Assembly: GCA_037974965.1 (NCBI GenBank)
Contig: JBBPFI010000006.1
Coordinates: 1,364,001 to 1,428,000, forward strand
Reading direction: 5' to 3'
Source of the DNA: Dacryopinax spathularia
Taxonomy: Eukaryota; Basidiomycota; Dacrymycetes; Dacrymycetales; Dacrymycetaceae
Length of the DNA stretch: 64,000 bases
This document shows positions 1 to 64,000 of this stretch, in pieces. The notes under the pieces are model-generated. The model worked only from the letters and a program-made list of their open reading frames with translations. It ran no database searches and was not told the origin of the DNA. Position 1 is the stretch's first letter; every line of letters begins with the position of its first letter. The position numbers and the translations under genes were made by a program.

Positions 1-1556
1 CAAGCCCCGTCGGTCCAGGGGCAATGGGCGGCATTTCATGCCGAAAGACGATGTATTGCACGGCGAAAGCCATGCGGACTAGGTCTTCGAAGTCTTTTTC
101 GCGTCTGACATCCCATCCGATGTGTTTCAGGATGTTCGTCTCTGGACTATCGGGGTCAAAGTAAGAAGCGCGAAGCTCGCGCAAGAAATCGGGCCACGGT
201 CCTTGCAAGGCTTGCCATTTCTCTATAATGCTTTGGTCAGCCAAGTGTCGAGCATGAAACAAGGGATTGACGAACCAGGAGTGGAGAGTGAGAGTCCAAG
301 CTGGACGCGTTGGAAGATCTCGCGCTCCTCCGTGGGTTTCAGATGCACAAAGGTAACGGTCGTAATGAAAGAATGCTCGAATGCTTCCTTCCAAGCTGAG
401 GGCTGCACGTTACGTATCAGTAAAACTATTCACTTTCTGCTGCTGATATACTCACAAGCAGCTTCGCATTCTTAATTCTGCCGGTGGGCATGTGCCAGAA
501 GTATTTATAGCCCTTATGGATATCTGCATAGAATTAGCCAAAAGATAGCAACTGCCACGCCCATAGCTTACATGGTATCTGAAATGACAGTTAAGGCCTT
601 AGCACCTTTACAAAAGTTGCAAAATCGAGAAACGTACCTTGCCGGCCATAAAGCTGATTATAGTAAGTTCAGTGCAAGATAGAGGTTATAAAGTGAGAAA
701 CCCACTTGAAAACACTAGTCAATCTCTGCTTTCCATCAACACAGATTCTGATTTCCTTGATACCATCATCTTGCTTAGCAAATACCACAGGAGGAACACT
801 GAATATTCTCATATTAGCACTTAAAAAATAAGCTCCTAAGGGATCTGAACTTACTAAAACCTCCTGAAAATGCTGTCAATCAGATGAGACTGATTCTTGT
901 CAGGCCAAACAACATCTGTATATTTCAGGAACATTAGCATACCAGACCAATTAGGACAGATAAAGATAAATAACAGAATAAAGATACTTTTGAAAATTAG
1001 AACAATATAAAGAACACAAGCTGCTAGTATAACTGGTAAAATGTAGGAACCTCATGCTTGGGCTTTAGGGTAACACACAAATGTAAAGGATGGAAGAAGA
1101 ATGAGGTGAGGACGGTGAGACATACCTCGCTGATATTCGGCGTTAAGGTCGATCTACACCGCCACAGTCCTTAACCCTTCCGCACCAGGAGCATGCTGGC
1201 TGGCTTACCTCTTCGCTCTTCCATTGTTCTGTGCACCCATGAGCATGGCAACTACAAAGAACACTAGGAGGCGTACCATAGAGCGCCTTACACGTGACCT
1301 CAACGACATACGGGCGAGCGAGTCGGGACACCATCCGTTCTCCGCTCTGGGACGTCTGTCGCGCCGCCGAGGCGGTGCTCGTCCCATTCGTCTGGGCCCT
1401 CGTGCCTGCCCGACTGGGCGGACGCGAAGGTAGCTGACCTTCCTCGTCCCCTGAGGCGGAGAGATCATCCAGATAATCATCGTCTGAGTCGGTCGTCGTT
1501 CCGGGGAGATGGTCTTCCTCCGTCATCAGAGGTACGTAATCGGTGTCCGGGTCCAT
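1..1556 (-). CDS. DUF262 (GmrSD N-terminal/ParB-like) protein A, 3' end outside window
   Basis: The family has the DUF262 fold, which in bacteria is the NTPase half of GmrSD type IV restriction enzymes; the function of the fungal proteins is not established. Reading the minus strand from ATG 1556, or an in-frame ATG at 1577, gives an acidic Ser/Asp-rich head (MDPDTDYVPLM, TDSDDDYLDDL). After three introns come EIDLNAEYQRD, VVWPDKNQSHLIDSI and the signature ICVDGKQRLTSVF. A later exon at about 1-240 reads IEKWQALQGPWPDFLREL. Exon order and intron phases match the gene at 10842-13359, so the two are paralogues. The middle (about 480-1110) is markedly AT-rich compared with its surroundings, mostly intronic. 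The C-terminal part lies beyond base 1. Family assignment is firm; exact exon borders downstream of the DGKQR exon are not resolved. Confidence 0.72.
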
Positions 1557-3021
1557 TCTCGGTGCAAGAAAGGGCAAAGCTCAAGAATGAATGAATCAAG
1601 AAAAGCAGAACGGATAGATATGTATAAATACAATCAGGAATAGGGGACAGTTGTAGGTGGATGGTTGGATGTTTGGGTGTTTATGTATTGGGGAAGGTCA
1701 AGCAAAGTGAGGCCTAAAATGCCCGGGACCCTGATGGTGGTGCAGAACCAAGGGGCTGGATGGGCCAAATCCAGTTGGCTGCAGTTCGGTCCTTTGCTTT
1801 ATAAGGCTCCAAGAACGGGAGCAGTTTGCTTCCGCTCGGAAGTAAGGAGAATGCCACTGATTGGTCAATAATGTGGCATGGTTTCATTGTCTATTGTAAG
1901 GTCGCATCGGCCCATCATTCCAAAACGGGTAGTGTCTTAGTCTGAATTATGGTGATAGCACCGCAAACCAGACGAAAGGAAGAGCATCTCATGAGGTCCT
2001 GGTATCCCGCATAAGAAGAGCAGGAAATTGGAGAAAGTCAGTTGGAATGTAGTCCACGTTCCCTGCATCGCCTTTGGTCCTCGAAGGCGAAGGACGAACA
2101 GCAAGCAGCGTGGAACCCTCCTAGTGCTCCGTATTAGAGTGCTCATTCCCAGGCTATGCCCGCCGCCCGCAATGCCGGTGATAGAGCAAAGATATCGACC
2201 ACCTCTGGAAACCAGGCCATACAGTCTACCGCCAGCAACAATACAACCCAGCCTCAGTACTCTTCGTGGGCCGGTCAGGCGTCACGGTGCCGGCCATACC
2301 AGTCTGGTTGATGGTTCTCGTGCAAGTACTCGCGGCGTTATTTCAGCCCTGCCGGAAATTTAGATTGTTGCGGTTTCTTCTTGTCATGGTGCGCGTATTG
2401 CGCGCGGGTGACTATGGACCAGTACAACCGGTAAACAGAGAGGTGCCCAAGTCGAAGAGGAGGGCTTGAAGGTAGTCTGGAAGACCGGCGCTCCCGCGTT
2501 GCCGAAATGTCTTGGCACGGACATTCCGGCGCTTCGTGATCGGATGTGCTCCCGCCCGTCTTCTCTGCACCGCAATTCGACAGCTATCACTTGCGGGCGC
2601 CTGTTCGTAGCGATTCCCCGCCAACTCACCTGAAAGATCCTGAATTCCTGTGTCCGGTCATGCCAGGTGCTGCCGCTTCTCCGTACAAGAACCTCCAAAA
2701 GACTCGATATCATCGATAAGAAAGGCACCATCAAGCTCTGATGAGCAGCGATGTGATTTTCTTCAGGCTGGAGCGGAGCACGAGCTGCGATGTATAAATC
2801 CCTGTCAGCCGCAAGTACGATGTCAGCTTGATCTCTCTTTCCGCCTGGAGACGGCGTTCCAACCGGAGCGAGCAAGCCTCTGCTATTCACTGGCGAATCA
2901 TCCAACTCAAAATGGCGCTCGAGGAACCTGATATCGTTCATCCTGCTGCAGCGGGAAGCGATGCACCCAAGGTAGCTTGAAGCCCTTTCTGCCCTGCTCC
3001 TGAAGAGGCTGATGATGATGC
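1557..3021. other. intergenic region, possible 5' exons of the DUF6535 gene
   Basis: No gene is firmly supported here. A minus-strand frame of 228 codons at 2384-3070 is open but matches nothing I recognise. A plus-strand Ser/Thr/Gln-rich stretch starting at ATG 2156 (MPAARNAGDRAK) could be an upstream exon of the DUF6535 gene, because the frame used at 3022 has no ATG before 3262 and a plausible acceptor (TTGCAG) lies at about 3026. Confidence 0.3.
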
Positions 3022-6000
3022 TTGCAGCGAGGAGAAGTACAGCGCACATCGTTACCGAAGCGTCCCCCACCCCAGCCGATTGTGGTGAACGACGACGGGC
3101 GAAGCAGTGCAGGCCTGGACAGCAGCAGATCCGAAGGCGAGGCGACTCACCACGAGGGCGAGACGCATCCGGCTGCCGAGGCGCCTTTCACGGGGAGGAG
3201 CAAGTCCGAGCTACCGCCCGGTGTCTTCCGACGTAACTTCCTCAATGACTTCCCCAAGGGGATGGGAATGGGGCCAGAGGCGCCGATTTGGACGAATTAT
3301 ATGGCATTTTCGACCCAATACGACGAGGAGATGCTTCGCAACTACAATGGTGGAATGGAGAATCTGCTTGTGTTTGTGAGTTCTCTCGCTCTTACATTGT
3401 GCTTGGGTTGACCTTGTCAAGGCGGCCCTATTCTCCGCAATTGTCACCGCCTTCCTTATGATGTCCTTGCAACTCCTCTTCCCGGAATACGACAAACTAA
3501 CCTTGACTGCGCTGGCTACGGTATCGGCCCAGCTGTCCGCGCTTGGCGCATCCACGACCGCGATGCCGCCAAGCTTTGAGCCCGAGCCCTTCGCCATCAC
3601 CTTGCGGGCGCTCTACATCAACGGGCTGTGGATCTTCAGCCTTTCTATCAGTCTTTCAGCTTCCGTCCTCGCCATGTTGGTCAAAGAGTGGCTGCGTGTA
3701 TACGATTCCGACTGGCCGTCTACGCCCCGCGAACATGCTCATTATCGCCAATTTCGCTTCGACGGTCTTTGCAAATGGGGCGTACCTGGAATTGCGCAAG
3801 CGCTTCCTCTACTTCTGCAAGTCTCCGTCGCGCTCTTTCTCGCCGGTTTTGTCGTCTATCTATGGGACCTTTCCCCGGGTCTTCGATGGTTGCTCCTTTT
3901 CCTGTTCATCTCCGGAGGTGTCGGTTACGTAGGCCTTGCCGTCGCTGCGGTCATCTGGATCGACTGCCCCTACAGGTCGCCATTGACGGTGGTACTGGAC
4001 ATCATCTGGTGCTACTCCCGCCGTATTATCGCCCTCATGTTTAGCTCCAATCTCCCACAGGAGAAGCGGCGCTACTTTGGAGGACGGCTGCCATTCCTGG
4101 CGGATGTGCTCTTCGATCTGCAATTCAAGGATCGGCTCAAGGTGTACATGCCAATGTCCCTGTGGGTCCCTCTCATCCCGAAGCGATCGAAACGATGGGT
4201 CGACAGCCACGGCGATTCACTCGATGAGAACGCGATTGCCTGGTTCTCAGAGGGATCGATGGACCTCTCAACTGCCAAAGGGGTGGTGACAGCATGCTTC
4301 TCGTCGCCGAAGTTTGACAAATTCGATGCGAAACATCGCTCGGCCATCCAGACTGCTGCTTTGCGCTGTCTCCGACCAGAGTCTGGCGACACGGAGCTTG
4401 CCTCGTGGGACGATGTGAAGCAGAAGCTTACGGAAGCTGCTATCTCTCGAACATTTGCCGACTGGGGCCAGGTCGACGATCCGTATTACGCATGGTACAA
4501 CCGTCTCTGGACGTTTCCACTGGATCAAGTGCCCGCGTCAGATCGATTCCTGTACTACTGTCTGCTAATCACCTGCGCCGGTCCTTATCCTCGATGTGTC
4601 ACGGAACTTCGCCGATCAGTACGCCGATGGGTCAAGCTTGCATCGGAAAGACTCATCGCAACATTGCGTGACGACACAGCGTCTATCTCCTCCTTAGGTT
4701 GCTGGTTATTCTCGTCATATCTGACCAGCGCGCTCCGTGAAGATCGTGACGACTTTTGGGACGACGCGGTCGAGAACCTCCGAGGTCCCATGCTGAAAGC
4801 ACTGTCGACCTCAACCAGTCTGCCGAACGAGGTTCTATTCTCCATCGTCGAGCTGAGAAAGGTTGCTGCTCTGCGTGACGGCCCCGCCTTTGCGCTGGCG
4901 GCGCCTTCGGAATACTGGATCCCCACCTTACCGAGCGAGACAAAATACGACTTTTTCTACCGCCCAATGATCAGCGCGCCTGTCCATGGTGATCTCGAGA
5001 TAGCCGCTCTTCGATATGCCACCAACGAACTGAAGAGTCGATCGCCAAACACGATCGTACCTGAAGACGGTATCAAGCTCATCCTCGGCTGGTTCCAGAT
5101 GAATCACTACCTTCCGCCTCCTAGCGCTGACCACCTGCCAAACCCCGAGCACATACGACACGAAGCCCGGGTCGAGCTCGACTTCCTGCAGGCATGTCGT
5201 GAAGCCCAGGTAGAGCGGAATCAGTGCGATACGTGGAACGCCGACCTGGTCAAGATCTGTCAGCTCTTGGACGTGGAAAGCGATCCGTGGAACTACCGAG
5301 AGCTGAGCGGAGGTCGGATCGAGTACCACGAGAGCTTTGACCGGGAACTTGAGCGACTGCTCCAGAAAGCTGCGACGGCGGAAGATCATCGTGCTCTCGT
5401 TATTGGTCTGGTGGTCGTCTCCCAGGGCCTGTTCGCCGGCCGCTCGCTGCATAAATCCGTGGCCGTCCTCCTGGCAACGTTGCAGACGTGCGACCTGGTC
5501 CAGGTCGTCCTGGCTGTTCCGACGCGGTGCGAACACCTCTGTAAGATCCTCCTACATTGGCTGTACCGGAAAGCTCCCTTCAGCGAGTCCGTCTTCGCGC
5601 TCGTGCGCCAACTGGAAGGACTGCGGGATCATCATAACCTGTGCAATAACAGTCTCTTCCACGAGCTGATGAAGCAACATAACGGTCGCCAACCGATACA
5701 CGACGGACTACCCGACCCATCAAGGGGGAACAGCCTGTGGCGAGTGAGCCACTTCATGGCTCGCATGCTAGGGCATCGCGGGGTCGACCCGAGGAGCAGG
5801 TCGGTGGAGTCGTTCGATGTTGCCGCTACGAGCGAGATGTCCGCAGTCTTGCAAGCCTCGCACCGGCAATCGCTGGATTTGGAGATGCAGGCCATTTCGG
5901 AGATCATGACTGTTACTGACGGGAACGAATCAGTTGGAGGGAGACGAGGAGCTGCGCTGCAGACACTGCTCCGTCGGACGGGCAACTTCCTGCAAATACC

Positions 6001-6406
6001 AACTCAGGTAAGGCAGCCGTCATACGCCGCTCCGCATGACCATGTCGGTATCTACTCCGTCTCGCAGCAGAGCCTCGGCCAGCGAGCTGTGCCACCGGAG
6101 AATGCCGAGCCGAACGAGAAAACAGACGAACTCGAGCACGATGAGAACGACGGCCATTATCACTCGACAACCTCCCTGCCTCACTCGGAATCGCATTCCC
6201 ATGAGCAAAGCGAGAATATCTTGGCCCCACTACGGACAGGTCTAGCAAGTCTTATTGACCGGATCCCGCAACCTCGGCGTGCACGGGGTGAACGGCTCAG
6301 GAACGGCAGTGGGAGAACCTCGTTCGACGCCTCTGGTGTTGTAACTGAAGAGGAAGGACCCGAGATCGAAGTTACCGCACCCGACGGGAGCGTGCGGGGC
6401 GTTTGA
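3022..6406 (+). CDS. DUF6535 domain multi-pass membrane protein
   Basis: A large protein of roughly 1,100 residues typical of agaricomycetes; its biochemical role is unknown. The first exon holds the family opening (IWTNYMAFSTQYDEEM, then NYNGGMENLLVF). A 46-bp intron (3376-3421, GTGAGT..CAAG) is followed in frame by AALFSAIVTAFLMMSLQLL, the first membrane segment. Further hydrophobic segments follow (LWIFSLSISLSASVLAML, LLLQVSVALFLAGFVVYL, WLLLFLFISGGVGYVGLAVA). The long remainder is soluble and has a Glu/His-rich, low-complexity tail from about 6080. The upstream start is uncertain: no ATG exists in this frame between the last stop and 3262, so either M-G-M-G-P-E-A-P at 3262 is the start or an upstream exon is spliced in near 3026. 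It is a standalone gene transcribed away from the DUF262 gene. Confidence 0.78.
3376..3421 (+). other. 46-bp intron in the DUF6535 gene
   Basis: GTGAGT donor after codon TTT and CAAG acceptor before GCG. Removing it joins ENLLVF to AALFSAIV in frame, the conserved junction of the DUF6535 first membrane helix. Phase 0. Confidence 0.8.
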
Positions 6407-7941
6407 TACCGACAGTATTGATTTGTAAAGTATTGATGGATTGGAGGATCTGGAAGCGGCCTTCTTTGTTGTACCGTGTACGATGACCCTTGCTTCGCAC
6501 CTAACGAACACCTTTTGCCTTTTGATACATATGAATCAATGACCTTGCTGTGAAATTATGACCCCCTGCGGCCCCCTTTTAGGGCAGCGTCCTGGATCGT
6601 CTTTGCTGGGGGTTCGGTCTACCACTTAGCAGGCTGTGAGGTTATGAGCGATAGGCCATCTGCCGTATCAGCGCCGCCTGCGCCGACTGGCACAGCCTGC
6701 AAAGAGGGCATATGGAGAGTGGAGTTCTTCGTAGTGCCTGTCACCTGAGGTCTATCTCATATGTAGCTTTCCGGCTATGGGATGATGGACCCGCTTGGAT
6801 CGCATTGGCCGTCGGGAATAGCTATTCCGACATGATACCCTAACTACTTCAGGGCAGACCATCTTCCCCAAACCACAGCTTCTTACTCCGAGCTTCTATC
6901 GTAACTCTTACTCTTAGCGACGAGAGATAACTTAAGCAAGCCGCTTCCTTCAGCCGTCACCCCACAAGCAGAGATGAGCCGCAGTGGATAATGATTCGCG
7001 CCCGAGCCAAACATTCACGCAGATTATGCTTCAGTGCGCCAACGGTCGGTTGGAGCAGCCGAGCAGTACTAGTGCAACAAAGGATGACTCCAAACTGTCG
7101 CCTCTGAATCTTGTGGCGACTTGTCGTCATCAGAAGATTGCCCGATCCAATCTCGGACAGCCACCGATGCCACCGATGTATGCTTGATGGTCCGGCGCTC
7201 GGCGCGAGTCTTCCCTCACGCTGCCAGCCAATCGCGTCACCCCGTCGGTCGTGACATAAGGAAACAGGCCAGAGTCTCGGCCTTCCGTCGGCCTCGGTCC
7301 TTTCTGCCGAGAGCAAAACACGCCGGCACGGCCCAAAAGTTTCATCTGCGGCGTTCGAGTTGGCGTTGGCGTGCTTCGCCTTCTTTCGCTACCTCGCCTC
7401 CCCCTCCCTCCACCGCTCAATCAAATGTCATTTTTATTTATCGCCGAGAACCTGTCAGTCTTCGCTGTTCCTACAGTTTGAGAGTGGCGGCGCGTAGGAA
7501 CCTCTCTCTGCGGCCCCGTGGACGTGGATACCCCCGGCCAATAACGCAATTCTGGCAGTGCCAGTGGGAGTCAAGCTCTCATCGTATGTATGTACTAAAC
7601 GACGTGAGAACACGCTTCCCTCGCCCCCGCTCGCCTGGCGGGGTCCGCTTAGATGAGCATGGCACAACCCTTCGAGTTCGCGAAGTTTCGCCGATACCGG
7701 GCCTCCCCCTTCCCCCGTGTACGCTGAGTGAGGCGTGAGCGTATGAGGAAGGCGGGGGAGGGGAGGGAGGCGGGTTATATTCCGCTGGGGAGGGTCGATG
7801 TATGCACGTTCGCTTGCATGTCCTTTCCCCCCCCTCTCTATCCCCTTCTCTCTTCACTTCCACCTTTTAGCCTCTCAGTGTAATCTGCTACGACTTATAC
7901 TAGAACGACTCTGCACGCATACCCAGTGAGAAAGAATAACG
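6407..7941. other. 1.5-kb intergenic region upstream of the MFS gene
   Basis: No gene seen. A plus-strand frame at 7121-7738 is Arg/Pro/Ser-rich and overlaps open minus-strand frames, as expected of GC-rich noncoding DNA. CT-rich runs at 7800-7870, just before the MFS start codon, are typical of basidiomycete promoters and 5' leaders. Confidence 0.35.
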
Positions 7942-10063
7942 ATGTCGACGCCTGAGTCTCGCCCCAGTGTACAGCGGACGGATACGTCCTCTACCTACCC
8001 GATAATCATCGCCCCTTCGTCCGGTTCGCCACCTAACCCAGCGCCCATCCACATCAACCCGTCCTCCAACAACAACAATACCAACGGTGGTGGAGGTGGG
8101 CCGGGAGGAGGAGGAGGAGGAGGAGGAGGAGGAGGAGGGACGAGCACGCCCTTCTCACCCCTCTCGCCGAGCGCGACGGTCGTCGACCTCCCCACTTCCC
8201 TCTCTGCCGTCCCTACTCGCGCTCAATCCCCCGAGCCCGACGCAGTCTCCAAATCCAAGCAACACCAACAATCCCACCAACCCGAGCAACCCTCAGGGCT
8301 CAAAGAACGTCGTCCAAGCCGGACATCCGGCACCACCACCAGCGAGCCGCTCACCCGTACTCGTACAGGCAACACCCTCACCGTCCCCGCCGAGAACGAT
8401 GACACCGGCTCTATCGCAGAGCCCGATATCTCGAACGCCAGGAAGGGACTGCTCCTGACGGTATTCTGTATGGCCCAGTTCCTCGATGCGTTCAACAACT
8501 CTGCGCTTTTTCCTGCGTTGCCGGTCGTGGGCGAGAGCTTGGGGATGAGCGAGACGGAGCAGCAGTGGGTGTTTAGGTGCGTCCCTCCCTCCCTCCTGCT
8601 TTCTCTACTTCAGATAGCAGAAGGCTGACGCGATGGTAGTGCATATCAGTTAACGTTCTCCAGTTTCTTGCTGCTCTCGGGGAGGATAGCGGATATCTCT
8701 TCGCCCAGTGCGTACTCTCCATTCCAAACGGGCCAGGCTAGAGTGCTGACAAGAAAGGACAGAATGGACATTCATATCCGGCATCTCCCTCCTCTCCATC
8801 ATCTCCCTCATAGCCGGTTTCGTACCGAACAAGATCGCGCTCATAGTCCTCCGCGCCCTCCAAGGCATCGGCGCGGCCCTGACCATCCCTTCCGCACTCT
8901 CCCTGCTCGTCTGGACATTCCCGAGCGACCCGATCCAGTCACGCGCTATTGCCGTCTTTGGCGGGACGGGCGCGGTAGGGAACGTACTGGGCTTGCTGAT
9001 CGGCGCGGTGTTCACGGGCGAGGTGACGTATAAATGGTGTTTCTGGTTCATACCTTGTTTGGGCGTGCCGGCCGCTTTGGCCAGTGCGCTGTTCATCCCC
9101 GTTGACGCGCGTGACGAGGGGGACACGTTCGACGACGACGACGATGACGCGAATGGTTCGAACGGGTCTGTGAACGCAGACGGGACGAAGAAGAAGGGCG
9201 GCTTGGACTTTATAGGCGTCTCGCTCCTAACGACAGCTATGATCCTCTTCGTATTCGGGATCACCTCTGGCCCTTCAGCGGGGTGGGGCAGCGCACAGGT
9301 CTGGGCGCCCGTCTGTCTCTCGCTCGCCTTGCTGGGCACGTTCCTGTGGTACGAGACCCGCCTGCCCGAACGAGACGCGTGCCTACCGCCCAAACTCTGG
9401 TTCTACCCCAACTTTGGCGTCTTGTTCGGCTTGGCCGTCCTCCCCTTCGGCTGGTGGACCGCATCGTTCATCTCGTTCACCGAGCTCTGGCAGAATCACT
9501 ACGGTCTCTCCTCCCTCCAGACCGCGTTGCACTTCCTCCCGCTCGGGTTCAGCGCGGGCATCATTATTACGACACTTGCATTCTTCCCCGCTGCCAAGCA
9601 CCCGAAACGCATCATCCTGCTCGGCTTCGTCCTCCTCATCGCTTCCTCCTGTCTCCTCCCGTTCGCCCGCGGGATGGAAAACTACTGGCGCATCCTCTTC
9701 CCCGCCATGCTCCTCGGCTCTGCAGGCGCGTCGCTCGTGTTCGTCAATACGAACATAGCGATCTTCCGTACCACCCCCGAGAACCGGTCGGGCCTGACGG
9801 GCGCAGCGTTGAATAGCGCGCTGCAGCTCGGGTGCGTGATTGCGGTCGCGGCCGTGACGGGGATAACGACGAGCGTGAATGAGCGCGAGCCGGGGGATCC
9901 GTACAATGGAGTGAGTGCGAGCTTTTGGTGGTTGTTGGGATGCACCGTCCTCGAGGCTCTGATCGTGGCGGTGTTCTATAAGGAGGGGAGGGACTTGTTT
10001 GCCGATAAGGGTGAGAAGAAGAAGGCGAGGAGAAAACAGAAGACGGCACAGGAGAAGGCGTGA
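7942..10063 (+). CDS. MFS multidrug transporter (DHA2/DHA14-type)
   Basis: A proton-coupled efflux transporter of the major facilitator superfamily in the plasma membrane; the substrate is unknown. Three exons: 7942-8576, 8640-8707 and 8763-10063, with introns of 63 and 55 bp that restore one frame across SETEQQWVFSAYQLTFSS and SSPKWTFISG. A long disordered N-terminus (about 165 residues, with a poly-Gly run) precedes the first helix, GLLLTVFCMAQFLDAFNNSA. The GRIADI segment after helix 2 corresponds to the MFS motif A loop. VLRALQGIGAALTIPSALSL is the helix 4-5 signature and AVFGGTGAVGNVLGLLIGA the antiporter motif C region. An Asp/Asn-rich loop splits the two halves and the C-terminus is Lys-rich. 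The multi-helix arrangement and AALTIPSALS motif favour the 14-helix family. It ends convergently with the DUF262 gene B. Confidence 0.88.
8103..8139 (+). repeat. GGA trinucleotide microsatellite encoding poly-Gly
   Basis: About twelve GGA units, read as an uninterrupted glycine run in the disordered N-terminus of the MFS transporter. Likely length-variable between strains. Confidence 0.85.
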
Positions 10064-10841
10064 GTCGACAGTGTTCGAGACGACAGCGCCCGCGCAATCG
10101 GTGTTTGGAGTGTGTGACGTACTTGCAAGATGATAGATAAAGTGGGTTCCCGCCTTCATGATCAATGTAGTAACATAATGCGCAATAGAAGAATCAGTCT
10201 GTCAGGCATACTTGCTATTCGAAGGAGAGTTGCATAAGCTAAGAACGATGGACGAACGCCATCGAAGGGCGCTAAAGCAGAAGTCTATCAGAAATGAAGT
10301 TGGTGGCTTCATGGAGCCTGAAGCAGGCGGGACGGTGAGTGAAAGATAGGTAAGACTACGGAAAGTGGAGTATCAAGCGAGTTCCCCCATTACTGTAGAT
10401 TGTGGTCATCTTGTTCAGGCAGTTCGATCGGGTAGTAAGGAGGCAATGGGAGGGAGCCTGTAACTGTCCTCGGCGGCTTCGGAGCGGTCAGCGGTCCTCT
10501 CGTCCTGCCTCCGCTAATAGCTGGGGGAACCCGCCTGCTCCGGATCTACTGTTGCTAGGCTTTCGGCGCGCCGGGGTCCGGTGTCCCTTCGCTGGCCCAA
10601 AACGTCTTCATCGAGCGGCAGCGGGGAAGGACAGCTGTCGAACCGGCGCCTCCCGCAAGGAGCAGCACAGTATAGTGGATTGGCTGGCACGCCACAGGCA
10701 TGCTACTTCTTGGGGAGGATCGCTGCGTGGTGTAATCGTGATGAAGACGTAGAAACAATTATTGGGTATCGAAGAACAGTCAAGGTATCGATAATAAGAG
10801 TAAGCAATGAATCCGTCTGTTGGACAATCCCAGAGCAGGCG
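10064..10841. other. convergent intergenic region
   Basis: Lies between the stop codon of the MFS gene (plus) and the stop codon of DUF262 gene B (minus), so it holds the two 3' ends. I see no further gene. Confidence 0.5.
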
Positions 10842-13359
10842 TCAACCTCCAGGCCGTGAAGCCGCCTTCTTATACGCATTGTTCAGGAACTTGTCTCGTA
10901 ACAGTTGCGATTTGTACGAGCCCCTCTCCTGCAGCTTCGCCATGAGCTCTGCATGATCTGGCCGATCCCCTCTCGCAACCAGCTCCTGGAGCGTATTGAT
11001 TTCTCGCGTAACATAATCAATCTTCTGTTGCAAGTCCATGCCATCTGTGGCGTCCGCTGTAACAGGCCGAACTGAGTTCTGTACATGAAATCAGACGGTG
11101 ACGCGGTTGTGACCCTCTTCTGTGCTTACCGTAGGGACCATACTGGTTGGCGGTTTGTAGTCTACTGGGGACCGCTCTTCCTTCTTCAAGGGTGCGGAAA
11201 CGGGTCGCGACATAGCGTAGCTTGGCGTCGGACGGGCGCTCGATTGACTCAATAGAGTCTCTCGACTGATAAGCGGCGGGGGAGCCAGTCTCTGAGGTGT
11301 AGGGACCTTGGAATTCCCGATGGTAGAGGTAGAAGATTGACGGGAGTCGATCTTCGGAGGTTTCGGCGGCTCATCGGCCTTTTTGGGTATCCGATAGAAG
11401 TCCTCCGTCTCTCTTTGCCGAACATTGCGGTCCTGAAGAGGCTCTTCCTCGCTCGATTCGTCAGGGATTCGACGCTTTTTGGGCAGGCTATTTGTTGAGG
11501 ACAGGCTCGCTCTCGACTTCTGCGAAGCTGTGCCACTCGCAACGACCAGCTTCTTTCGTCGAGCCTTCCATCTACCGATGAATCCGAGCATCTTCCTCAC
11601 CGTCTCAGGCTTCCACCTGTAAAAGGCTTAGAGTCTCTCCTTGACACGTGCGAAGTGCTCACATGATGTAGCCTTTGGCAGTGTTTGCCCGAACATCGTT
11701 CCTCATATCACGGATACCGTCCGCGAGGTCTGCGTCTTTGACGATGTCCATACAGGAGCCGATCAAGACAGCAATCATAACAAGCTCGACTGGAGCCACC
11801 TTCCCGGCGAACGCATACTTGTACTTCGGCTCCCGTACGAGCCGAAGGAAAGTCGCCAGGATCGTCGTCATCTGAATCTTGAACTTATCCGAAGGACCGT
11901 CCTCGTCCATAAGAGCAAGTTCTAACTTGTCGGTGCTGACCGGCGGTGTACTCTCGTGCTTGATGACTGTCGAGTTGACCATGAAGGCCATGCGTACCAG
12001 ATCCTGGAAGTCCTTGGCGCGGCTTGCGTCCCAACTGATGTAACCGAGGATGTTCGTCTCCGGTCGATCTTCGTTGAAATACGACATACGTAGTTCCCTC
12101 AAGAAGTCCGGCCACGGACCTTGCAAAGCTTGCCACTTTTCTATGCAGGCATTCAAGCTAGGGTTTCACAGCGAAGACATATGCTTACCAGGCGTAGTGA
12201 GCGCCATACCGAGCTGAACGCGAGCAAAGATGTCTCGCTCTTCTGATGCAGCGAGGCCAGTAAAGCTAACGGTCGTTATCTGCGCCCGAGAAAACTCTGC
12301 TTTCCAAACATCTGGCTATGTTGAACGCAGATCAGTATAAGCAAGACAATTTTGAGGAGTTGGCAATACATACCAGGATCTTTGCCTGCTTGCTCCGAGA
12401 TGGAGGCTTCTTCCAGTAGTACTTATCGTTTGTCTTCTTGTGTATATCTGGGCGCAATGAAATCCAGTTAGGATACTGAAATTAAGAGAAAAATGGCCTT
12501 ACACGGGATCTGTTGTCGTACTTGTGAGAGATTTGCCTGAATAAAAGGAGGAATAACATACCTCTCCAGACATGAATCTGGGAACAAAGTCACAAAGTGA
12601 GTATCCTCATGCAACAACTCTCTTCCCAGAACTCACTTCCAAATGCTGGTTAATCGTTGCTTGCCATCAACGCATACCTTGACCTCTTCGAGATTTCTCT
12701 CCTGCTTGGAGAACACTACTGGTGGAATACTGCAGGTAGCTGTATGAATTGCTGCACCTCTTGGCCACAGGAGATGACGCACTAATAGTTGCGCAGAACG
12801 CTGTCAATGAGCTTGCTCTGGTTTCGCTCTGGCCAGACGACGGCTAGCGATGAAGGGCTGTGAGCACAGGCCATAGGGTCGCAGCGTGATACGGACCGCG
12901 TTGATATTCGGCTTCAAGGTCGATCTGACATATCAGATCAGACTGCATACAGCCAGGGTGCATTGCTTCAGAATGCCTACCTCCCCACTTTCAATCTGAT
13001 CTACAACAAATGTTAGTCAAAACCTTGGTTATAGAAAGCCCCCCAGAATTCTTACCAAAAAGCATCTTGCAGCTCATTTGAATCACAGTCGGCGGCTTCA
13101 AGCGTCGACCCACAATATCGTTTTGTCCAGACAGTTGACTAGCACCACCACCATTCTTCACAGGGGTAGGCTTTGACCTAGGTTTGGGTTTCTTGGTGAC
13201 AACCTCTTCACCTTCTTCAAGCTCAGATGCTTCAACGTCCGATCCATCCAAGAAGTCATCGTCGTCTGAGACATCGCTCCAGGATGCATCTGACAAGGAC
13301 TCCTCGGAGGCATCAGATGCGGGTGGCGTGGTATAATCTTCGTCGTTGATCCTTGCCAT
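10842..13359 (-). CDS. DUF262 (GmrSD N-terminal/ParB-like) protein B
   Basis: Complete paralogue of the gene at 1-1556. Start ATG 13359 (MARINDEDYTTPP) is followed by an acidic Ser/Asp head (SDDDDFLDGSDVEASELEEG) and a Lys/Pro stretch. Spliced exons then read DQIESGE, IDLEAEYQRA, VVWPERNQSKLIDSVL, later a VCVDGKQRLTS exon, then IEKWQALQGPWPDFLREL and an alpha-helical region (11659-12156). An exon at about 11130-11600 is basic and Pro/Ser-rich (disordered). The last exon, after a 51-bp intron at 11079-11129, encodes a short coiled coil (MDLQQKIDYVTREINTLQEL) and ends KKAASRPGG. The DGKQR box corresponds to the nucleotide-handling motif of DUF262. One exon junction near 12150-12205 could not be closed with a standard intron, so a local defect or unusual splice is possible. 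Function in fungi is unknown. Confidence 0.72.
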
Positions 13360-13874
13360 TGGCAGTTTGTGGCGAATGAGGGATCCGGGCCGGCTTCGAA
13401 GGTTAGGTAACGACGCCGCGATAAGACCGATTGAGACCAATGTGCAAGTACCCTAGAGCGCGATCATAGAGGAGACCCAAGGCGCAGGCAGAGGATAAGG
13501 AAAGCAAACGAAGAGCAGACCACGTTAAGAAAGCAGGAAAAGGACAGACAGGACAAAGGTAACCAAGATAATCAAGGGCACACTCCCTGCTTTGACGGGC
13601 ATCAAATGCTTCCGAGGAATGGCAATTAATTCCGAAGTCTGCGGAGAAGCGCCCGTGATTGTAAAAACTCATCTTTTCCCATATATATATATATATATAT
13701 CCAACTCAACCTAGGAATCACGGTCTCGAGATAGGCAGACGGTCCAGCGCTCGTGCTGATAACAGTACATTAGATGGAATATATGGTTGCTTGCACTAGT
13801 GTAACAGAAGTTGATTGTCGACGCGTACGCGACGCGACGCGTCTATTGTTTCGCCCCTCATCCCTAGCAGGTCG
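13360..13874. other. intergenic region with AT microsatellite
   Basis: Upstream region of DUF262 gene B and the 3' flank of the ERD1-like gene. Apart from the (AT)10 tract and a run of ACGCG/CGCGTCG steps at about 13820-13845, nothing is recognisable. Confidence 0.45.
13681..13700. repeat. (AT)10 microsatellite
   Basis: Ten uninterrupted AT units about 320 bp upstream of the start codon of DUF262 gene B. Confidence 0.95.
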
Positions 13875-15584
13875 TCATAGGACAGCCCCTTTGACAGCGG
13901 GCCCGTCCCGACCCCTCAGCTCATAGTCCTCATCAGCTGAGATACCCAATCCAAAGCCGACGTTCTCAAGTTCCGCTTTCCGTACGACCTCCCACTCAAC
14001 GCGGAAGAAGACCCACATCCACCGACGGACGATCTCAAGGGCCTCCATGATGAATACACCGCTGCCGAATTCGGTGACATTGTGAAGGTGGCTGCTGAGC
14101 TTCAACGACCATGTTAGCCGCAGGATGAGGTTGAGAGCAATGGCGGCATAGTACACTCGTGGGTATCGGTAGAGGAGATGCGGCCGGAGGCCAGGTGGTC
14201 GAGGGAGCTTCGAGAGCGAACGATTGGAATGGGTATACAGGCTTGCTGTCGCTGGGCGCGGGTTCGTGGCGGGTGTTGGCAAGGGTCCATCAACCTGAGG
14301 ATCAGGCGTACGGTTTGAATACGCGCGGTGATGCGCTAGTGTACCGTCTGAGGTATGTGCAGCGGTATCGTAGGGGTCGCCCGTCGGCAGAGAACGGTAG
14401 GCAGTCGACAGTGGACGCTGTCCGCGTAGTATGGGCAGCCACACGGAGGGCTCGAGCAGCGAAAGCCCCCAATCGTTTGTAACGTCCCACCAGAAGGTGT
14501 AAATGGAGTTGATGAAGACGAATAGGAGCCTTTAAAGTCGTTGTCAGCTCAATCAACACATGATGCACAATCATGCGCACCAGAAGCGGAAGAGTGTATG
14601 CTCTCCGTGCCAATGTGTCCCTAATACCCTCGCCTCGCCTTTCAGAGCAATAAGGTCCCGAACAACGATGGTCTGCGCCGATGAAAGGTATATGACAGGG
14701 AAAGCAGTGGCATATTTGAGGGCGTTGTAAAGCGGCCGTTTTGAACGACGATCTGACGCGTAGTAGTCGATACAACATTGTCGAAGACGTACGAAGTAGG
14801 GCAAGCTGCGATGTGGGTGAGCTAGAGAAACTGTCTGAAGAGGTGTGCGTACCTCATCATGGTCGGCACGATGAGCTGCAGCATGCCTTGCTGTGCCGGC
14901 ACAGACGTGACGTAGCCCACCCAGAATATTTGGTGTGCGGAAATGTACAAGTCGCCAAAGACTTTGGCGAAGGAGGTGAAGATATCGGCGAGGATGATGT
15001 CGCTGAAGAAAGTGGGTTGAGAGGGAGAAGGGAATAGACAACGCCGGCAGCCTCTGCGATTGCAATCAGTACGGCGGACATCTTGCTAGGCAACGCGAGG
15101 CTCACTGCAGGAAGCTCTCCCGGGTATGTCTCTCGAAGGAGATGGGGCTGAAGAGGAAGAGCAGAGCAACAGCGAACAATATGGCTGGGACAAAGCGATA
15201 ATGGTTGATCATGTCTTCATCTCCGCCCGTTCCCAATCGAAAGAAGGTCCACCCGACCAACACCCAAAGTGCATATACGATGAAGAGGCGGTAGACGCTC
15301 GCCGTCAGGGCACGCTCGTGGTCACGTCTCTGCCCCGTACTGCTTGCAGGGAATCCATCGTCCTCTAGTCGTAACAACGAGTTGTTCTTGACAAGTGCAC
15401 CGTACGCGTCTATCCCAAGTAGCCGCAGAAAATGTAGGTTGGTCGCCCAGCCTAGGATCCCAAAGCCGAGGAGGGTGAGAACGCGAAATGGAAGTGGAAA
15501 GGTCTTCGGAAATGCCGGTACCCAGATGAGATGTCGATGGTCGTCAGCGAATAGGCCGGTGTCCCCCGGCGTATCAATGTCCAT
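13875..15584 (-). CDS. ERD1-like EXS-domain membrane protein
   Basis: EXS-domain proteins (ERD1, SYG1/XPR1) are multi-pass membrane proteins. Yeast Erd1 acts in the Golgi in retention of resident proteins and phosphate recovery. Start ATG 15584 (MDIDTPGDTGLFADD), then hydrophobic segments (VLTLLGFGILGWATNLHFL, LFIVYALWVLVGWTFF, FVPAILFAVALLFLFSPISF). Splicing at about 15105 leads to RRCLFPSPSQPTFFSDIILA and DIFTSFAKVFGDLY, the strongest EXS signature. Further exons give RPLYNALKYATAFPVIYLSS, WWDVTNDWGLSLL and, near the C-terminus, MEALEIVRRWMWVFFRVEWE. There is no SPX domain, which separates it from SYG1/XPR1 and points to ERD1. At least three introns. It is divergent from SNU23, with 212 bp between the start codons. 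Confidence 0.85.
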
Positions 15585-15796
15585 TGATGGACTGCCAATG
15601 AGCAGAAGGTAGAGAGAAGGTGCGAAGCTGGTCGTGAGCGATGAGGTATGGCAGGACGACGTGGAGTGGCGGGAGCGCCCGCATCGCGTCGAAGACCCTT
15701 CTCGCCGTCTTCGTCAACAGCGGCCACCGACGGTGAGCTGTTGGGGTACTTGTCGCATACATTGTACGTAAGGCTGCTCATCTTCTCCTTACTACC
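15585..15796. promoter_or_regulatory. shared divergent promoter, ERD1-like / SNU23
   Basis: Only 212 bp separate the two start codons, so both promoters must lie here or overlap the first exons. No clear TATA box is visible. Confidence 0.6.
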
Positions 15797-16631
15797 ATGT
15801 CGGAAAAGGTCGGGGCGTATGGGAACAAAGCGGTACGCCATATTCCAATCGTACCGCATGAAGCCTCTGACTTGGTTGCCACAGGCCGACGGGTCTTTCC
15901 GCAAGAAATGGGATCGGGAAGAGTTCGCCGAGAAGGCGAAAGTGAAGGATGAGGAGGAGCGTGAGCGGATGAAGGAAAACGAAGCCCGGATGAAGCAAGG
16001 TGCGTCTGTCTGAGTGACACGAACCGCTGTCCTTGCTGACTCGTGTGTACAGGCAAGAAACCGCGACGAATAAAGGAAGAGCTGCCTCAGCCCACAGAGC
16101 TCATGAAAGCTCGTGACAAGGATCTGGAGCTTGATAAGAACCTGAACAAGACGATCATCGTACAGTCTGCAGGAGGTCGAGGACCTGGGCAGCCGGGTTT
16201 CTATTGCGAAGTCTGCAGTCGAACATTCAAGGATACTGCGGGCTATTTGGACCATATTAATTCTCGACTGCGTGAGTCATCCGCCAAGAATCGCTTGTGG
16301 ATCCATTGCTCATCTTTATGAAGATCTTCGGAAACTTGGACAGACAACAAATATCGAGCGCTCTACTGTCGAGCAAGTCCGTGCACGAATAGCGATGTTA
16401 CGAGAAAAGACCAAGGAGGCTGCGGCTGCTAAAACATACGACTTTGAGAAGCGATTACAGCAGATTCGGGACAAGGAGCTGGAAGAGCGGCAGGCAAAGC
16501 GGAAAAAGATCAAGGAGGAGAAGGAGGCGTTGCGGGCTGTGAAGAGAGAAGAAGAGGAGGCAGCTATCAGTGCGGATCCGGATATGATGAACATGATGGG
16601 CTTTGCTGGGTTTGGGACGACGAAGAGGTAG
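15797..16631 (+). CDS. SNU23: U4/U6.U5 snRNP zinc-finger protein SNU23/ZMAT2
   Basis: Component of the spliceosomal U4/U6.U5 tri-snRNP, needed in the precatalytic B complex; nuclear. Four exons: 15797-15832, 15885-15999, 16053-16271 and 16324-16631, all joined by GT-AG introns of 52-53 bp. The N-terminus reads MSEKVGAYGNKA, then DGSFRKKWDREEFAEKAK, the conserved SNU23 opening. A matrin-type C2H2 zinc finger follows: FYCEVCSRTFKDTAGYLDHI completed by NSRLHLRKLGQT across intron 3. The C-terminal half is a long Glu/Lys/Arg coiled coil and ends MMNMMGFAGFGTTKR, the family's usual end. The full domain set is present. It converges with the isoleucyl-tRNA synthetase gene, 147 bp between the stop codons. 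Confidence 0.95.
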
Positions 16632-16778
16632 CAAGCGTGCACGCGCGGTGGGGGAGAGAGACAAGGGGGTCGCAATGTATCTATACTTATACTTCTACAC
16701 CTCGCACTGTATTACTTTGCATTCTACATCCCAAGGATCACTCCACCTCCATGCCCGTCAACACAACGCCCGAGCTGA

Positions 16779-19700
16779 TCATGCCCTCACAAACGACAGA
16801 ACGAAGAACGTGTCCCCGATCTGTTGTGTCTCCTCTACGAAGACGGTGACGCCCTGCGGCCGTTTTCGCTCGTCTTTCGGAACACTCCGCGTCGCCTTGC
16901 TGATCATCTCCGAGTACTCCTCAAACACAGCAACGAGCTCCTCGCCCTCGCCCTCCTCAAACCGGTAGTACACCTCCACATCGTCTGTCGGTTGCAGCCC
17001 AGCAGACTTTCGTAATCGTTGAACGCGGTTGATGAGCTCGCGAGCCATGCCTTCGCCCTCCAGTTCAGGGTGATTTCGCACGTCGAGGATGACAACCACG
17101 TCGTTATCCGTAGCAGTGTCGTGCCCACCATCAGCCTCGAGTGCGACATATCGCGTGACCTGCAAATCGCCCTTGACTAGCGGGATGCCAGCAACCTCAA
17201 TCTTGCCAGTAGCAACGTACTCCTTCACCTGGTCGGAAGAGAGATTCGGCAGAGCATTCTTCACCTTGACAAGGTCCTTTCTTAGCTTCTTGCCTAATGT
17301 TGCCCAGTCGGCCGTGGCACGGTAGCCGACGCCGATCTCGTGCTCTTCTGAGGTGAGAACAACTTCGCGCACGTTGAGCTCGGACTCGATGTACGGGAGG
17401 AGGGACCTGACGTCGTCCAGGTATTCTTTTGTTGGGTGGAAGATGGTCAGGGTCTTGAGCGGGCGCTAAGACGACGGCGTCAGCACCCATGAAAAAGAAC
17501 AAGTCTAGGATGGACGAACCTTTAGGGAAATGTTGTGCTTCTCACGCAAACCGCGAGAAAGCTCAATAACGCTCTGCATCCTCTTCACCTGCCGCTCAAT
17601 AACCGGATCCAAATAATCCTCATTCACCTCCGGGAACCTCACAAAATGGATCGACCGCGAGTCTTCATTCCCGAAGTAGGACTCCGGAATGAACTGCCTT
17701 AGCCCCTGATACAGGTTCTCCATCAGGAAGGGCGTGTAGGACGACATGGTCCGACAGAGGGTGAAGAGTGTCTCGAAGAGCGTGTTGAGCGCAAAGACGC
17801 AGTCTTCGGTCGAGTCGCCGCCTTTTAATCTGCGGCGGTTGAATCGGATGTACCAGTTTGTGAGCTCGTCCACTAGGTCAAGCAGACGGGGGATGATGGT
17901 ATAAAGACGGTAGGCGGCCATCTCCTCCCTTACGAGCTTGATAAGCGACTGACAACGAGCGAGGATCCACCGGTCCATGATGTTTGCCGAGCGCTTGGCG
18001 TGCGGCTCCCACATGAAGTCGACATTGGAGGTCTTTTTGAGCAGAGCGACTTGGGCGAGGAAGAAACGGAAGGAGTTGAGCCAGGGGAGGAGGACACGGG
18101 AGATGACCTCGCGCACGCCGTCTTCGCGGAAACGGAGGTTCTCGCCGCGTGTGATGGGGGAGTTGACTAGGAACATTCTGCAGATTCATCAGTCAGCGTA
18201 GCACTCGATGAAGTGCGAGGGGCAAACGTACCTTAGTGCATCGGCACCGTACTTGTCAACAACGATATTCGGATCCGGATAGTTCTTCTTGCTCTTACTC
18301 ATCTTCTTCCCGTTCTCGGCCAGCACCAGACCAGTAACGATCAGATTCTCCCACGGCGCCGTATCGAACAACTGCGTCGCCAGCACCAACAGCGTGTAGA
18401 ACCAACCCCTGGTCTGATCCAGCCCTTCGCAGATAAATTGGGCAGGGAACGTCTTCTCGAACTTGTCCTTGTTCTCGAACGGATAGTGGTTCTGCGCGTA
18501 CGGCATGGAACCGGACTCGAACCAGCAGTCGAAGACCTCCGGCACGCGCCGCAGGACGCCTTTGCCCTGCTTGGAAGGGATGGTGATATCGTCGATGCTC
18601 TCCCTGTGCAGGTCGGTGATGTCTTCCCGGCCTGAAAGGTCCTTCAGCTGCTGGATAGAGGAAATAGCGACGATCTCCTCGTAGTCGTCCGACACCCAGA
18701 GCGGGATAGGCGTGCCCCAATACCGGTTCCGCGCAATGTTCCAGTCCCTTGCGTTGGCCAGCCAGTTCCCGAAGCGCAGCTCGCCGACGGACGCGGGCAC
18801 CCAGCGCGTCTTGCTGTTGTTCTTGACGAGCCGGTCGACGATCGGCTGGACGCGGACGAACCAGACGGGGATGGCGCGCTGGATGAGCGGAGTGCCGGAA
18901 CGCCAGCAGTGAGGGTAGGAATGGACGATCGTGCTCTGCACAATGAGCTTGCCGCGCTGCTTGAGCACGCGCTGGATCGCCTTGTCCGCATCCTTGACGT
19001 ACATCCCTTCGAAGTCCGGGACTTCTTTCGTGAAGCAGCCTGCGTCGTCCAACGGACAAGGCGGCATCTCATCCGCCCGCAGCACACCGTTCGCGATAGC
19101 AATCCGATGATCGTCATCACCGAACGCGGGAGCCTGGTGCACCACACCAGTCCCGTCCTCCGCCGTGACGTACGTATCGTTCAACACGCGGAACGCGCGG
19201 TCCTCGAACTGCTCCGTAAAGTAGTCGAAGAGCGGCACGTACCGCCAGCCCTTCATGTCCGACCCCTTGAACTGGCCGAGTTTCTTGAATTTTGCCTTTT
19301 TGGGATCTTTGTACAATGTTTTGAGCAGGTTTTCGCACAGGATGTAGTTCTCGTCTCGCTCTTCGTCGTGGATCTTGATGTAGGTGAAGTCGGGGTGGAC
19401 GCAGAGGGCGAGGTTGGAGGGGAGGGTCCAGGGTGTGGTCGTCCATGCGAGGAGGGAGGTCTTGGCGTCGTCAACCAGGGTGAAAGCAACAGTCACTACA
19501 AGCGGTCAATACCACGCTCACAGGTACGAGCGGAGATGACTCACCCGCAGGGTCGCTCACATCCCTATAATCCTGCCCCGCCTCGAAATTCGACAACGGC
19601 GTCGTACACCCCGTCGAATACGGCATGACCCTCAGCCCCCTATACACCTGCCCCTTCTCGTACAGCTGTCCAAACACCCACCACACACTCTCCATAAACG

Positions 19701-20275
19701 TCGGATACAGCGTCTTATAATCATTATCAAAATCGATCCATCGCCCAATGCGCTCCACCATCGTGCGCCATTCGCTCGCGTACCGCATCACGATCGCCCG
19801 GCACTCGGCGTTGTATTTGTCGATCCCCATCGCGAGGACGTCGTCTTTACTCCTGATACCGAGCTTCTTGTCGATCTCGTGTTCTACCGGCAAGCCGTGC
19901 GTGTCCCAGCCAAACCGGCGCTCAACGTGAAACCCCGACGAGTGGGCATGCCGGGTAATGATGTCCTGTCATCCTGTCAGTCCCTGCACACAGCACATCA
20001 TGACCCAAGAAGAACTAACCTTGATAGTCCCAGCAAGGATATGCCCATAATGCGGCAGCCCAGTAGCGAACGGCGGTCCATCATAGAACGAGAACTCCGG
20101 CCTCCCCTCGGAAAGCTTCAGCGAAGTACGAAAAGCGTCGATCTCTTTCCAGTACGCGAGGACCTTCTCCTCTTCTTTCGAGAAGTCGAATTTGGCCGAG
20201 ACTGTCCCTTTCGTTAGTCACTCCTCTACTGGTTGGTAAAGGGGGAGACGCACTATCGTGAGGTGGGAACGACAT
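16779..20275 (-). CDS. ILS1: cytosolic isoleucyl-tRNA synthetase
   Basis: Class I aminoacyl-tRNA synthetase that charges tRNA-Ile with isoleucine in the cytosol and removes misacylated valine by editing. Start ATG 20275 (MSFPPHD); the first intron leads into [18 protein letters not shown]. Domains in order: HIGH-type signature [19 protein letters not shown], the [18 protein letters not shown] stretch, the CP1 editing domain with [25 protein letters not shown] loop [17 protein letters not shown], the anticodon-binding helices with [19 protein letters not shown], and a C-terminal extension ending [11 protein letters not shown]. Coding segments are 16779-17466, 17518-18177, 18230-19493, 19546-19963 and 20018-20200 approximately, plus the short first exon. 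All catalytic signatures are intact and the length fits the eukaryotic cytosolic enzyme rather than the mitochondrial one. Confidence 0.95.
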
Positions 20276-20790
20276 CCTTTCTATCTCTTTTCCTCTGCTC
20301 GAGAGTCCGCAGGTGACGGTACTGGTGGTGGTGCTGGTATAAGTTGAAGCAGTAGCCTCAGCGTCGACTGACTCGACCCGCGCAGACAAAGTAAGAAGCA
20401 GAAAGCAGAGCGAGCGTCTAGCGCCTTCCTCAAGAGCGGTTGATGCGCCCCTTCAACGCAGTCAGCCGTTGGTCTCCGTTTCTGTGGGCGTGCGACCGCT
20501 CAGCGGTCGACTCGACTTTTCTGCTTCCGTGCAGGGCGGCGGAACCGAGCGCGGAGGCGCGGAGATGGGAGGGTTCTCCCGGATGACAAAGAGGCGGAAT
20601 GTTGTATGCTGTCGCGAAGTTCGCAAGCTTCCTCATAGACGTGCGGGATTTCGTCTTCGAAACTCAACTGAAGGCCGGGCCAGATACACTCCATCACAGT
20701 AGCAAGGTAGAATACGTTGGTGTCAACAAATTCTACCTGCAAATTGAAAGTCTGGTGGGGGCTGACAGGTTCCGGCCATGTCATGCCCCC
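20276..20790. other. upstream region of isoleucyl-tRNA synthetase
   Basis: Holds the ILS1 promoter and the 3' flank of the F-box gene. A minus-strand reading at about 20600-20784 (LQLSFEDEIPHVYEEACELR) looks protein-like and may be a last exon of the F-box gene, but I could not find a splice that joins it in frame. Confidence 0.35.
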
Positions 20791-22139
20791 TCAAATACTG
20801 ATGAATGTCAGTGCCACCTCTTTCAGCTTCGGGCAGGTATGAGTAAGCCGGGCGATGTCTACAATAGACGTGGCTGGGGAAACAGAAGAGCCTTCCGCTT
20901 TGTTATCATTTGGTCCGCTCCAAGTTGCATAGAACTTGACAAGTTCCAGCCAATTCACCATGAGGAGGTCAAGAGAGTGACCATGGGCGTTCAGAGGCTT
21001 GCGAGAGTCGTAATGCACAGAAAAGGTACGAATATGTTCGCATTTATTCAACGCAAGGAACTCCGTCAAATCCAGAAGCTGTCCAGAGGTATCAGAAGTT
21101 GGAGCATGTGCGGCCATCTGGAACATTTTCAACAGCGGGAAGGAGGCGGAGACAGCCTGCATGATCTCTGCGATTGAAGCGGTAGGATCAGGGTTGAGGA
21201 TATGCAGATAAACGGCAGTGATACAAGCCTTAAGCGCCTGGACAATGGTAATGATGTTTTGAGCGGACAAACAGAGAGTCACATCTGTAAAAGCGCTCCA
21301 AGAGGGTTGACCATCCAGAATTTTGAGCTTCCTCTGTAGATGTAGGATGTTGAACACTCCGAGCAGATCGAGGCGCTCAAGGCTACTTTGTGGAAGGAGT
21401 TGCAATACAGATGGATCCAGGTAACGCAGGTGCACACACAGGCGTTTGAGAGATGTCTGCATGGCAATGAAGGAAGGCAGCACCAGTGAAATAAGTGGTA
21501 GCTCGCATTCCTGTTGGAGTTCGAAAGACTTCAGCCCGGGACTACACATCGGTAGGTGGGCGAGAAAGTCACGAATCAAGGTCATCCATGCATGAGCAGT
21601 GACAGGCAGGATGTCTTTGTCACTCTCAACCAAGAGAGCAAGCGTTTCGATGCCGCCGTGTAGACATTTACAGACTTTGACCAAATCGTCACGATATAGA
21701 AGCCTCAAAGTCAAAACACGGAGACCAGGAAATACCGGTGCCTGATTGGCCTGGAACCGTAGCAGGTCCAGGGATACTTTCAGCAGCTTTGCTTGTGCTG
21801 CATCTTTGGTTCAAAGGTCGAGCTCACAAACTGAGCTGCAATACATGTTTGCTCATTGTTTGATCTGAAGATGTTGAACCGGCGATATTTATGTTATGAC
21901 TCCATATTAAGACTGACATGGCTTACCTCCTATGCAGGTAGCTCAGACAAGGTGTCGGCTAGAGCGAGGATCATAGTAATATCCGCTTTCTGCCAGGCCT
22001 GCCTGAGAGCTCCTTTTGCCAACCAACTAGAGCATGCAAGCCTAACCATATCGGGCAAGGGAAGATAGGATGCAATATTGTCCAGTAACTCAGGCACGGA
22101 GAGCAGAAAGGCACCTAGAGTATGAGATGACAGCGACAT
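20791..22139 (-). pseudogene. F-box / leucine-rich-repeat protein, possibly defective
   Basis: F-box proteins recruit substrates to SCF ubiquitin ligases; agaricomycetes have large fast-evolving sets. The first exon, from ATG 22139, has a short F-box-like helix pair (LSVPELLDNIASYLPLPDM, then ACSSWLAKGALRQAWQKADI). The main exon (20791 to about 21805) is rich in Leu-repeat spacing (SSLERLDLLGVFNI, SLKRLCVHLRYLDPSVLQLL) and ends KEVALTFISI. Between the two exons I find stops in the frame on both sides of the visible splice signals (GTAAGC near 21925, acceptor near 21835), and no standard intron closes the frame. Either an extra small exon exists or the gene is decayed. Substrate unknown. Confidence 0.5.
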
Positions 22140-22530
22140 GGCTGAATACTAACATATATGTGCAGAGGTAGGTTCTGGTGCGATGGTATTAATGGAAGCA
22201 CGCAGGTTAAACGGCCTTAATTAGTAACCCGTGCCTCATGGAATTGCACAGCCCCTCAGGATCGCGCTTCCCAGGGTGACGTTTTCTGAGTCATTGTCCT
22301 GTCTGACCTCAAGGCCACCCACCACCCCAAGATTCTCTTCTTAGCGTCCCATCACCTGCGTGCCCACCAGACTTCTGCCCTATGATACACAGTTGACACT
22401 CACCCTCCTCTCAAATCACCTGCTTGCGACAGAAAGTGGTTGAGCAAACACTTGCAGCTTTCAACAAGGACGTCCATATACACCCACTGGCGCCGTTTGT
22501 CTGTCTCTGCTTTCCCCTTATCCCATCCAC

Positions 22531-23848
22531 ATGTCCACCATAACGCTGCCTGAGCCTGTCTGGCCCTTTGCTCAACTTGCTGCTAACGATCCTGGTCGTG
22601 TCGGGGCCATTCTCAGCAATCTTCAACCATTTCTCGTCAAGGATCCCCATGCCCCCGTTATAGACATAACTTGGGCAAGCTGCTCACCATCATCGGAAGT
22701 CCGCTTTATGAAGCCTCTTGCTCTGCTTCTCTCACACAGCACAACTAGTGGCGCTCTTCTCAAAATTCCTGCTGTGGCCCTGGCGGGCAAAGAGCCTTTG
22801 TCGACTCCAACTCCCACTATCTCACCTCTGCAGCCAATGGCTATTGCGACATTGAGGGCTCTGATGTGGACAGTCAAGTCTCCTGAACCTTTTGCTTTTT
22901 GTGGTCAACCTTCTGCGATTTTGATCGCACACAATCCTTCCGTTGCTGAAGAGCCCAAGAAGATGCATAAGTGGAGCATCATCAAGATCGATGCTCTGAA
23001 ACCATCAGAGGTCACGGCTCTGGGCACAGCAAAGCAACACAAGTATGTCATCTTCTCTTTATCTTTGTCCTTCTTGCTTACTATGCATTAGTATTGAGGT
23101 AGTAAGGACAACAGATTTGCTTCTCTATACTGGCCATCTTCTTTCCCTCTGTCAATCTCCAGCTGTGCCCGCCGAGTAAGCAAAGCGTTCTGTCCCTCCA
23201 TATTTAGGCTGATAATGATTCTTGCCTAGCACTGTGATGCACTTCGCCTATTGCAACCTGATATGGAAACTCAGACAACGCCTGAAGACTGTTAACAGGC
23301 CCTTACAAAGACCGCTGGCAGACCTCCTGGCAGACTTTGCGGATGAACCCGAGCTCCCTTCTGCAACAACCCAGTCTGGCGGGATCAACATTGGTGAAAG
23401 TGTCACGATCAACTTGGACAATGAGCCGATCTTCAAGCGCATCGTTTGCTCTCTGGAATCCGGTGAGCAATTCATCAGACTGAAGGCGGTTAACTGGTCT
23501 CTTCTTTGGCTGGATCCATCTCTTCCCTTCCAGGCCCAGACGTGTGCAACGTTCAACCGACAAAACATCCACATTTGGTGTGCTCTCATCTGCCATCTTC
23601 TGGACAAAATCCCGGAGGGCATCACTGCCATCAGAACCCGTGACTCCTCAGAAGTGCCAGCTTCAACTACCCTGTGTCCGTTCAAGACTGCTTTTCAGAG
23701 GTTATTTGCCGCCTGCGGGGGACTTTTCCAGTTCTTTTCTGTTCGCGGAACGATACGACCTCCCGATAGCTCCTTGCCCCACGTGCTGAGCCGCCTTCTG
23801 GGTGTGCAGCAGCTCGGCTTTGCGAACGTGCTAGGTGTGTATCTATGA
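22531..23848 (+). CDS. unrecognised three-exon protein, 404 residues
   Basis: I do not recognise this protein. The exon model is clean: 22531-23042, 23092-23175 and 23230-23848, with introns of 49 and 54 bp. Junctions are phase 2 at both sites and give KQHN-IEVVRTTDLLLYTGH and SPAVPAD-TVMHFAYCNLIW. The start MSTITLPEPVWPFAQLAAND has good context. There is no signal peptide and no clear membrane helix. The N-terminal half is rich in Pro, Ala and Ser with short hydrophobic patches; the C-terminal half is mixed alpha/beta-like. Codon choice is less GC-biased than in the transporter genes nearby. It stands alone between the F-box gene and TCP11. Confidence 0.6.
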
Positions 23849-24104
23849 GGCAGAAATGAATTATACTTTGGAATGTTGAGTTTCTTACGCTGTCAACGTA
23901 GGTAAAGAGGAAATCGCGTGTCTAGTTCGAGGTATACAAGATAGTCTTGTTCTAAGTGATACAACATGTGCTCTAATACGAGTATAACATCACTCTTCTA
24001 TCCCCCCGTCCATTCCATCCACCTGCCGACGCTCTTCACCTTCTCCACCTTCTCCGCCTCACGCACATCGCCCATCTCCAATCGAACCCACTGCTCGAGT
24101 CCGA

Positions 24105-26175
24105 CTACCTCACAAACTCCCAAACCCCCTCAACCCACCTCACCTCCTCCCCCAACTCCCACGCCAACTCCCCCACAGCTCTCCCCAACACAACCCCCTC
24201 GAAACCCCTCACCCTCCCCTCCCACCTCTTCACCTCCCTCTCCTTTTCCCTCTCCCTCTCCTCATCATCCACCTCTTCGCCATCTGTCCCGCCTGCAGCA
24301 GGGAGATCAGACAGCCGACCTAGGCTTCCGGGGAGCCGACGACCAGTACGCATAAGGCGCGGTGTGCTTGTCCTGCTGTCTTCTTTCCCTTCGCCGGGCG
24401 TTTCTGCCTGGGCAGCGTGGGAGTGGCCGAGAGTGGTAAGATGTTCCTCGAGCGCATGGACGAGCCTCCGCCTCAGGAGGATAAAGACAGGATCCTCAGT
24501 CCTCAACAAACGAGACACCGATTTCCTCAGCGTTCGTTCCGCTTCCGTATCTGCATCTTCTTCTTCCTCCTTTTCCTTCTGCGTGCCTCTTCCAGCAGAC
24601 TGGCCGTCCGCAGTAGCAGTAGGCGCAAGCACAGCCTGGGATGGAGAGCCTGGGAGCTCGGAAGGCGTACCGTCCAGCGACGCTCGGGGCGTATGTTGAG
24701 CCTTCCGTTTCCGACGCTGGGATTTCCAAGCGCTCACTACTTCTTCCTCTAAGTGGGCGAGCTTCGTCTCCCCCCCTCCACCTCCCCCTCCCCCTCCTGA
24801 TCCTCCAGCGCTGGCGGTGCCGGGAGGGACTTCCCTGATCTCGCTCGACAAAAGTGTCCATACCCTCGCTTGAAAAGTTCGGATCTGATCTTCTTTTCCT
24901 GCTGGGCTGGCGCTGAGCGGGTTCGTGTTGCCCGAAGAGGAGGAGGACGGAGTGGGATGGACTAGGGTGAAGAGACAGGCGGCTATGGTGAGCGCTTGGA
25001 TCGTGTTCTGCGCTAGGAATAGGGCTGGTGACTCCAGGAGGAGGACGGGGGGGAGGTAGTTATGTTCGTCGTGTTCGTGCTCTCGTTCTTGCTGTGCTTG
25101 CTGAGCTGGTGCGGTGTCGTGCTTCGCTCCGGTGGAAGGCGGAGGGAGGTGGGAGGCAAAGCGAGACGGGATTGTGGGCTGTACGGGGCGGTTACTCCCC
25201 AGCGCACGCATCAGCCTGCTCACCCATCTCCTTCCTCTTCCCTCCTCTTGGCCAGGCTCAGCAGAACCTGAGCCAACCCACTCCCTCCAGCTTCTCTCTA
25301 GATCCACCCCCTCATAGAAAGCACTCACAACCTCCCTCTCCTCCTCCGCCGCTTCCTTCCTTATCAGTTCTCGGAGTTGCTTCTCCCCCAAAAGCGCGAC
25401 CTGCGCATCCCGCAAATCATCCCTCATCTCCCTCGTCAACTCCAACACACCCCGAAACGTATCCCTACACAACCTCGCCAGTCCTTTATCCCTACTCGTC
25501 GGCGGAGGGCTTATAGGCTCCAACAATCTATGAATCTCCTGATCCCTGACAGGAGCACAGATCTGCAGTAATCGGCGGAGGAGGGGGCCAAGGTGAAATA
25601 AGGCGGATTCGAGCGGGGAAGAGGTGGGGGACATGGGCTCGCGTAGTTCGGCTAGGAGGGGGTCGGAAGCGGGGAGGAGAGGGGAGAGGGCGGCGAAGAG
25701 GTCTTGGTTTAGTTGGGTGAGGCGGGCGAGTTGGGTGGATGCGGAGGGGGAGGAGAGTTTCTCCAGTGCCTGCGGTCGAGTTCAGACTCGGGAGGCTGAT
25801 AGAAGAGGTAGGGATGGGATGGGGACGTACGTCGTCCCAAAACGCCTCCTCCAGCTGCTCCCTCACCCTCCGCTCAATATCGGCCGTCCTAACCCCATTA
25901 ACCACCTCCCCACCCTCACCAGCCGCACCAGCCGCAGTCCCATTAACCGACCCCGTACGAGCCCGTTTACGCGCCTGAGTGTACAATGACACTATGGATT
26001 TCCCCTTCGGCAGGATCGCGTTTGGCCTCAGAGCGAGCTGGTGCAGGAAGTAGGCGTCGTCGAGCTGTTTTTGGAGGACGGGGGGAAGGAGGATGTAGGG
26101 GAGTTGGAGGGTGGGCGACGGGGCGGTTGCTGGCGATGGGCCCGTTGCGGTCGGTGTCGGCTGAGGAGGGGCCAT
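24105..26175 (-). CDS. TCP11/SOK1-like protein
   Basis: The T-complex protein 11 family includes yeast Sok1, a suppressor of protein kinase A loss; the molecular activity is unknown. Exon 1 (26175-25831) starts MAPPQPTPTATG and encodes the helical opening KQLDDAYFLHQLALRPNAIL. A 61-bp intron (25770-25830) is followed in frame by ALEKLSSPSASTQLARLTQL, LLRRLLQICAPVRDQEIHRL (the typical Tcp11 segment) and GVLELTREMRDDLRDAQVAL. Long Ser/Pro/Gly/Glu-rich insertions separate the conserved helices, and the C-terminus ends EVRWVEGVWEFVR. The strong strand asymmetry of the exon (C-rich on plus) comes from the purine-rich coding strand. Divergent from the NIPA gene, with 315 bp between the start codons. 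Confidence 0.8.
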
Positions 26176-26490
26176 CCTTCACACCTCCGAATCCCCGCTA
26201 GAAAGACGGTGAGAGAAGGAGGACGGAGGAGACGCGCTCCGGCGCAACACCGGAACAGACGCGAACCTCACCAATCATGCTTACATAATCAGAAGAAGGA
26301 TGTACGTAAGCAAGGGAAGCCCGCGTCATCAGCCTTCCCTCAGCCCGGCGCTCGTCAAAGGCTGAGCAGAACGGCGCAGCCCGGCAGTGCATCCCTTCCC
26401 CTTCTCCTCATACACCTACACAAGCTGTCATCTGCTTCACTATCATACATGCTACTATAGTCCTCTACAACCGTCCTGAAAGAGGACAAC
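26176..26490. promoter_or_regulatory. divergent promoter region, TCP11 / NIPA
   Basis: A 315-bp gap between opposing start codons. No single factor site stands out. Confidence 0.5.
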
Positions 26491-28394
26491 ATGGATCCAA
26501 CTACCACCTCAAGTCTTGCCGCGACGGCAAGCGCGAGTGCCAGCCCGCTGCCGGACAGTTCGCCGACGGGGAATGGGTTGCATCCCGCGGTGTCGTTCAT
26601 CATTGGCGCACTTATTATCCTCGCTGCGAGCGCAATGAACGCCGCTGGGATTAACATAACCAAGCTTGATCATGTACGTCCCGTCCCTCACTCCTCATCC
26701 ACCTCCGCGTCCATCCCATCTCCACCACATTCTGCACCAAGCTCTGCATCCCCAGCAGCCCAAGCTGACGGTCCACATACGCAGGTCCGAACCTCCTCCA
26801 CCCCGAAACACGCCCGCCGCTCCCAATTCCTCCGCCCTCTCTGGCTCCTCGGCATGACCCTCTACATCCTCTCCCAGCTCCTGGGCAGCACGCTCGCGCT
26901 CCAGTACTTAAGGGCGGAGTACGTCGCCCCGCTGGGGGCGACGAGTCTGATATTCAATTTCTTGTTTGCGAGTTGGCTGGTTGGGACGCCGGTGACTAGG
27001 ACTGATATTCGGGTGCGTCCGCTCATCCTTTACATCTTACTCTGCTTTCCTTCCCTCCAAGAGCCGTGCACGGGGGCTGAGGCTGGCGAGGGTGAGAGTG
27101 AGAGCTGACCTCGGGGACAGGGCACTATAACAGTCATCGTAGGCGTAATAGGCATAGTAGTTTTCGGCTCGATCCATTCCCCCGACCTCGAATCAACCAT
27201 CAACCTCGCCCGCCTAAAATACCTCTGGTCCCGCGCAGCCTGGTGGGGGTTCTTCCTCCTCATGTCCCTCGGCACACTCTTCACCTACTCCTGGTCCTCC
27301 ATGCTCCAACACGCCCTCCAAGCGCGAGACGAGCTCGATCTGCCCTCGCACATAGCGCCGCCTCGCACACACCCGTGGCTGGAAAGGGGCCCGCTGAGGT
27401 TCCTGGCTGGAGTGGTGAGACGGGCGGAGGGGATTTGGATAGGTGTGCAGCGGAAGGTGAATAGGGTGGCGGATGCGAGCGATGAAAGGTTTTTGAGCTG
27501 GGTGCTGGCGATGGGGTGGAGTTGTTGTGGTGGGGCATTAGCGGGGGGTTGTCTAGTATTCGCCAAAGCTACGTGCGTGCTCTCTCTCTGCCTTCTCACT
27601 ACTGTATATACAGCGAAGGTGGCGTGCTAACGCGAGAGAACAGCGTGAACCTCCTCTCGTCCGGTTCATCCCTCGCTCACCCGGCCTCCCTCCTCACACT
27701 CCTCCTCCTCCTCACCACCGCAACCACGCAAATAATCTGCCTCAACTGCGCGCTAGAAGCATGGGACTCGACCCTAGTAGTCCCCGTCTTCTACGGGATC
27801 TACACCTGTTCCGGCTTCCTCGACTCTCTAATATTCTTCGACGAGGTCGGCTACTACGCTATATGGGCACTGGGGTGCGTAGCGGCGAGTATTGGCGTGC
27901 TTGTAGGGGGGGTTATTTTGTTGAGCACTAAGAAGCCTGAGAAGGCGCGTGTTGGCGCTGCTGGCGCTGCTGGAGGGAGGGGGAGAGGGATAGGAAGGGA
28001 AGAGAGGGACAGACAGAGGGATAGGATTAGGAGCGCGGCGAGGATGGGGGAGGAGGGGGTTGCTCTGCGGTCGGGGGAGGCGGACGGAGATCCTCCACCC
28101 GCTGAGGGGGAGGTGATGTGGGAACTCGGGAGCGTATCAGACGACGAAGACGCTACATCGATCACTTCTGCCTCCCAGAAAAAGCGAGCGAACGGCGCCT
28201 CCTTGGAAGGCAAGGGGCTTATGCCTAGTGGAGAAGAGGGAGAGGAAGATGAAGATGGGAGAAGTTTTGCGTTCAGTGTGAGGACGGAGAGGAGTGGGGA
28301 TGCTCGAGAGCTGGATCTGAGAGGTGACGATGGTGAGGGTGAGTTTGGGGAGTTTACTGGTGGGCATGAAGGTGCTGGGCGACCTGGCTCGTGA
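26491..28394 (+). CDS. NIPA-type magnesium transporter (DUF803)
   Basis: NIPA proteins are nine-helix relatives of drug/metabolite transporters that carry magnesium. Four exons: 26491-26673, 26785-27012, 27121-27572 and 27654-28394. Junctions are phase 0, 0 and 2 and preserve the frame (ITKLDH-VRTSS, TRTDIR-GTITVIVG, VFAKAT-VNLLSSG). Family features: AASAMNAAGINITKLDH in helix 1, LRAEYVAPLGATSLIFNFLF, and the hallmark LNCALEAWDSTLVVPVFYGI followed by YTCSGFLDSLIFFDE. A long hydrophilic loop (RDELDLPSHIAPPRTHPWL) sits before helix 6, and the C-terminal tail of about 150 residues is acidic and disordered. All core helices are present. Confidence 0.88.
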
Positions 28395-29087
28395 GGGGAC
28401 GGGACTGCGTGGGCGGGGGGATCTGCAGTTCGCAATCTGTAGCATAGGAGCACGTATAATGAATTATACCCTTTGCATCTTCAAGTATCGTGAGCGACCT
28501 GCCAGATGTTGGTATCAAGTTGCGTCTGTTGGTAGATGAACGAGCGAACGCACGAGACTCTCACCGGTGGTGATGGCGTCGCGGAGACTGTAAACCTCAG
28601 AGATGTGTTGCAGAACGACCTTCCGAGTGGTGAGTGTAGCACTGCAGTAGGACGTATCATCGATCGGCCGTCTCATGTCCGAAGTTGATGATCCCCTACT
28701 CCACGCCATGTATAGAAGAGTATCGGTGTCCCGCGTTCATATGCATATAAAACCCAGATCCCCAACCACTCCGAGCCTTAAATCCCCCATGGAAGATTAT
28801 CTGATCTTATCAAGGCACAATCTCCCCCAAACTCACCACTCGGGAAGTCGTAAGAAAGTGGAGGAATCCACCGCCCCTCTGATCCGCCCATCCACCGCTC
28901 AAAAGAGGGAGTGAATTGGTGCCGCTCCACTCACTCGTCATCGCCGGCATCGCCCACCGCATCCACCGCACCCATCCACTCACACCGACATCTCCCAACT
29001 CACTCACTCTCCTCTCTCCTCCCTCCGCTCTCCTCTCTCCCCCCTCCCCCTGCTCCTGCTTGACAACAGCGAAGGAGGCGGGGAAGG
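28395..29087. other. intergenic region
   Basis: Contains the 3' flank of the NIPA gene and the promoter of the MMT1-like gene. CT-rich runs at 29005-29060 just before the ATG are typical of basidiomycete core promoters. No further gene seen. Confidence 0.45.
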
Positions 29088-31364
29088 ATGCCCCCTCTGC
29101 GCCCCCATCCGCGCAGTTTCCTACCCCCTATACACCCCTCAGCAGCCGGATCAAGCGCAGTCAGTTCAGTGGTGTCGGGAATAAGAACGGGAGCTGGAAT
29201 CGGCCATCGGGCGGCTGCAATTCATACGACGCGACTCGAGCCCGGGCGGTGTTGTGCACTGCGGGAGGTGCCACGTTCGCTCTTTGGGTTGCCACGTTCG
29301 GGCTATAACTCGATACTGCAAACAGCCTCTTCGTCGTCGCTGTCTTCGAATTGCTGGAGTGGGAGGTGTCTCTATTCGTCGTGCGCTGGAAGAGATCGAA
29401 TACCACGACACTACTCTCTGCTCTGCACAAACCTCGCCTCGTCTTCCCTGTTACCTGCGTCGTGCACAACCCGTTTGGGACAGCGAAGGACCATCATAGT
29501 CCTCCGGAGTACGCGTCCCCAAGGACTGGACGAACAGCTCCCCGCTGGACATAGGTTGCCTTTGTCGACATTCACGAATCCTCTCCAATCCTCGTCTCCC
29601 TCCGGCAATCCAAACGCGTCTGACCCTGCCAAGCCCTCTTCCTCCTCCTCCACGTCTCCGTGCGCCGACTCCTCCAACACCACATCACCACCCAGCGAGA
29701 CAGCGTTCAACGCCTCCCCATCCCCAATCCCAGCAATGCGAAAACAAGTGAACGGCCACCCCTCCTCAAGCGAAGGGACGACAAAAGCCGGCAACGTCGC
29801 CTCAGGAGCTACAGTATCCACTTCAGGCGAGGCACACGAGCACGAGCACGCCCCCACCTCATTCGCGCACGACCACAGACATGAGCATGCACATGAGGGG
29901 CATGACGGGCACGATCATTCGCACACGCATGGGATGTTTCACGTGCACGATCATGCCGGTAACCCAGAGGGGATGGAGTTGCTCGTCAAAGCACTCAAGG
30001 GTCAAGGTACGCACTCTCTCATCCCTCACCGTCGTCATGGCCCGAGGCATTATTTTGTCACATGCTGACAGTGTGAAACAGGCGGCCGAGGTGCCAATAT
30101 TACGCTGCTGGGGATGCTGTCCAATATCGTGTTGACTGTTGGGAAGGCGGCGGCGGGGTGGGCGTTGAATTCTGCGGCGTTGGTGGCTGATGCTGGGCAT
30201 TCGTTGGGTGGTACGTACCTCTGCTCCCTACCATCCGTCCTCCCCTTTCGCGTTTCCCCTCAACCCTTCCCTTCGCACTCGTGCACTCTCCCGTCCGCTT
30301 TGTGTGTTCGCTTTGTGTGTTGCACCTCTGCTCCCCTTCCACGCCGTCCTCTCCGCGCTCAGCTGACGCCTCGCCCAGACCTGCTAGGCGACGCCGTAGC
30401 CCTCGCAACATGGACCACATCCCGCCGCCCAGCGGACGCCGACTACCCCTACGGCTACGGCAAATACGAGTCCGCGGGCACAGTCATCATCTCCCTAATG
30501 CTCGTAGCCGCAGGCTGCTACATCGGACAACACTCTTTCTGGCTCACAGTCGCCGTCCTAGACCCATTCCTCCACACCGCCGCCGCCGCCGCGCCCGTCG
30601 TTGAAGTCCTTGAGCCTCTCGCTCAGACGGCCAAAGCCGTCGTCGAGTCCGACCCGGACGCCCTAGCACTCGACCCAAACGCCGCCTGGTTCGCCCTCAT
30701 CTCCCTAGGCGTAAAAGAATGGATGTACCGCCTCACGAAAAAAGTCGCCGAGGAAGAAAACTCGACCGTCCTAGCCGCAAACGCGTACCACCACCGCTCG
30801 GACGCATGGACCAGTGGAGTAGCCCTAGCCGCAATCCTGGGCACGTGGGCCGGCGTGCCCGCGCTAGACCCGATCGGCGGGATGCTAGTGAGCGCCGCTA
30901 TAATCTACCAAGGGTGTAAATGGGGTTTCCGGGGCCTGCGCGACCTCCTAGACCAGGGAGTGCCCCTGCCCGAACGGGTCGCCCTTGCCCACCTTCTCAC
31001 TCCGCTCCCCTCAGCGGCCGGAACGCCGACCCAGCAGCTGTTAGCGATCAGGAATGTGAGAGCGGTGAAGAGCGGCTCGCAATTGTTTGTGGACTTGACG
31101 GCAGATGTGCCGGGTGACATGACGATGCGGGAGGCGCATGAGGTGGAGAGGTGTATTAGGCGGAGGTTGATGGGTGAGAGGAGGGAGATTAAGGAGGTTA
31201 GGGTGCATTTGCATGTTGATGCTGAGGAGGAGGAGGTGCCGTTGGTTGGGTCGGGGGAGCAGGGGGGGAAGGGGAGCGGGAAGGGGGGGGAGAAGCGGGA
31301 TGGGAATGGCCAGGGGGAGGGTGGGGAGAGGAAGGGGAATGGGATCGGGAGACATCCGTGTTAG
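29088..31364 (+). CDS. mitochondrial cation diffusion facilitator, MMT1/MMT2-like
   Basis: CDF-family metal transporter; yeast Mmt1/2 export iron from mitochondria. Three exons: 29088-30006, 30082-30210 and 30379-31364, introns of 75 and 168 bp, both phase 1 (KGQG-GRGANITLLG, HSLG-DLLGDAVAL). The N-terminus is Arg/Ser-rich without acids (MPPLRPHPRSFLPPIHPSA), a likely mitochondrial presequence. Before helix 1 is a His-rich metal-binding stretch (HDHRHEHAHEGHDGHDHSHT). CDF motifs: NSAALVADAGHSLGD in helix 2 (binding-site Asp residues) and ANAYHHRSDAWTSGVAL in helix 5 (HxxxD pair). The Pro-Tyr-Gly-Tyr-Gly-Lys-Tyr-Glu motif (DYPYGYGKYES) after helix 2 is family typical. The cytosolic C-terminal fold follows (VKSGSQLFVDLTADVPGDMT), then a Gly/Lys-rich tail. 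Confidence 0.88.
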
Positions 31365-31581
31365 CGCGGAATGTGGCCAAGACGGAAGCGGAGCGGGTTG
31401 GGGTTTGATGACGAGCGTAGATCTTGATGCGCTCTGTGAGCGCGCCGCTCATTGCTGTGAGTCTGCTGGAGACTGGAGTGCGGCATGCATACGCCTACGG
31501 TTTTGTATAGAGATATCCTATTGCGCAACGCAACGCAATGCATGTAATTGACTGAAATCGTATACCGAGCCGCAGCCAACG

Positions 31582-31941
31582 TCATTCACGCCTACACAAC
31601 TTCCGAAGGTACCTAACAACACTCAGAACGACCCCATCCATAAACTCCCCAAGAGCGATGAAGATGTCGCATATGCCGCATAACGCGTCCGCCATCGCCC
31701 TCCCTCTGGCCTCCGCCAGAGCGCGGCGATACTCCCACTCGGCGTCGTGGCTGTTGTATGGGAGTCGGGGCTCTCTCGTGCGGCCCCTGTCGCGGTAGGA
31801 CATAGTGTGACGAGAGGGGACAGATTCCGCCTGAGGCTGAGAGGAGAGGTCGTGGAGGGGCCCTGGGAGGAGGGGTGCGCTGACTGATTCGTCGTGTTCA
31901 GACCCGGGGGTGTGGAGTTCTGTAGTAGCTCGGTTCTGCAT
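31582..31941 (-). CDS. small hypothetical protein, 119 residues
   Basis: A single-exon frame from MQNRATTELHTPGSEHDES to SVVRYLRKLCRRE. The first half is polar and disordered; the second half contains a helix rich in Ala/Glu (YRRALAEARGRAMADALCGI) followed by a hydrophobic stretch (CDIFIALGEFMDGVVLSVV) that could be a membrane helix. I do not recognise it. The ordered amphipathic-then-hydrophobic layout argues for a real gene, but conservation is untested. Confidence 0.4.
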   Translation of the reverse strand: MQNRATTELHTPGSEHDESVSAPLLPGPLHDLSSQPQAESVPSRHTMSYRDRGRTREPRLPYNSHDAEWEYRRALAEARGRAMADALCGICDIFIALGEFMDGVVLSVVRYLRKLCRRE

Positions 31942-32571
31942 GGCCTCAGAGGGAGATACTAAACAAATGTCAAAGCGCGATCAGTTCCACGACCTTTCGA
32001 CACATAGGAAGACACACTGACTCCGGGGTAACAGCTTCGGTTCCAGAAGACGACTGGATAAGGAGGGCAAGGGAGCCGGACAACGAAGGCGCAATGTATG
32101 ATGTATCTGTGTAGCTAAACGGACTTCTGGGTTTCTGGGTTTGAAGGCGGTGCGCGGAAATGGGCGGCGTCGACGAGCGTGTTCCCCGGTCACATGCCTA
32201 GCTTATGACTCAGATAGTGTCTCGGATGACTCCTTGAGACCAATTTTTGTCAATGGGAAGTTGGGAACGGGGATGTGCGGGCCGATGGTTCCATTTATAA
32301 GGGCACGATCGTCTAAACTGGTTCGACGGAAAAGCGACACATAGAAACATACTAAACTAGTTACGCAACTTCTGTAACACACATCTGAGGCTCTGATCTG
32401 AGTACAAGAAAGCCCGGTCGGTAAACGGTTTCGAGAGTCCGTGCACTATCGAGGCTTCGACCTTTATCGGTAACAGCGCGGAATTCTGTGGCTTAGGATG
32501 TCAGCCGCACACACAGCGCCAAATAATAGTCGGTTACCCGAATATCGGCGGAGGGCCGGTCAGCTGACAGC
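31942..32571. other. intergenic region
   Basis: No gene recognised. Short frames on both strands lack compositional or motif support. Confidence 0.4.
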
Positions 32572-32794
32572 TCAGATCCCCGGACAGTCAGGATCAGCCA
32601 CGATGACGTCCCCGTCGAAATCATCAAGCTCTGTTCACGTTGTCAGAAGGCGTGATGAGAGAGGGAAGTGCTATAGTAAGCTGACCTCCATTGTGTCCCC
32701 TTCCGCCGCACTGAGGAGCCCTAGGAGGAACGGCGGCGAAGGCCATGACACCCGCAAAGAAAGCCGCGGCGAGAAGAACGGTACGGAACTGCAT
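32572..32794 (-). CDS. small secreted peptide precursor, 55 residues
   Basis: Too short for routine gene finding. Reading the minus strand from ATG 32794 gives a textbook signal peptide (MQFRTVLLAAAFFAGVMAFA) followed by AVPPRAPQCGGRGHNG. A 55-bp intron (32631-32685; donor GTCAGC, acceptor AACAG) leads to ELDDFDGDVIVADPDCPGI and a stop. The mature peptide would be about 35 residues, acidic, with two cysteines. A TATA-like CATATATAA lies about 95 bp upstream. A diverged copy with the same layout lies at 33561-33741, which supports the model. Function is unknown; small secreted proteins of this size are often effectors or cell-surface peptides, but nothing in the sequence decides this. Confidence 0.6.
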
Positions 32795-32888
32795 GGTTGG
32801 TGTTGAAGGGCACAGGGAGGGGGCAATCGGTGATTAGGTCGTGTAGGTTGAGCTTGCTGATGCCAAGTCCCGACGAATTGATGGAGGC

Positions 32889-32897
32889 TTATATATG
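32889..32897 (-). promoter_or_regulatory. TATA-like box of the secreted peptide gene
   Basis: CATATATAA on the minus strand, about 95 bp upstream of the ATG at 32794. The spacing allows a transcription start followed by a leader of some 60 bases. Confidence 0.45.
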
Positions 32898-33560
32898 CTT
32901 CGTCGATTTGTTGGTCTGGGTCCAACGAAGCCAGATATGGAGGTTTCTTCGACGGGGTGCGCAGGCCTTTGGAGAGGACAAGGAGGTGCCACATGGATCA
33001 CATGGAGTTTTTGGTAGCGCCCAGACAGAGGCAGCGAGCTCCCGCAAGAGTACAGAAGGGCGGGCGGAACGGCCTCCAGGAAGATTACGCAAGAAGAGCC
33101 GGATCACAAGGCATTGCTCCGCATGATAGAATGACATCGGATGCCAATGAGCCTCGCAATCTCAGAGAAGGTACAATAGTTCCCTTCCCCGGGACGGCAG
33201 GTGGCAGCCAGAAGACTCTGAGACCGAAGTTGCACCACACCGGATAGGCAGAGATAGCCCATAACGGGAGTTGCGAGTGACAGATTGGATAAGAAAAAAG
33301 TGGAGCCCGCGAATATCCCAACAGTTGAGACAACTAGGTGGAGATCCTGTTCCCAGGAGCTCACTCAGCACCGAGGATGAAATGAGCGAGCGAGAACGCG
33401 TTGTGTTCCCTTTGAGCAGTGCTGAATTCCGACACAAAGGAAAGCCGTGCATCGCCGAGACAGAGGTGTGTACAATCTTATTATTTTTCCTGGGTAACAC
33501 TGAGCAATATCCGTGGAAGTACGTAGCCACCACGTACCGGTTTCGATCGCCCGGGTCTGC

Positions 33561-33741
33561 TTAGATTCCAGGGCTGTCAGGATCGGCTTCGACATCATCA
33601 ATAACTGTGACAATCATCAGCACTGTTTGACGGAGGCGATGCTTCCTACATCCCGTTGCCGCAGGGAGGCCTTGGGAATACAGTCGCGGCCATTACTCCG
33701 GACAGGAGATAGGCGGTGTAAAGGACGGGGCAGAACTGCGT
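33561..33741 (-). pseudogene. decayed paralogue of the secreted peptide gene
   Basis: The minus strand reads QFCPVLYTAYLLSGVMAATV then FPRPPCGNG, matching the signal peptide and Pro/Cys start of the gene at 32572-32794. After a gap at the intron position comes IDDVEADPDSPGI and a stop, matching LDDFDG...ADPDCPGI. The codon in place of the start ATG is ACG, the second cysteine is Ser, a stop lies before the intron position, and no good donor is visible. It is most likely a dead tandem duplicate, unless an upstream start rescues it. Confidence 0.5.
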
Positions 33742-35096
33742 TGTTCATTCGAAGAGTTTGGATATTGCGAGGTGATGATGGTTGGCTTCCGATGCGGCTG
33801 TTTGCGAAGCGAGCTGGTACGGATGCGGACTCGCGCATACCATTTTGGCCGAGTTATGGACCATTCAACGCGCCGGTTATGAGAACGCGCTGATGCCGAT
33901 GTCGATGGCGAGAGGCTGACGTTGAGGGATTATCAGAACAGGAGAGTCCGAAGATCGGACTACAACGTAATCGGACATACGCTTGGGTGTGGAACGATCC
34001 CGCGAGAGAGACCCGAGGAGAGAACCCTCCCGTCCCACGTGTAGAGAAACCGTGTTGCGTGGTGCATCGAGACTAGACCACACGGACACCAGCGAGATAT
34101 ACGAGCGATAGGCAGCACGGTCTTCTGAACATGAGTGCGGCGATCCTTTATCAGCGGTTTAGCGCATGGAGCTGGTCGATACCATACTGTAGAAGACAGA
34201 TGTCGCCAGCAGTCCAAGGCGCTTGCTGACAGGAGCGGTCGATAAGAGAGTCAAATGTTGAAAAGGGGCCGTACGGTTCCGCCCAATCTTTTGAGGATCG
34301 CTTCTCGGCTCCAGGTAGTCAGCTATAGCTCGATCTGTCGAAGCATGGTGAATGCAAGAACAAAACGGATCATGAGCGCGTCTACGCATACGCGAACAGT
34401 TCTTACGTGTTGATCACGTGCTCCGCACCCCGACGCCACGTCATTCTTCTTCCCTTACAATCTCGCCCCTCAGCTGCCTGGCGCTACTATGACTAAGATT
34501 TTCGGACTTAATCGATGCTTGAGTGACTGCAACAGCATTGCCATGAGCAAGCCATGAAGGACCCTTATTGGCACGATATAGCCCGAACTCCCATGACATC
34601 ACCCGTCTCTCCCTGATGTTGCACTGTAACTCACCCACACTTTGCACGTACCACAGGATGTTGCCCGACCCTGAAGCTGCAGGCTTACGCCCTCATTCCC
34701 CTGTATCCTCATTTGTTTGTATAACTGCTCTCTTTCATTCTCAAGAAAACAGCTTGGCCGCAATCTCTCGCTGTTGCTGATCGCGTCAGACCCGTCACAG
34801 ACCCGCAACCCAGACCTCCCGGTTCAGGCCTCCGATTTTCGTTCGGCTGAGCGCGCCGGTTCTGGTGTCCCCGCACTCATCAATTCCCTATCACTCCGTC
34901 TCCGGTGGGCTCCGCATCCATCAACGCTCCGGACCGGCGTATCCATGGCGGGCGATCCAGTGTATCTTCTTCGACACCGTTTGCCCCCTTGGGCGTGACC
35001 AAAGCGCGGCTGCTTATGACATTTGTTTACATCGGGGATTGCCCGTCTCTCGCTCGTCCTCCGTCTCGTGGGCTCGTTCCTTCTCCCTCCTCGCCA
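33742..35096. other. intergenic region
   Basis: No gene recognised on either strand. It separates the small secreted peptide locus from the HECT-like gene. Confidence 0.4.
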
Positions 35097-38000
35097 TGAC
35101 CTCTCAGCCCTCTTCCAGTCCTACCTCCTTTTCCTGCCAAAATTGCGATCAATGCGAGACATTTTTGTGCAGTGTAAGTGCACTATTGTGACCGGATCGC
35201 GCAGGCTGCTCATTCATCCACCCCACACCTCATAGCCCCCAGAACCTCCCCGCTTCTCCCTGGAAACGCTTTGCGTTTGCAGCTGTCCTCTTCGTCTCCA
35301 CCGGTCCCCCAAGCCCTTCCGCTTTGCTTGTTCCGTTTCCCCTTGCAAATACTTCTACAGCGTATGCGTTTCCGCCCAGACCGATCTTGTCATTTCTCTT
35401 AACCCGAATGTTCCTCCACAGCCTGAATCCAACTGGACCATGCAGACGATGTGCTCAAATCCCCTTGTTGGCGGTGCGTTCTGTGGTGCGCCTTATTCTC
35501 ACCACTACCCCAGTGGTATCAGTGCGCCTCCGTCCAATTCGGTAGCTTCTACCCCTACGGTGCGCTCCCTTCCAACTTTTTACTCTCCCCATTCTCGTCG
35601 CTCACGCGTGGGCCTATAGACTCGAAACAATGCCGCTCGCGGGTCCTTCAATGCCGTTGCTACTCTGTCTGAACTGTCTCCCCATCGAATTGGCGGCGCG
35701 TCGTTCCAGTCTCGTCTACAGCGGACAGTGGTTGATGCAAACCAACAACGCATGGAAGCGTCGGCGCGGCATCCTCCTTCCCTGCTCCGGCCGACCCCTG
35801 CGAGGCGCCTTGGTCCATCCTCTCGTCCCCCACCAACAGCTGCTATTTCAATGAGTTCTTCGGCCGTGCACATCACCTCTGGAAGCACCATCGCATCCCA
35901 ACCGCGGCCGGCCAGCTTACGCCCAACTACTTCTATCCAAACCGCACTTCTGCCTACCACCCCTGTGCTTGCAGTATTCCTACCTATTCCCGTATGTGTA
36001 TATCCTGGTCGTATTCGTTTTGTTTACACCCCCCCCAGCTGTCGGGCCATGCCACAGTCTTCCCACTTGACGGTCAACCTCTTGCGGGTCTCAACACCCG
36101 ACAGCTGATGGATATGCTCAACCGCTTTGAAGACATGGGTCTTCTCCATCGAATATCCCTTAACTCGGCCTCATTCTTTTCGGATTTCCAGATATCCCTG
36201 GTCGCACAGCTGAGGCAACGAGGTTTGGTGTTACCCGCTTCCCCTGTGGCTCCATCCCCGCTGCCTACCCCTTTTCTTTCGGCCGAACTCGCTTCTGAAC
36301 AAAGCTTTACCGCTCGGGAGTTCGATTTCGTGGCTCCAGGCCGCCGAGCCGGGGGAACACCTGGCTCCTACGCCGTGGTCTCTCGTTTCGACAGTCTCCT
36401 TCCGGTTCTGAAGCAGCTCAAAGCTATATACAGGAGATGGACTGACCCTCGCATCCCACAACGTCCACCTTTACTCGTGTTTCTCGGTGCGTCGTGAGCT
36501 CTCACTTCCTTGTTTCTATGCTCAGTCTGTTTCTATCCGTCTAGCCCCCCGTTTCGGGCCGCTTATTGGACCACTTCCGACAACGATGGACCGGCTACCT
36601 GGACTCCATCGCTGTTTCCCGCGTGTTGCGCTTCACCGCCTTGCTCATTGCCGTCCTAACGTAGCGCATCTGGACGATCGCTGCTTCGGCACCAGCTGTG
36701 TCGTCTCGACACTCTCTAATATCCCTGTCAACAACGATCCGACACCCTCCCCCCTTGCACCAACAACCGATCCGACGCCATCTTCTCTAGAACCACCACC
36801 CTTCTTGATCCCGTCCACGCCTTCCTCAGCGTCCTCACTACCGTCTCTCCGTGAGGCCATGGAAGTCTCACTTGATCCTGTACTGTACCTTAGCCCCGTT
36901 TTTATCCCCCTACTTACCTGGCCTTACTAGGAATCTCTCCAAGCTACCCCCTCTCGTGACCCGTCTAATCCTGACGTGCATATGCTGCTGGGGTTGCCTT
37001 TCCCGTCCACGTCAGAAGTGGAAGCACCGCCAGTGCACGAATGGATCCCACCTCGTTCTACCCTTGCAGATTTCACCCCATCTCATGCGACTGAGCTTGC
37101 TCACGAGTCACAACCACCCCGTCGTTCTCACAGTCGCTCAAGCGATGCACCTTCAGCTTCCCACGCATTCACCCCTCCGCCGGGCCAGACAGTCGGCGAA
37201 GCCAGGCAAAGAAGCCGTACCCCGTCCACTTGGTCTGTCGGAGATTCAGACAGTGATGCAGCCCAGCCCGCTCCTCGCTTCCTCATTGGGGGCTTCACCA
37301 TCGATCCCGCTTTCGCCTCCGCATATCTGTTGACGTGGGCTCCTCCTGTCTCCGATCAACAGATACCCACCTTTGCATGGCGTAATGCTGCTAAAGCGTT
37401 ATTCCCCACCTTGCTTGAAGCGCGCAATGGTCCCGGTAGTCCCGACGACCTGCACACCCCTGCAGGCTCTCATATATTCACTGCTCAACAACCACCCGGA
37501 GATGACAACACCCTGCTGGCTTTTGAACATCTCGGTCAAAGCATGCTAGCCGCCCTTTTGTCTTTACTCGACACGGCATATTCCAGAGACCATCCTTCCG
37601 ATCATCCAACTATGCGCAGTCTTCACTACTTCCTCGCCCGCTTCGCCCCGCAGTATTTTCAAGTAGTCATGTCAGTTTGTATTGCCCACAATGTTGCACC
37701 ACTTGGCTAACGTCGCATCCAGTACGCATGTACCTGAACGAGCTCAACATCCGGGCCGCCTGGTCACTTACGGTTCTGGTCCTGCTCGCGCTGCCCTTGC
37801 GTCTGCTCTGTCCCAGCTCATCGGTCAGTTACGACCTTACCTTCCAACCACGCCGGACGGTTGGCTTGCCTTTCGCATCGAAGAGGGTCAAGCCTCCTTG
37901 TCTGACCGTGTCGGCTTATTTCGTGCGTTGGGCATGCTTGGGTTTGTCTGGACCATCCATACAGCCACTCCCCCCGTGAACCTCTCGCCTTACCTTGTCT

Positions 38001-39133
38001 ATCTCGCTACCTCTCTTCATCCAAATCGGGCGGCACGGGCATGCGAAGATCTCGCTTTCGTGCGCACCTTTTCGCCCCAGGCTGCAACGCTCCTCACTTT
38101 GTGGGAAAGCCTATATCACACAAGGGAAGAAGAATCGTCTGTAGCTTCTCGGCCAACGTCGGACCCTGCTGCGTCCTTCTCCGTGTCTGTAGACGACCCC
38201 CTGCTGATCAATCAATTGCATCAGCTCGACTTGGTACGTTTATTTGGTTAGCTTCACCTGTCCCAAATCAGGCGAGTGCCCGGGCTTCGCCACTGATTCC
38301 CCGTAGGACTTTCCCTCCGATCTTACTACACTGAAGATGACGTCGGAACAACACGCACGTATCTACAAAGCCTTGCTACGTCATCTACTATTCGGATCCC
38401 CTTCCAGCCTCTACACTCCGGAATTCGATGCGTTTTGCGACGGCTGGAATGCCCTCGGGTTTGCCAATGTGAGTACGCACTGCTCCCACTGTGCATGGAG
38501 GGGCTCACCTTTCGTAGCACTTCAAGGGACAACCCGCCCTTCCTCTGAAATCGTGGCTATGGAGCGTCTGGCGCGATCCTGCCCTTCAGCCATTGATATT
38601 CATTGCGGAGAAAATCGAATGGAAGGACGCCCAACTCTACACACAGGAGCAACGTTCTGTCCAGACTGCGTTTATCCGATATCTGAAAACCCCTGGTCAT
38701 CCCCCGAGTCGAGACGACGTTTTTGCCGACCAGTTAGCCAATCTCTACGACCTCCATCAGATTCAGCCAAGAGACGTTTCAGATGCGCATGCAAAAGTCG
38801 AGACTAGGCTTCACAACCTAGCGTACGTCGCTCATGGACATTTCCGTTTGGCACACGGGGACAAACTGCAGGTCAGAACTTCGTCCTTGCAGCCTTCCAT
38901 CCCGACTGATCATCTCACTCTCCCTCCTTCAGATCGACCTACGTCCTAGAATGCTGTTCGGCCGCCACGATCGAGATTCTGCAGTCACCAGTCACGTTTG
39001 CTTTGATCAACTCACCTTGTTTTATGGAACTTTCCTGCTCTCTCTCGCTCGCGACGGCGACGATGCCGTCCCCTTTGATCGGCATCTGCACGCCCTTCTC
39101 CTTGAGTCACGGCCGAATTTCAACATGATTTAA
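35097..39133 (+). CDS. large multi-exon protein with HECT-like C-terminus
   Basis: A gene of perhaps ten exons whose end looks like a divergent HECT ubiquitin ligase. A likely start at ATG 35097 gives a Cys cluster (SFSCQNCDQCETFLCS). The next exons are Pro/Ser-rich. Folded exons follow: LAGLNTRQLMDMLNRFEDMG (about 36040-36485), HFRQRWTGYLDSIAVSRVLR (about 36570), AWRNAAKALFPTLLEARNGP (about 36990-37670), RVGLFRALGMLGFVWTIHTA, and KIEWKDAQLYTQEQRSVQTA. The last exon holds SAVTSHVCFDQLTLF, like the HECT catalytic-cysteine box (T-H-x-C-F-x-x-L), and ends LLLESRPNFNMI. HECT identity rests on that box and the helix before it, so it is tentative. Exon borders in the first half are approximate. It lies directly upstream of the PIF1-like helicase, same strand. 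Confidence 0.45.
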
Positions 39134-39415
39134 TCCCTTTCTTCCCAGCCTCTTTCGAAGAGAACTACAGGCACGCTCGCTATATTCATCATACATCTAC
39201 TCTGCCCCACTAATGTTATTCCTGTTTATGACGACTAATAATCTATCCGAAGACATGTAGTAACTCTGTGCGCCAGAGCGCAATTGTCGGCCCTGACGCG
39301 TCCCATGACGCGGTCGTTGCTCTGCTGGGGTTCCTTCCTGTGCATATATGCTACCTCTCTTTCTCCCGGTCACGTTCAGCTCTTTCAGTCCTCATCCAAA
39401 GCTAGTAAAACCTCC

Positions 39416-41327
39416 ATGTTTACCATGCCAGATCCTACTCATAACTCTACTCCTCCCGCACTTTCGAGGGAACAAGCCCACACTCTAGAACTCATAGAAG
39501 CCGGCATGAACGTATTTCTGACCGGCTCCGCTGGTGCGTGCCAGCCACCGATATTGATGTTCACTACATCCGCCTCATTTCAGGTTCTGGCAAGACGTTT
39601 CTGCTTCGCAGGGCGATAGAACGCCTACGAGTATTGTACCCCAATCCGCACGCTGTGGCTGTCTGTGCCATGACGGGGAGAGCCGCTTGTGAGCTTAGAG
39701 GCACGACGCTGCACGATTACGCAGGCATCGGTATAGCCCATGGAGACCATAACGTGTTGCTAAACGAGATTCGGAAACGCCCTAAAGCTGAAATGTGCAT
39801 CCGGGAAACCGTCGTCTTAGTTGTTGATGAAGGTTAGTAACTAGGCCCCATGACCTCGGAAAGTATGAGCCTTGGCTCACATTTGCTGCCTGCTGCTCGT
39901 GATTCCAGTGTCCCTTTTGGAAGGAACGCTCCTAGACGGCCTCTACCGTGCATTCCAAGTGCTTAGAGGGTGTTTGGCGCCTTTCGGAGGAGTTCAAGTA
40001 AGTCATTAAGTACTGTCTCTATATTACTTCTCACCCGCATCAGCTCGTCTTTGCCGGCGATTTCTTTCAGTTACCTCCTATTGGGAAGCGGGGTATGCCA
40101 GTAAAGTACGCTTTTCAAGCGAGGCACTGGCACAAGTGTGTACAAAAGGTGTGCGTATTGTCACAAGTATTCCGGCAAAGGGATCCAGGTTCGCCTAAGT
40201 TCAGACGAAGCTCGAGGCTTTTCTTGCGAATGTTGACCCGGTTACAGCATTTCTGCACCTTTTGCATAACCTCCGTTGCGGAATAGCGAATAAGCAGGTG
40301 GCTAAAGAGCTCGAAGCTCTCTCACGACCCCTCTCTTTTGAGGACGACATCCGCGCGGTTCATCTGTAGGCAAACTCTCCCCTCCTCTCCTCTGTACTCT
40401 TTACTCATCTATCCGCTAGATTCCCATTTCGTGAGGACGTGGCCAACCAAAATGCTAATCAACTTGCCGGCCTGAGCTCCTCAGTACACTCGTTCACTGC
40501 AGTGGATGGAGGTACCCATGGTGAGGTGGAGCGAGCAAGACTTTTACGGGATCTTCAAGCGCCTGCGCGACTTGACCTCAAAGTTGGCGCTCAGGTCATG
40601 TTACTCCGCAACCTCTCAATCGAACGCAATCTAGTAAATGGAAGCCTTGGCATCGTGCAAGCGTTCAAAACACGAGGGCAATGGGATGGGCTATGCCTGA
40701 AAGGCAGTGTTTCACTCGAAGACCTGGACGACCTCCCCTCGTTACCCGGACAAGAGAACGAATTTCCTGTGATAGAATTTCCGGCCGGCCCCCACTCTAA
40801 AGAGAGACAGTTCATCCTCATTCGACCTTATACCTGGACACTCACTGTGGACGATGAAGTAGTTGCCTTCCGCACCCAGGTGAGTTGGACACTGTGCTGT
40901 AGTTTCCTGGCCCGCCGGAGGAGGCTCTCTTGCTGACCAAAGTGAACAGATTCCGCTGCTCTTGGCCTGGGCACTCTCCGTACATAAATCTCAAGGCAGT
41001 AGCCTTCCAAGACTCGTAGTCCATTTGGAAAAGGCGGTCACCAAAGGTGAGGTCTACAGACCTTATGCGTAGCGGCTCCAACTCATGAGCACCTCATCGC
41101 CATTAGGACTGGCATACACTGCTATCACTCGCGCGACTTGTAGGGAAGGCCTACAAGTTCTCAATGCTACTGTTGATCAGGTGCGCTTCATCCCACTGCG
41201 TTTGTTGCAGCTCATTGTCGCCCAGTTCGCTCCCCATCCGGCGGTTTCTCAATGGAGCCGCAGTATTCTGCCTCAAAACCATTCGCTCGCTACTGCGCAA
41301 CATGACGCTGCTCGACCATTGTTCTGA
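39416..41327 (+). CDS. PIF1-family DNA helicase
   Basis: Superfamily 1B 5'-3' DNA helicase related to PIF1/RRM3, which unwinds G-quadruplexes and stalled forks and inhibits telomerase; similar enzymes are also found in Helitrons. Start MFTMPDPTHNSTPP at 39416. Motifs in order: Walker A GSAGSGKTFLLRRAI, split by an intron at 39534-39583; motif Ia VAVCAMTGRAACELRGTTLH; Walker B VVLVVDE-VSLLEG; motif III LVFAGDFFQLPPIG; then LSQVFRQRD; motif V VGAQVMLLRNLSIERNLVNG; and motif VI ALSVHKSQGSSLPRLVVHLE with AYTAITRATCREGLQVL. At least six short introns. I see no Rep endonuclease or Helitron ends, so it is a standalone helicase. Exons around 40180-40310 are hard to close and may contain a lesion. Confidence 0.8.
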
Positions 41328-41589
41328 TCCACAGTCTTGCCTCTGGAGAGGGAGAGCACGTGTATGCAGAGTATTTCACTACATGATGGTGTTATTCTGT
41401 TACTGTTCTCGCTAACATATCGATGTAAATATGTAATGGGTACCACATTCTCGCTTTACCACATTAGGATCGGGATTCTGGAGAACAGCTTTGTTGCATT
41501 CGGAGGCATGCTACAATCGAGGCAATGATGTAGCCGGACGCGCTGTTCCCAGCCTGGCTGCTGAGATGTAGCCTGACGCGTTTCAGAGC

Positions 41590-42244
41590 CGTCTACACCT
41601 GTTCAGTCTTCCGTTCATCCATGCTTGAGCATGAACGCACCTCCTGGAGCCTGACCACGGGCTGATGTAGCCGGTCGGCGGCTGATGTAGCCTGACGCGT
41701 TCCTCAGGCAAGGCTGGCTGCCAGCGATGTAGCCTGACTCTCGTCACCTCCTACGGTAGCCTGATCTGATCGCGGTGTAGCCTGACGTTGAGCCACTGTA
41801 GCCTGACGCGTTGCCAGAGCCGTCTACACCTAATCAGTCTTCCGTTCATCCACGCTTGAGCATGAACGCACCTCCTGGAGCCTGACCACGGGCTGATGTA
41901 GCCGGTCGGTGGCTGATGTAGCCTGATGCGTTCCTCAGGCAAGGCTGGCTGCCAGCGATGTAGCCTGACCCTCGTCACCTCCTATGGTAGCCTGATCTAA
42001 TCGCGGTGTAGCCTGACGTTGAGCCACTGTAGCCTGACGCGTTGCCAGAGCCATCTACACCTAATCAGTCTTCCGTTCATCCACGCTTGAGCATGAACGC
42101 ACCTCCTGGAGCCTGACCACGGGGTGTTGTAGCCGGACGGCGGCTGATGTAGCCTGACGCGTTCCTAGGCACGCTGGCTACTAGCGATGTCGCCAGATCT
42201 CAATAGACTTGTAGCCTGACGCTGACAAGTGTAGCCCGACGCGT
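41590..42244. repeat. 231-bp tandem unit, nearly three copies
   Basis: CGTCTACACC (third copy CATCTACACC) begins at 41590, 41821 and 42052, an exact spacing of 231 bp twice. The units are almost identical over most of their length; the third changes into the 203-bp type. Confidence 0.85.
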
Positions 42245-42640
42245 TACCGGAGGATCTGCACGGCATCAGTACTGCGCCTCATCCAGTCGTTTGAGAGGAA
42301 CGCACCTCCTGCAACCTCAGGACTGGCTGGTGTAGCCGGACGGCGGCTGATGTAGCCTGACGCGTTCCTAGGCACGCTGGCTACTAGCGATGTCGCCAGA
42401 TCTCAATAGACTTGTAGCCTGACGCTGACAAGTGTAGCCCGATGCGTTACCGGAGGATCTGCATGGCATCAGTACTGCGCCTCATCCAGTCGATTGAGAG
42501 GAACGCACCTCCTGCATCCTCAGGACTGGCTGGCGTAGCCGGACGGCGGCTGATGTAGCCTGACACATTCCTCAGGCAAGGCTGCATAGGAGCTCGAACG
42601 CTGAGCCGTCGTGGCCCGAAGGTCTTGCGTGTGGGTCTAT
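42241..42640. repeat. 203-bp tandem unit, about two copies
   Basis: GCGTTACCGGAGGATCTGCA starts at 42241 and, with one change, at 42444, a 203-bp period. Both copies contain TCAGTACTGCGCCTCATCCA. The second copy diverges after about 42590. Confidence 0.8.
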
Positions 42641-42790
42641 ATGGTCTCAGTACTGCGCCTCATCCCTGGCTCAACGATACACGCACCTGCTGTTGCCTGA
42701 CGGCCCGCTTGTGTAGCCTCACGCGCTGTGCCCCAGTCTGGCTACTAGCGGCGGCGTCTGAGGATCACGGTCTTTGATCTTCATCTCATT

Positions 42791-43113
42791 ACGTCTACCT
42801 GCAGAGACTACCCCAGTCAGGCAGCGTTCCATACCACAGCCTGAGGCAATTCAGAGAGCATTGACCGCGGCCCAGCATTCTCCACACAGAGAGGGGGTTA
42901 CTACCAGTGGGTGCCACGTACCCATTACACCCTGAGGAGGACCCCCAGCTGCCACGCAACTGGGCAGGGTCCCATTTGATTGTGGCGCTAACCGAATGTT
43001 TACACAGGGGAGAAACATGAAACGGAACCCGGACTTCGCATAGCTCTGCTACAGTAGAAAAGAGGTCTTGTTTTCAACAGTCGACCCGCTCTCAAACAAC
43101 CCTAATAATACGC
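42791..43113. other. spacer between satellite and LTR element
   Basis: No gene or repeat recognised. It contains the left copy of the ACGC flank of the LTR element at its end. Confidence 0.4.
43110..43113. repeat. target-site duplication, left copy (ACGC)
   Basis: ACGC immediately before the 5' LTR, matched by ACGC at 57951-57954 after the 3' LTR. Four bases is within the range used by Ty3-type integrases. Confidence 0.65.
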
Positions 43114-43575
43114 TGTGAGGAGTATTCTCCTCCTGAGCGGGGAATGAGGCAACAGGTGGTTACTCGAGGCCGATGGACCCTGAGCGCCGAATCTCGGAAC
43201 CAGTAGTCGCGACCGGATCTCAGAACGGGATCTAGGCCTGGCAAGCTCGGCTCGAGATCTCGGAACGGTTAGCCGGTCCGGGCGGAGACTGAAATCTCGA
43301 GGCGAGATTCCGGTATCGTCCGGAGTGAAGGTAAAATTTCGTACTTGCCCTAGACCTTACATATATCGTAGCGGTAGGTACGAAGTTAGGTGCGAATGAC
43401 CACTACGATCGTGAAACCCATCTCGTTCGCCCCACCGAATCGCCCCGCATCGCCCTCTTGAAACGAAATATCGTTTCGGTACTTCGATCTCGTCGTCCCA
43501 TTTCCCCTCGATCTTTTACCTGCCCATCGCACCTAAGATCTCTCCTGCACACCTGGGGAAGGAAAGGATCACACA
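43114..43575 (+). repeat. 5' LTR
   Basis: 462 bp, TG...CA ends, matched by 57489-57950. Contains at least four copies of the TCTCG-type palindrome, for example at 43191, 43215, 43251 and 43293. Confidence 0.93.
43293..43309 (+). repeat. palindrome in 5' LTR
   Basis: AATCTCGAGGCGAGATT: AATCTCG and CGAGATT arms around AGG, a 7-bp perfect inverted repeat. The same copy is present in the 3' LTR. Confidence 0.8.
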
Positions 43576-43578
43576 AAT

Positions 43579-43595
43579 TGGAGCCCAACGCGAGG
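43579..43595 (+). other. putative primer-binding site
   Basis: TGGAGCCCAACGCGAGG begins four bases after the 5' LTR; a TGG start next to the LTR is the usual form of a tRNA-complementary site. The priming tRNA is not identified. Confidence 0.4.
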
Positions 43596-43889
43596 GGTTC
43601 TAGCTACGCAGCCTGCAGTCACTCTTCAGGCACCGGCTGGAAGAGCCGACGAAAGTCGACTCGACAGGTATAGATTAACACGGCGGATAGGCGGCAGACT
43701 CGTCGTACGACGGCACAGAAGGCCACGGAGCGAGAGGGGACGTCATCGACAGCGGCGTCACGAATACCGCTCCGCAGAGCGGGGGAAGGTCGAACCGACA
43801 CATCCTCGACTCTCTCTTCCAATTCCACGTCTGAAGAATCGTTTCAAGATCTCGGTCCGAGACTACGTATAAGGGAGACTTCGGTAGCA

Positions 43890-46310
43890 ATGCCGCCGAC
43901 CCCACCAGCCCCGCCGGGGGGAAATGAGGAATTCGTGAATCCGGCGATGCGTATGCCGACCCGGAACAGTCCAGCTGCCCCCCGCTTTGACGGCACCGCC
44001 CTCGGGCTATCCAGGTACTTCAAGGATCTGGAATTGCTTGCTGAGGCGGCAGGACTGTCGGATTCCCAGAAAGTCGAATATGCCACACTCTACCTCGACG
44101 CCCAGACGGCAGAACTGTGGGAGACGCTCCCCACTGCTAGGCAGGTGCCGGCGGATTACCCGGCGTTCAAGAAAGCGGTCATGAGGCTTTACCCCGGATC
44201 GGATCGAGAGAGGCGCTTCCGTTTGGACGACCTCGATCGGGTTACGGAGGGTAGAAACCTGACAAGGTATTCCTCGCGGGATGACTTGGGGCGGTACTAT
44301 AGGGAGTTTCTCCCGGTAGCTACGTTCCTGAGGGAGGGAGAAAAGGTGTCGGCGAGAGAGGTGAACCAGGCGTTCATGAGGGGCTTCGAGCCGACTTTCC
44401 GGGCCCAGATATTGAATCGACTGATGCTCCTCGACACTTCTCATCCCCTCGACCAACCGTTCGACTGGGAAAAGGCGCGCGAAGCTGCCGAATACCTTCA
44501 TAACGGAGCAATGGCTGGGGTGATCCCCGATGTAGGAGCGGGTGGAGGGGCTCCGACGGGAAGCTTCTCTCAACCGGGGACGCGAGTAAAGACGGAAATC
44601 CAAGAAGTTGCACCGGTTCTGGAAGAACGAATGCGTAGGATCGAGGAAACGCTCACGCTATTGGCGAACCGAGACACCGGCCCGAGATTTCAACCCGAGA
44701 ACTCGGGGCCAGCTTACCGCGGTGGGAACGCGCCGTATCCCGGTCCTAGAGTGCGGTTCGACGCCCAAGTGGGAAACGGGGCGCCCACTGCGGCAGGGCC
44801 CGGTCCGCAAGCTTCGTATAGGCAACCTCCGCCGCACTTCAACCTCTCTTGTTTCTTCTGCGGGGGGCAAGGACATCGCACTTTCCAGTGCCAAACGGCG
44901 GCCGCGTATATCAGGGACGGGAAATGCCGAAGGGATGAGGCGGGTAGGACCATGTACCCCGACGGCTCGTATGTCACGCGCGATCCGACGGGGACGTTCA
45001 AAGAGAAGATCGATGCGTACCACGAGCGCCAGACGCGCCAGGAGGCAGGAAAAGGCGATCGACAGACCGCGTCGGTCAACCTTTACGAAGTAATGGAACT
45101 GGCCGACAACTATGTGTTGGACGTGGACGTGGGACCCCCGCAGGCGGCGTACGCCTATGGAAACATCGATCTCCGGGATTCGGATGAAGACGCTTTAGAG
45201 CTCGAGAGGCTAGAGGTCATGATTAACGAGAAAAAGCGCGCGGTTGAAGAGAAACGGAAGGGCCGAGCTGGGAACGGAAACTCGGTTCGAGAATCTGGAC
45301 GCGCCCCGGGCCCGAGAACTTGGACCGAGGGAACACGGCTGGTCCCAGAGGTGGTGATCACGCGGTCAAACCGGCCGGCAGCCATTGCGAAGGATCGTGC
45401 GGCTACGATAGAGGAACTGCCTGAAACGGAAGAAGGGCGGCCGCAGAGCGAAACAACCAGGACGGAACCGACGGAGCGACAGTCCGGCAAGCCTATGAAC
45501 GCAGAGGCAGGCCGCCCAACCGACAAGCTGCAGGAGCGAAGGGAACCGCAACATCAGTACAAGATCCAAACTCCAATCGAAGACGCAACGGTAGTGGCTA
45601 GAGTCCTCGAACGGTCCATGGACACCGCTGTCTCGTTGACACAGAGAGAGTTGCTAGCCATCGCCCCTGATCTGAGGAAGAGGATCAAGGAAATGATTAC
45701 TACTCGTCGTATTCCCATGGGTGACGTAAAAGGGGTAGAGGTTGAGGAGGCGCCGCCAGACACGGCACGCTATCACAACGTTTACTTTGTTGAGGCGGGA
45801 GGCAACCCAGAGAGAGACAGAAAACCCAAGATCGTGGTGGCTCAAGACTCGATCCCGCTTCGAATTCTCGAGGCGAGCGTGGGAGGAGTTCTTGGGGTAA
45901 CGGCGGTCCTGGATAGTGGAGCTCAGATCTGTGCCCTTCGCAGGGACCTTTGGGAGGCGACGGGGCTTCCGTGTTCTACGGACAGAGTATGGGTAATGGA
46001 AGGAGCTGCGGGGGATCTGTCGCGCACCGCCGGACTGATGGAGAACATCGGCGTGACGATCGGGAGCTGCACCGTCTATCTCCAAATCCACGTGGTCGAG
46101 GAAGTGCCGTTCGAATTGCTCCTGGGGAGGCCCTTCTTCGTCCTCACCTCATGCAGGACGGCGGATTCCCTTGACGGGACCCAGCACATCACACTTCACG
46201 ATCCGAACTCGCATAAGACGATTACCCTACCAACCAAGGAGAAGTCTTCTAAAGCGAGGACACATCTGAGGGGCAGGCAGCCTCAAGTGGAGGTCTTAGA
46301 GGATTTTTGA
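43890..46310 (+). CDS. Gag-protease polyprotein of the Ty3/gypsy element
   Basis: First frame of the element, about 806 codons from MPPTPPAPPGGNEEFVNPAM. The N-terminal half has the helical retrotransposon Gag core (ALGLSRYFKDLELLAEAAGL, WETLPTARQVPADYPAFKKA). A CCHC zinc knuckle, CFFCGGQGHRTFQC, lies at about residue 325 and binds RNA in this family. A long charged, disordered segment follows. An aspartic-protease site, AVLDSGAQICAL, lies at about residue 675, with the second-half motif ELLLGRPFF near the end. The following pol frame overlaps its end in the -1 frame, in line with the translational frameshift known for Ty3-type elements. Confidence 0.88.
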   Translation: MPPTPPAPPGGNEEFVNPAMRMPTRNSPAAPRFDGTALGLSRYFKDLELLAEAAGLSDSQKVEYATLYLDAQTAELWETLPTARQVPADYPAFKKAVMRLYPGSDRERRFRLDDLDRVTEGRNLTRYSSRDDLGRYYREFLPVATFLREGEKVSAREVNQAFMRGFEPTFRAQILNRLMLLDTSHPLDQPFDWEKAREAAEYLHNGAMAGVIPDVGAGGGAPTGSFSQPGTRVKTEIQEVAPVLEERMRRIEETLTLLANRDTGPRFQPENSGPAYRGGNAPYPGPRVRFDAQVGNGAPTAAGPGPQASYRQPPPHFNLSCFFCGGQGHRTFQCQTAAAYIRDGKCRRDEAGRTMYPDGSYVTRDPTGTFKEKIDAYHERQTRQEAGKGDRQTASVNLYEVMELADNYVLDVDVGPPQAAYAYGNIDLRDSDEDALELERLEVMINEKKRAVEEKRKGRAGNGNSVRESGRAPGPRTWTEGTRLVPEVVITRSNRPAAIAKDRAATIEELPETEEGRPQSETTRTEPTERQSGKPMNAEAGRPTDKLQERREPQHQYKIQTPIEDATVVARVLERSMDTAVSLTQRELLAIAPDLRKRIKEMITTRRIPMGDVKGVEVEEAPPDTARYHNVYFVEAGGNPERDRKPKIVVAQDSIPLRILEASVGGVLGVTAVLDSGAQICALRRDLWEATGLPCSTDRVWVMEGAAGDLSRTAGLMENIGVTIGSCTVYLQIHVVEEVPFELLLGRPFFVLTSCRTADSLDGTQHITLHDPNSHKTITLPTKEKSSKARTHLRGRQPQVEVLEDF

Positions 46311-49300
46311 GCGAGGGCCGATCGAAGGCGCTGGCCGTAAGCAGCGCGACAGTTTCGCCAAGAAAGGCCGGTAAACATATGACATATACCCACGAAGCTT
46401 CTATCCATTTATTCGAATCGAGAATACAAAACGACAAACCGACGCGAGAGCTCGGTCCAAAAACACTGCAAAAAGGCGTACAGCCGGTCAAACAGAAAAA
46501 CATATCTTATTTCTATTCCTCTACCAATCGGGCCGACGGGCAAAACACGTCGTTTCTCAGACGTCTCCTCCCGTTATTGTATCCCGTGGAGGCCGAACCG
46601 GAGGAATTTCTAAGAGCGCGGACCTACGGAACACTGTTCGGCTTCAACAGGAGGGTTGGGGTATTCGCAGCTCAGAAAGGGGACGGACGACCGAAACCGG
46701 GAAAGAAATATAAGCCGGTCCACCGGAGGGTGGTGCCTGTGGCGACAACCTTGCCGGAACACTTCCGTGTAGGGCGGCACTTCCCGAGTGACCCTCTAGA
46801 GGGGATGGCGCCTTTACCAACCTCGCCGCCAGAATTCGAACCGAGAGGTAGGGTGACGCGGGAGCGATGGGACGCGCTACGGATTGGAGAGGATGGGTTT
46901 CTTTCCCCGGAAGAAGTGAAGCTCGTCGCATGGGTGATGACCCAGCATGAGAAGGCGTTCGCCTTTACGGTGGAAGAGCGAGGAGCCTTCAAGGACGAAT
47001 ACTTCGAGCCCGTAGTGATCCCGACTGTGGAACACATTCCGTGGGCAGAACGGAACATGCCTATCCCGCCGGGGATATTCGATGAAGTATGTGGGATAAT
47101 GAAGGACAAACTCGACACAGGGGTATACGAACCCTCGAACTCCTCGTACAGGAGTAGGTGGTTCTGCGTGGTGAAGAAGGACGGAAAGTCGCTCCGTATA
47201 GTACACGATCTACAGAAACTCAACGCGATAACGATAAAAGACGCCGCTGTACCCCCGATGGTAGAGCAGATTGCGGAATCCTTCGCAGGGCGAGCGGGGT
47301 ATTCGATGTTCGATCTCTACGTTGCATTTGACCAGAGAAAGCTCGCACCGGAATCCAGAGATCTTACCGCGTTCCAATCCCCTTTGGGTGCGTTGCGGTT
47401 GACCACACTACCGATGGGATGGACGAACTCGGTCCAAATACTTCATGGGGACGTTACCTTCATCTTGAGAGACGAGATTCCGCATTCTGCGGTCTGTTTC
47501 ATAGACGACATAGGGTGTCCGGGCCCCAAATCTCGATACGAGATCTCGCCGGGAAGATACGAAACGATACCTCAAAACGAAGGAATCCGCAAGTTTGTAT
47601 TCGAGGTGTGCAAAACGGCGCACAGGGTGTTACAGCGAATCGAATACGCAGGGGCCACGGTCTCAGGTTCGAAGTCCCACATCTGCGTACCGGAGGTGGT
47701 TATCTTAGGACACAAGTGCACGTACGAAGGAAGAGTGCCGGATGAGTCCAGGGTACAGAAGATACGGGATTGGCCGGCCTGCAAATCAGTCACGGAAGTC
47801 AGGGGATTCTTAGGGGTGGCAGGAGTCGTGAGGATGTTCATCAAGGACTTCGCGAAGCATGCCCGACCACTGGTGAACCTCACCAAAAAGGACGCAGAGT
47901 TTGAGTGGGGGGAGAGGGAACAAGGAGCCATGGATAAGCTGAAAGAGCTCGTCATCAAGTCGCCGGCCTTACGACCAATCGATTATGCTAGCGGGCGGCT
48001 GGTGATATTGGCAGTCGACTCGTCGTTCATTGGAGTGGGGTACGTGATATCCCAGATTGGAGAGGACGGAAAGCGATACCCGTCAAGGTTCGGATCGATC
48101 ACGTGGAACGAGGTAGAGGCAAGGTACTCGCAGGCGAAGTTGGAACTATATGGGCTATTCTGGGCGCTGAAGGCCACTCGACTTTATCTCATTGGTGTAC
48201 CGAACCTTAGGGTGGAGGTGGATGCGAAGTATATCAAGGGTATGCTCAACAATCCCGATATACAGCCCAACGCGACCATAAACCGATGGATCGCGGGGAT
48301 TCATTTGTTTTCGTTCGATCTGGTCCACGTACCGGCGGACCGGCACAAAGGGGCGGACGGACTATCTCGTCGGGAAACTACCTTTTCCGACCCTCCGCAG
48401 GAGTCGCCAGGCCAGGTAGAAGAGTGGCTGGACGTGACAATGGGATTTCTTCTCGAGATCTCGAACCGAGATCTCGGGAATGATCCCCGGACCGAGGTTG
48501 CCGCGACCCGAGAACCGGTGCACGTTCTCCAGATTAGCGGTGAAGATCCCCTGCCTCGAACGTCCAAAAGCCGGAAGAGAGACGAACGGCTGAAGGAGAT
48601 TCAGGCGTTCCTTGAGTCGGGAAAGCGACCTGAAGCTCAGTCCGAGAACTCGTTCCGACAATTCGTTAATAGTGCGACGCGCTACTTCGTCAGAAATCAG
48701 AAGTTATGGCGGAAGGAGGGGCACGGAAGGCACCAGCTGGTCATCCCCTATGAGAAGAGGCTAGCACTGCTTCGTCAGGCACACGACGACCTCGGGCACA
48801 AAGGGGTGTACGCGGTGCGGACTAGGTTGTTGGCCCGGTTCTGGTGGCCTGGCTTGCTGACGGACGTGAAATGGTATGTGAAGATGTGTCATGAGTGCCA
48901 GGTGCGCCAGACGAGGAGGATCCACATACCACCTACCACTCCTCGGCCCCACAGACTGTTCGGGAAAGTGTACGTCGACACCATGTCCTTGCCCCCGGCG
49001 CGATACGGGCCGGGCCGACGACAATACTCCTCCTTCGTGCACGCCCGGTGCTCCCTCACATCGTGGTGCGAGGGGAGGATGCTCATGAGGGAGGACGCGG
49101 GAACGTTGGCTAGCTTCCTTTTCGAAGAAGTCATCTGTAGGTGGGGCGCGATCTCAGAAATTGTGACCGACAATGGGGCTTCGTTCGTGGCAGCGGTGAA
49201 CGAGCTGAAGGACCGTTACGACGTCATGCATATTCGGATATCCCCCTACAACTCGCAGGCGAACGGCGTAGTGGAAAGAAGGCACTATGACTTTAGGGAG

Positions 49301-49963
49301 GCGCTGATCAAGATGTGTTCGGGTGACGAAACAGCCTGGCCCTCGAAGGTCCACCATGTGTTATGGGCGGAGCGAGTCACAGTACCAAGATCGACGGGAC
49401 TGTCGCCATTCTTCATGGTGCACGGGGTGGAACCCATCTTACCGTTCGATGTCCTTGAGGCCACATACTTGATGGAGCCCCTCCCCGATGGCGTGGCGCG
49501 CGCGGAGCTGGTCGCTTGGAGGGCACAACAGCTCGAGAAGAGAGGTAACGATCTGCGCGAGATCTCGGAACGGGTATTCGCTGCGAGAAAGGAATCCGTG
49601 AAGCAATTCTGGAAACGGTTTTCCCACGCGATATTTGACTACGATCATAAGCCCGGCGATCTGGTCCTCGTTCGGAATACCAGGGTCGAAAAGGAGATGA
49701 ACCGGAAGACCAAGCCGAGATACCTCGGACCGATGGTGGTAATACGACGAAAATCGCCCTCGTCGTATATCCTCGCCGAAGTGACAGGCGTGGTCATTCG
49801 AATGGCGTTTGCGGCCTTTAGGTTAGTGCCATACGAAGCCCGGCGCCGAACCGCCGTACCTGTCACTACCTTGACGGGAATCAGCGAGGAAGAGTTAGAG
49901 GCTCTCGCGAAGCAGCTACCGGAGCCGAGCGAGGAAGTCGTTCCCAGCGAAGAGGACGCGTAA
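46307..49963 (+). CDS. Pol polyprotein (RT, RNase H, integrase)
   Basis: About 1,218 codons. Reverse transcriptase: RIVHDLQKLNAITIKDAAVP, FDLYVAFDQRKLA, PMGWTNSVQILHGDV and the catalytic CFIDDIG box. RNase H: VILAVDSSFIGVGYVISQI, then EARYSQAKLELYGLFWALKA and HKGADGLSRRE. Integrase: the HHCC domain (QAHDDLGHKGVYAVRTRLL, MCHECQVRQTRR) and the D,D35E core (VYVDTMSLPPARYGPG, EIVTDNGASF, NSQANGVVERRHYDF). The C-terminus has the GPY/F-type stretch (RNTRVEKEMNRKTKPRYLGP). Two stretches, SRYEIS after the RT catalytic box and ISNRDL between RNase H and integrase, are encoded by the element's palindromic motif. Confidence 0.93.
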   Translation: MSEGRSKALAVSSATVSPRKAGKHMTYTHEASIHLFESRIQNDKPTRELGPKTLQKGVQPVKQKNISYFYSSTNRADGQNTSFLRRLLPLLYPVEAEPEEFLRARTYGTLFGFNRRVGVFAAQKGDGRPKPGKKYKPVHRRVVPVATTLPEHFRVGRHFPSDPLEGMAPLPTSPPEFEPRGRVTRERWDALRIGEDGFLSPEEVKLVAWVMTQHEKAFAFTVEERGAFKDEYFEPVVIPTVEHIPWAERNMPIPPGIFDEVCGIMKDKLDTGVYEPSNSSYRSRWFCVVKKDGKSLRIVHDLQKLNAITIKDAAVPPMVEQIAESFAGRAGYSMFDLYVAFDQRKLAPESRDLTAFQSPLGALRLTTLPMGWTNSVQILHGDVTFILRDEIPHSAVCFIDDIGCPGPKSRYEISPGRYETIPQNEGIRKFVFEVCKTAHRVLQRIEYAGATVSGSKSHICVPEVVILGHKCTYEGRVPDESRVQKIRDWPACKSVTEVRGFLGVAGVVRMFIKDFAKHARPLVNLTKKDAEFEWGEREQGAMDKLKELVIKSPALRPIDYASGRLVILAVDSSFIGVGYVISQIGEDGKRYPSRFGSITWNEVEARYSQAKLELYGLFWALKATRLYLIGVPNLRVEVDAKYIKGMLNNPDIQPNATINRWIAGIHLFSFDLVHVPADRHKGADGLSRRETTFSDPPQESPGQVEEWLDVTMGFLLEISNRDLGNDPRTEVAATREPVHVLQISGEDPLPRTSKSRKRDERLKEIQAFLESGKRPEAQSENSFRQFVNSATRYFVRNQKLWRKEGHGRHQLVIPYEKRLALLRQAHDDLGHKGVYAVRTRLLARFWWPGLLTDVKWYVKMCHECQVRQTRRIHIPPTTPRPHRLFGKVYVDTMSLPPARYGPGRRQYSSFVHARCSLTSWCEGRMLMREDAGTLASFLFEEVICRWGAISEIVTDNGASFVAAVNELKDRYDVMHIRISPYNSQANGVVERRHYDFREALIKMCSGDETAWPSKVHHVLWAERVTVPRSTGLSPFFMVHGVEPILPFDVLEATYLMEPLPDGVARAELVAWRAQQLEKRGNDLREISERVFAARKESVKQFWKRFSHAIFDYDHKPGDLVLVRNTRVEKEMNRKTKPRYLGPMVVIRRKSPSSYILAEVTGVVIRMAFAAFRLVPYEARRRTAVPVTTLTGISEEELEALAKQLPEPSEEVVPSEEDA
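46411..46425 (+). repeat. palindrome near start of pol
   Basis: ATTCGAATCGAGAAT, a TTCG-AAT-CGAGA variant, in frame within pol. Confidence 0.6.
47528..47548 (+). repeat. in-frame palindrome in RT region
   Basis: AATCTCGATACGAGATCTCG, an instance of TCTCG-NNN-CGAGA, translated as Ser-Arg-Tyr-Glu-Ile-Ser within pol. Confidence 0.75.
48451..48480 (+). repeat. in-frame palindrome between RNase H and integrase
   Basis: GATCTCGAACCGAGATCTCG, TCTCG-AAC-CGAGA with further arms, translated Glu-Ile-Ser-Asn-Arg-Asp-Leu. Confidence 0.75.
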
Positions 49964-50387
49964 CAAGGAAATACCTCGTGATATACCCGATACCCGGGGA
50001 AGAAGATATCAGAAGTTCCTAGGAACTCCCTAGGGCGGGTGACTGATACCGCAAGGGCGAAGAAGATTATCACTCCTTATCAATCGAACACATCTGAGCG
50101 AACAACTCGAAAGACATACACGTAACACAACCGCAACGATACCTCGTCTCGAGAACTCGAGACGACTTGTACGCGCGATACCCACGAATCGATATCTCAA
50201 CTCGAGAAGTTGGATCGATAGATACACGCGAAGGACCGCTACGAGCAACGGGATCGCTACATGATAGCGAAGGCGCGGCGTCAAACGGCGTGTATTACTC
50301 AGGACGCCTAGGCGGGTATGGTAAGGACAGGATGGGAGAAAAGGCCACGCCAGAAAAACTCCCGAAGAGCGAAAGAAAACCGATCAT
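49964..50387. other. spacer between pol and the antisense block
   Basis: No coding sequence. It holds one AGAAGTTCCTAGGA site (50011) and palindromes including GTCTCGAGAACTCGAGAC at about 50146 and ATATCTCAACTCGAGAAG at about 50191. Confidence 0.6.
50010..50024. repeat. AGAAGTTCCTAGGA site 1
   Basis: CAGAAGTTCCTAGGA just after pol. The same core occurs at 53265 and 57472, the latter two upstream of antisense genes. Confidence 0.7.
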
Positions 50388-53119
50388 CTATTTACGTGGA
50401 AGCAAACCCTTCACCTCGTCCTCCAGGATACCAGCGGCGAGCGACGACATGGCCCTACTGAGATCCGACACCTCCTGATGGAGATGGGTAACCCCCATCT
50501 GCCATGTCAAAGTGTCTCCATCGTGCGCCGCGACGCCCAAACCGCCTTTAGTCCTCACGACGTCTAACGCCCGAGAGGCGGAGTTGCGTAGCCGTTCGAC
50601 GAGTTCGGGGTCGATGCTGGAAGCGCCGCCCCGCGATCGCTTGGTAGGAACGACGGGCGAGGCGATATCGAAGGGTTCGGATTCTTCGCGCCAATCATCG
50701 ACGCTCTTACCCCACGATGGGTCGGGGGACTCAGAGCGGCCTCCAGCGGGAAAGGGCGTCTCGAAGCGCGGGGGAATGGATGGCGTGCGACCCCCCGAAC
50801 TCGTATCCATATCCACGTCGGCACGACGCTTGCCTTTGCTTCGCGAGGAGCGAGCGGGGGCGGCGTCTTCCGGTGGGTCCTCGACGCGAGAACTCGGATC
50901 GAGAATGGCATCCCTCGTCTTAGGGCTGGCCTCGGCCACGGACTCGCCATCGACGCGGACGGAAGGAGTAGCCCGGGACTCTTCGGCCGGCGGGGGAGGC
51001 GGTGGCTCGACGGTTTCGGGCGTCGTCGCGCGATTCTCGCCCATTTCCACATCCATGTCGTCCCCTGCGGGAGCGTCCCCAACGGGTTTAGGGGTCGGGA
51101 CGTCGGCTTCGGGATCCTGAGCTTCTTCGCGGAGAGGGGAATCACCCGCGGCAGTCGTGGGGACGTTACCCGCGTCGCCTGCAGCATTCGATTCGAGATC
51201 TGGAACCGAGTTCTCGGGGCGAGTCTCCGCGGCGGTTTCCGGAGGCATAGGAGTATCCACCTGCTCTCCATCGTCGGATGTCGCAACACCCGCAAACACG
51301 ACGTCGAGGCGTTGGGCGCCTCCCATATCCTCATACCACTCCTCCTCTTCACCAACGAAATCGACCAATACGGAGGCCGAGTCTAATGGAAGTGGCGGGG
51401 GACCGCTTTGCGCAGGAGCCTTCTCTTGAGGCAGAGGGACGTTCTTCGTGCCGGAGGAGGTGTCCTCCCAGTCGCCAGGCATGGCCACCATATCCACCTG
51501 GGGCTCGGGCATCCAGTACTTCGCGGGGATTATACCGGCGAGCGCTGGGTGGAGATACGACACGGGCTGCGGAATGAGGAGGCGATTTCCCGTAACACAA
51601 CCTCGCAATTTGAGTAGAAAGGCTTCAGCAGCGGTGTTGATTTCCGTGATATCTGGAGCCCGGAGGCTGTACCAGACCCGGAGGGCGCTAAGCTGTTAGA
51701 GTGTTAACGGGGTAGGCGGACCGAGGAAAGGTCACTTACGCCGTTTGTGACGGCGGGGTTCGACAACACGGCACCCCCACGAGCCGCTGTTTTCGCGTGG
51801 CGCAACACAACCGCCATTCTCGGAGCGAGAAGTCGCGCGGGAACCTTGGTACGCCCGCCGGCGGGGGAGTGCTCCCAAGGGGGCATACGCGGGACCGAAC
51901 CGACAGGGGCTAAGTCGAGTTCGCCTAGAGGCAGCGCGGGACGATATTCCCCATGGTACACGTCGGCCCACTGCTGCTCGATATCGACGTATACGGCAAG
52001 GCACGCTAACAGTGCAGGGTGGGCGTTCGCTGCGGCTTTCATGGCGGCAAACACTTTGGTCTACATATCGTCTCAGCCACGATCTGAACTCTCGGTTTGA
52101 GAACTCGTACCCATTTCTCGATCCACGTTTTCGCCCAGCTCTTGTACTTCGAAAGGGTTTGGACCAAAAGGGGTGGAGACAGGGGAGCGTTCAGCACTGC
52201 CTTTACAGCCTTCCCCACTTCGGACTCGGCAACTGCGACGTCCTGGATCGCGTCGTCTAGCGCGTAGCGAAACGTTACGTCCCTACTAACGGACCGCTTC
52301 GCTACGAAGCTAGGCGGGAACACTTGAATATCGTCGTCCTTCATGGCGAAGTTGTCGATTTCCCCATATAAGGCGGTAATCTCGTCCTTCCAGTCCTCCG
52401 GTACCGGTACGTTCACGGATTCCAGCGCGCTTCGGCAATCTCCCTGCGAAATCTCGGTTCAGGATGTCGCCTCGGACGCTCGACTCGAGATATCAAGCTT
52501 ACCCAGGCGCTCACCACATTGTCCACCCACCTGCGAATCGCCTCGGGGGCGGCCTGTCGGCCAGGGCGTAACACCACCATTTCCCGCAATCGTAGCCACA
52601 AGCACCCGCGAAGGATGCCGACCGCTATCCCGTCGTCCGAAGGACCTCGCACCAATGGGCCAGATGGACCCGCATAGTCGTCCAACGCCGCGTTGGTCGC
52701 AAGAACAAGCGACGCATACCGTTCCCTTGTAGCAGCTCGGACTAAGGCGGGGTCGAGTCGAAAAGCGAACTTCTTCCTCTTCCGTAGCTCCGCGATGTAC
52801 GCCAGCCAGGCACAAAGCGCCTCATCCACGTCCCGCTCCAACGTCACCCTCTCCTGCACGTGTGCGGTGAGGATAACGCGCTGCGACTCGTCAGCGGACA
52901 GCGCACCACGACCAAGTACGCACTTACCCAATCACCCAGGGAGCGACGAACGAACGCGAGAGCAGCTGGAATGTCGGTCACCGGCGGGCCAGTAGCCTTC
53001 CACAACACGGCGTATTTATTGCGCAGCTTCTGCGCAGGCGTGGCCGGGGTGGAATCGACCTCGTCCACCTCTGAGGCGGTAACAGAGTCCACTTGCGTTT
53101 CGTCCAACACGGCGATCAT
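50388..53119 (-). CDS. antisense accessory gene 3 of the LTR element, 844 residues
   Basis: Unrecognised protein, no retroelement motif. ATG 53119 (MIAVLDETQVDSVTASEVDE). Five exons (53119-52928, 52886-52503, 52443-52111, 52060-51740, 51692-50388) are separated by GT-AG introns of 41, 59, 50 and 47 bp, all phase 0, with no stop inside any exon. The first part is helical (RNKYAVLWKATGPPVTDIPA, LSKYKSWAKTWIEKW). The last exon is acidic and Pro/Ala-rich with a basic patch (RSSRSKGKRRADVDMD), then a helical end (LVERLRNSASRALDVVRTKG). The basic patch suggests nuclear location. Introns 2 and 3 contain copies of the element's palindrome. Because these introns lie antisense to the genomic RNA, they are kept during retrotransposition. 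Confidence 0.75.
51816..51833. repeat. palindrome in antisense gene 3
   Basis: ATTCTCGGAGCGAGAAGT: TTCTCG and CGAGAA arms around GAG, inside exon 4 of the antisense gene and therefore translated. Confidence 0.7.
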
Positions 53120-53793
53120 TTCCTTGGCGTTCGATGTGAGAGTCGCGAATCGACAGACGATGACAGTTTAAAAAGACAAAGGGCGTCGAGCGGCGTTAGA
53201 CGGCAACGTGCCGCTTTATAAGGTCTTCCGGAAGCATGGCCTTTGCACGCGCCGGAGGCGGTGTCAGAAGTTCCTAGGAGGGGAAGGGGCCCTTAGCGCC
53301 ATGACAACCAGGCCAGAAGTCTCAATTCGAGAATTGAATGCCAGAACCGATGACGAGATCTCGGCGCGTGATACAGTAACGAAAGTACAGAACCCCGTGG
53401 AATGGACGAAGACGGGTGGGGGTCTTTGAGCGCAAACGGAATAGAAGCAGAATCAAGGTTCGTAGGGACCACGGAGGAAGAAAGAGGGACGAAAGAACAC
53501 AAGGGCTACACGTCGAATTCGCATCCGCGCCTCGATATCCGCTAACATACACCCTCGACACGGGTCGACGCTGTAACCGGGTTAACCACGACAACCGTTC
53601 CGGTTAAACACTCGCTGGGAATTCTCGAACAGAGTTTTCGCTCGCAGAACTCTTTTCTCAATCCGAATTCTCTCGTCGAGATCTCAAAACGTGAATTGAA
53701 GACAAACTGGGCAAAACACAAAATCCCATTATACGGACCGAATACAGACGAAGGCTACTACCACTTATGTAGGAGAAAAGAGGAACTGACAGA
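53120..53793. other. spacer between antisense genes 2 and 3
   Basis: Promoter region for gene 3 and 3' flank of gene 2. Contains one AGAAGTTCCTAGGA site about 150 bp upstream of ATG 53119 and several palindromes (for example TCTCAATTCGAGAATTGA at about 53320). Confidence 0.55.
53265..53279. repeat. AGAAGTTCCTAGGA site 2
   Basis: CAGAAGTTCCTAGGA, about 150 bp upstream of antisense gene 3. Confidence 0.7.
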
Positions 53794-55080
53794 CTATGAA
53801 GAGGGGTGGTCGCGGAGGTGGGAAGATAGTGCCAGGAGGAAGGACCAGGCAGGGACGAGCTCCTTCTGAATTTCGCGACGAAGTCCGTCCATCTCGGACG
53901 GCTCCGCCATCATCACGTCTCCACCCGGCTCTAGCATATCGGACAATTTGCGGAGGCCGCGGACAACTTCCACGAGCGTCTCGTAATCGACGCGCTGTGC
54001 GCCGGTGGGGACAAGGGCTTGGGTGGTGGACCGGACGGGGGAGAGAGGACGAGGTCGTTTCGTCCCACCCACTATTTCGATAGCAGGGGACGCGGTTCCG
54101 AGACGGGTAGAGGACGCCCCTGCCGTAGGCGTCTCGAGAAGAGCAGGGGAGGCGAGGGAGGACGTGCGGGCTGGAAAACCAAATTGAGAAACGGGTGTCA
54201 GATCTCGAAACGAGAGCTCGTAAGGGTAAACGTACTCGGTTTGGAGGGGAGGGAGGTCACGCGGGCGGGCGCGGGGCTTGCAGTGGCTTCACTGCTCGCA
54301 ACGCTGCGCTGCGCCTTGAAAGGAATGTAGTCCCCAACTGGGACGTCCCACTTCTCGCCTCGGATCTTCGCGCGGTCCGGCTTCGGGTACAACCAGCCCA
54401 TCACGGTGTCTTCGAACTCGTCGTCGTATGTCGCTTGCGACCGAGGGGGCGCGCGCTCGTCGGGCAAGTCGACAAATCGACAAGGAACTGCAGGACATGA
54501 ATGAGCGAGGGGAACGTGTTAGTAAGGCGAAGGCAGGGCGCACCATCGGAATACCGGATGGTCCAAAAGGAGCACCCCGTGCCAGACTGGCATTTGAAGC
54601 AGGGGTATCCGACGAAACGGATGCAGAACCGGAGCAAACCGTACTTTTGCGACTTCGGGACGTGGTGGTCACCCGAGCAACCGTAGAACTCCCCAGCGAA
54701 CTATCGAATCGAGAAATCAGCTCGAAGGATCCAGGCGAGAAAGCAGGAAAAAGAAGGCGCACCAGTAAGGGGCGCTGCGTCGCCAACTTATGCCCAATAA
54801 CCTGCACGAACTGCCACTTGTTCACCTGAGAGTAGGAAGGTCCTTTCCCGCCGTTGCTCCGCACATCGAAAACGACAGGGTCGTACGGGAGGAGCAAGTC
54901 GAACCGGTCGATTCCAGCGACAACCTTGCTCTTCGTTTGGAAATTGGCGAACATGTCGCGGAGCTCTTGAATGCGGTCGGGGTCATCAAGGCGAGGGCGT
55001 GGACGAGCGTTTAGGTCGGGCGGCGGGAGGACGGGGCCCCACTCGAGTGCATCGGAGGGCGCAGGGCGTTTCGAGGGCAT
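53794..55080 (-). CDS. antisense accessory gene 2, Cys-rich protein
   Basis: From ATG 55080: MPSKRPAPSDALEWGPVLPP, then a helical segment (IQELRDMFANFQTKSKVVAG) and YDPVVFDVRSNGGKGPSYSQ. Splicing after RPLL (donor GTGCGC) leads into a cysteine-rich region: EFYGCSGDHHVPKSQKYGL, RFCIRFVGYPCFKCQSGTGC, SFWTIRYSDGAPC. The Cys/His spacing suggests zinc binding, as in fungal zinc-cluster regulators, but it is not the standard Zn2Cys6 pattern. Further exons read DDEFEDTVMGWLYPKPDRAK and end RREIQKELVPAWSFLLALSS. The intron at about 54670-54735 contains a TTTCTCGATTCGA palindrome. The frame is open across ATG 55080 from gene 1, so the two could be one longer gene. Confidence 0.6.
54201..54220. repeat. 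palindrome in intron of antisense gene 2
   Basis: GATCTCGAAACGAGAGCTCG, TCTCG-AAA-CGAGA, inside an apparent intron that ends before the exon containing ARTSSLASPALLETPT. Confidence 0.7.
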
Positions 55081-57287
55081 CTTGTAGTAGAGGCCGAGAG
55101 CAGAAGAAGATGGCGTCCGGGGAAGAGTGGCGGAATGACGGGTGCTGGCGCACGTCTGGATGTGATCAGCGGTTCTGGTCCCGCGTGGCGGTGCTGGACC
55201 CGATCGCCCGGCCCGAATGCCCGATCTGAGATCTCGAGTCGGAATCTCGATGACGTCGTTTTCCGAATCGGGAGTCTCGGCCCCAGAATCCGGGGCGAAT
55301 TCCGAGCCGGAAGGAAGAGAAGAGTCGCCTTCTTCTTCTGCAGGGGCTTTGGAGTCGGACGGGCGTAAGGAAGCGCGGCCGGACGCGACCCCGCGCGTGA
55401 CATATCGAGTAGTCTCCACTGGGAAGACGGCTTCGTGGAAAGCGTCGGCGGGCATCGAATCGCACGCAAGAATCTGTCCGCCCTTCAGAATGGTATGGCG
55501 GGAAGGTGCTGGGCTGGAAATGTGGCCCGAGGAGGATATGTCGCCGTCGGTTTCGTCGCCAGACTCGATGAATTCGGCCAGGTCGTGCACGCGGAGGAAA
55601 GAAGGCGAAAGGGTTTCGATAGGAAGTGCGATAGGGATCCGGAATCGATTACGGAGTTTAACGGCAGTGTCGATAATGCGACCGACGGCCTCGTCAAAAA
55701 CGGGACTAAAGACAATTCTCGTATCGAAGAAACGGCGTAGGGGAACGCTCTGGAGAATTCGAAATGAGAAACGGGACGGAGAGCTCGACGCGAGAATGAC
55801 GTACCAGAGGATATAATTTGGAAGACCACTCTTGGGCTTCCCCCAAGGTCGCAACGTCGCCATCGAGAGACGGGAGGCGATTGGCCAACCCCTCGGCATA
55901 GGCCATGAACAACCCTAGATCGGTGGGGATTTCGTCCTTTCGATAAGAGACGGCGGGAGGCCAGGGGCCGAACTCGGCGTGGAGCATCTCGAGCCTGCCG
56001 TAATCCACGTCGGACGCAACGTCGCACTCGACCTCAATACCGCGCAAGGTGTCGGTGTAGACATATAGAATCGAGTAGATGAGGGGGGTGGCTTGATCGG
56101 GATGGTGTCCGAGGGTAGCAGCGAGGGAGTTGATGGTGTCTGCGATGCGGCTGGCCCATTTAACCAGTTTTCGGGGCGACGACGGGTAAGGGGAGCCAGC
56201 AAAGAAACGGATCGCGCGGTCGACTGGGTACGAGCGGTTCTCTTTAGCGCCAACCGGCTCCTGGAATCTCGCGGCGAATTCTTGTTCCGATTTCTCGGCT
56301 GGAAGTCGGAAACGGAGAAGGAAACCGGGACCGAAAAGCTGGAAAGGATTCAGCTCGTCGTAGGCCGTCCAGTGACATTCGAGGACAAGGCGGAGCGCGG
56401 CGGTAAGGATGATGGCAAGGTCGCCTAGCGGGACGAAGGACGAGCGATAATGCGTAACGCACGTCCGCTGTGGGGAAGGAAAGTGTGAGAAAATGGGGAG
56501 GAAAGAAAGGGATGGGCGTACCACCAAGCCAGCGAGTTTAGTGGCGCGACCCGGAACGGCCTCGCCGCACATTCGTCCAAGCACGAGCTCGAGGTAGGCG
56601 AGAGAGAGTCGCCTGGTGTAGTCGCCGGAGAGCGTTTGCTGTGCGACCGTTATTCGGGTGGTCTCATCGCGGAACATCGGATCCCTTTCTCGCCGTGGGT
56701 TCCCGCCCCGAGAATACCACCAGCTATGAATCTCGATTGGAGAACCGTTTTCGATGTTGCGGCGAGTCGGGTCGAAATCGGAAGGGATAATCCGGTCGGA
56801 GGCTTCAGATGAGCGGTTGGCGAAGACGGGGAGAGGTGTACCCGTTTCGTCCACCAGTCCCCACTTCTCCAAGTAGCGCAGGGCGCGGCGGTACACTCTG
56901 GCTGGGGCGGTCTCGAGCAGCGACGAAAAACAGCCAAATTGGTGGTCCGTGAACCACCCCGCTTGTCGGCGACTGGCGACGAAAGCGAGCCATCCGGCCA
57001 GCGCGTCTCTCTTGGCGAGGGGCCACTCATCGTGTTCATTCGCTTCCCGGCAAAGGTCCGTCTGGAAAAACGGTCAGACGAAATGCCCGACGAGGGCCAT
57101 GAAGGCAATCAGCGGGACGTACCCAGATCTCGCCGGTCCGCTCTACAAACGGACCAAACTCGCGCCATCTCGCAGGGTATCCATCCCAGGCTTGCAAAGG
57201 GCGAGACCAGGGTTCGTCGGGCACGGAGAGGCGGATATCCGAGGGTGGCTTCCAGAATTGCGAACGGCGATGACCTTGAGTAGGCAT
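55081..57287 (-). CDS. antisense accessory gene 1
   Basis: From ATG 57287: MPTQGHRRSQFWKPPSDIRL, then PLQAWDGYPARWREFGPFVE and RTGEIWVRPADCLHGPRRAF, a conserved-looking opening. Later exons give LAYLELVLGRMCGEAVPGRA, an open frame around 55706-56896 (RYLEKWGLVDETGTPLPVFA, MLHAEFGPWPPAVSYRKDEI), then AVGRIIDTAVKLRNRFRIPI and LRVHDLAEFIESGDETDG, and an acidic Ser/Pro tail. At least three introns are needed. No domain is recognised. Its upstream region is only 201 bp and abuts the 3' LTR, so the LTR could supply an antisense promoter. The 3' limit against gene 2 is not certain. Confidence 0.55.
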
Positions 57288-57471
57288 GACGAGGGCGGTG
57301 GTTTACAAGCGATGTGTCGGCTAGATCATTACGAGTTCGACACGACAAAGGGCGCACCAGCGCCACTTGGCCGGAACCATTCGATCCAGAAGCATCTTCG
57401 CTCGCTTTCTCGGGCTGAGTAATCAACACGATTATAGGAGTGCGGAGGGGGCGGCCGTGGGAGGCCGCGTC

Positions 57472-57485
57472 TGAAGTTCCTAGGA
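57472..57485. repeat. AGAAGTTCCTAGGA site 3 (TGAAGTTCCTAGGA)
   Basis: About 185 bp upstream of antisense gene 1 and four bases before the 3' LTR. Confidence 0.65.
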
Positions 57486-57488
57486 CTA

Positions 57489-57950
57489 TGTGAGGAGTAT
57501 TCTCCTCCTGAGCGGGGAATGAGGCAACAGGTGGTTACTCGAGGCCGATGGACCCTGAGCGCCGAATCTCGGAACCAGTAGTCGCGACCGGATCTCAGAA
57601 CGGGATCTAGGCCTGGCAAGCTCGGCTCGAGATCTCGGAACGGTTAGCCGGTCCGGGCGGAGACTGAAATCTCGAGGCGAGATTCCGGTATCGTCCGGAG
57701 TGAAGGTAAAATTTCGTACTTGCCCTAGACCTTACATATATCGTAGCGGTAGGTACGAAGTTAGGTGCGAATGACCACTACGATCGTGAAACCCATCTCG
57801 TTCGCCCCACCGAATCGCCCCGCATCGCCCTCTCGAAACGAAATATCGTTTCGGTACTTCGATCTCGTCGTCCCATTTCCCCTCGATCTTTTACCTGCCC
57901 ATCGCACCTAAGATCTCTCCTGCACACCTGGGGAAGGAAAGGATCACACA
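57489..57950 (+). repeat. 3' LTR
   Basis: 462 bp; identical to 43114-43575 except for one C/T difference that I could find, near position 57834. Confidence 0.93.
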
Positions 57951-57954
57951 ACGC
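57951..57954. repeat. target-site duplication, right copy (ACGC)
   Basis: Matches 43110-43113 on the far side of the element. Confidence 0.65.
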
Positions 57955-60344
57955 GACCCTCTCCCTTCGGTCCAAGGACTGAACGCGTGGTGCGCGGGCT
58001 CGAGCGCGAGCGCCGTTATCGTTAGTTCCCCAATTTGGAAAGTGTTTTCGCAGCTCAACCTCCACCTTGTTGACCGTCCATAACGTCGCAGTCGAATCCA
58101 AAGAGCCTGGTCGTGTGCCTTGCTCAACGTCTTGACGTTCGGCGCTTCCCTCCGTGCTCAGGACGTAGCCTAATACTCCCAGGAGCGTGACCTTCTCGTG
58201 CAAGTCTGGATTGTTCTCCGGCGGCTCAGTCAAGCAAGAACGGTGGAGGTCGTACCACGCCCGCTCCATTTGCCAGCACTTCCGCCATCGCCGCATCTGT
58301 CCTCTATGATTTCGATATGTTGCTGGCCCAGGCTCGCGCCGTTCTTCTTTCATGGTGCCAAACCAAGCGCATACCACGGCGGGAGTGATGACAGTTTCCG
58401 TGTGCAGTCCTTCATCATCCGTCGAACGAAAGACATATCGAACATCGTCGTTCGAGAATTGCTTCATTCCCAAACGATCGCAGATCCAGAGAAAGTGTCT
58501 GACGCGCTCGCACCACCATTTGACCCCTTCCATGGACAATGGATCAGCTTGCCCAGCTTCCATCCAAGCGTCAATCGTCGGGAATCGCTGACGGAGGAAG
58601 GTGCATCGTCGTTCGAACTCGGGCTCGTCCCTTTCTCTTCGCAGGATGCCTCCGATCCGCGCAGTGGAGGTTGGGCGAGATTGAGGTGCCCGCTGCAATG
58701 CCAGCCGCTGTACGTCACTCCCATCTCTGGCAGCAGAGTCTGGGTCGCTGTCCTGCGTGTCGTCCGCGCTCGAAGCACCCGCGCCACTCTCATGAATAAT
58801 CGGTGAGAGGCTGCGACGAAGAGGCGATCACGTTTGAGTGGGAATAGATGGCACTCGCATCGGTGGGACCAATGCGCGAAGATCCGGGTGGGGCATGACA
58901 TCCGATAGAGCCACCAGATAGACGAGATACGTGACACCGCGGAGCTGATCTATTGGCAACTCGTGTTTCCCGGCCGATGCGAAAGCTTCTGTTCTCGAAT
59001 GGGCCCAGTCCATGGGAAAGAGATGGTGATTGTTTGGTTTGGTTTGCTGGAGTAAATCTTGCAAGACGCCGATCGACTGATACCCTGGTTGGTTCCACCA
59101 CGATGTCGGGCCGTACCGTAGCGTGCTAGGAACCGTCGTCGTCATTACAAGGAAGTGGCTGTACCTTGATTGTAAGAACTGAGTGAACTGGTGTTGATAG
59201 TGCGCTGATGACCGCGAGCCTACAGCGCCCGACACGGTGCTGAAGACCTTGGGTAATAGGACCATTGCTGGCGCATTGTCCGGTACGTCGCCCTTCCAGA
59301 TATTGCCACGCGTGTGGATGGTGGCCTCAGGCACATCTTTGGCACATACAAACAGAAAAACGGAACAGAATTCGGCTATTGAAAGTCATGATCACCAAGT
59401 GTAACACATGTGCAAGGCAACTGGCACTCACAGTGCGACGGTGGGCTGGGCATTATCATGATCTCCTCCCTGACTTCATGCATGCTGGACGCGGGACTAT
59501 TAGCAACTGGCGAACGAGTCTGCATTGTTGGTGTATTTAGTCGTTGCGCGGTGAGATCCGCTTCTCCCGTAAGGTTTGCTAAGCTTTCGGCGGCTTCGCT
59601 ACTATTCGCAGCAGGTTGAACGGTTGATTACAAGCAGGGTATGCAAACTGTCCTCCTCACCTTGTTGGGTGACTCTCGGGCATCTGCAGCCCCGTCCTGA
59701 GTCGCAAGGCTGCTACTGTCGACCCTGGTGATATGTTTGTCCCCTGTCGGTCGGAGCCAGGACTGGCCTGAATCGGTGATTGGGTTCTTGTGGATGAGCC
59801 TATACGTATTGAGCACTTAATGTAAGGGCGGACAGGTGGACGTACCTGCTCGTGGATGATCCAACGGCGGTGAACCCCAATCTCCTACTTGGAGTTGGCG
59901 TTCTACGCTCAGCGATTCCGGTGTCCGAGGGCATTCTGGGCTCGCTAATGGATGCCCATGCGGCGATAGCGGTCCGGAATCTGCGGGCCCGGCGTATACC
60001 GATCTTGTCTGGAGTTGATTCACGAGCCCTCCAGCCCCGTCCACCTCTGATATGGTCGCCATTTCGCTAGCCACCACTAGTGGTCGCTCCACAGACGGTC
60101 CTCCTACTCTACAGCTCTCCACATCACCAGAGATGGCCGGCAGCAAAGCCGCACTGCTGCGCCCACCGCACCTCCGCAATGGCGCGCTGGAGCCACCACC
60201 GGAACGCTCTTCAACCGTCCCATTTCCCGAGAATCGACTTGTCGTTGTTCTTGCAGCTTCCGACCCAGCTAGGCGACTCAAGCTGCGCGTCACTCGCCGC
60301 TCAATGACCGGCGCGGTAGCATTGGAGGCCAGGCGGCGAGGCAT
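57951..60344 (-). CDS. unrecognised multi-exon protein interrupted by the LTR element
   Basis: I do not recognise this protein. ATG 60344 gives MPRRLASNATAPVIERRVTR and a Ser/Gly/Pro-rich head to about 59850. A middle exon reads VPDNAPAMVLLPKVFSTVSG and SIGVLQDLLQQTKPNNHHLF (about 59300-58828). The best-ordered part, about 58790-57956, reads LRRERDEPEFERRCTFLRQR, VKWWCERVRHFLWICDRLGM, TPAVVCAWFGTMKEERREPG, LHEKVTLLGVLGYVLSTEG and NKVEVELRKHFPNWGTND. The Trp/Arg-rich helices look like an ordered domain. The frame runs into the 3' LTR; on the other side of the element the same frame would stop within three codons, so the insertion removed little if any of the original C-terminus but changed its 3' end. 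Confidence 0.5.
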
Positions 60345-62080
60345 TACTGTTGCAACGAGCAGTATTTGTTGTGTACCGCCGTCGAGCTTGCCTCAGGTTG
60401 GGGGGCTGTGCCCGTCTGCGCTGGCTTCGGCCCGCGCGGCCCGGACCGAGGTACCTCTGAACACGCGCAAGTGCACTGGATGTTCTAATATTTGGCCAGG
60501 ACTGATGGACCGCTCATACAGATATGCCCACCTGCCACGAACGCACCGACAGTACGTCGTTCACAATACTGATGAGTCCACATTGGCTCGTCTCTATCTA
60601 TCTTCGTGGCGCAAGTCCTGCTCGACAGCCACTTGCATGGAGTGCGGAGCGGAGTCAGATGATGTTTATCTTCGTTACGATGCTTCTCAGGTTCCGGTAT
60701 CTGGGTGAATATCAATCAGGCAATTGTGCCCGCGTCCCTGCCACGCTATCTACCTACCTGCGTCTCCGACGCTTCCTTCGTTGCCCTGCGACCAAACGAA
60801 GGGCCGAGGAATCGTCTGCCTTGACCGCTCTATTCTCGGCGATCTGGAATGTCGGTCAGGAATATGGACTGGACCTCGCCAAGGAATCTTAGGCCTATCC
60901 GTCGGTCAGTCTGCTTGAGCGGGTCATGAACCCATTCATTCCTGCTGGATCCGACTTATGCGATTCTGATGTAGTCAATACCCTACCAAGATTCGCTAGC
61001 GGCGAGATTTGTGTTTAGGCGACTTGTGCTCTTGTGGCGACAACTGATTCGGCGCCATAAGAAGGCCACAGTATCGACTGTGGCCTTCTCGTATACGAAC
61101 GACAGTGTGAGTCACGGGACTATGCACCCCGTGAGGCTGCATTGGCCGATGCGTTGCCAACCTTTTCCTTTACTACTTACGATGACAAACTCACTCTTCC
61201 AAGGGGGAGTTCCCTCTGTCGATTTCTCCATCGGTTGTCCTTGTGTCAACGGCCGTATCTTCCATCTTCCTGAAATGCTGGGTCGCGTTGTCATATTGAT
61301 TGGAGATGTTTGGAGGGTGGTAAGCTCATCATGCCCCAGCTGTCGAACATGCATCTGATATGTTACCAGCACTGCCAGAGCATGGTTATTGTGACCTCAG
61401 ATGGACTGACCGTCACGGTGGACATTCCCCGAGTGTGCCGATCATTCTCCCATTCTCTCTTCCTGCTGAAAGTGTTCACGCATCCCATAGGCCTTCCAGA
61501 CTGGCCGCATTCACAGTCGCTGTGTTCGCTTGATGGTCTATGTTCAAGACGTTCAGCACGGACGTCTCGTTTCGCATGTTGTGGACCTGCCTTCCGACAC
61601 AGGTGCGCATTGCTGTGCTTTGGCTGCGTCCCTTGTTCATGGCGAGGGCAGATATGTTCGTAGTGGATCGCGTGATTGAGTATATGCACCAGCATCAGTT
61701 GTGCATCAGTTGAGCCCACGTCTGTACTGGGAGGTTGACTGCTTGGATCGGAACGATATTGGCACATGGATTGTTCATGGTAGAGGCCGAGCCCAACGGT
61801 TAATGAGGAGATTTTATGGACCATTCAGCCGCTCGCACGGCGCCAAGTGCGCCACGTAGTATTTCAGCGTTCGGTTTTTTCGGCGTCGCTGGTCACCTTG
61901 CCTGCAGCTTGAAGAGGATTACGGTAACGCGGTGAAACCCTAGCGCGCGTGGGAGGCTGGTGCGCATCTCTCGCCTCTTTCTCTCAGATCACTCACACAC
62001 TCATTGTCGCAGAGTTTTCCAAGAAAGCACAGTGCTCTAGTCGGAAGCTCAATTATACCTGTCGCTGAGATCGGTTATAG
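60345..62080. other. intergenic region before RAD1
   Basis: Several open stretches (for example 60720-60890, PATKRRAEESSALTALFSAI) look weakly protein-like, but none gives a supportable gene. The 3' part is the RAD1 promoter, with ACGCG at about 61929 and GCGCGCG-type steps at about 61945. Confidence 0.35.
61060..61089. repeat. perfect 12-bp inverted repeat
   Basis: AGAAGGCCACAG at 61060-61071 and its exact complement CTGTGGCCTTCT at 61078-61089 flank the six bases TATCGA. Could form a strong hairpin on either strand. Confidence 0.9.
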
Positions 62081-63415
62081 ATGTCCTCGCTTCATATCGA
62101 AACCGACGATGTCATGCCCCTCGTGCTGCTTCTCCGGGCCCTGCTATCAACGGGGACGAGCGTGAGCGCTTATTCCTGGTTTTCTGATGAAGACTCAATC
62201 CTCTAAAAAGGCCTCCTTCTCAACTTTGCACGTCGAAAGGGCGGGCTTGCATTTCCAGATGCAACCTACGAATGCTCCTTACGTCGGTGGGTCAGAGCTT
62301 TCTTGGGCGGTGGCTTCTAGCTCATCATGCGCATATATCCAGCTTCTGCCTATATATACAGCGACCTATTCTCTGAATACAAGGTTCACTTGCGCCCGTG
62401 GAGGGAGTCACTCAAGAATGGGTTGGATCTGAATCTGAACACTCTTTTGGGCGCGCTCGACGTATATGGAGGGGGAGGTATGCGGGAGCAGGGCTGGGGC
62501 CTCCAGACGTGTATGCGCATCGATTGGGACGGGGTGGGACATCCACTACGATTCACTCTGTGAGCTTCAATTGGATCATCCTAATGCATAGGCTGACAAA
62601 GCCTTCCAGCACTCCTGACGTGCAGCACTACCAAGCGCACGCTTCTATCAACACGCATGAACCGAGACCTAAGACCGTACCGCCTTTCGATGATGAGTAA
62701 GTACGCATATATGCCGACGGAATCGCCCACATAACAGATACATCCACCAGGCCTACGGACTTCCGCGTTGTGATGACGTGCCATGTCTTTCTTGATATGG
62801 TTGACACGATCTTGAAGGTTGATGCACCGGCCAGCGTCATCCTGGCAGTTCATCCTCTCAAGCAGCGGCTACCAGCGGAAGGTCGCCCGCATCAGGACTC
62901 TGTCTTGGACTGCAATGGGGCCTTCTTGTTCAGTCTTTCTGCTAGAGGCTCCGCCGGGTTCAGCGATAGCAAGGTGTCGTAGTCTCACCACCGCGCTCAG
63001 CCAGTGCTCAATCCTATACAGTGTACCGTTCCGTTCGTCCCTAATCTCCCGGGACAGCTAGAATTGCTGGAATGCAAATCAAGAGATGGGCTGTCCTACC
63101 GGTCAGGTCTGTCTCGCAGTGGGAGTCCAGCGCTCATGCATCTCGGTTGAATACAGATATCCAGCCGCCGTATTTCGCGCTGCGATCAACGCGGCTCGCA
63201 TAGGAAAGAAGGTTGCGCTGCGAGTCAATACCGCAGGCCTGATCAGTATCCAAGTAATGGTAGCCTTCAAGAATCCGGTCGCCAGCGCTTTTTGCGGCCT
63301 TTTGCAGAACTACTTGGAATACTCGGTAAGCTCATGCCGGACCCGTCCTTCTCCATCATTGAAGCATGGCCAGTGTCATTGCATCTGCACCCCGGCAGAC
63401 CTTGAGACAACGTAG
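62081..63415 (+). CDS. RAD1: RAD1, 9-1-1 checkpoint clamp subunit
   Basis: PCNA-like subunit of the Rad9-Hus1-Rad1 ring that signals DNA damage. Exons 62081-62161, 62211-62286, 62343-62559, 62610-62696, about 62752-62973, 63022-63101 and 63159 onward; introns of about 48-57 bp all keep the frame. Residues align with RAD1: MSSLHIETDDVMPLVLLLRA, ASFSTLHVERAGLHFQ, ASAYIYSDLFSEYKVHLRPW, LDLNLNTLLGALDVYGGG, MRIDWDGVGHPLRFTL, ASINTHEPRPKTVPPFDDE, PTDFRVVMTCHVFLDMVDTI, DCNGAFLFSLSARGSAGFSD, LELLECKSRDGLSYRYP and VALRVNTAGLISIQVMVAF. The Gly-x-Gly-His-Pro-Leu segment (human GYGYPLML) is characteristic. The last residues after NYLEYS are uncertain: the frame runs to 63415, but a GTAAGC donor at about 63326 may lead to another exon. 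Confidence 0.85.
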
Positions 63416-63749
63416 ATGTCACGTTATCGGAGTCATCGTGGGGCGTAGACAGTAGGATGGTGGTTTTATGGGTCTGCACAGTTTGAGTCAGTTGGCAGCC
63501 CCACGAGAACCACTCGATACCACTGGCAAAACATACGAGTAATAACACATGTATTCATCCGTACGTTTGAAGAGTCCGGGCAATACTTTGCACTCTTAGC
63601 AGTCTGTGATTGCTCTGGGTGATACCCTGAGAGAAATCCTCGCTCGCGCCACCGTCTCACCCTTCCGCAGCATGCGGAGGAGGCGCGACTACACGTTCAA
63701 CGCTTCTCTCACAACCTTATAGAATATCATCCTGTCTCTCCTCAGTCCA
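63416..63749. other. intergenic region
   Basis: No gene recognised. A further RAD1 exon may lie here if the GTAAGC at about 63326 is used. Confidence 0.35.
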
Positions 63750-63986
63750 ATGGACATCGACCCGCCCATCATCTTGGGCCATCCCATAGACGGTCGGATT
63801 CCTGTCTCGTTCCTAGGCCAAGGCGTGGAGCTGCCTGCCAATGACATCCTTGCCGCCGAGCTATCCGACGACATCGCCCTGCTGGTGGGGACTCTTGGGA
63901 GGCCGCCTCCAGCCCGCCAAGTGACGGAAGCCGGTACTTTCATGCGGCAGTGGGGACAGCTGATTGTACAGCAGGACCTACTATGA
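63750..63986 (+). CDS. small hypothetical protein, 78 residues
   Basis: Single frame MDIDPPIILGHPIDGRIPVS ... MRQWGQLIVQQDLL with a balanced composition (Leu, Ile, Gly, Asp) and a good ATG context, at the very end of the window. No family recognised. It could be a complete small gene or the first exon of one that continues past the window. Confidence 0.35.
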   Translation: MDIDPPIILGHPIDGRIPVSFLGQGVELPANDILAAELSDDIALLVGTLGRPPPARQVTEAGTFMRQWGQLIVQQDLL

Positions 63987-64000
63987 GATCATGGAGATTG

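Follow-up and report, generated by a model that had tools for sequence, protein, structure and literature searches.

A Ty3-type retrotransposon with two intron-bearing genes opposite gag-pol

The element at positions 43114-57950 of the window, the whole 64,000-nucleotide stretch of DNA analysed here, is a Ty3-type LTR retrotransposon in which a 7.5-kb antisense block separates pol from the 3' LTR (Table 1). We consider it likely, with a probability of about 0.8, that this block is a lasting accessory cassette of two intron-bearing coding genes, g1/2 and g3, placed opposite gag-pol. An antisense, intron-bearing block at this place had already been proposed in a sequence-only reading, and the LTRs, open reading frames, codon periodicity and dN/dS values described below bear this out.

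Paired LTRs and a target-site duplication, as expected of Ty3/gypsy elements, delimit the element, and a 4-bp duplication is found at 5/5 full-length copies in the genome. The TGG.. sequence adjoining the 5' LTR is, by its position, a putative primer-binding site; the first 20 bases 3' of this LTR are identical in all five full-length copies. The domain order in pol, reverse transcriptase - RNase H - integrase, is that of Ty3/gypsy (Metaviridae). Pfam places RVT_1 at residues 307-488 (28.9 bits, just under the cut-off of 29.6), RNase H at 552-681 and Integrase_H2C2 at 831-887.

Table 1. Features of the element, in window coordinates
Feature	Position	Strand	Remarks
Target-site duplication ACGC, left copy	43110..43113		4 bp
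5' LTR, TG..CA	43114..43575	+	1 difference from 3' LTR in 463 aligned bases
Putative primer-binding site TGGAGCCCAACGCGAGG	43579..43595	+	assigned by position only
gag-protease ORF, stop-to-stop	43674..46310	+	PF13352 (DUF4100) and PF13650 (Asp_protease_2) above cut-off
pol ORF, stop-to-stop	46253..49963	+	reverse transcriptase, RNase H (PF17919, PF17917), integrase zinc domain (PF17921)
Motif GAAGTTCCTAGGA, copy 1	50012..50024	+	directly 3' of pol
g3	50388..53119	-	5 exons, about 842 aa
g3 exons	53119-52928, 52880-52503, 52443-52111, 52060-51740, 51692-50388	-
g3 introns		-	four, all phase 0: 47, 59, 50, 47 bp
g1/2-g3 spacer	53120..53793		indel-rich between copies; presumed site of g3 promoter
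Motif GAAGTTCCTAGGA, copy 2	53267..53279	+	upstream of g3
g1/2	53794..57287	-	7 exons, 1046 aa; periodicity, dN/dS, GT-AG
g1/2 exons	57287-57123, 57061-56522, 56467-55805, 55749-54763, 54700-54544, 54487-54236, 54170-53794	-
g1/2 introns		-	six: 61, 54, 55, 62, 56, 65 bp
Cys-rich exon of g1/2	54544..54700	-	common to family H and two genes in L057
Motif GAAGTTCCTAGGA, copy 3	57473..57485	+	3 bp ahead of 3' LTR, expected plus-strand primer place
3' LTR, TG..CA	57489..57950	+
Target-site duplication ACGC, right copy	57951..57954		4 bp

The block holds two genes rather than the "two or three" suggested earlier: the former genes 1 and 2 lie in a common frame, like their counterparts in a homologous family, and constitute the single gene g1/2. 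For g3, the proposed five exons and four GT-AG introns in phase 0 were recovered, with the intron lengths of Table 1 in place of a 41-59 bp range and a product of about 842 instead of 844 residues; this length is approximate because intron 1 has an ambiguous acceptor. Introns are not confined to g3, as g1/2 has six. Some cysteines of the Cys-rich exon are lost in some homologues, and by eye the antisense proteins contain long stretches rich in Pro/Ser/Glu. A relationship of g1/2 and g3 as mutual duplicates is not supported (hhalign probability 2.5).

Copies of the element and selection on the antisense genes

Thirteen LTR matches were found in the genome, corresponding to five pairs, one solo LTR and two on truncated copies. 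We denote the window element A, the other full-length copies B, C, D and E, and the truncated ones F and G. LTR-LTR mismatches within the full-length copies number 1, 1, 3, 3 and 9, and these copies are independent insertions, each flanked by its own target duplication. The antisense block is present in all five, with a 257-bp deletion in one (C), and the block DNA of the window is 93-98% identical to that of the other four. The reading frame is intact in three of the five copies for g1/2 and in four for g3. The lesions, each affecting one of the two antisense genes, are the deletion in g1/2 of copy C, which also has one stop in gag, and a 2-bp deletion in g3 of copy D; in copy E, which has stops in pol too, g1/2 has lost one base and a splice donor and acquired a stop. 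Similar decay is usual among young copies, whatever the element. The proposal had named beforehand what would count against it, namely other copies without the block or with the block in random decay; what we observe is the block in 5/5 copies, with its genes constrained and lesions in 3/5.

Variable sites between copies show a 3-base periodicity in the antisense frames, with frame jumps near intron borders. Comparing the window with the other full-length copies, dN/dS is 0.12-0.31 overall for the antisense genes and 0.11-0.20 for gag and pol. In the comparisons of A with B, C, D and E it is 0.158, 0.221 (C partial), 0.118 and 0.152 for g1/2, and 0.18, 0.307, 0.234 and 0.218 for g3; the 3' half of gag gives 0.107-0.182 and pol 0.127-0.201. 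As a control, we evaluated the other five frames in the same columns of the A-E pair. Four of them give dN/dS of at least 1.04 in each gene, and the remaining one, in the sense direction, gives 0.25 in g1/2 and 0.38 in g3, yet contains 27 and 6 stops, respectively. The truncated pair F-G yields 0.887, a value based on 15 changes only. Purifying selection on g1/2 and g3 is thus of about the same strength as on gag and pol. The introns are maintained as well: GT-AG ends are retained in 61 of 62 instances, namely 41/42 for g1/2 (seven copies, truncated F and G counted) and 20/20 for g3 (five copies).

These data bear on two alternatives that we regard as very unlikely. The selected product might be an antisense RNA that tunes the element through double-stranded RNA or silencing, coding capacity being a by-product. 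The block does lie antisense to the full-length genomic RNA, and such regulation is discussed for other elements in the accessible text of PMC7264820. The constraint tracks codon positions, however, per-site rates of synonymous change in the antisense genes exceeding those of non-synonymous change about 3- to 8-fold, and the phase jumps near introns. Selection on RNA only would not yield constraint of this kind and is therefore largely refuted; antisense RNA regulation is possible as an additional role. Still harder to credit is the idea that the block inserted into the element by chance and was merely carried along as a single master lineage multiplied. A single family does hold all five copies, but the gag/pol-like constraint argues against it, as does the presence of homologous genes, placed and oriented alike, in a second family.

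The homology of truncated copies F and G stops inside motif GAAGTTCCTAGGA copy 2. We rejected F and G as evidence for exchange of the cassette as a module, since their other side consists of the oppositely oriented gag of a different family.

Protein, structure and literature searches

At E 0.001, the protein database gave no match for g3 among 8000 candidates and none for the g1/2 ORF of the second family, H, among 7999; both are weak negatives, the genes being spliced. In the same database pol has 1300 matches, so that the cassette is known here from this genome alone. No Pfam family scored above cut-off for the exon ORFs, their homologues or the two spliced antisense proteins. Among solved structures, the g1/2 exon at window:55805-56467 had a single match (E 0.99), and an AlphaFold2 model of this exon (minus strand, built with no alignment) had a pLDDT of 37 and was unusable. 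The viral contigs searched gave no match. We set aside a Faf1 match of the H ORF (E 0.006, residues 697-830) as a low-complexity stretch by eye, and a Cys-rich antisense ORF located behind pol in another family (L042/L043/L044/L047), for which homology to g1/2 is unsupported (hhalign probability 0.3). A fungal element with spliced antisense genes was not found in a literature search of titles and abstract openings, mostly outside subscription papers.

A second family and chromosomal homologues

Family H has 443-bp LTRs that are 100% identical (C3:124945-125387 and C3:140226-140668) and a pol 69-72% identical to that of the window. It carries homologues of both antisense genes opposite to pol, matching the window element in position and orientation: that of g1/2 is 24% identical over 658 aa (E 1e-12) and that of g3 29% over 130 aa (E 8e-6). 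A phase-0 intron ahead of the Cys exon is common to g1/2 of the window, family H and two L057 genes, and a phase-0 intron following '..W' in g3 is common to the window, family H and L059. The proposal that antisense introns survive retrotransposition is borne out by their retention in independent insertions with their own target duplications, and it fits also because one intron position per gene is common to family H. Within the family, g1/2 and g3 are conserved like the other element proteins; between the families they diverge far more than pol (24-29% identity vs 69-72%). Since, in addition, element-borne g3 copies do not form one group in the tree, which is small and weak (support 66), a single ancestral capture is not established.

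Homologues of g1/2 and g3 without detected pol are clustered at C3:881-899 kb and C15:619-630 kb. Detection of pol relied on an RNase H model and a genome-wide pol search, both of which give lower bounds, and on tblastn for L057 and L058. The clusters were examined in part, namely L057, L058 and L059, with C15 left out. L057 contains one gene pair arranged as in the element cassette, in both order and strands, and L058 has a kinase-like gene and another long ORF besides the homologues. Outside the family, g3 homologues are 21-39% identical over matched stretches, and g1/2 is matched in the C3 cluster at 29-40% identity; no close source gene was found elsewhere in the genome. Decayed g1/2 fragments, with short pieces 48-58% identical, occur at C2:42-43 kb and C10:1171-1173 kb.

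Two histories of these clusters compete with the accessory-cassette reading, and we hold either to be no better than tentative. According to the first, the element is a vehicle for a host gene pair transduced from a chromosomal cluster, its proteins doing host jobs. The pol-less clusters, the L057 pair, the further genes of L058 and the intron positions common to element and chromosomal genes are compatible with it, as is the g3 tree, which places family H beside the chromosomal C3:898k and C3:891k genes (support 66). The presence of the cassette in all five full-length copies and in a second family, purifying selection along the element lineages and the distance of the chromosomal g3 homologues argue against it. 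The second, which seems to us similarly doubtful, is that the genes arose as element accessories, the clusters being remnants of old insertions that were domesticated or have survived. Here the gene order and strands of the L057 pair, the decayed g1/2 fragments and a g3 tree without clear direction would fit; against it, tblastn detected no gag/pol traces in L057 and L058, and a scan of L057 revealed no repeats of 40 bases or more.

Possible mechanism and significance

In the preferred reading, that of a lasting accessory cassette, g1/2 would be transcribed from its own promoter near the 3' LTR and g3 from its own promoter in the 53.1-53.8 kb spacer, and both transcripts would then be spliced. 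The genomic gag-pol RNA would carry the cassette introns backwards; read in this direction they would not be spliced and would pass through reverse transcription. The antisense proteins may serve the element, a benefit suggested by selection and retention, perhaps most likely as nuclear regulatory or complex-forming factors; the hints of a regulatory role are the Cys-rich exon of g1/2 and the Pro/Ser/Glu-rich stretches.

Introns are normally erased by retrotransposition, and intron-free genes are expected in retroelements. Here ten introns have outlasted separate insertions within one family, and for each gene one of their positions recurs in the second family and among the chromosomal homologues. 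The pattern suggests that lying antisense enables spliced genes to travel with an RNA-based element in the long term, unless the two families acquired the genes separately. More speculatively, and more probably wrong than right, we may be looking at a fungal Ty3 lineage whose success depends on a fixed accessory module, the two antisense genes with their introns. This module would change much more rapidly than pol, in the manner of envelope or arms-race genes, and would exchange with clusters of gene pairs on the chromosomes, while the CCTAGG motif, present three times, would represent plus-strand initiation sites or a binding site of the module's own protein. If that were true, introns readable on one strand only would point to a general route for retroelements to keep spliced genes. 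With five copies, a second family and chromosomal relatives in one 29-Mb genome, the element is a tractable case for the function of antisense genes located in the interval from pol to the 3' LTR.

Comparison with known systems

The sequence-only reading knew of no described family with this layout; that the layout is undescribed is not supported, as the accessible text of PMC7264820 and PMC8365987 describes antisense ORFs at this position. In plants they are known from Grande, RIRE2, Retand and PvRetro13 (PMC7264820), and in Botrytis cinerea the Boty-like elements have the antisense gene brtn (PMC7264820, PMC8365987), placed between pol and the 3' LTR (PMC7264820). As far as these sources extend, the role of such genes is stated to be an open question (PMC7264820, PMC11963269), and a nuclear regulatory or complex-forming role has been proposed for those of Grande and Retand.

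Like Grande gene23, RIRE2, Retand (TRP28) and PvRetro13, as described in the available text, the window genes are antisense, lie between pol and the 3' LTR and occur in most copies; the long pol-to-LTR region and an antisense conservation near that of other element proteins are further likenesses to these plant Ty3/gypsy elements. Unlike them, the window element has two antisense genes with six and four introns, and its cassette has chromosomal homologues with common intron positions; in the main text of the Retand paper, words beginning with 'intron' occur 0 times. In contrast to the Retand lineage, the window antisense proteins have no TRP28 domain, PF04195 being absent from the Pfam matches of both spliced proteins, the exon ORFs and the homologues. 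Among the pol matches listed (120 of 1300), which include agaricomycete Ty3 proteins from Leucocoprinus and Pleurotus, Rhodofomes roseus EVJ58_g9240 (P0004) covers 85% of the query at 59% identity with the same RNase H and integrase zinc domains, a comparison that concerns pol only.

HBZ of HTLV-1 is spliced. As a regulatory gene encoded antisense by a retrovirus (available text of PMC11963269 and PMC7264820), it can be set beside the window genes only for a likeness in working, since these too are accessory and antisense near the 3' end of their element; the comparison is by description and claims no membership for the window element. Boty, likewise compared by description, is also an LTR element of a fungus, and PMC7264820, in its accessible part, puts its antisense gene at the corresponding position behind pol; one such gene, brtn, is named there, whereas the window element has two. 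Antisense ORFs at this position are known, and two selected multi-exon antisense genes look like a new version of this arrangement.

Copies of the antisense cassette

Between the pol stop and the 3' LTR, the Ty3-type element of the window holds a 7525-base block with two antisense genes, g1/2 (57287-53794) and g3 (53119-50388). This cassette is retained among copies, is constrained as coding sequence, keeps its introns and recurs in a second family. The genome assembly (29.2 Mb, 24 contigs; window, C6:1364001-1428000) was searched with the block and with the LTR, revealing at least five full-length copies, A-E; genome-wide copy counts are lower bounds. Block identity to the window is 93-98% in B-E. 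Two truncated copies, F and G, retain, besides the 3' LTR, just the half of the block with g1/2 (~87-90% identity) and represent a single event, since their outer flanks are common to both as far as compared. Mismatches between paired LTRs are few (A and B, 1 each; C and D, 3 each; E, 9), so that the majority of A-E look recent. Divergence between A and D is uneven (dS of 0.32 in the gag half and 0.08 in g1/2; 3% in introns), a pattern suggestive of recombination between copies.

Coordinates of the element, its copies and the repeated motif (bare numbers, window positions)
Feature	Position	Remark
LTRs	43114-43575, 57489-57950	flanked by 4-bp duplication ACGC
gag-protease ORF	43674-46310	
pol ORF	46253-49963	RNase H and integrase zinc domains over cut-off
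GAAGTTCCTAGGA sites	50012, 53267, 57473	
Copy A		the window's element
Copy B	C9:450843-465697	
Copy C	C5:1029092-1043668	
Copy D	C1:439712-454544	
Copy E	C6:311190-326025	
Truncated copy F	C8:350246-354919	
Truncated copy G	C1:2494103-2498786	
Solo LTR	C18:548883-549345	

Named matches of the element pol in a protein search include, among those listed, Rhodofomes, Leucocoprinus, Pleurotus and Candolleomyces, which fit a presumed agaricomycete source. Just upstream of the element, 203- and 231-bp units are arrayed in tandem (41584-42584). Short words of palindrome-like form (TCTCGNNNCGAGA type) are repeated within the element (43258, 43295, 47531, 48459, 54203 and others), being present in the LTR, pol and introns.

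Coding constraint and gene structure

In the block alignment, the 1064 variable columns place changes mainly at each third base of the antisense frames, and the favoured phase shifts near introns. Gene models, built by dynamic programming on this 3-base signal and then corrected by homologues and splice-site sense, comprise 7 exons and 1046 aa for g1/2 and 5 exons and about 842 aa for g3. The sequence-only reading, which counted two or three genes, numbered the two parts of g1/2 as genes 1 and 2, a split not favoured here: both parts share one reading frame, which spans exon 55749-54763. The counterpart in the second family, H, is a single 943-codon ORF (L056:1286-4114) that extends into the stretch directly ahead of the Cys-rich exon, and one ORF of the chromosomal locus L057 bridges the same junction likewise. 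To judge from these reading frames, we interpret the two as probably one gene.

When A is compared with B, C, D and E in turn, g1/2 has dN/dS values of 0.158, 0.221 (partial), 0.118 and 0.152, and g3 of 0.18, 0.307, 0.234 and 0.218, against 0.107-0.182 in the 3' half of gag and 0.127-0.201 in pol. The truncated pair F-G gives 0.887, from just 4 synonymous and 11 non-synonymous changes. When the same columns of the A-E pair were read in other frames, dN/dS was at least 1.04 in four of the five alternatives for either gene; the remaining one, on the sense strand, gave 0.25 (g1/2) and 0.38 (g3), yet contains 27 and 6 stops, respectively. GT-AG is kept in 61 of 62 intron instances over all copies, F and G counted.

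An uninterrupted start-to-stop reading frame of g1/2 is present in A, B and D. In C the last exon, and with it the block, lacks 257 bp; in E the gene is broken by a 1-bp deletion and a premature stop and has also lost a splice donor; F and G show two indels and two stops in it. For g3, only D is damaged among the full copies, by a 2-bp deletion; the frame stays open in the other four (A, B, C and E). Elsewhere, within the compared stretches, there are three stops in pol of E and one in gag of C. Constraint thus belongs to the lineage, and copies decay singly, as element copies do.

A second family and chromosomal homologues

Elsewhere in the genome, the closest pol (C3:133908-137408; 69-72% identical) is that of H, which has 443-bp, 100% identical LTRs (C3:124945-125387 and C3:140226-140668) and a gag 51% identical over 499 aa. 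Between its pol and 3' LTR, antisense to pol and in the same order as in the element, lie homologues of g1/2 (24% over 658 aa, E 1e-12; a further 201 aa at 25%, E 1e-5) and g3 (29% over 130 aa, E 8e-6; 29% over 91 aa). A predicted phase-0 intron after '..LL' or '..VL', ahead of the Cys-rich exon, is common to the window gene, H and both L057 genes, and another after '..W' appears common to g3 of the window, H and the chromosomal locus L059. Block proteins are 24-29% identical between families vs 69-72% for pol. This much greater divergence would suit a role under changing pressure; independent acquisition by each family would look alike. H seems to be inserted in another repeat: its flank L056:1-535 matches C4, C5, C9 and C16 at 97-99%, and these matches lie near pol matches of another Ty3 family.

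Homologues with no detected pol are found at C3:881-899 kb and C15:619-630 kb. Cluster content was taken from two C3 stretches (C3:881400-897400 and C3:898150-899650). These contain one g1/2-g3 pair, ordered as in the element, together with one more g1/2-like gene, two more g3-like genes, another long ORF and a gene resembling a kinase (Pkinase below cut-off, E 4e-5). By tblastn, L057 and L058 gave no trace of gag or pol, and L057 has no repeats of at least 40 bases. A g3 tree of just five sequences groups H with two chromosomal genes (support 66); the elements may have taken up chromosomal genes, or the clusters element genes. Decayed and rearranged g1/2 fragments, on both strands and with 70-77% DNA identity, occur in L017-L021 (C2:41-45 kb, C10:1170-1174 kb). 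In another Ty3 family, whose pol is 48% identical, a Cys-rich ORF likewise lies antisense ~1 kb behind pol (L043:5461-5823, minus strand, and relatives), with 11 match rows at 9 places, 8 of them near an oppositely oriented pol match; comparison of this ORF with g1/2 did not show homology.

Repeated motif and target sites

The 13-base GAAGTTCCTAGGA, which contains the palindrome CCTAGG, occurs exactly 18 times in the genome (reversed control pattern, once). Fifteen occurrences are the three sites per full copy, exact at all 15 places; two others adjoin the 3' LTRs of F and G, and one lies elsewhere. It is the exact matches that carry weight, because with up to two mismatches the window alone has 4 matches, against a shuffle mean of 1.5, and 8 of 100 shuffles reach 4. 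The third site lies 3 bp ahead of the 3' LTR, the expected plus-strand primer position, and is not purine-rich; H has the related AAAGTCCCTGGGA at the matching spot, and the H segments examined contain it exactly only once. F and G cease to resemble the family within the middle GAAGTTCCTAGGA copy, a breakpoint that fits internal plus-strand initiation, as a single event. Alternatively, GAAGTTCCTAGGA may be a candidate protein-binding site, since two of its three copies are ~150 and 190 bp upstream of the antisense start codons.

Target duplications are ACGC in A-D and its reverse complement, GCGT, in E; GCGC is found at the C18 solo LTR and at the single flank seen of H. RCGY fits all seven, indicating a target-site preference. 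The right flank of F and G, CCGC, is outside RCGY.

Proposed mechanism and relation to known elements

Antisense promoters would drive g1/2 and g3, whose transcripts would be spliced; in the sense genomic RNA the introns would be reversed and hence kept through reverse transcription. More tentatively, the proteins might act for the element in the nucleus, as regulators or in forming complexes. The function of known antisense genes between pol and the 3' LTR is stated as unknown in PMC7264820 and PMC11963269. Among titles and abstract beginnings, with subscription literature mostly outside this scope, we recognised none describing a fungal element with this layout. The element is of the same kind as the LTR elements with antisense ORFs in PMC7264820, PMC11963269 and PMC8365987, but differs in having two selected multi-exon genes with intron positions common to two families.
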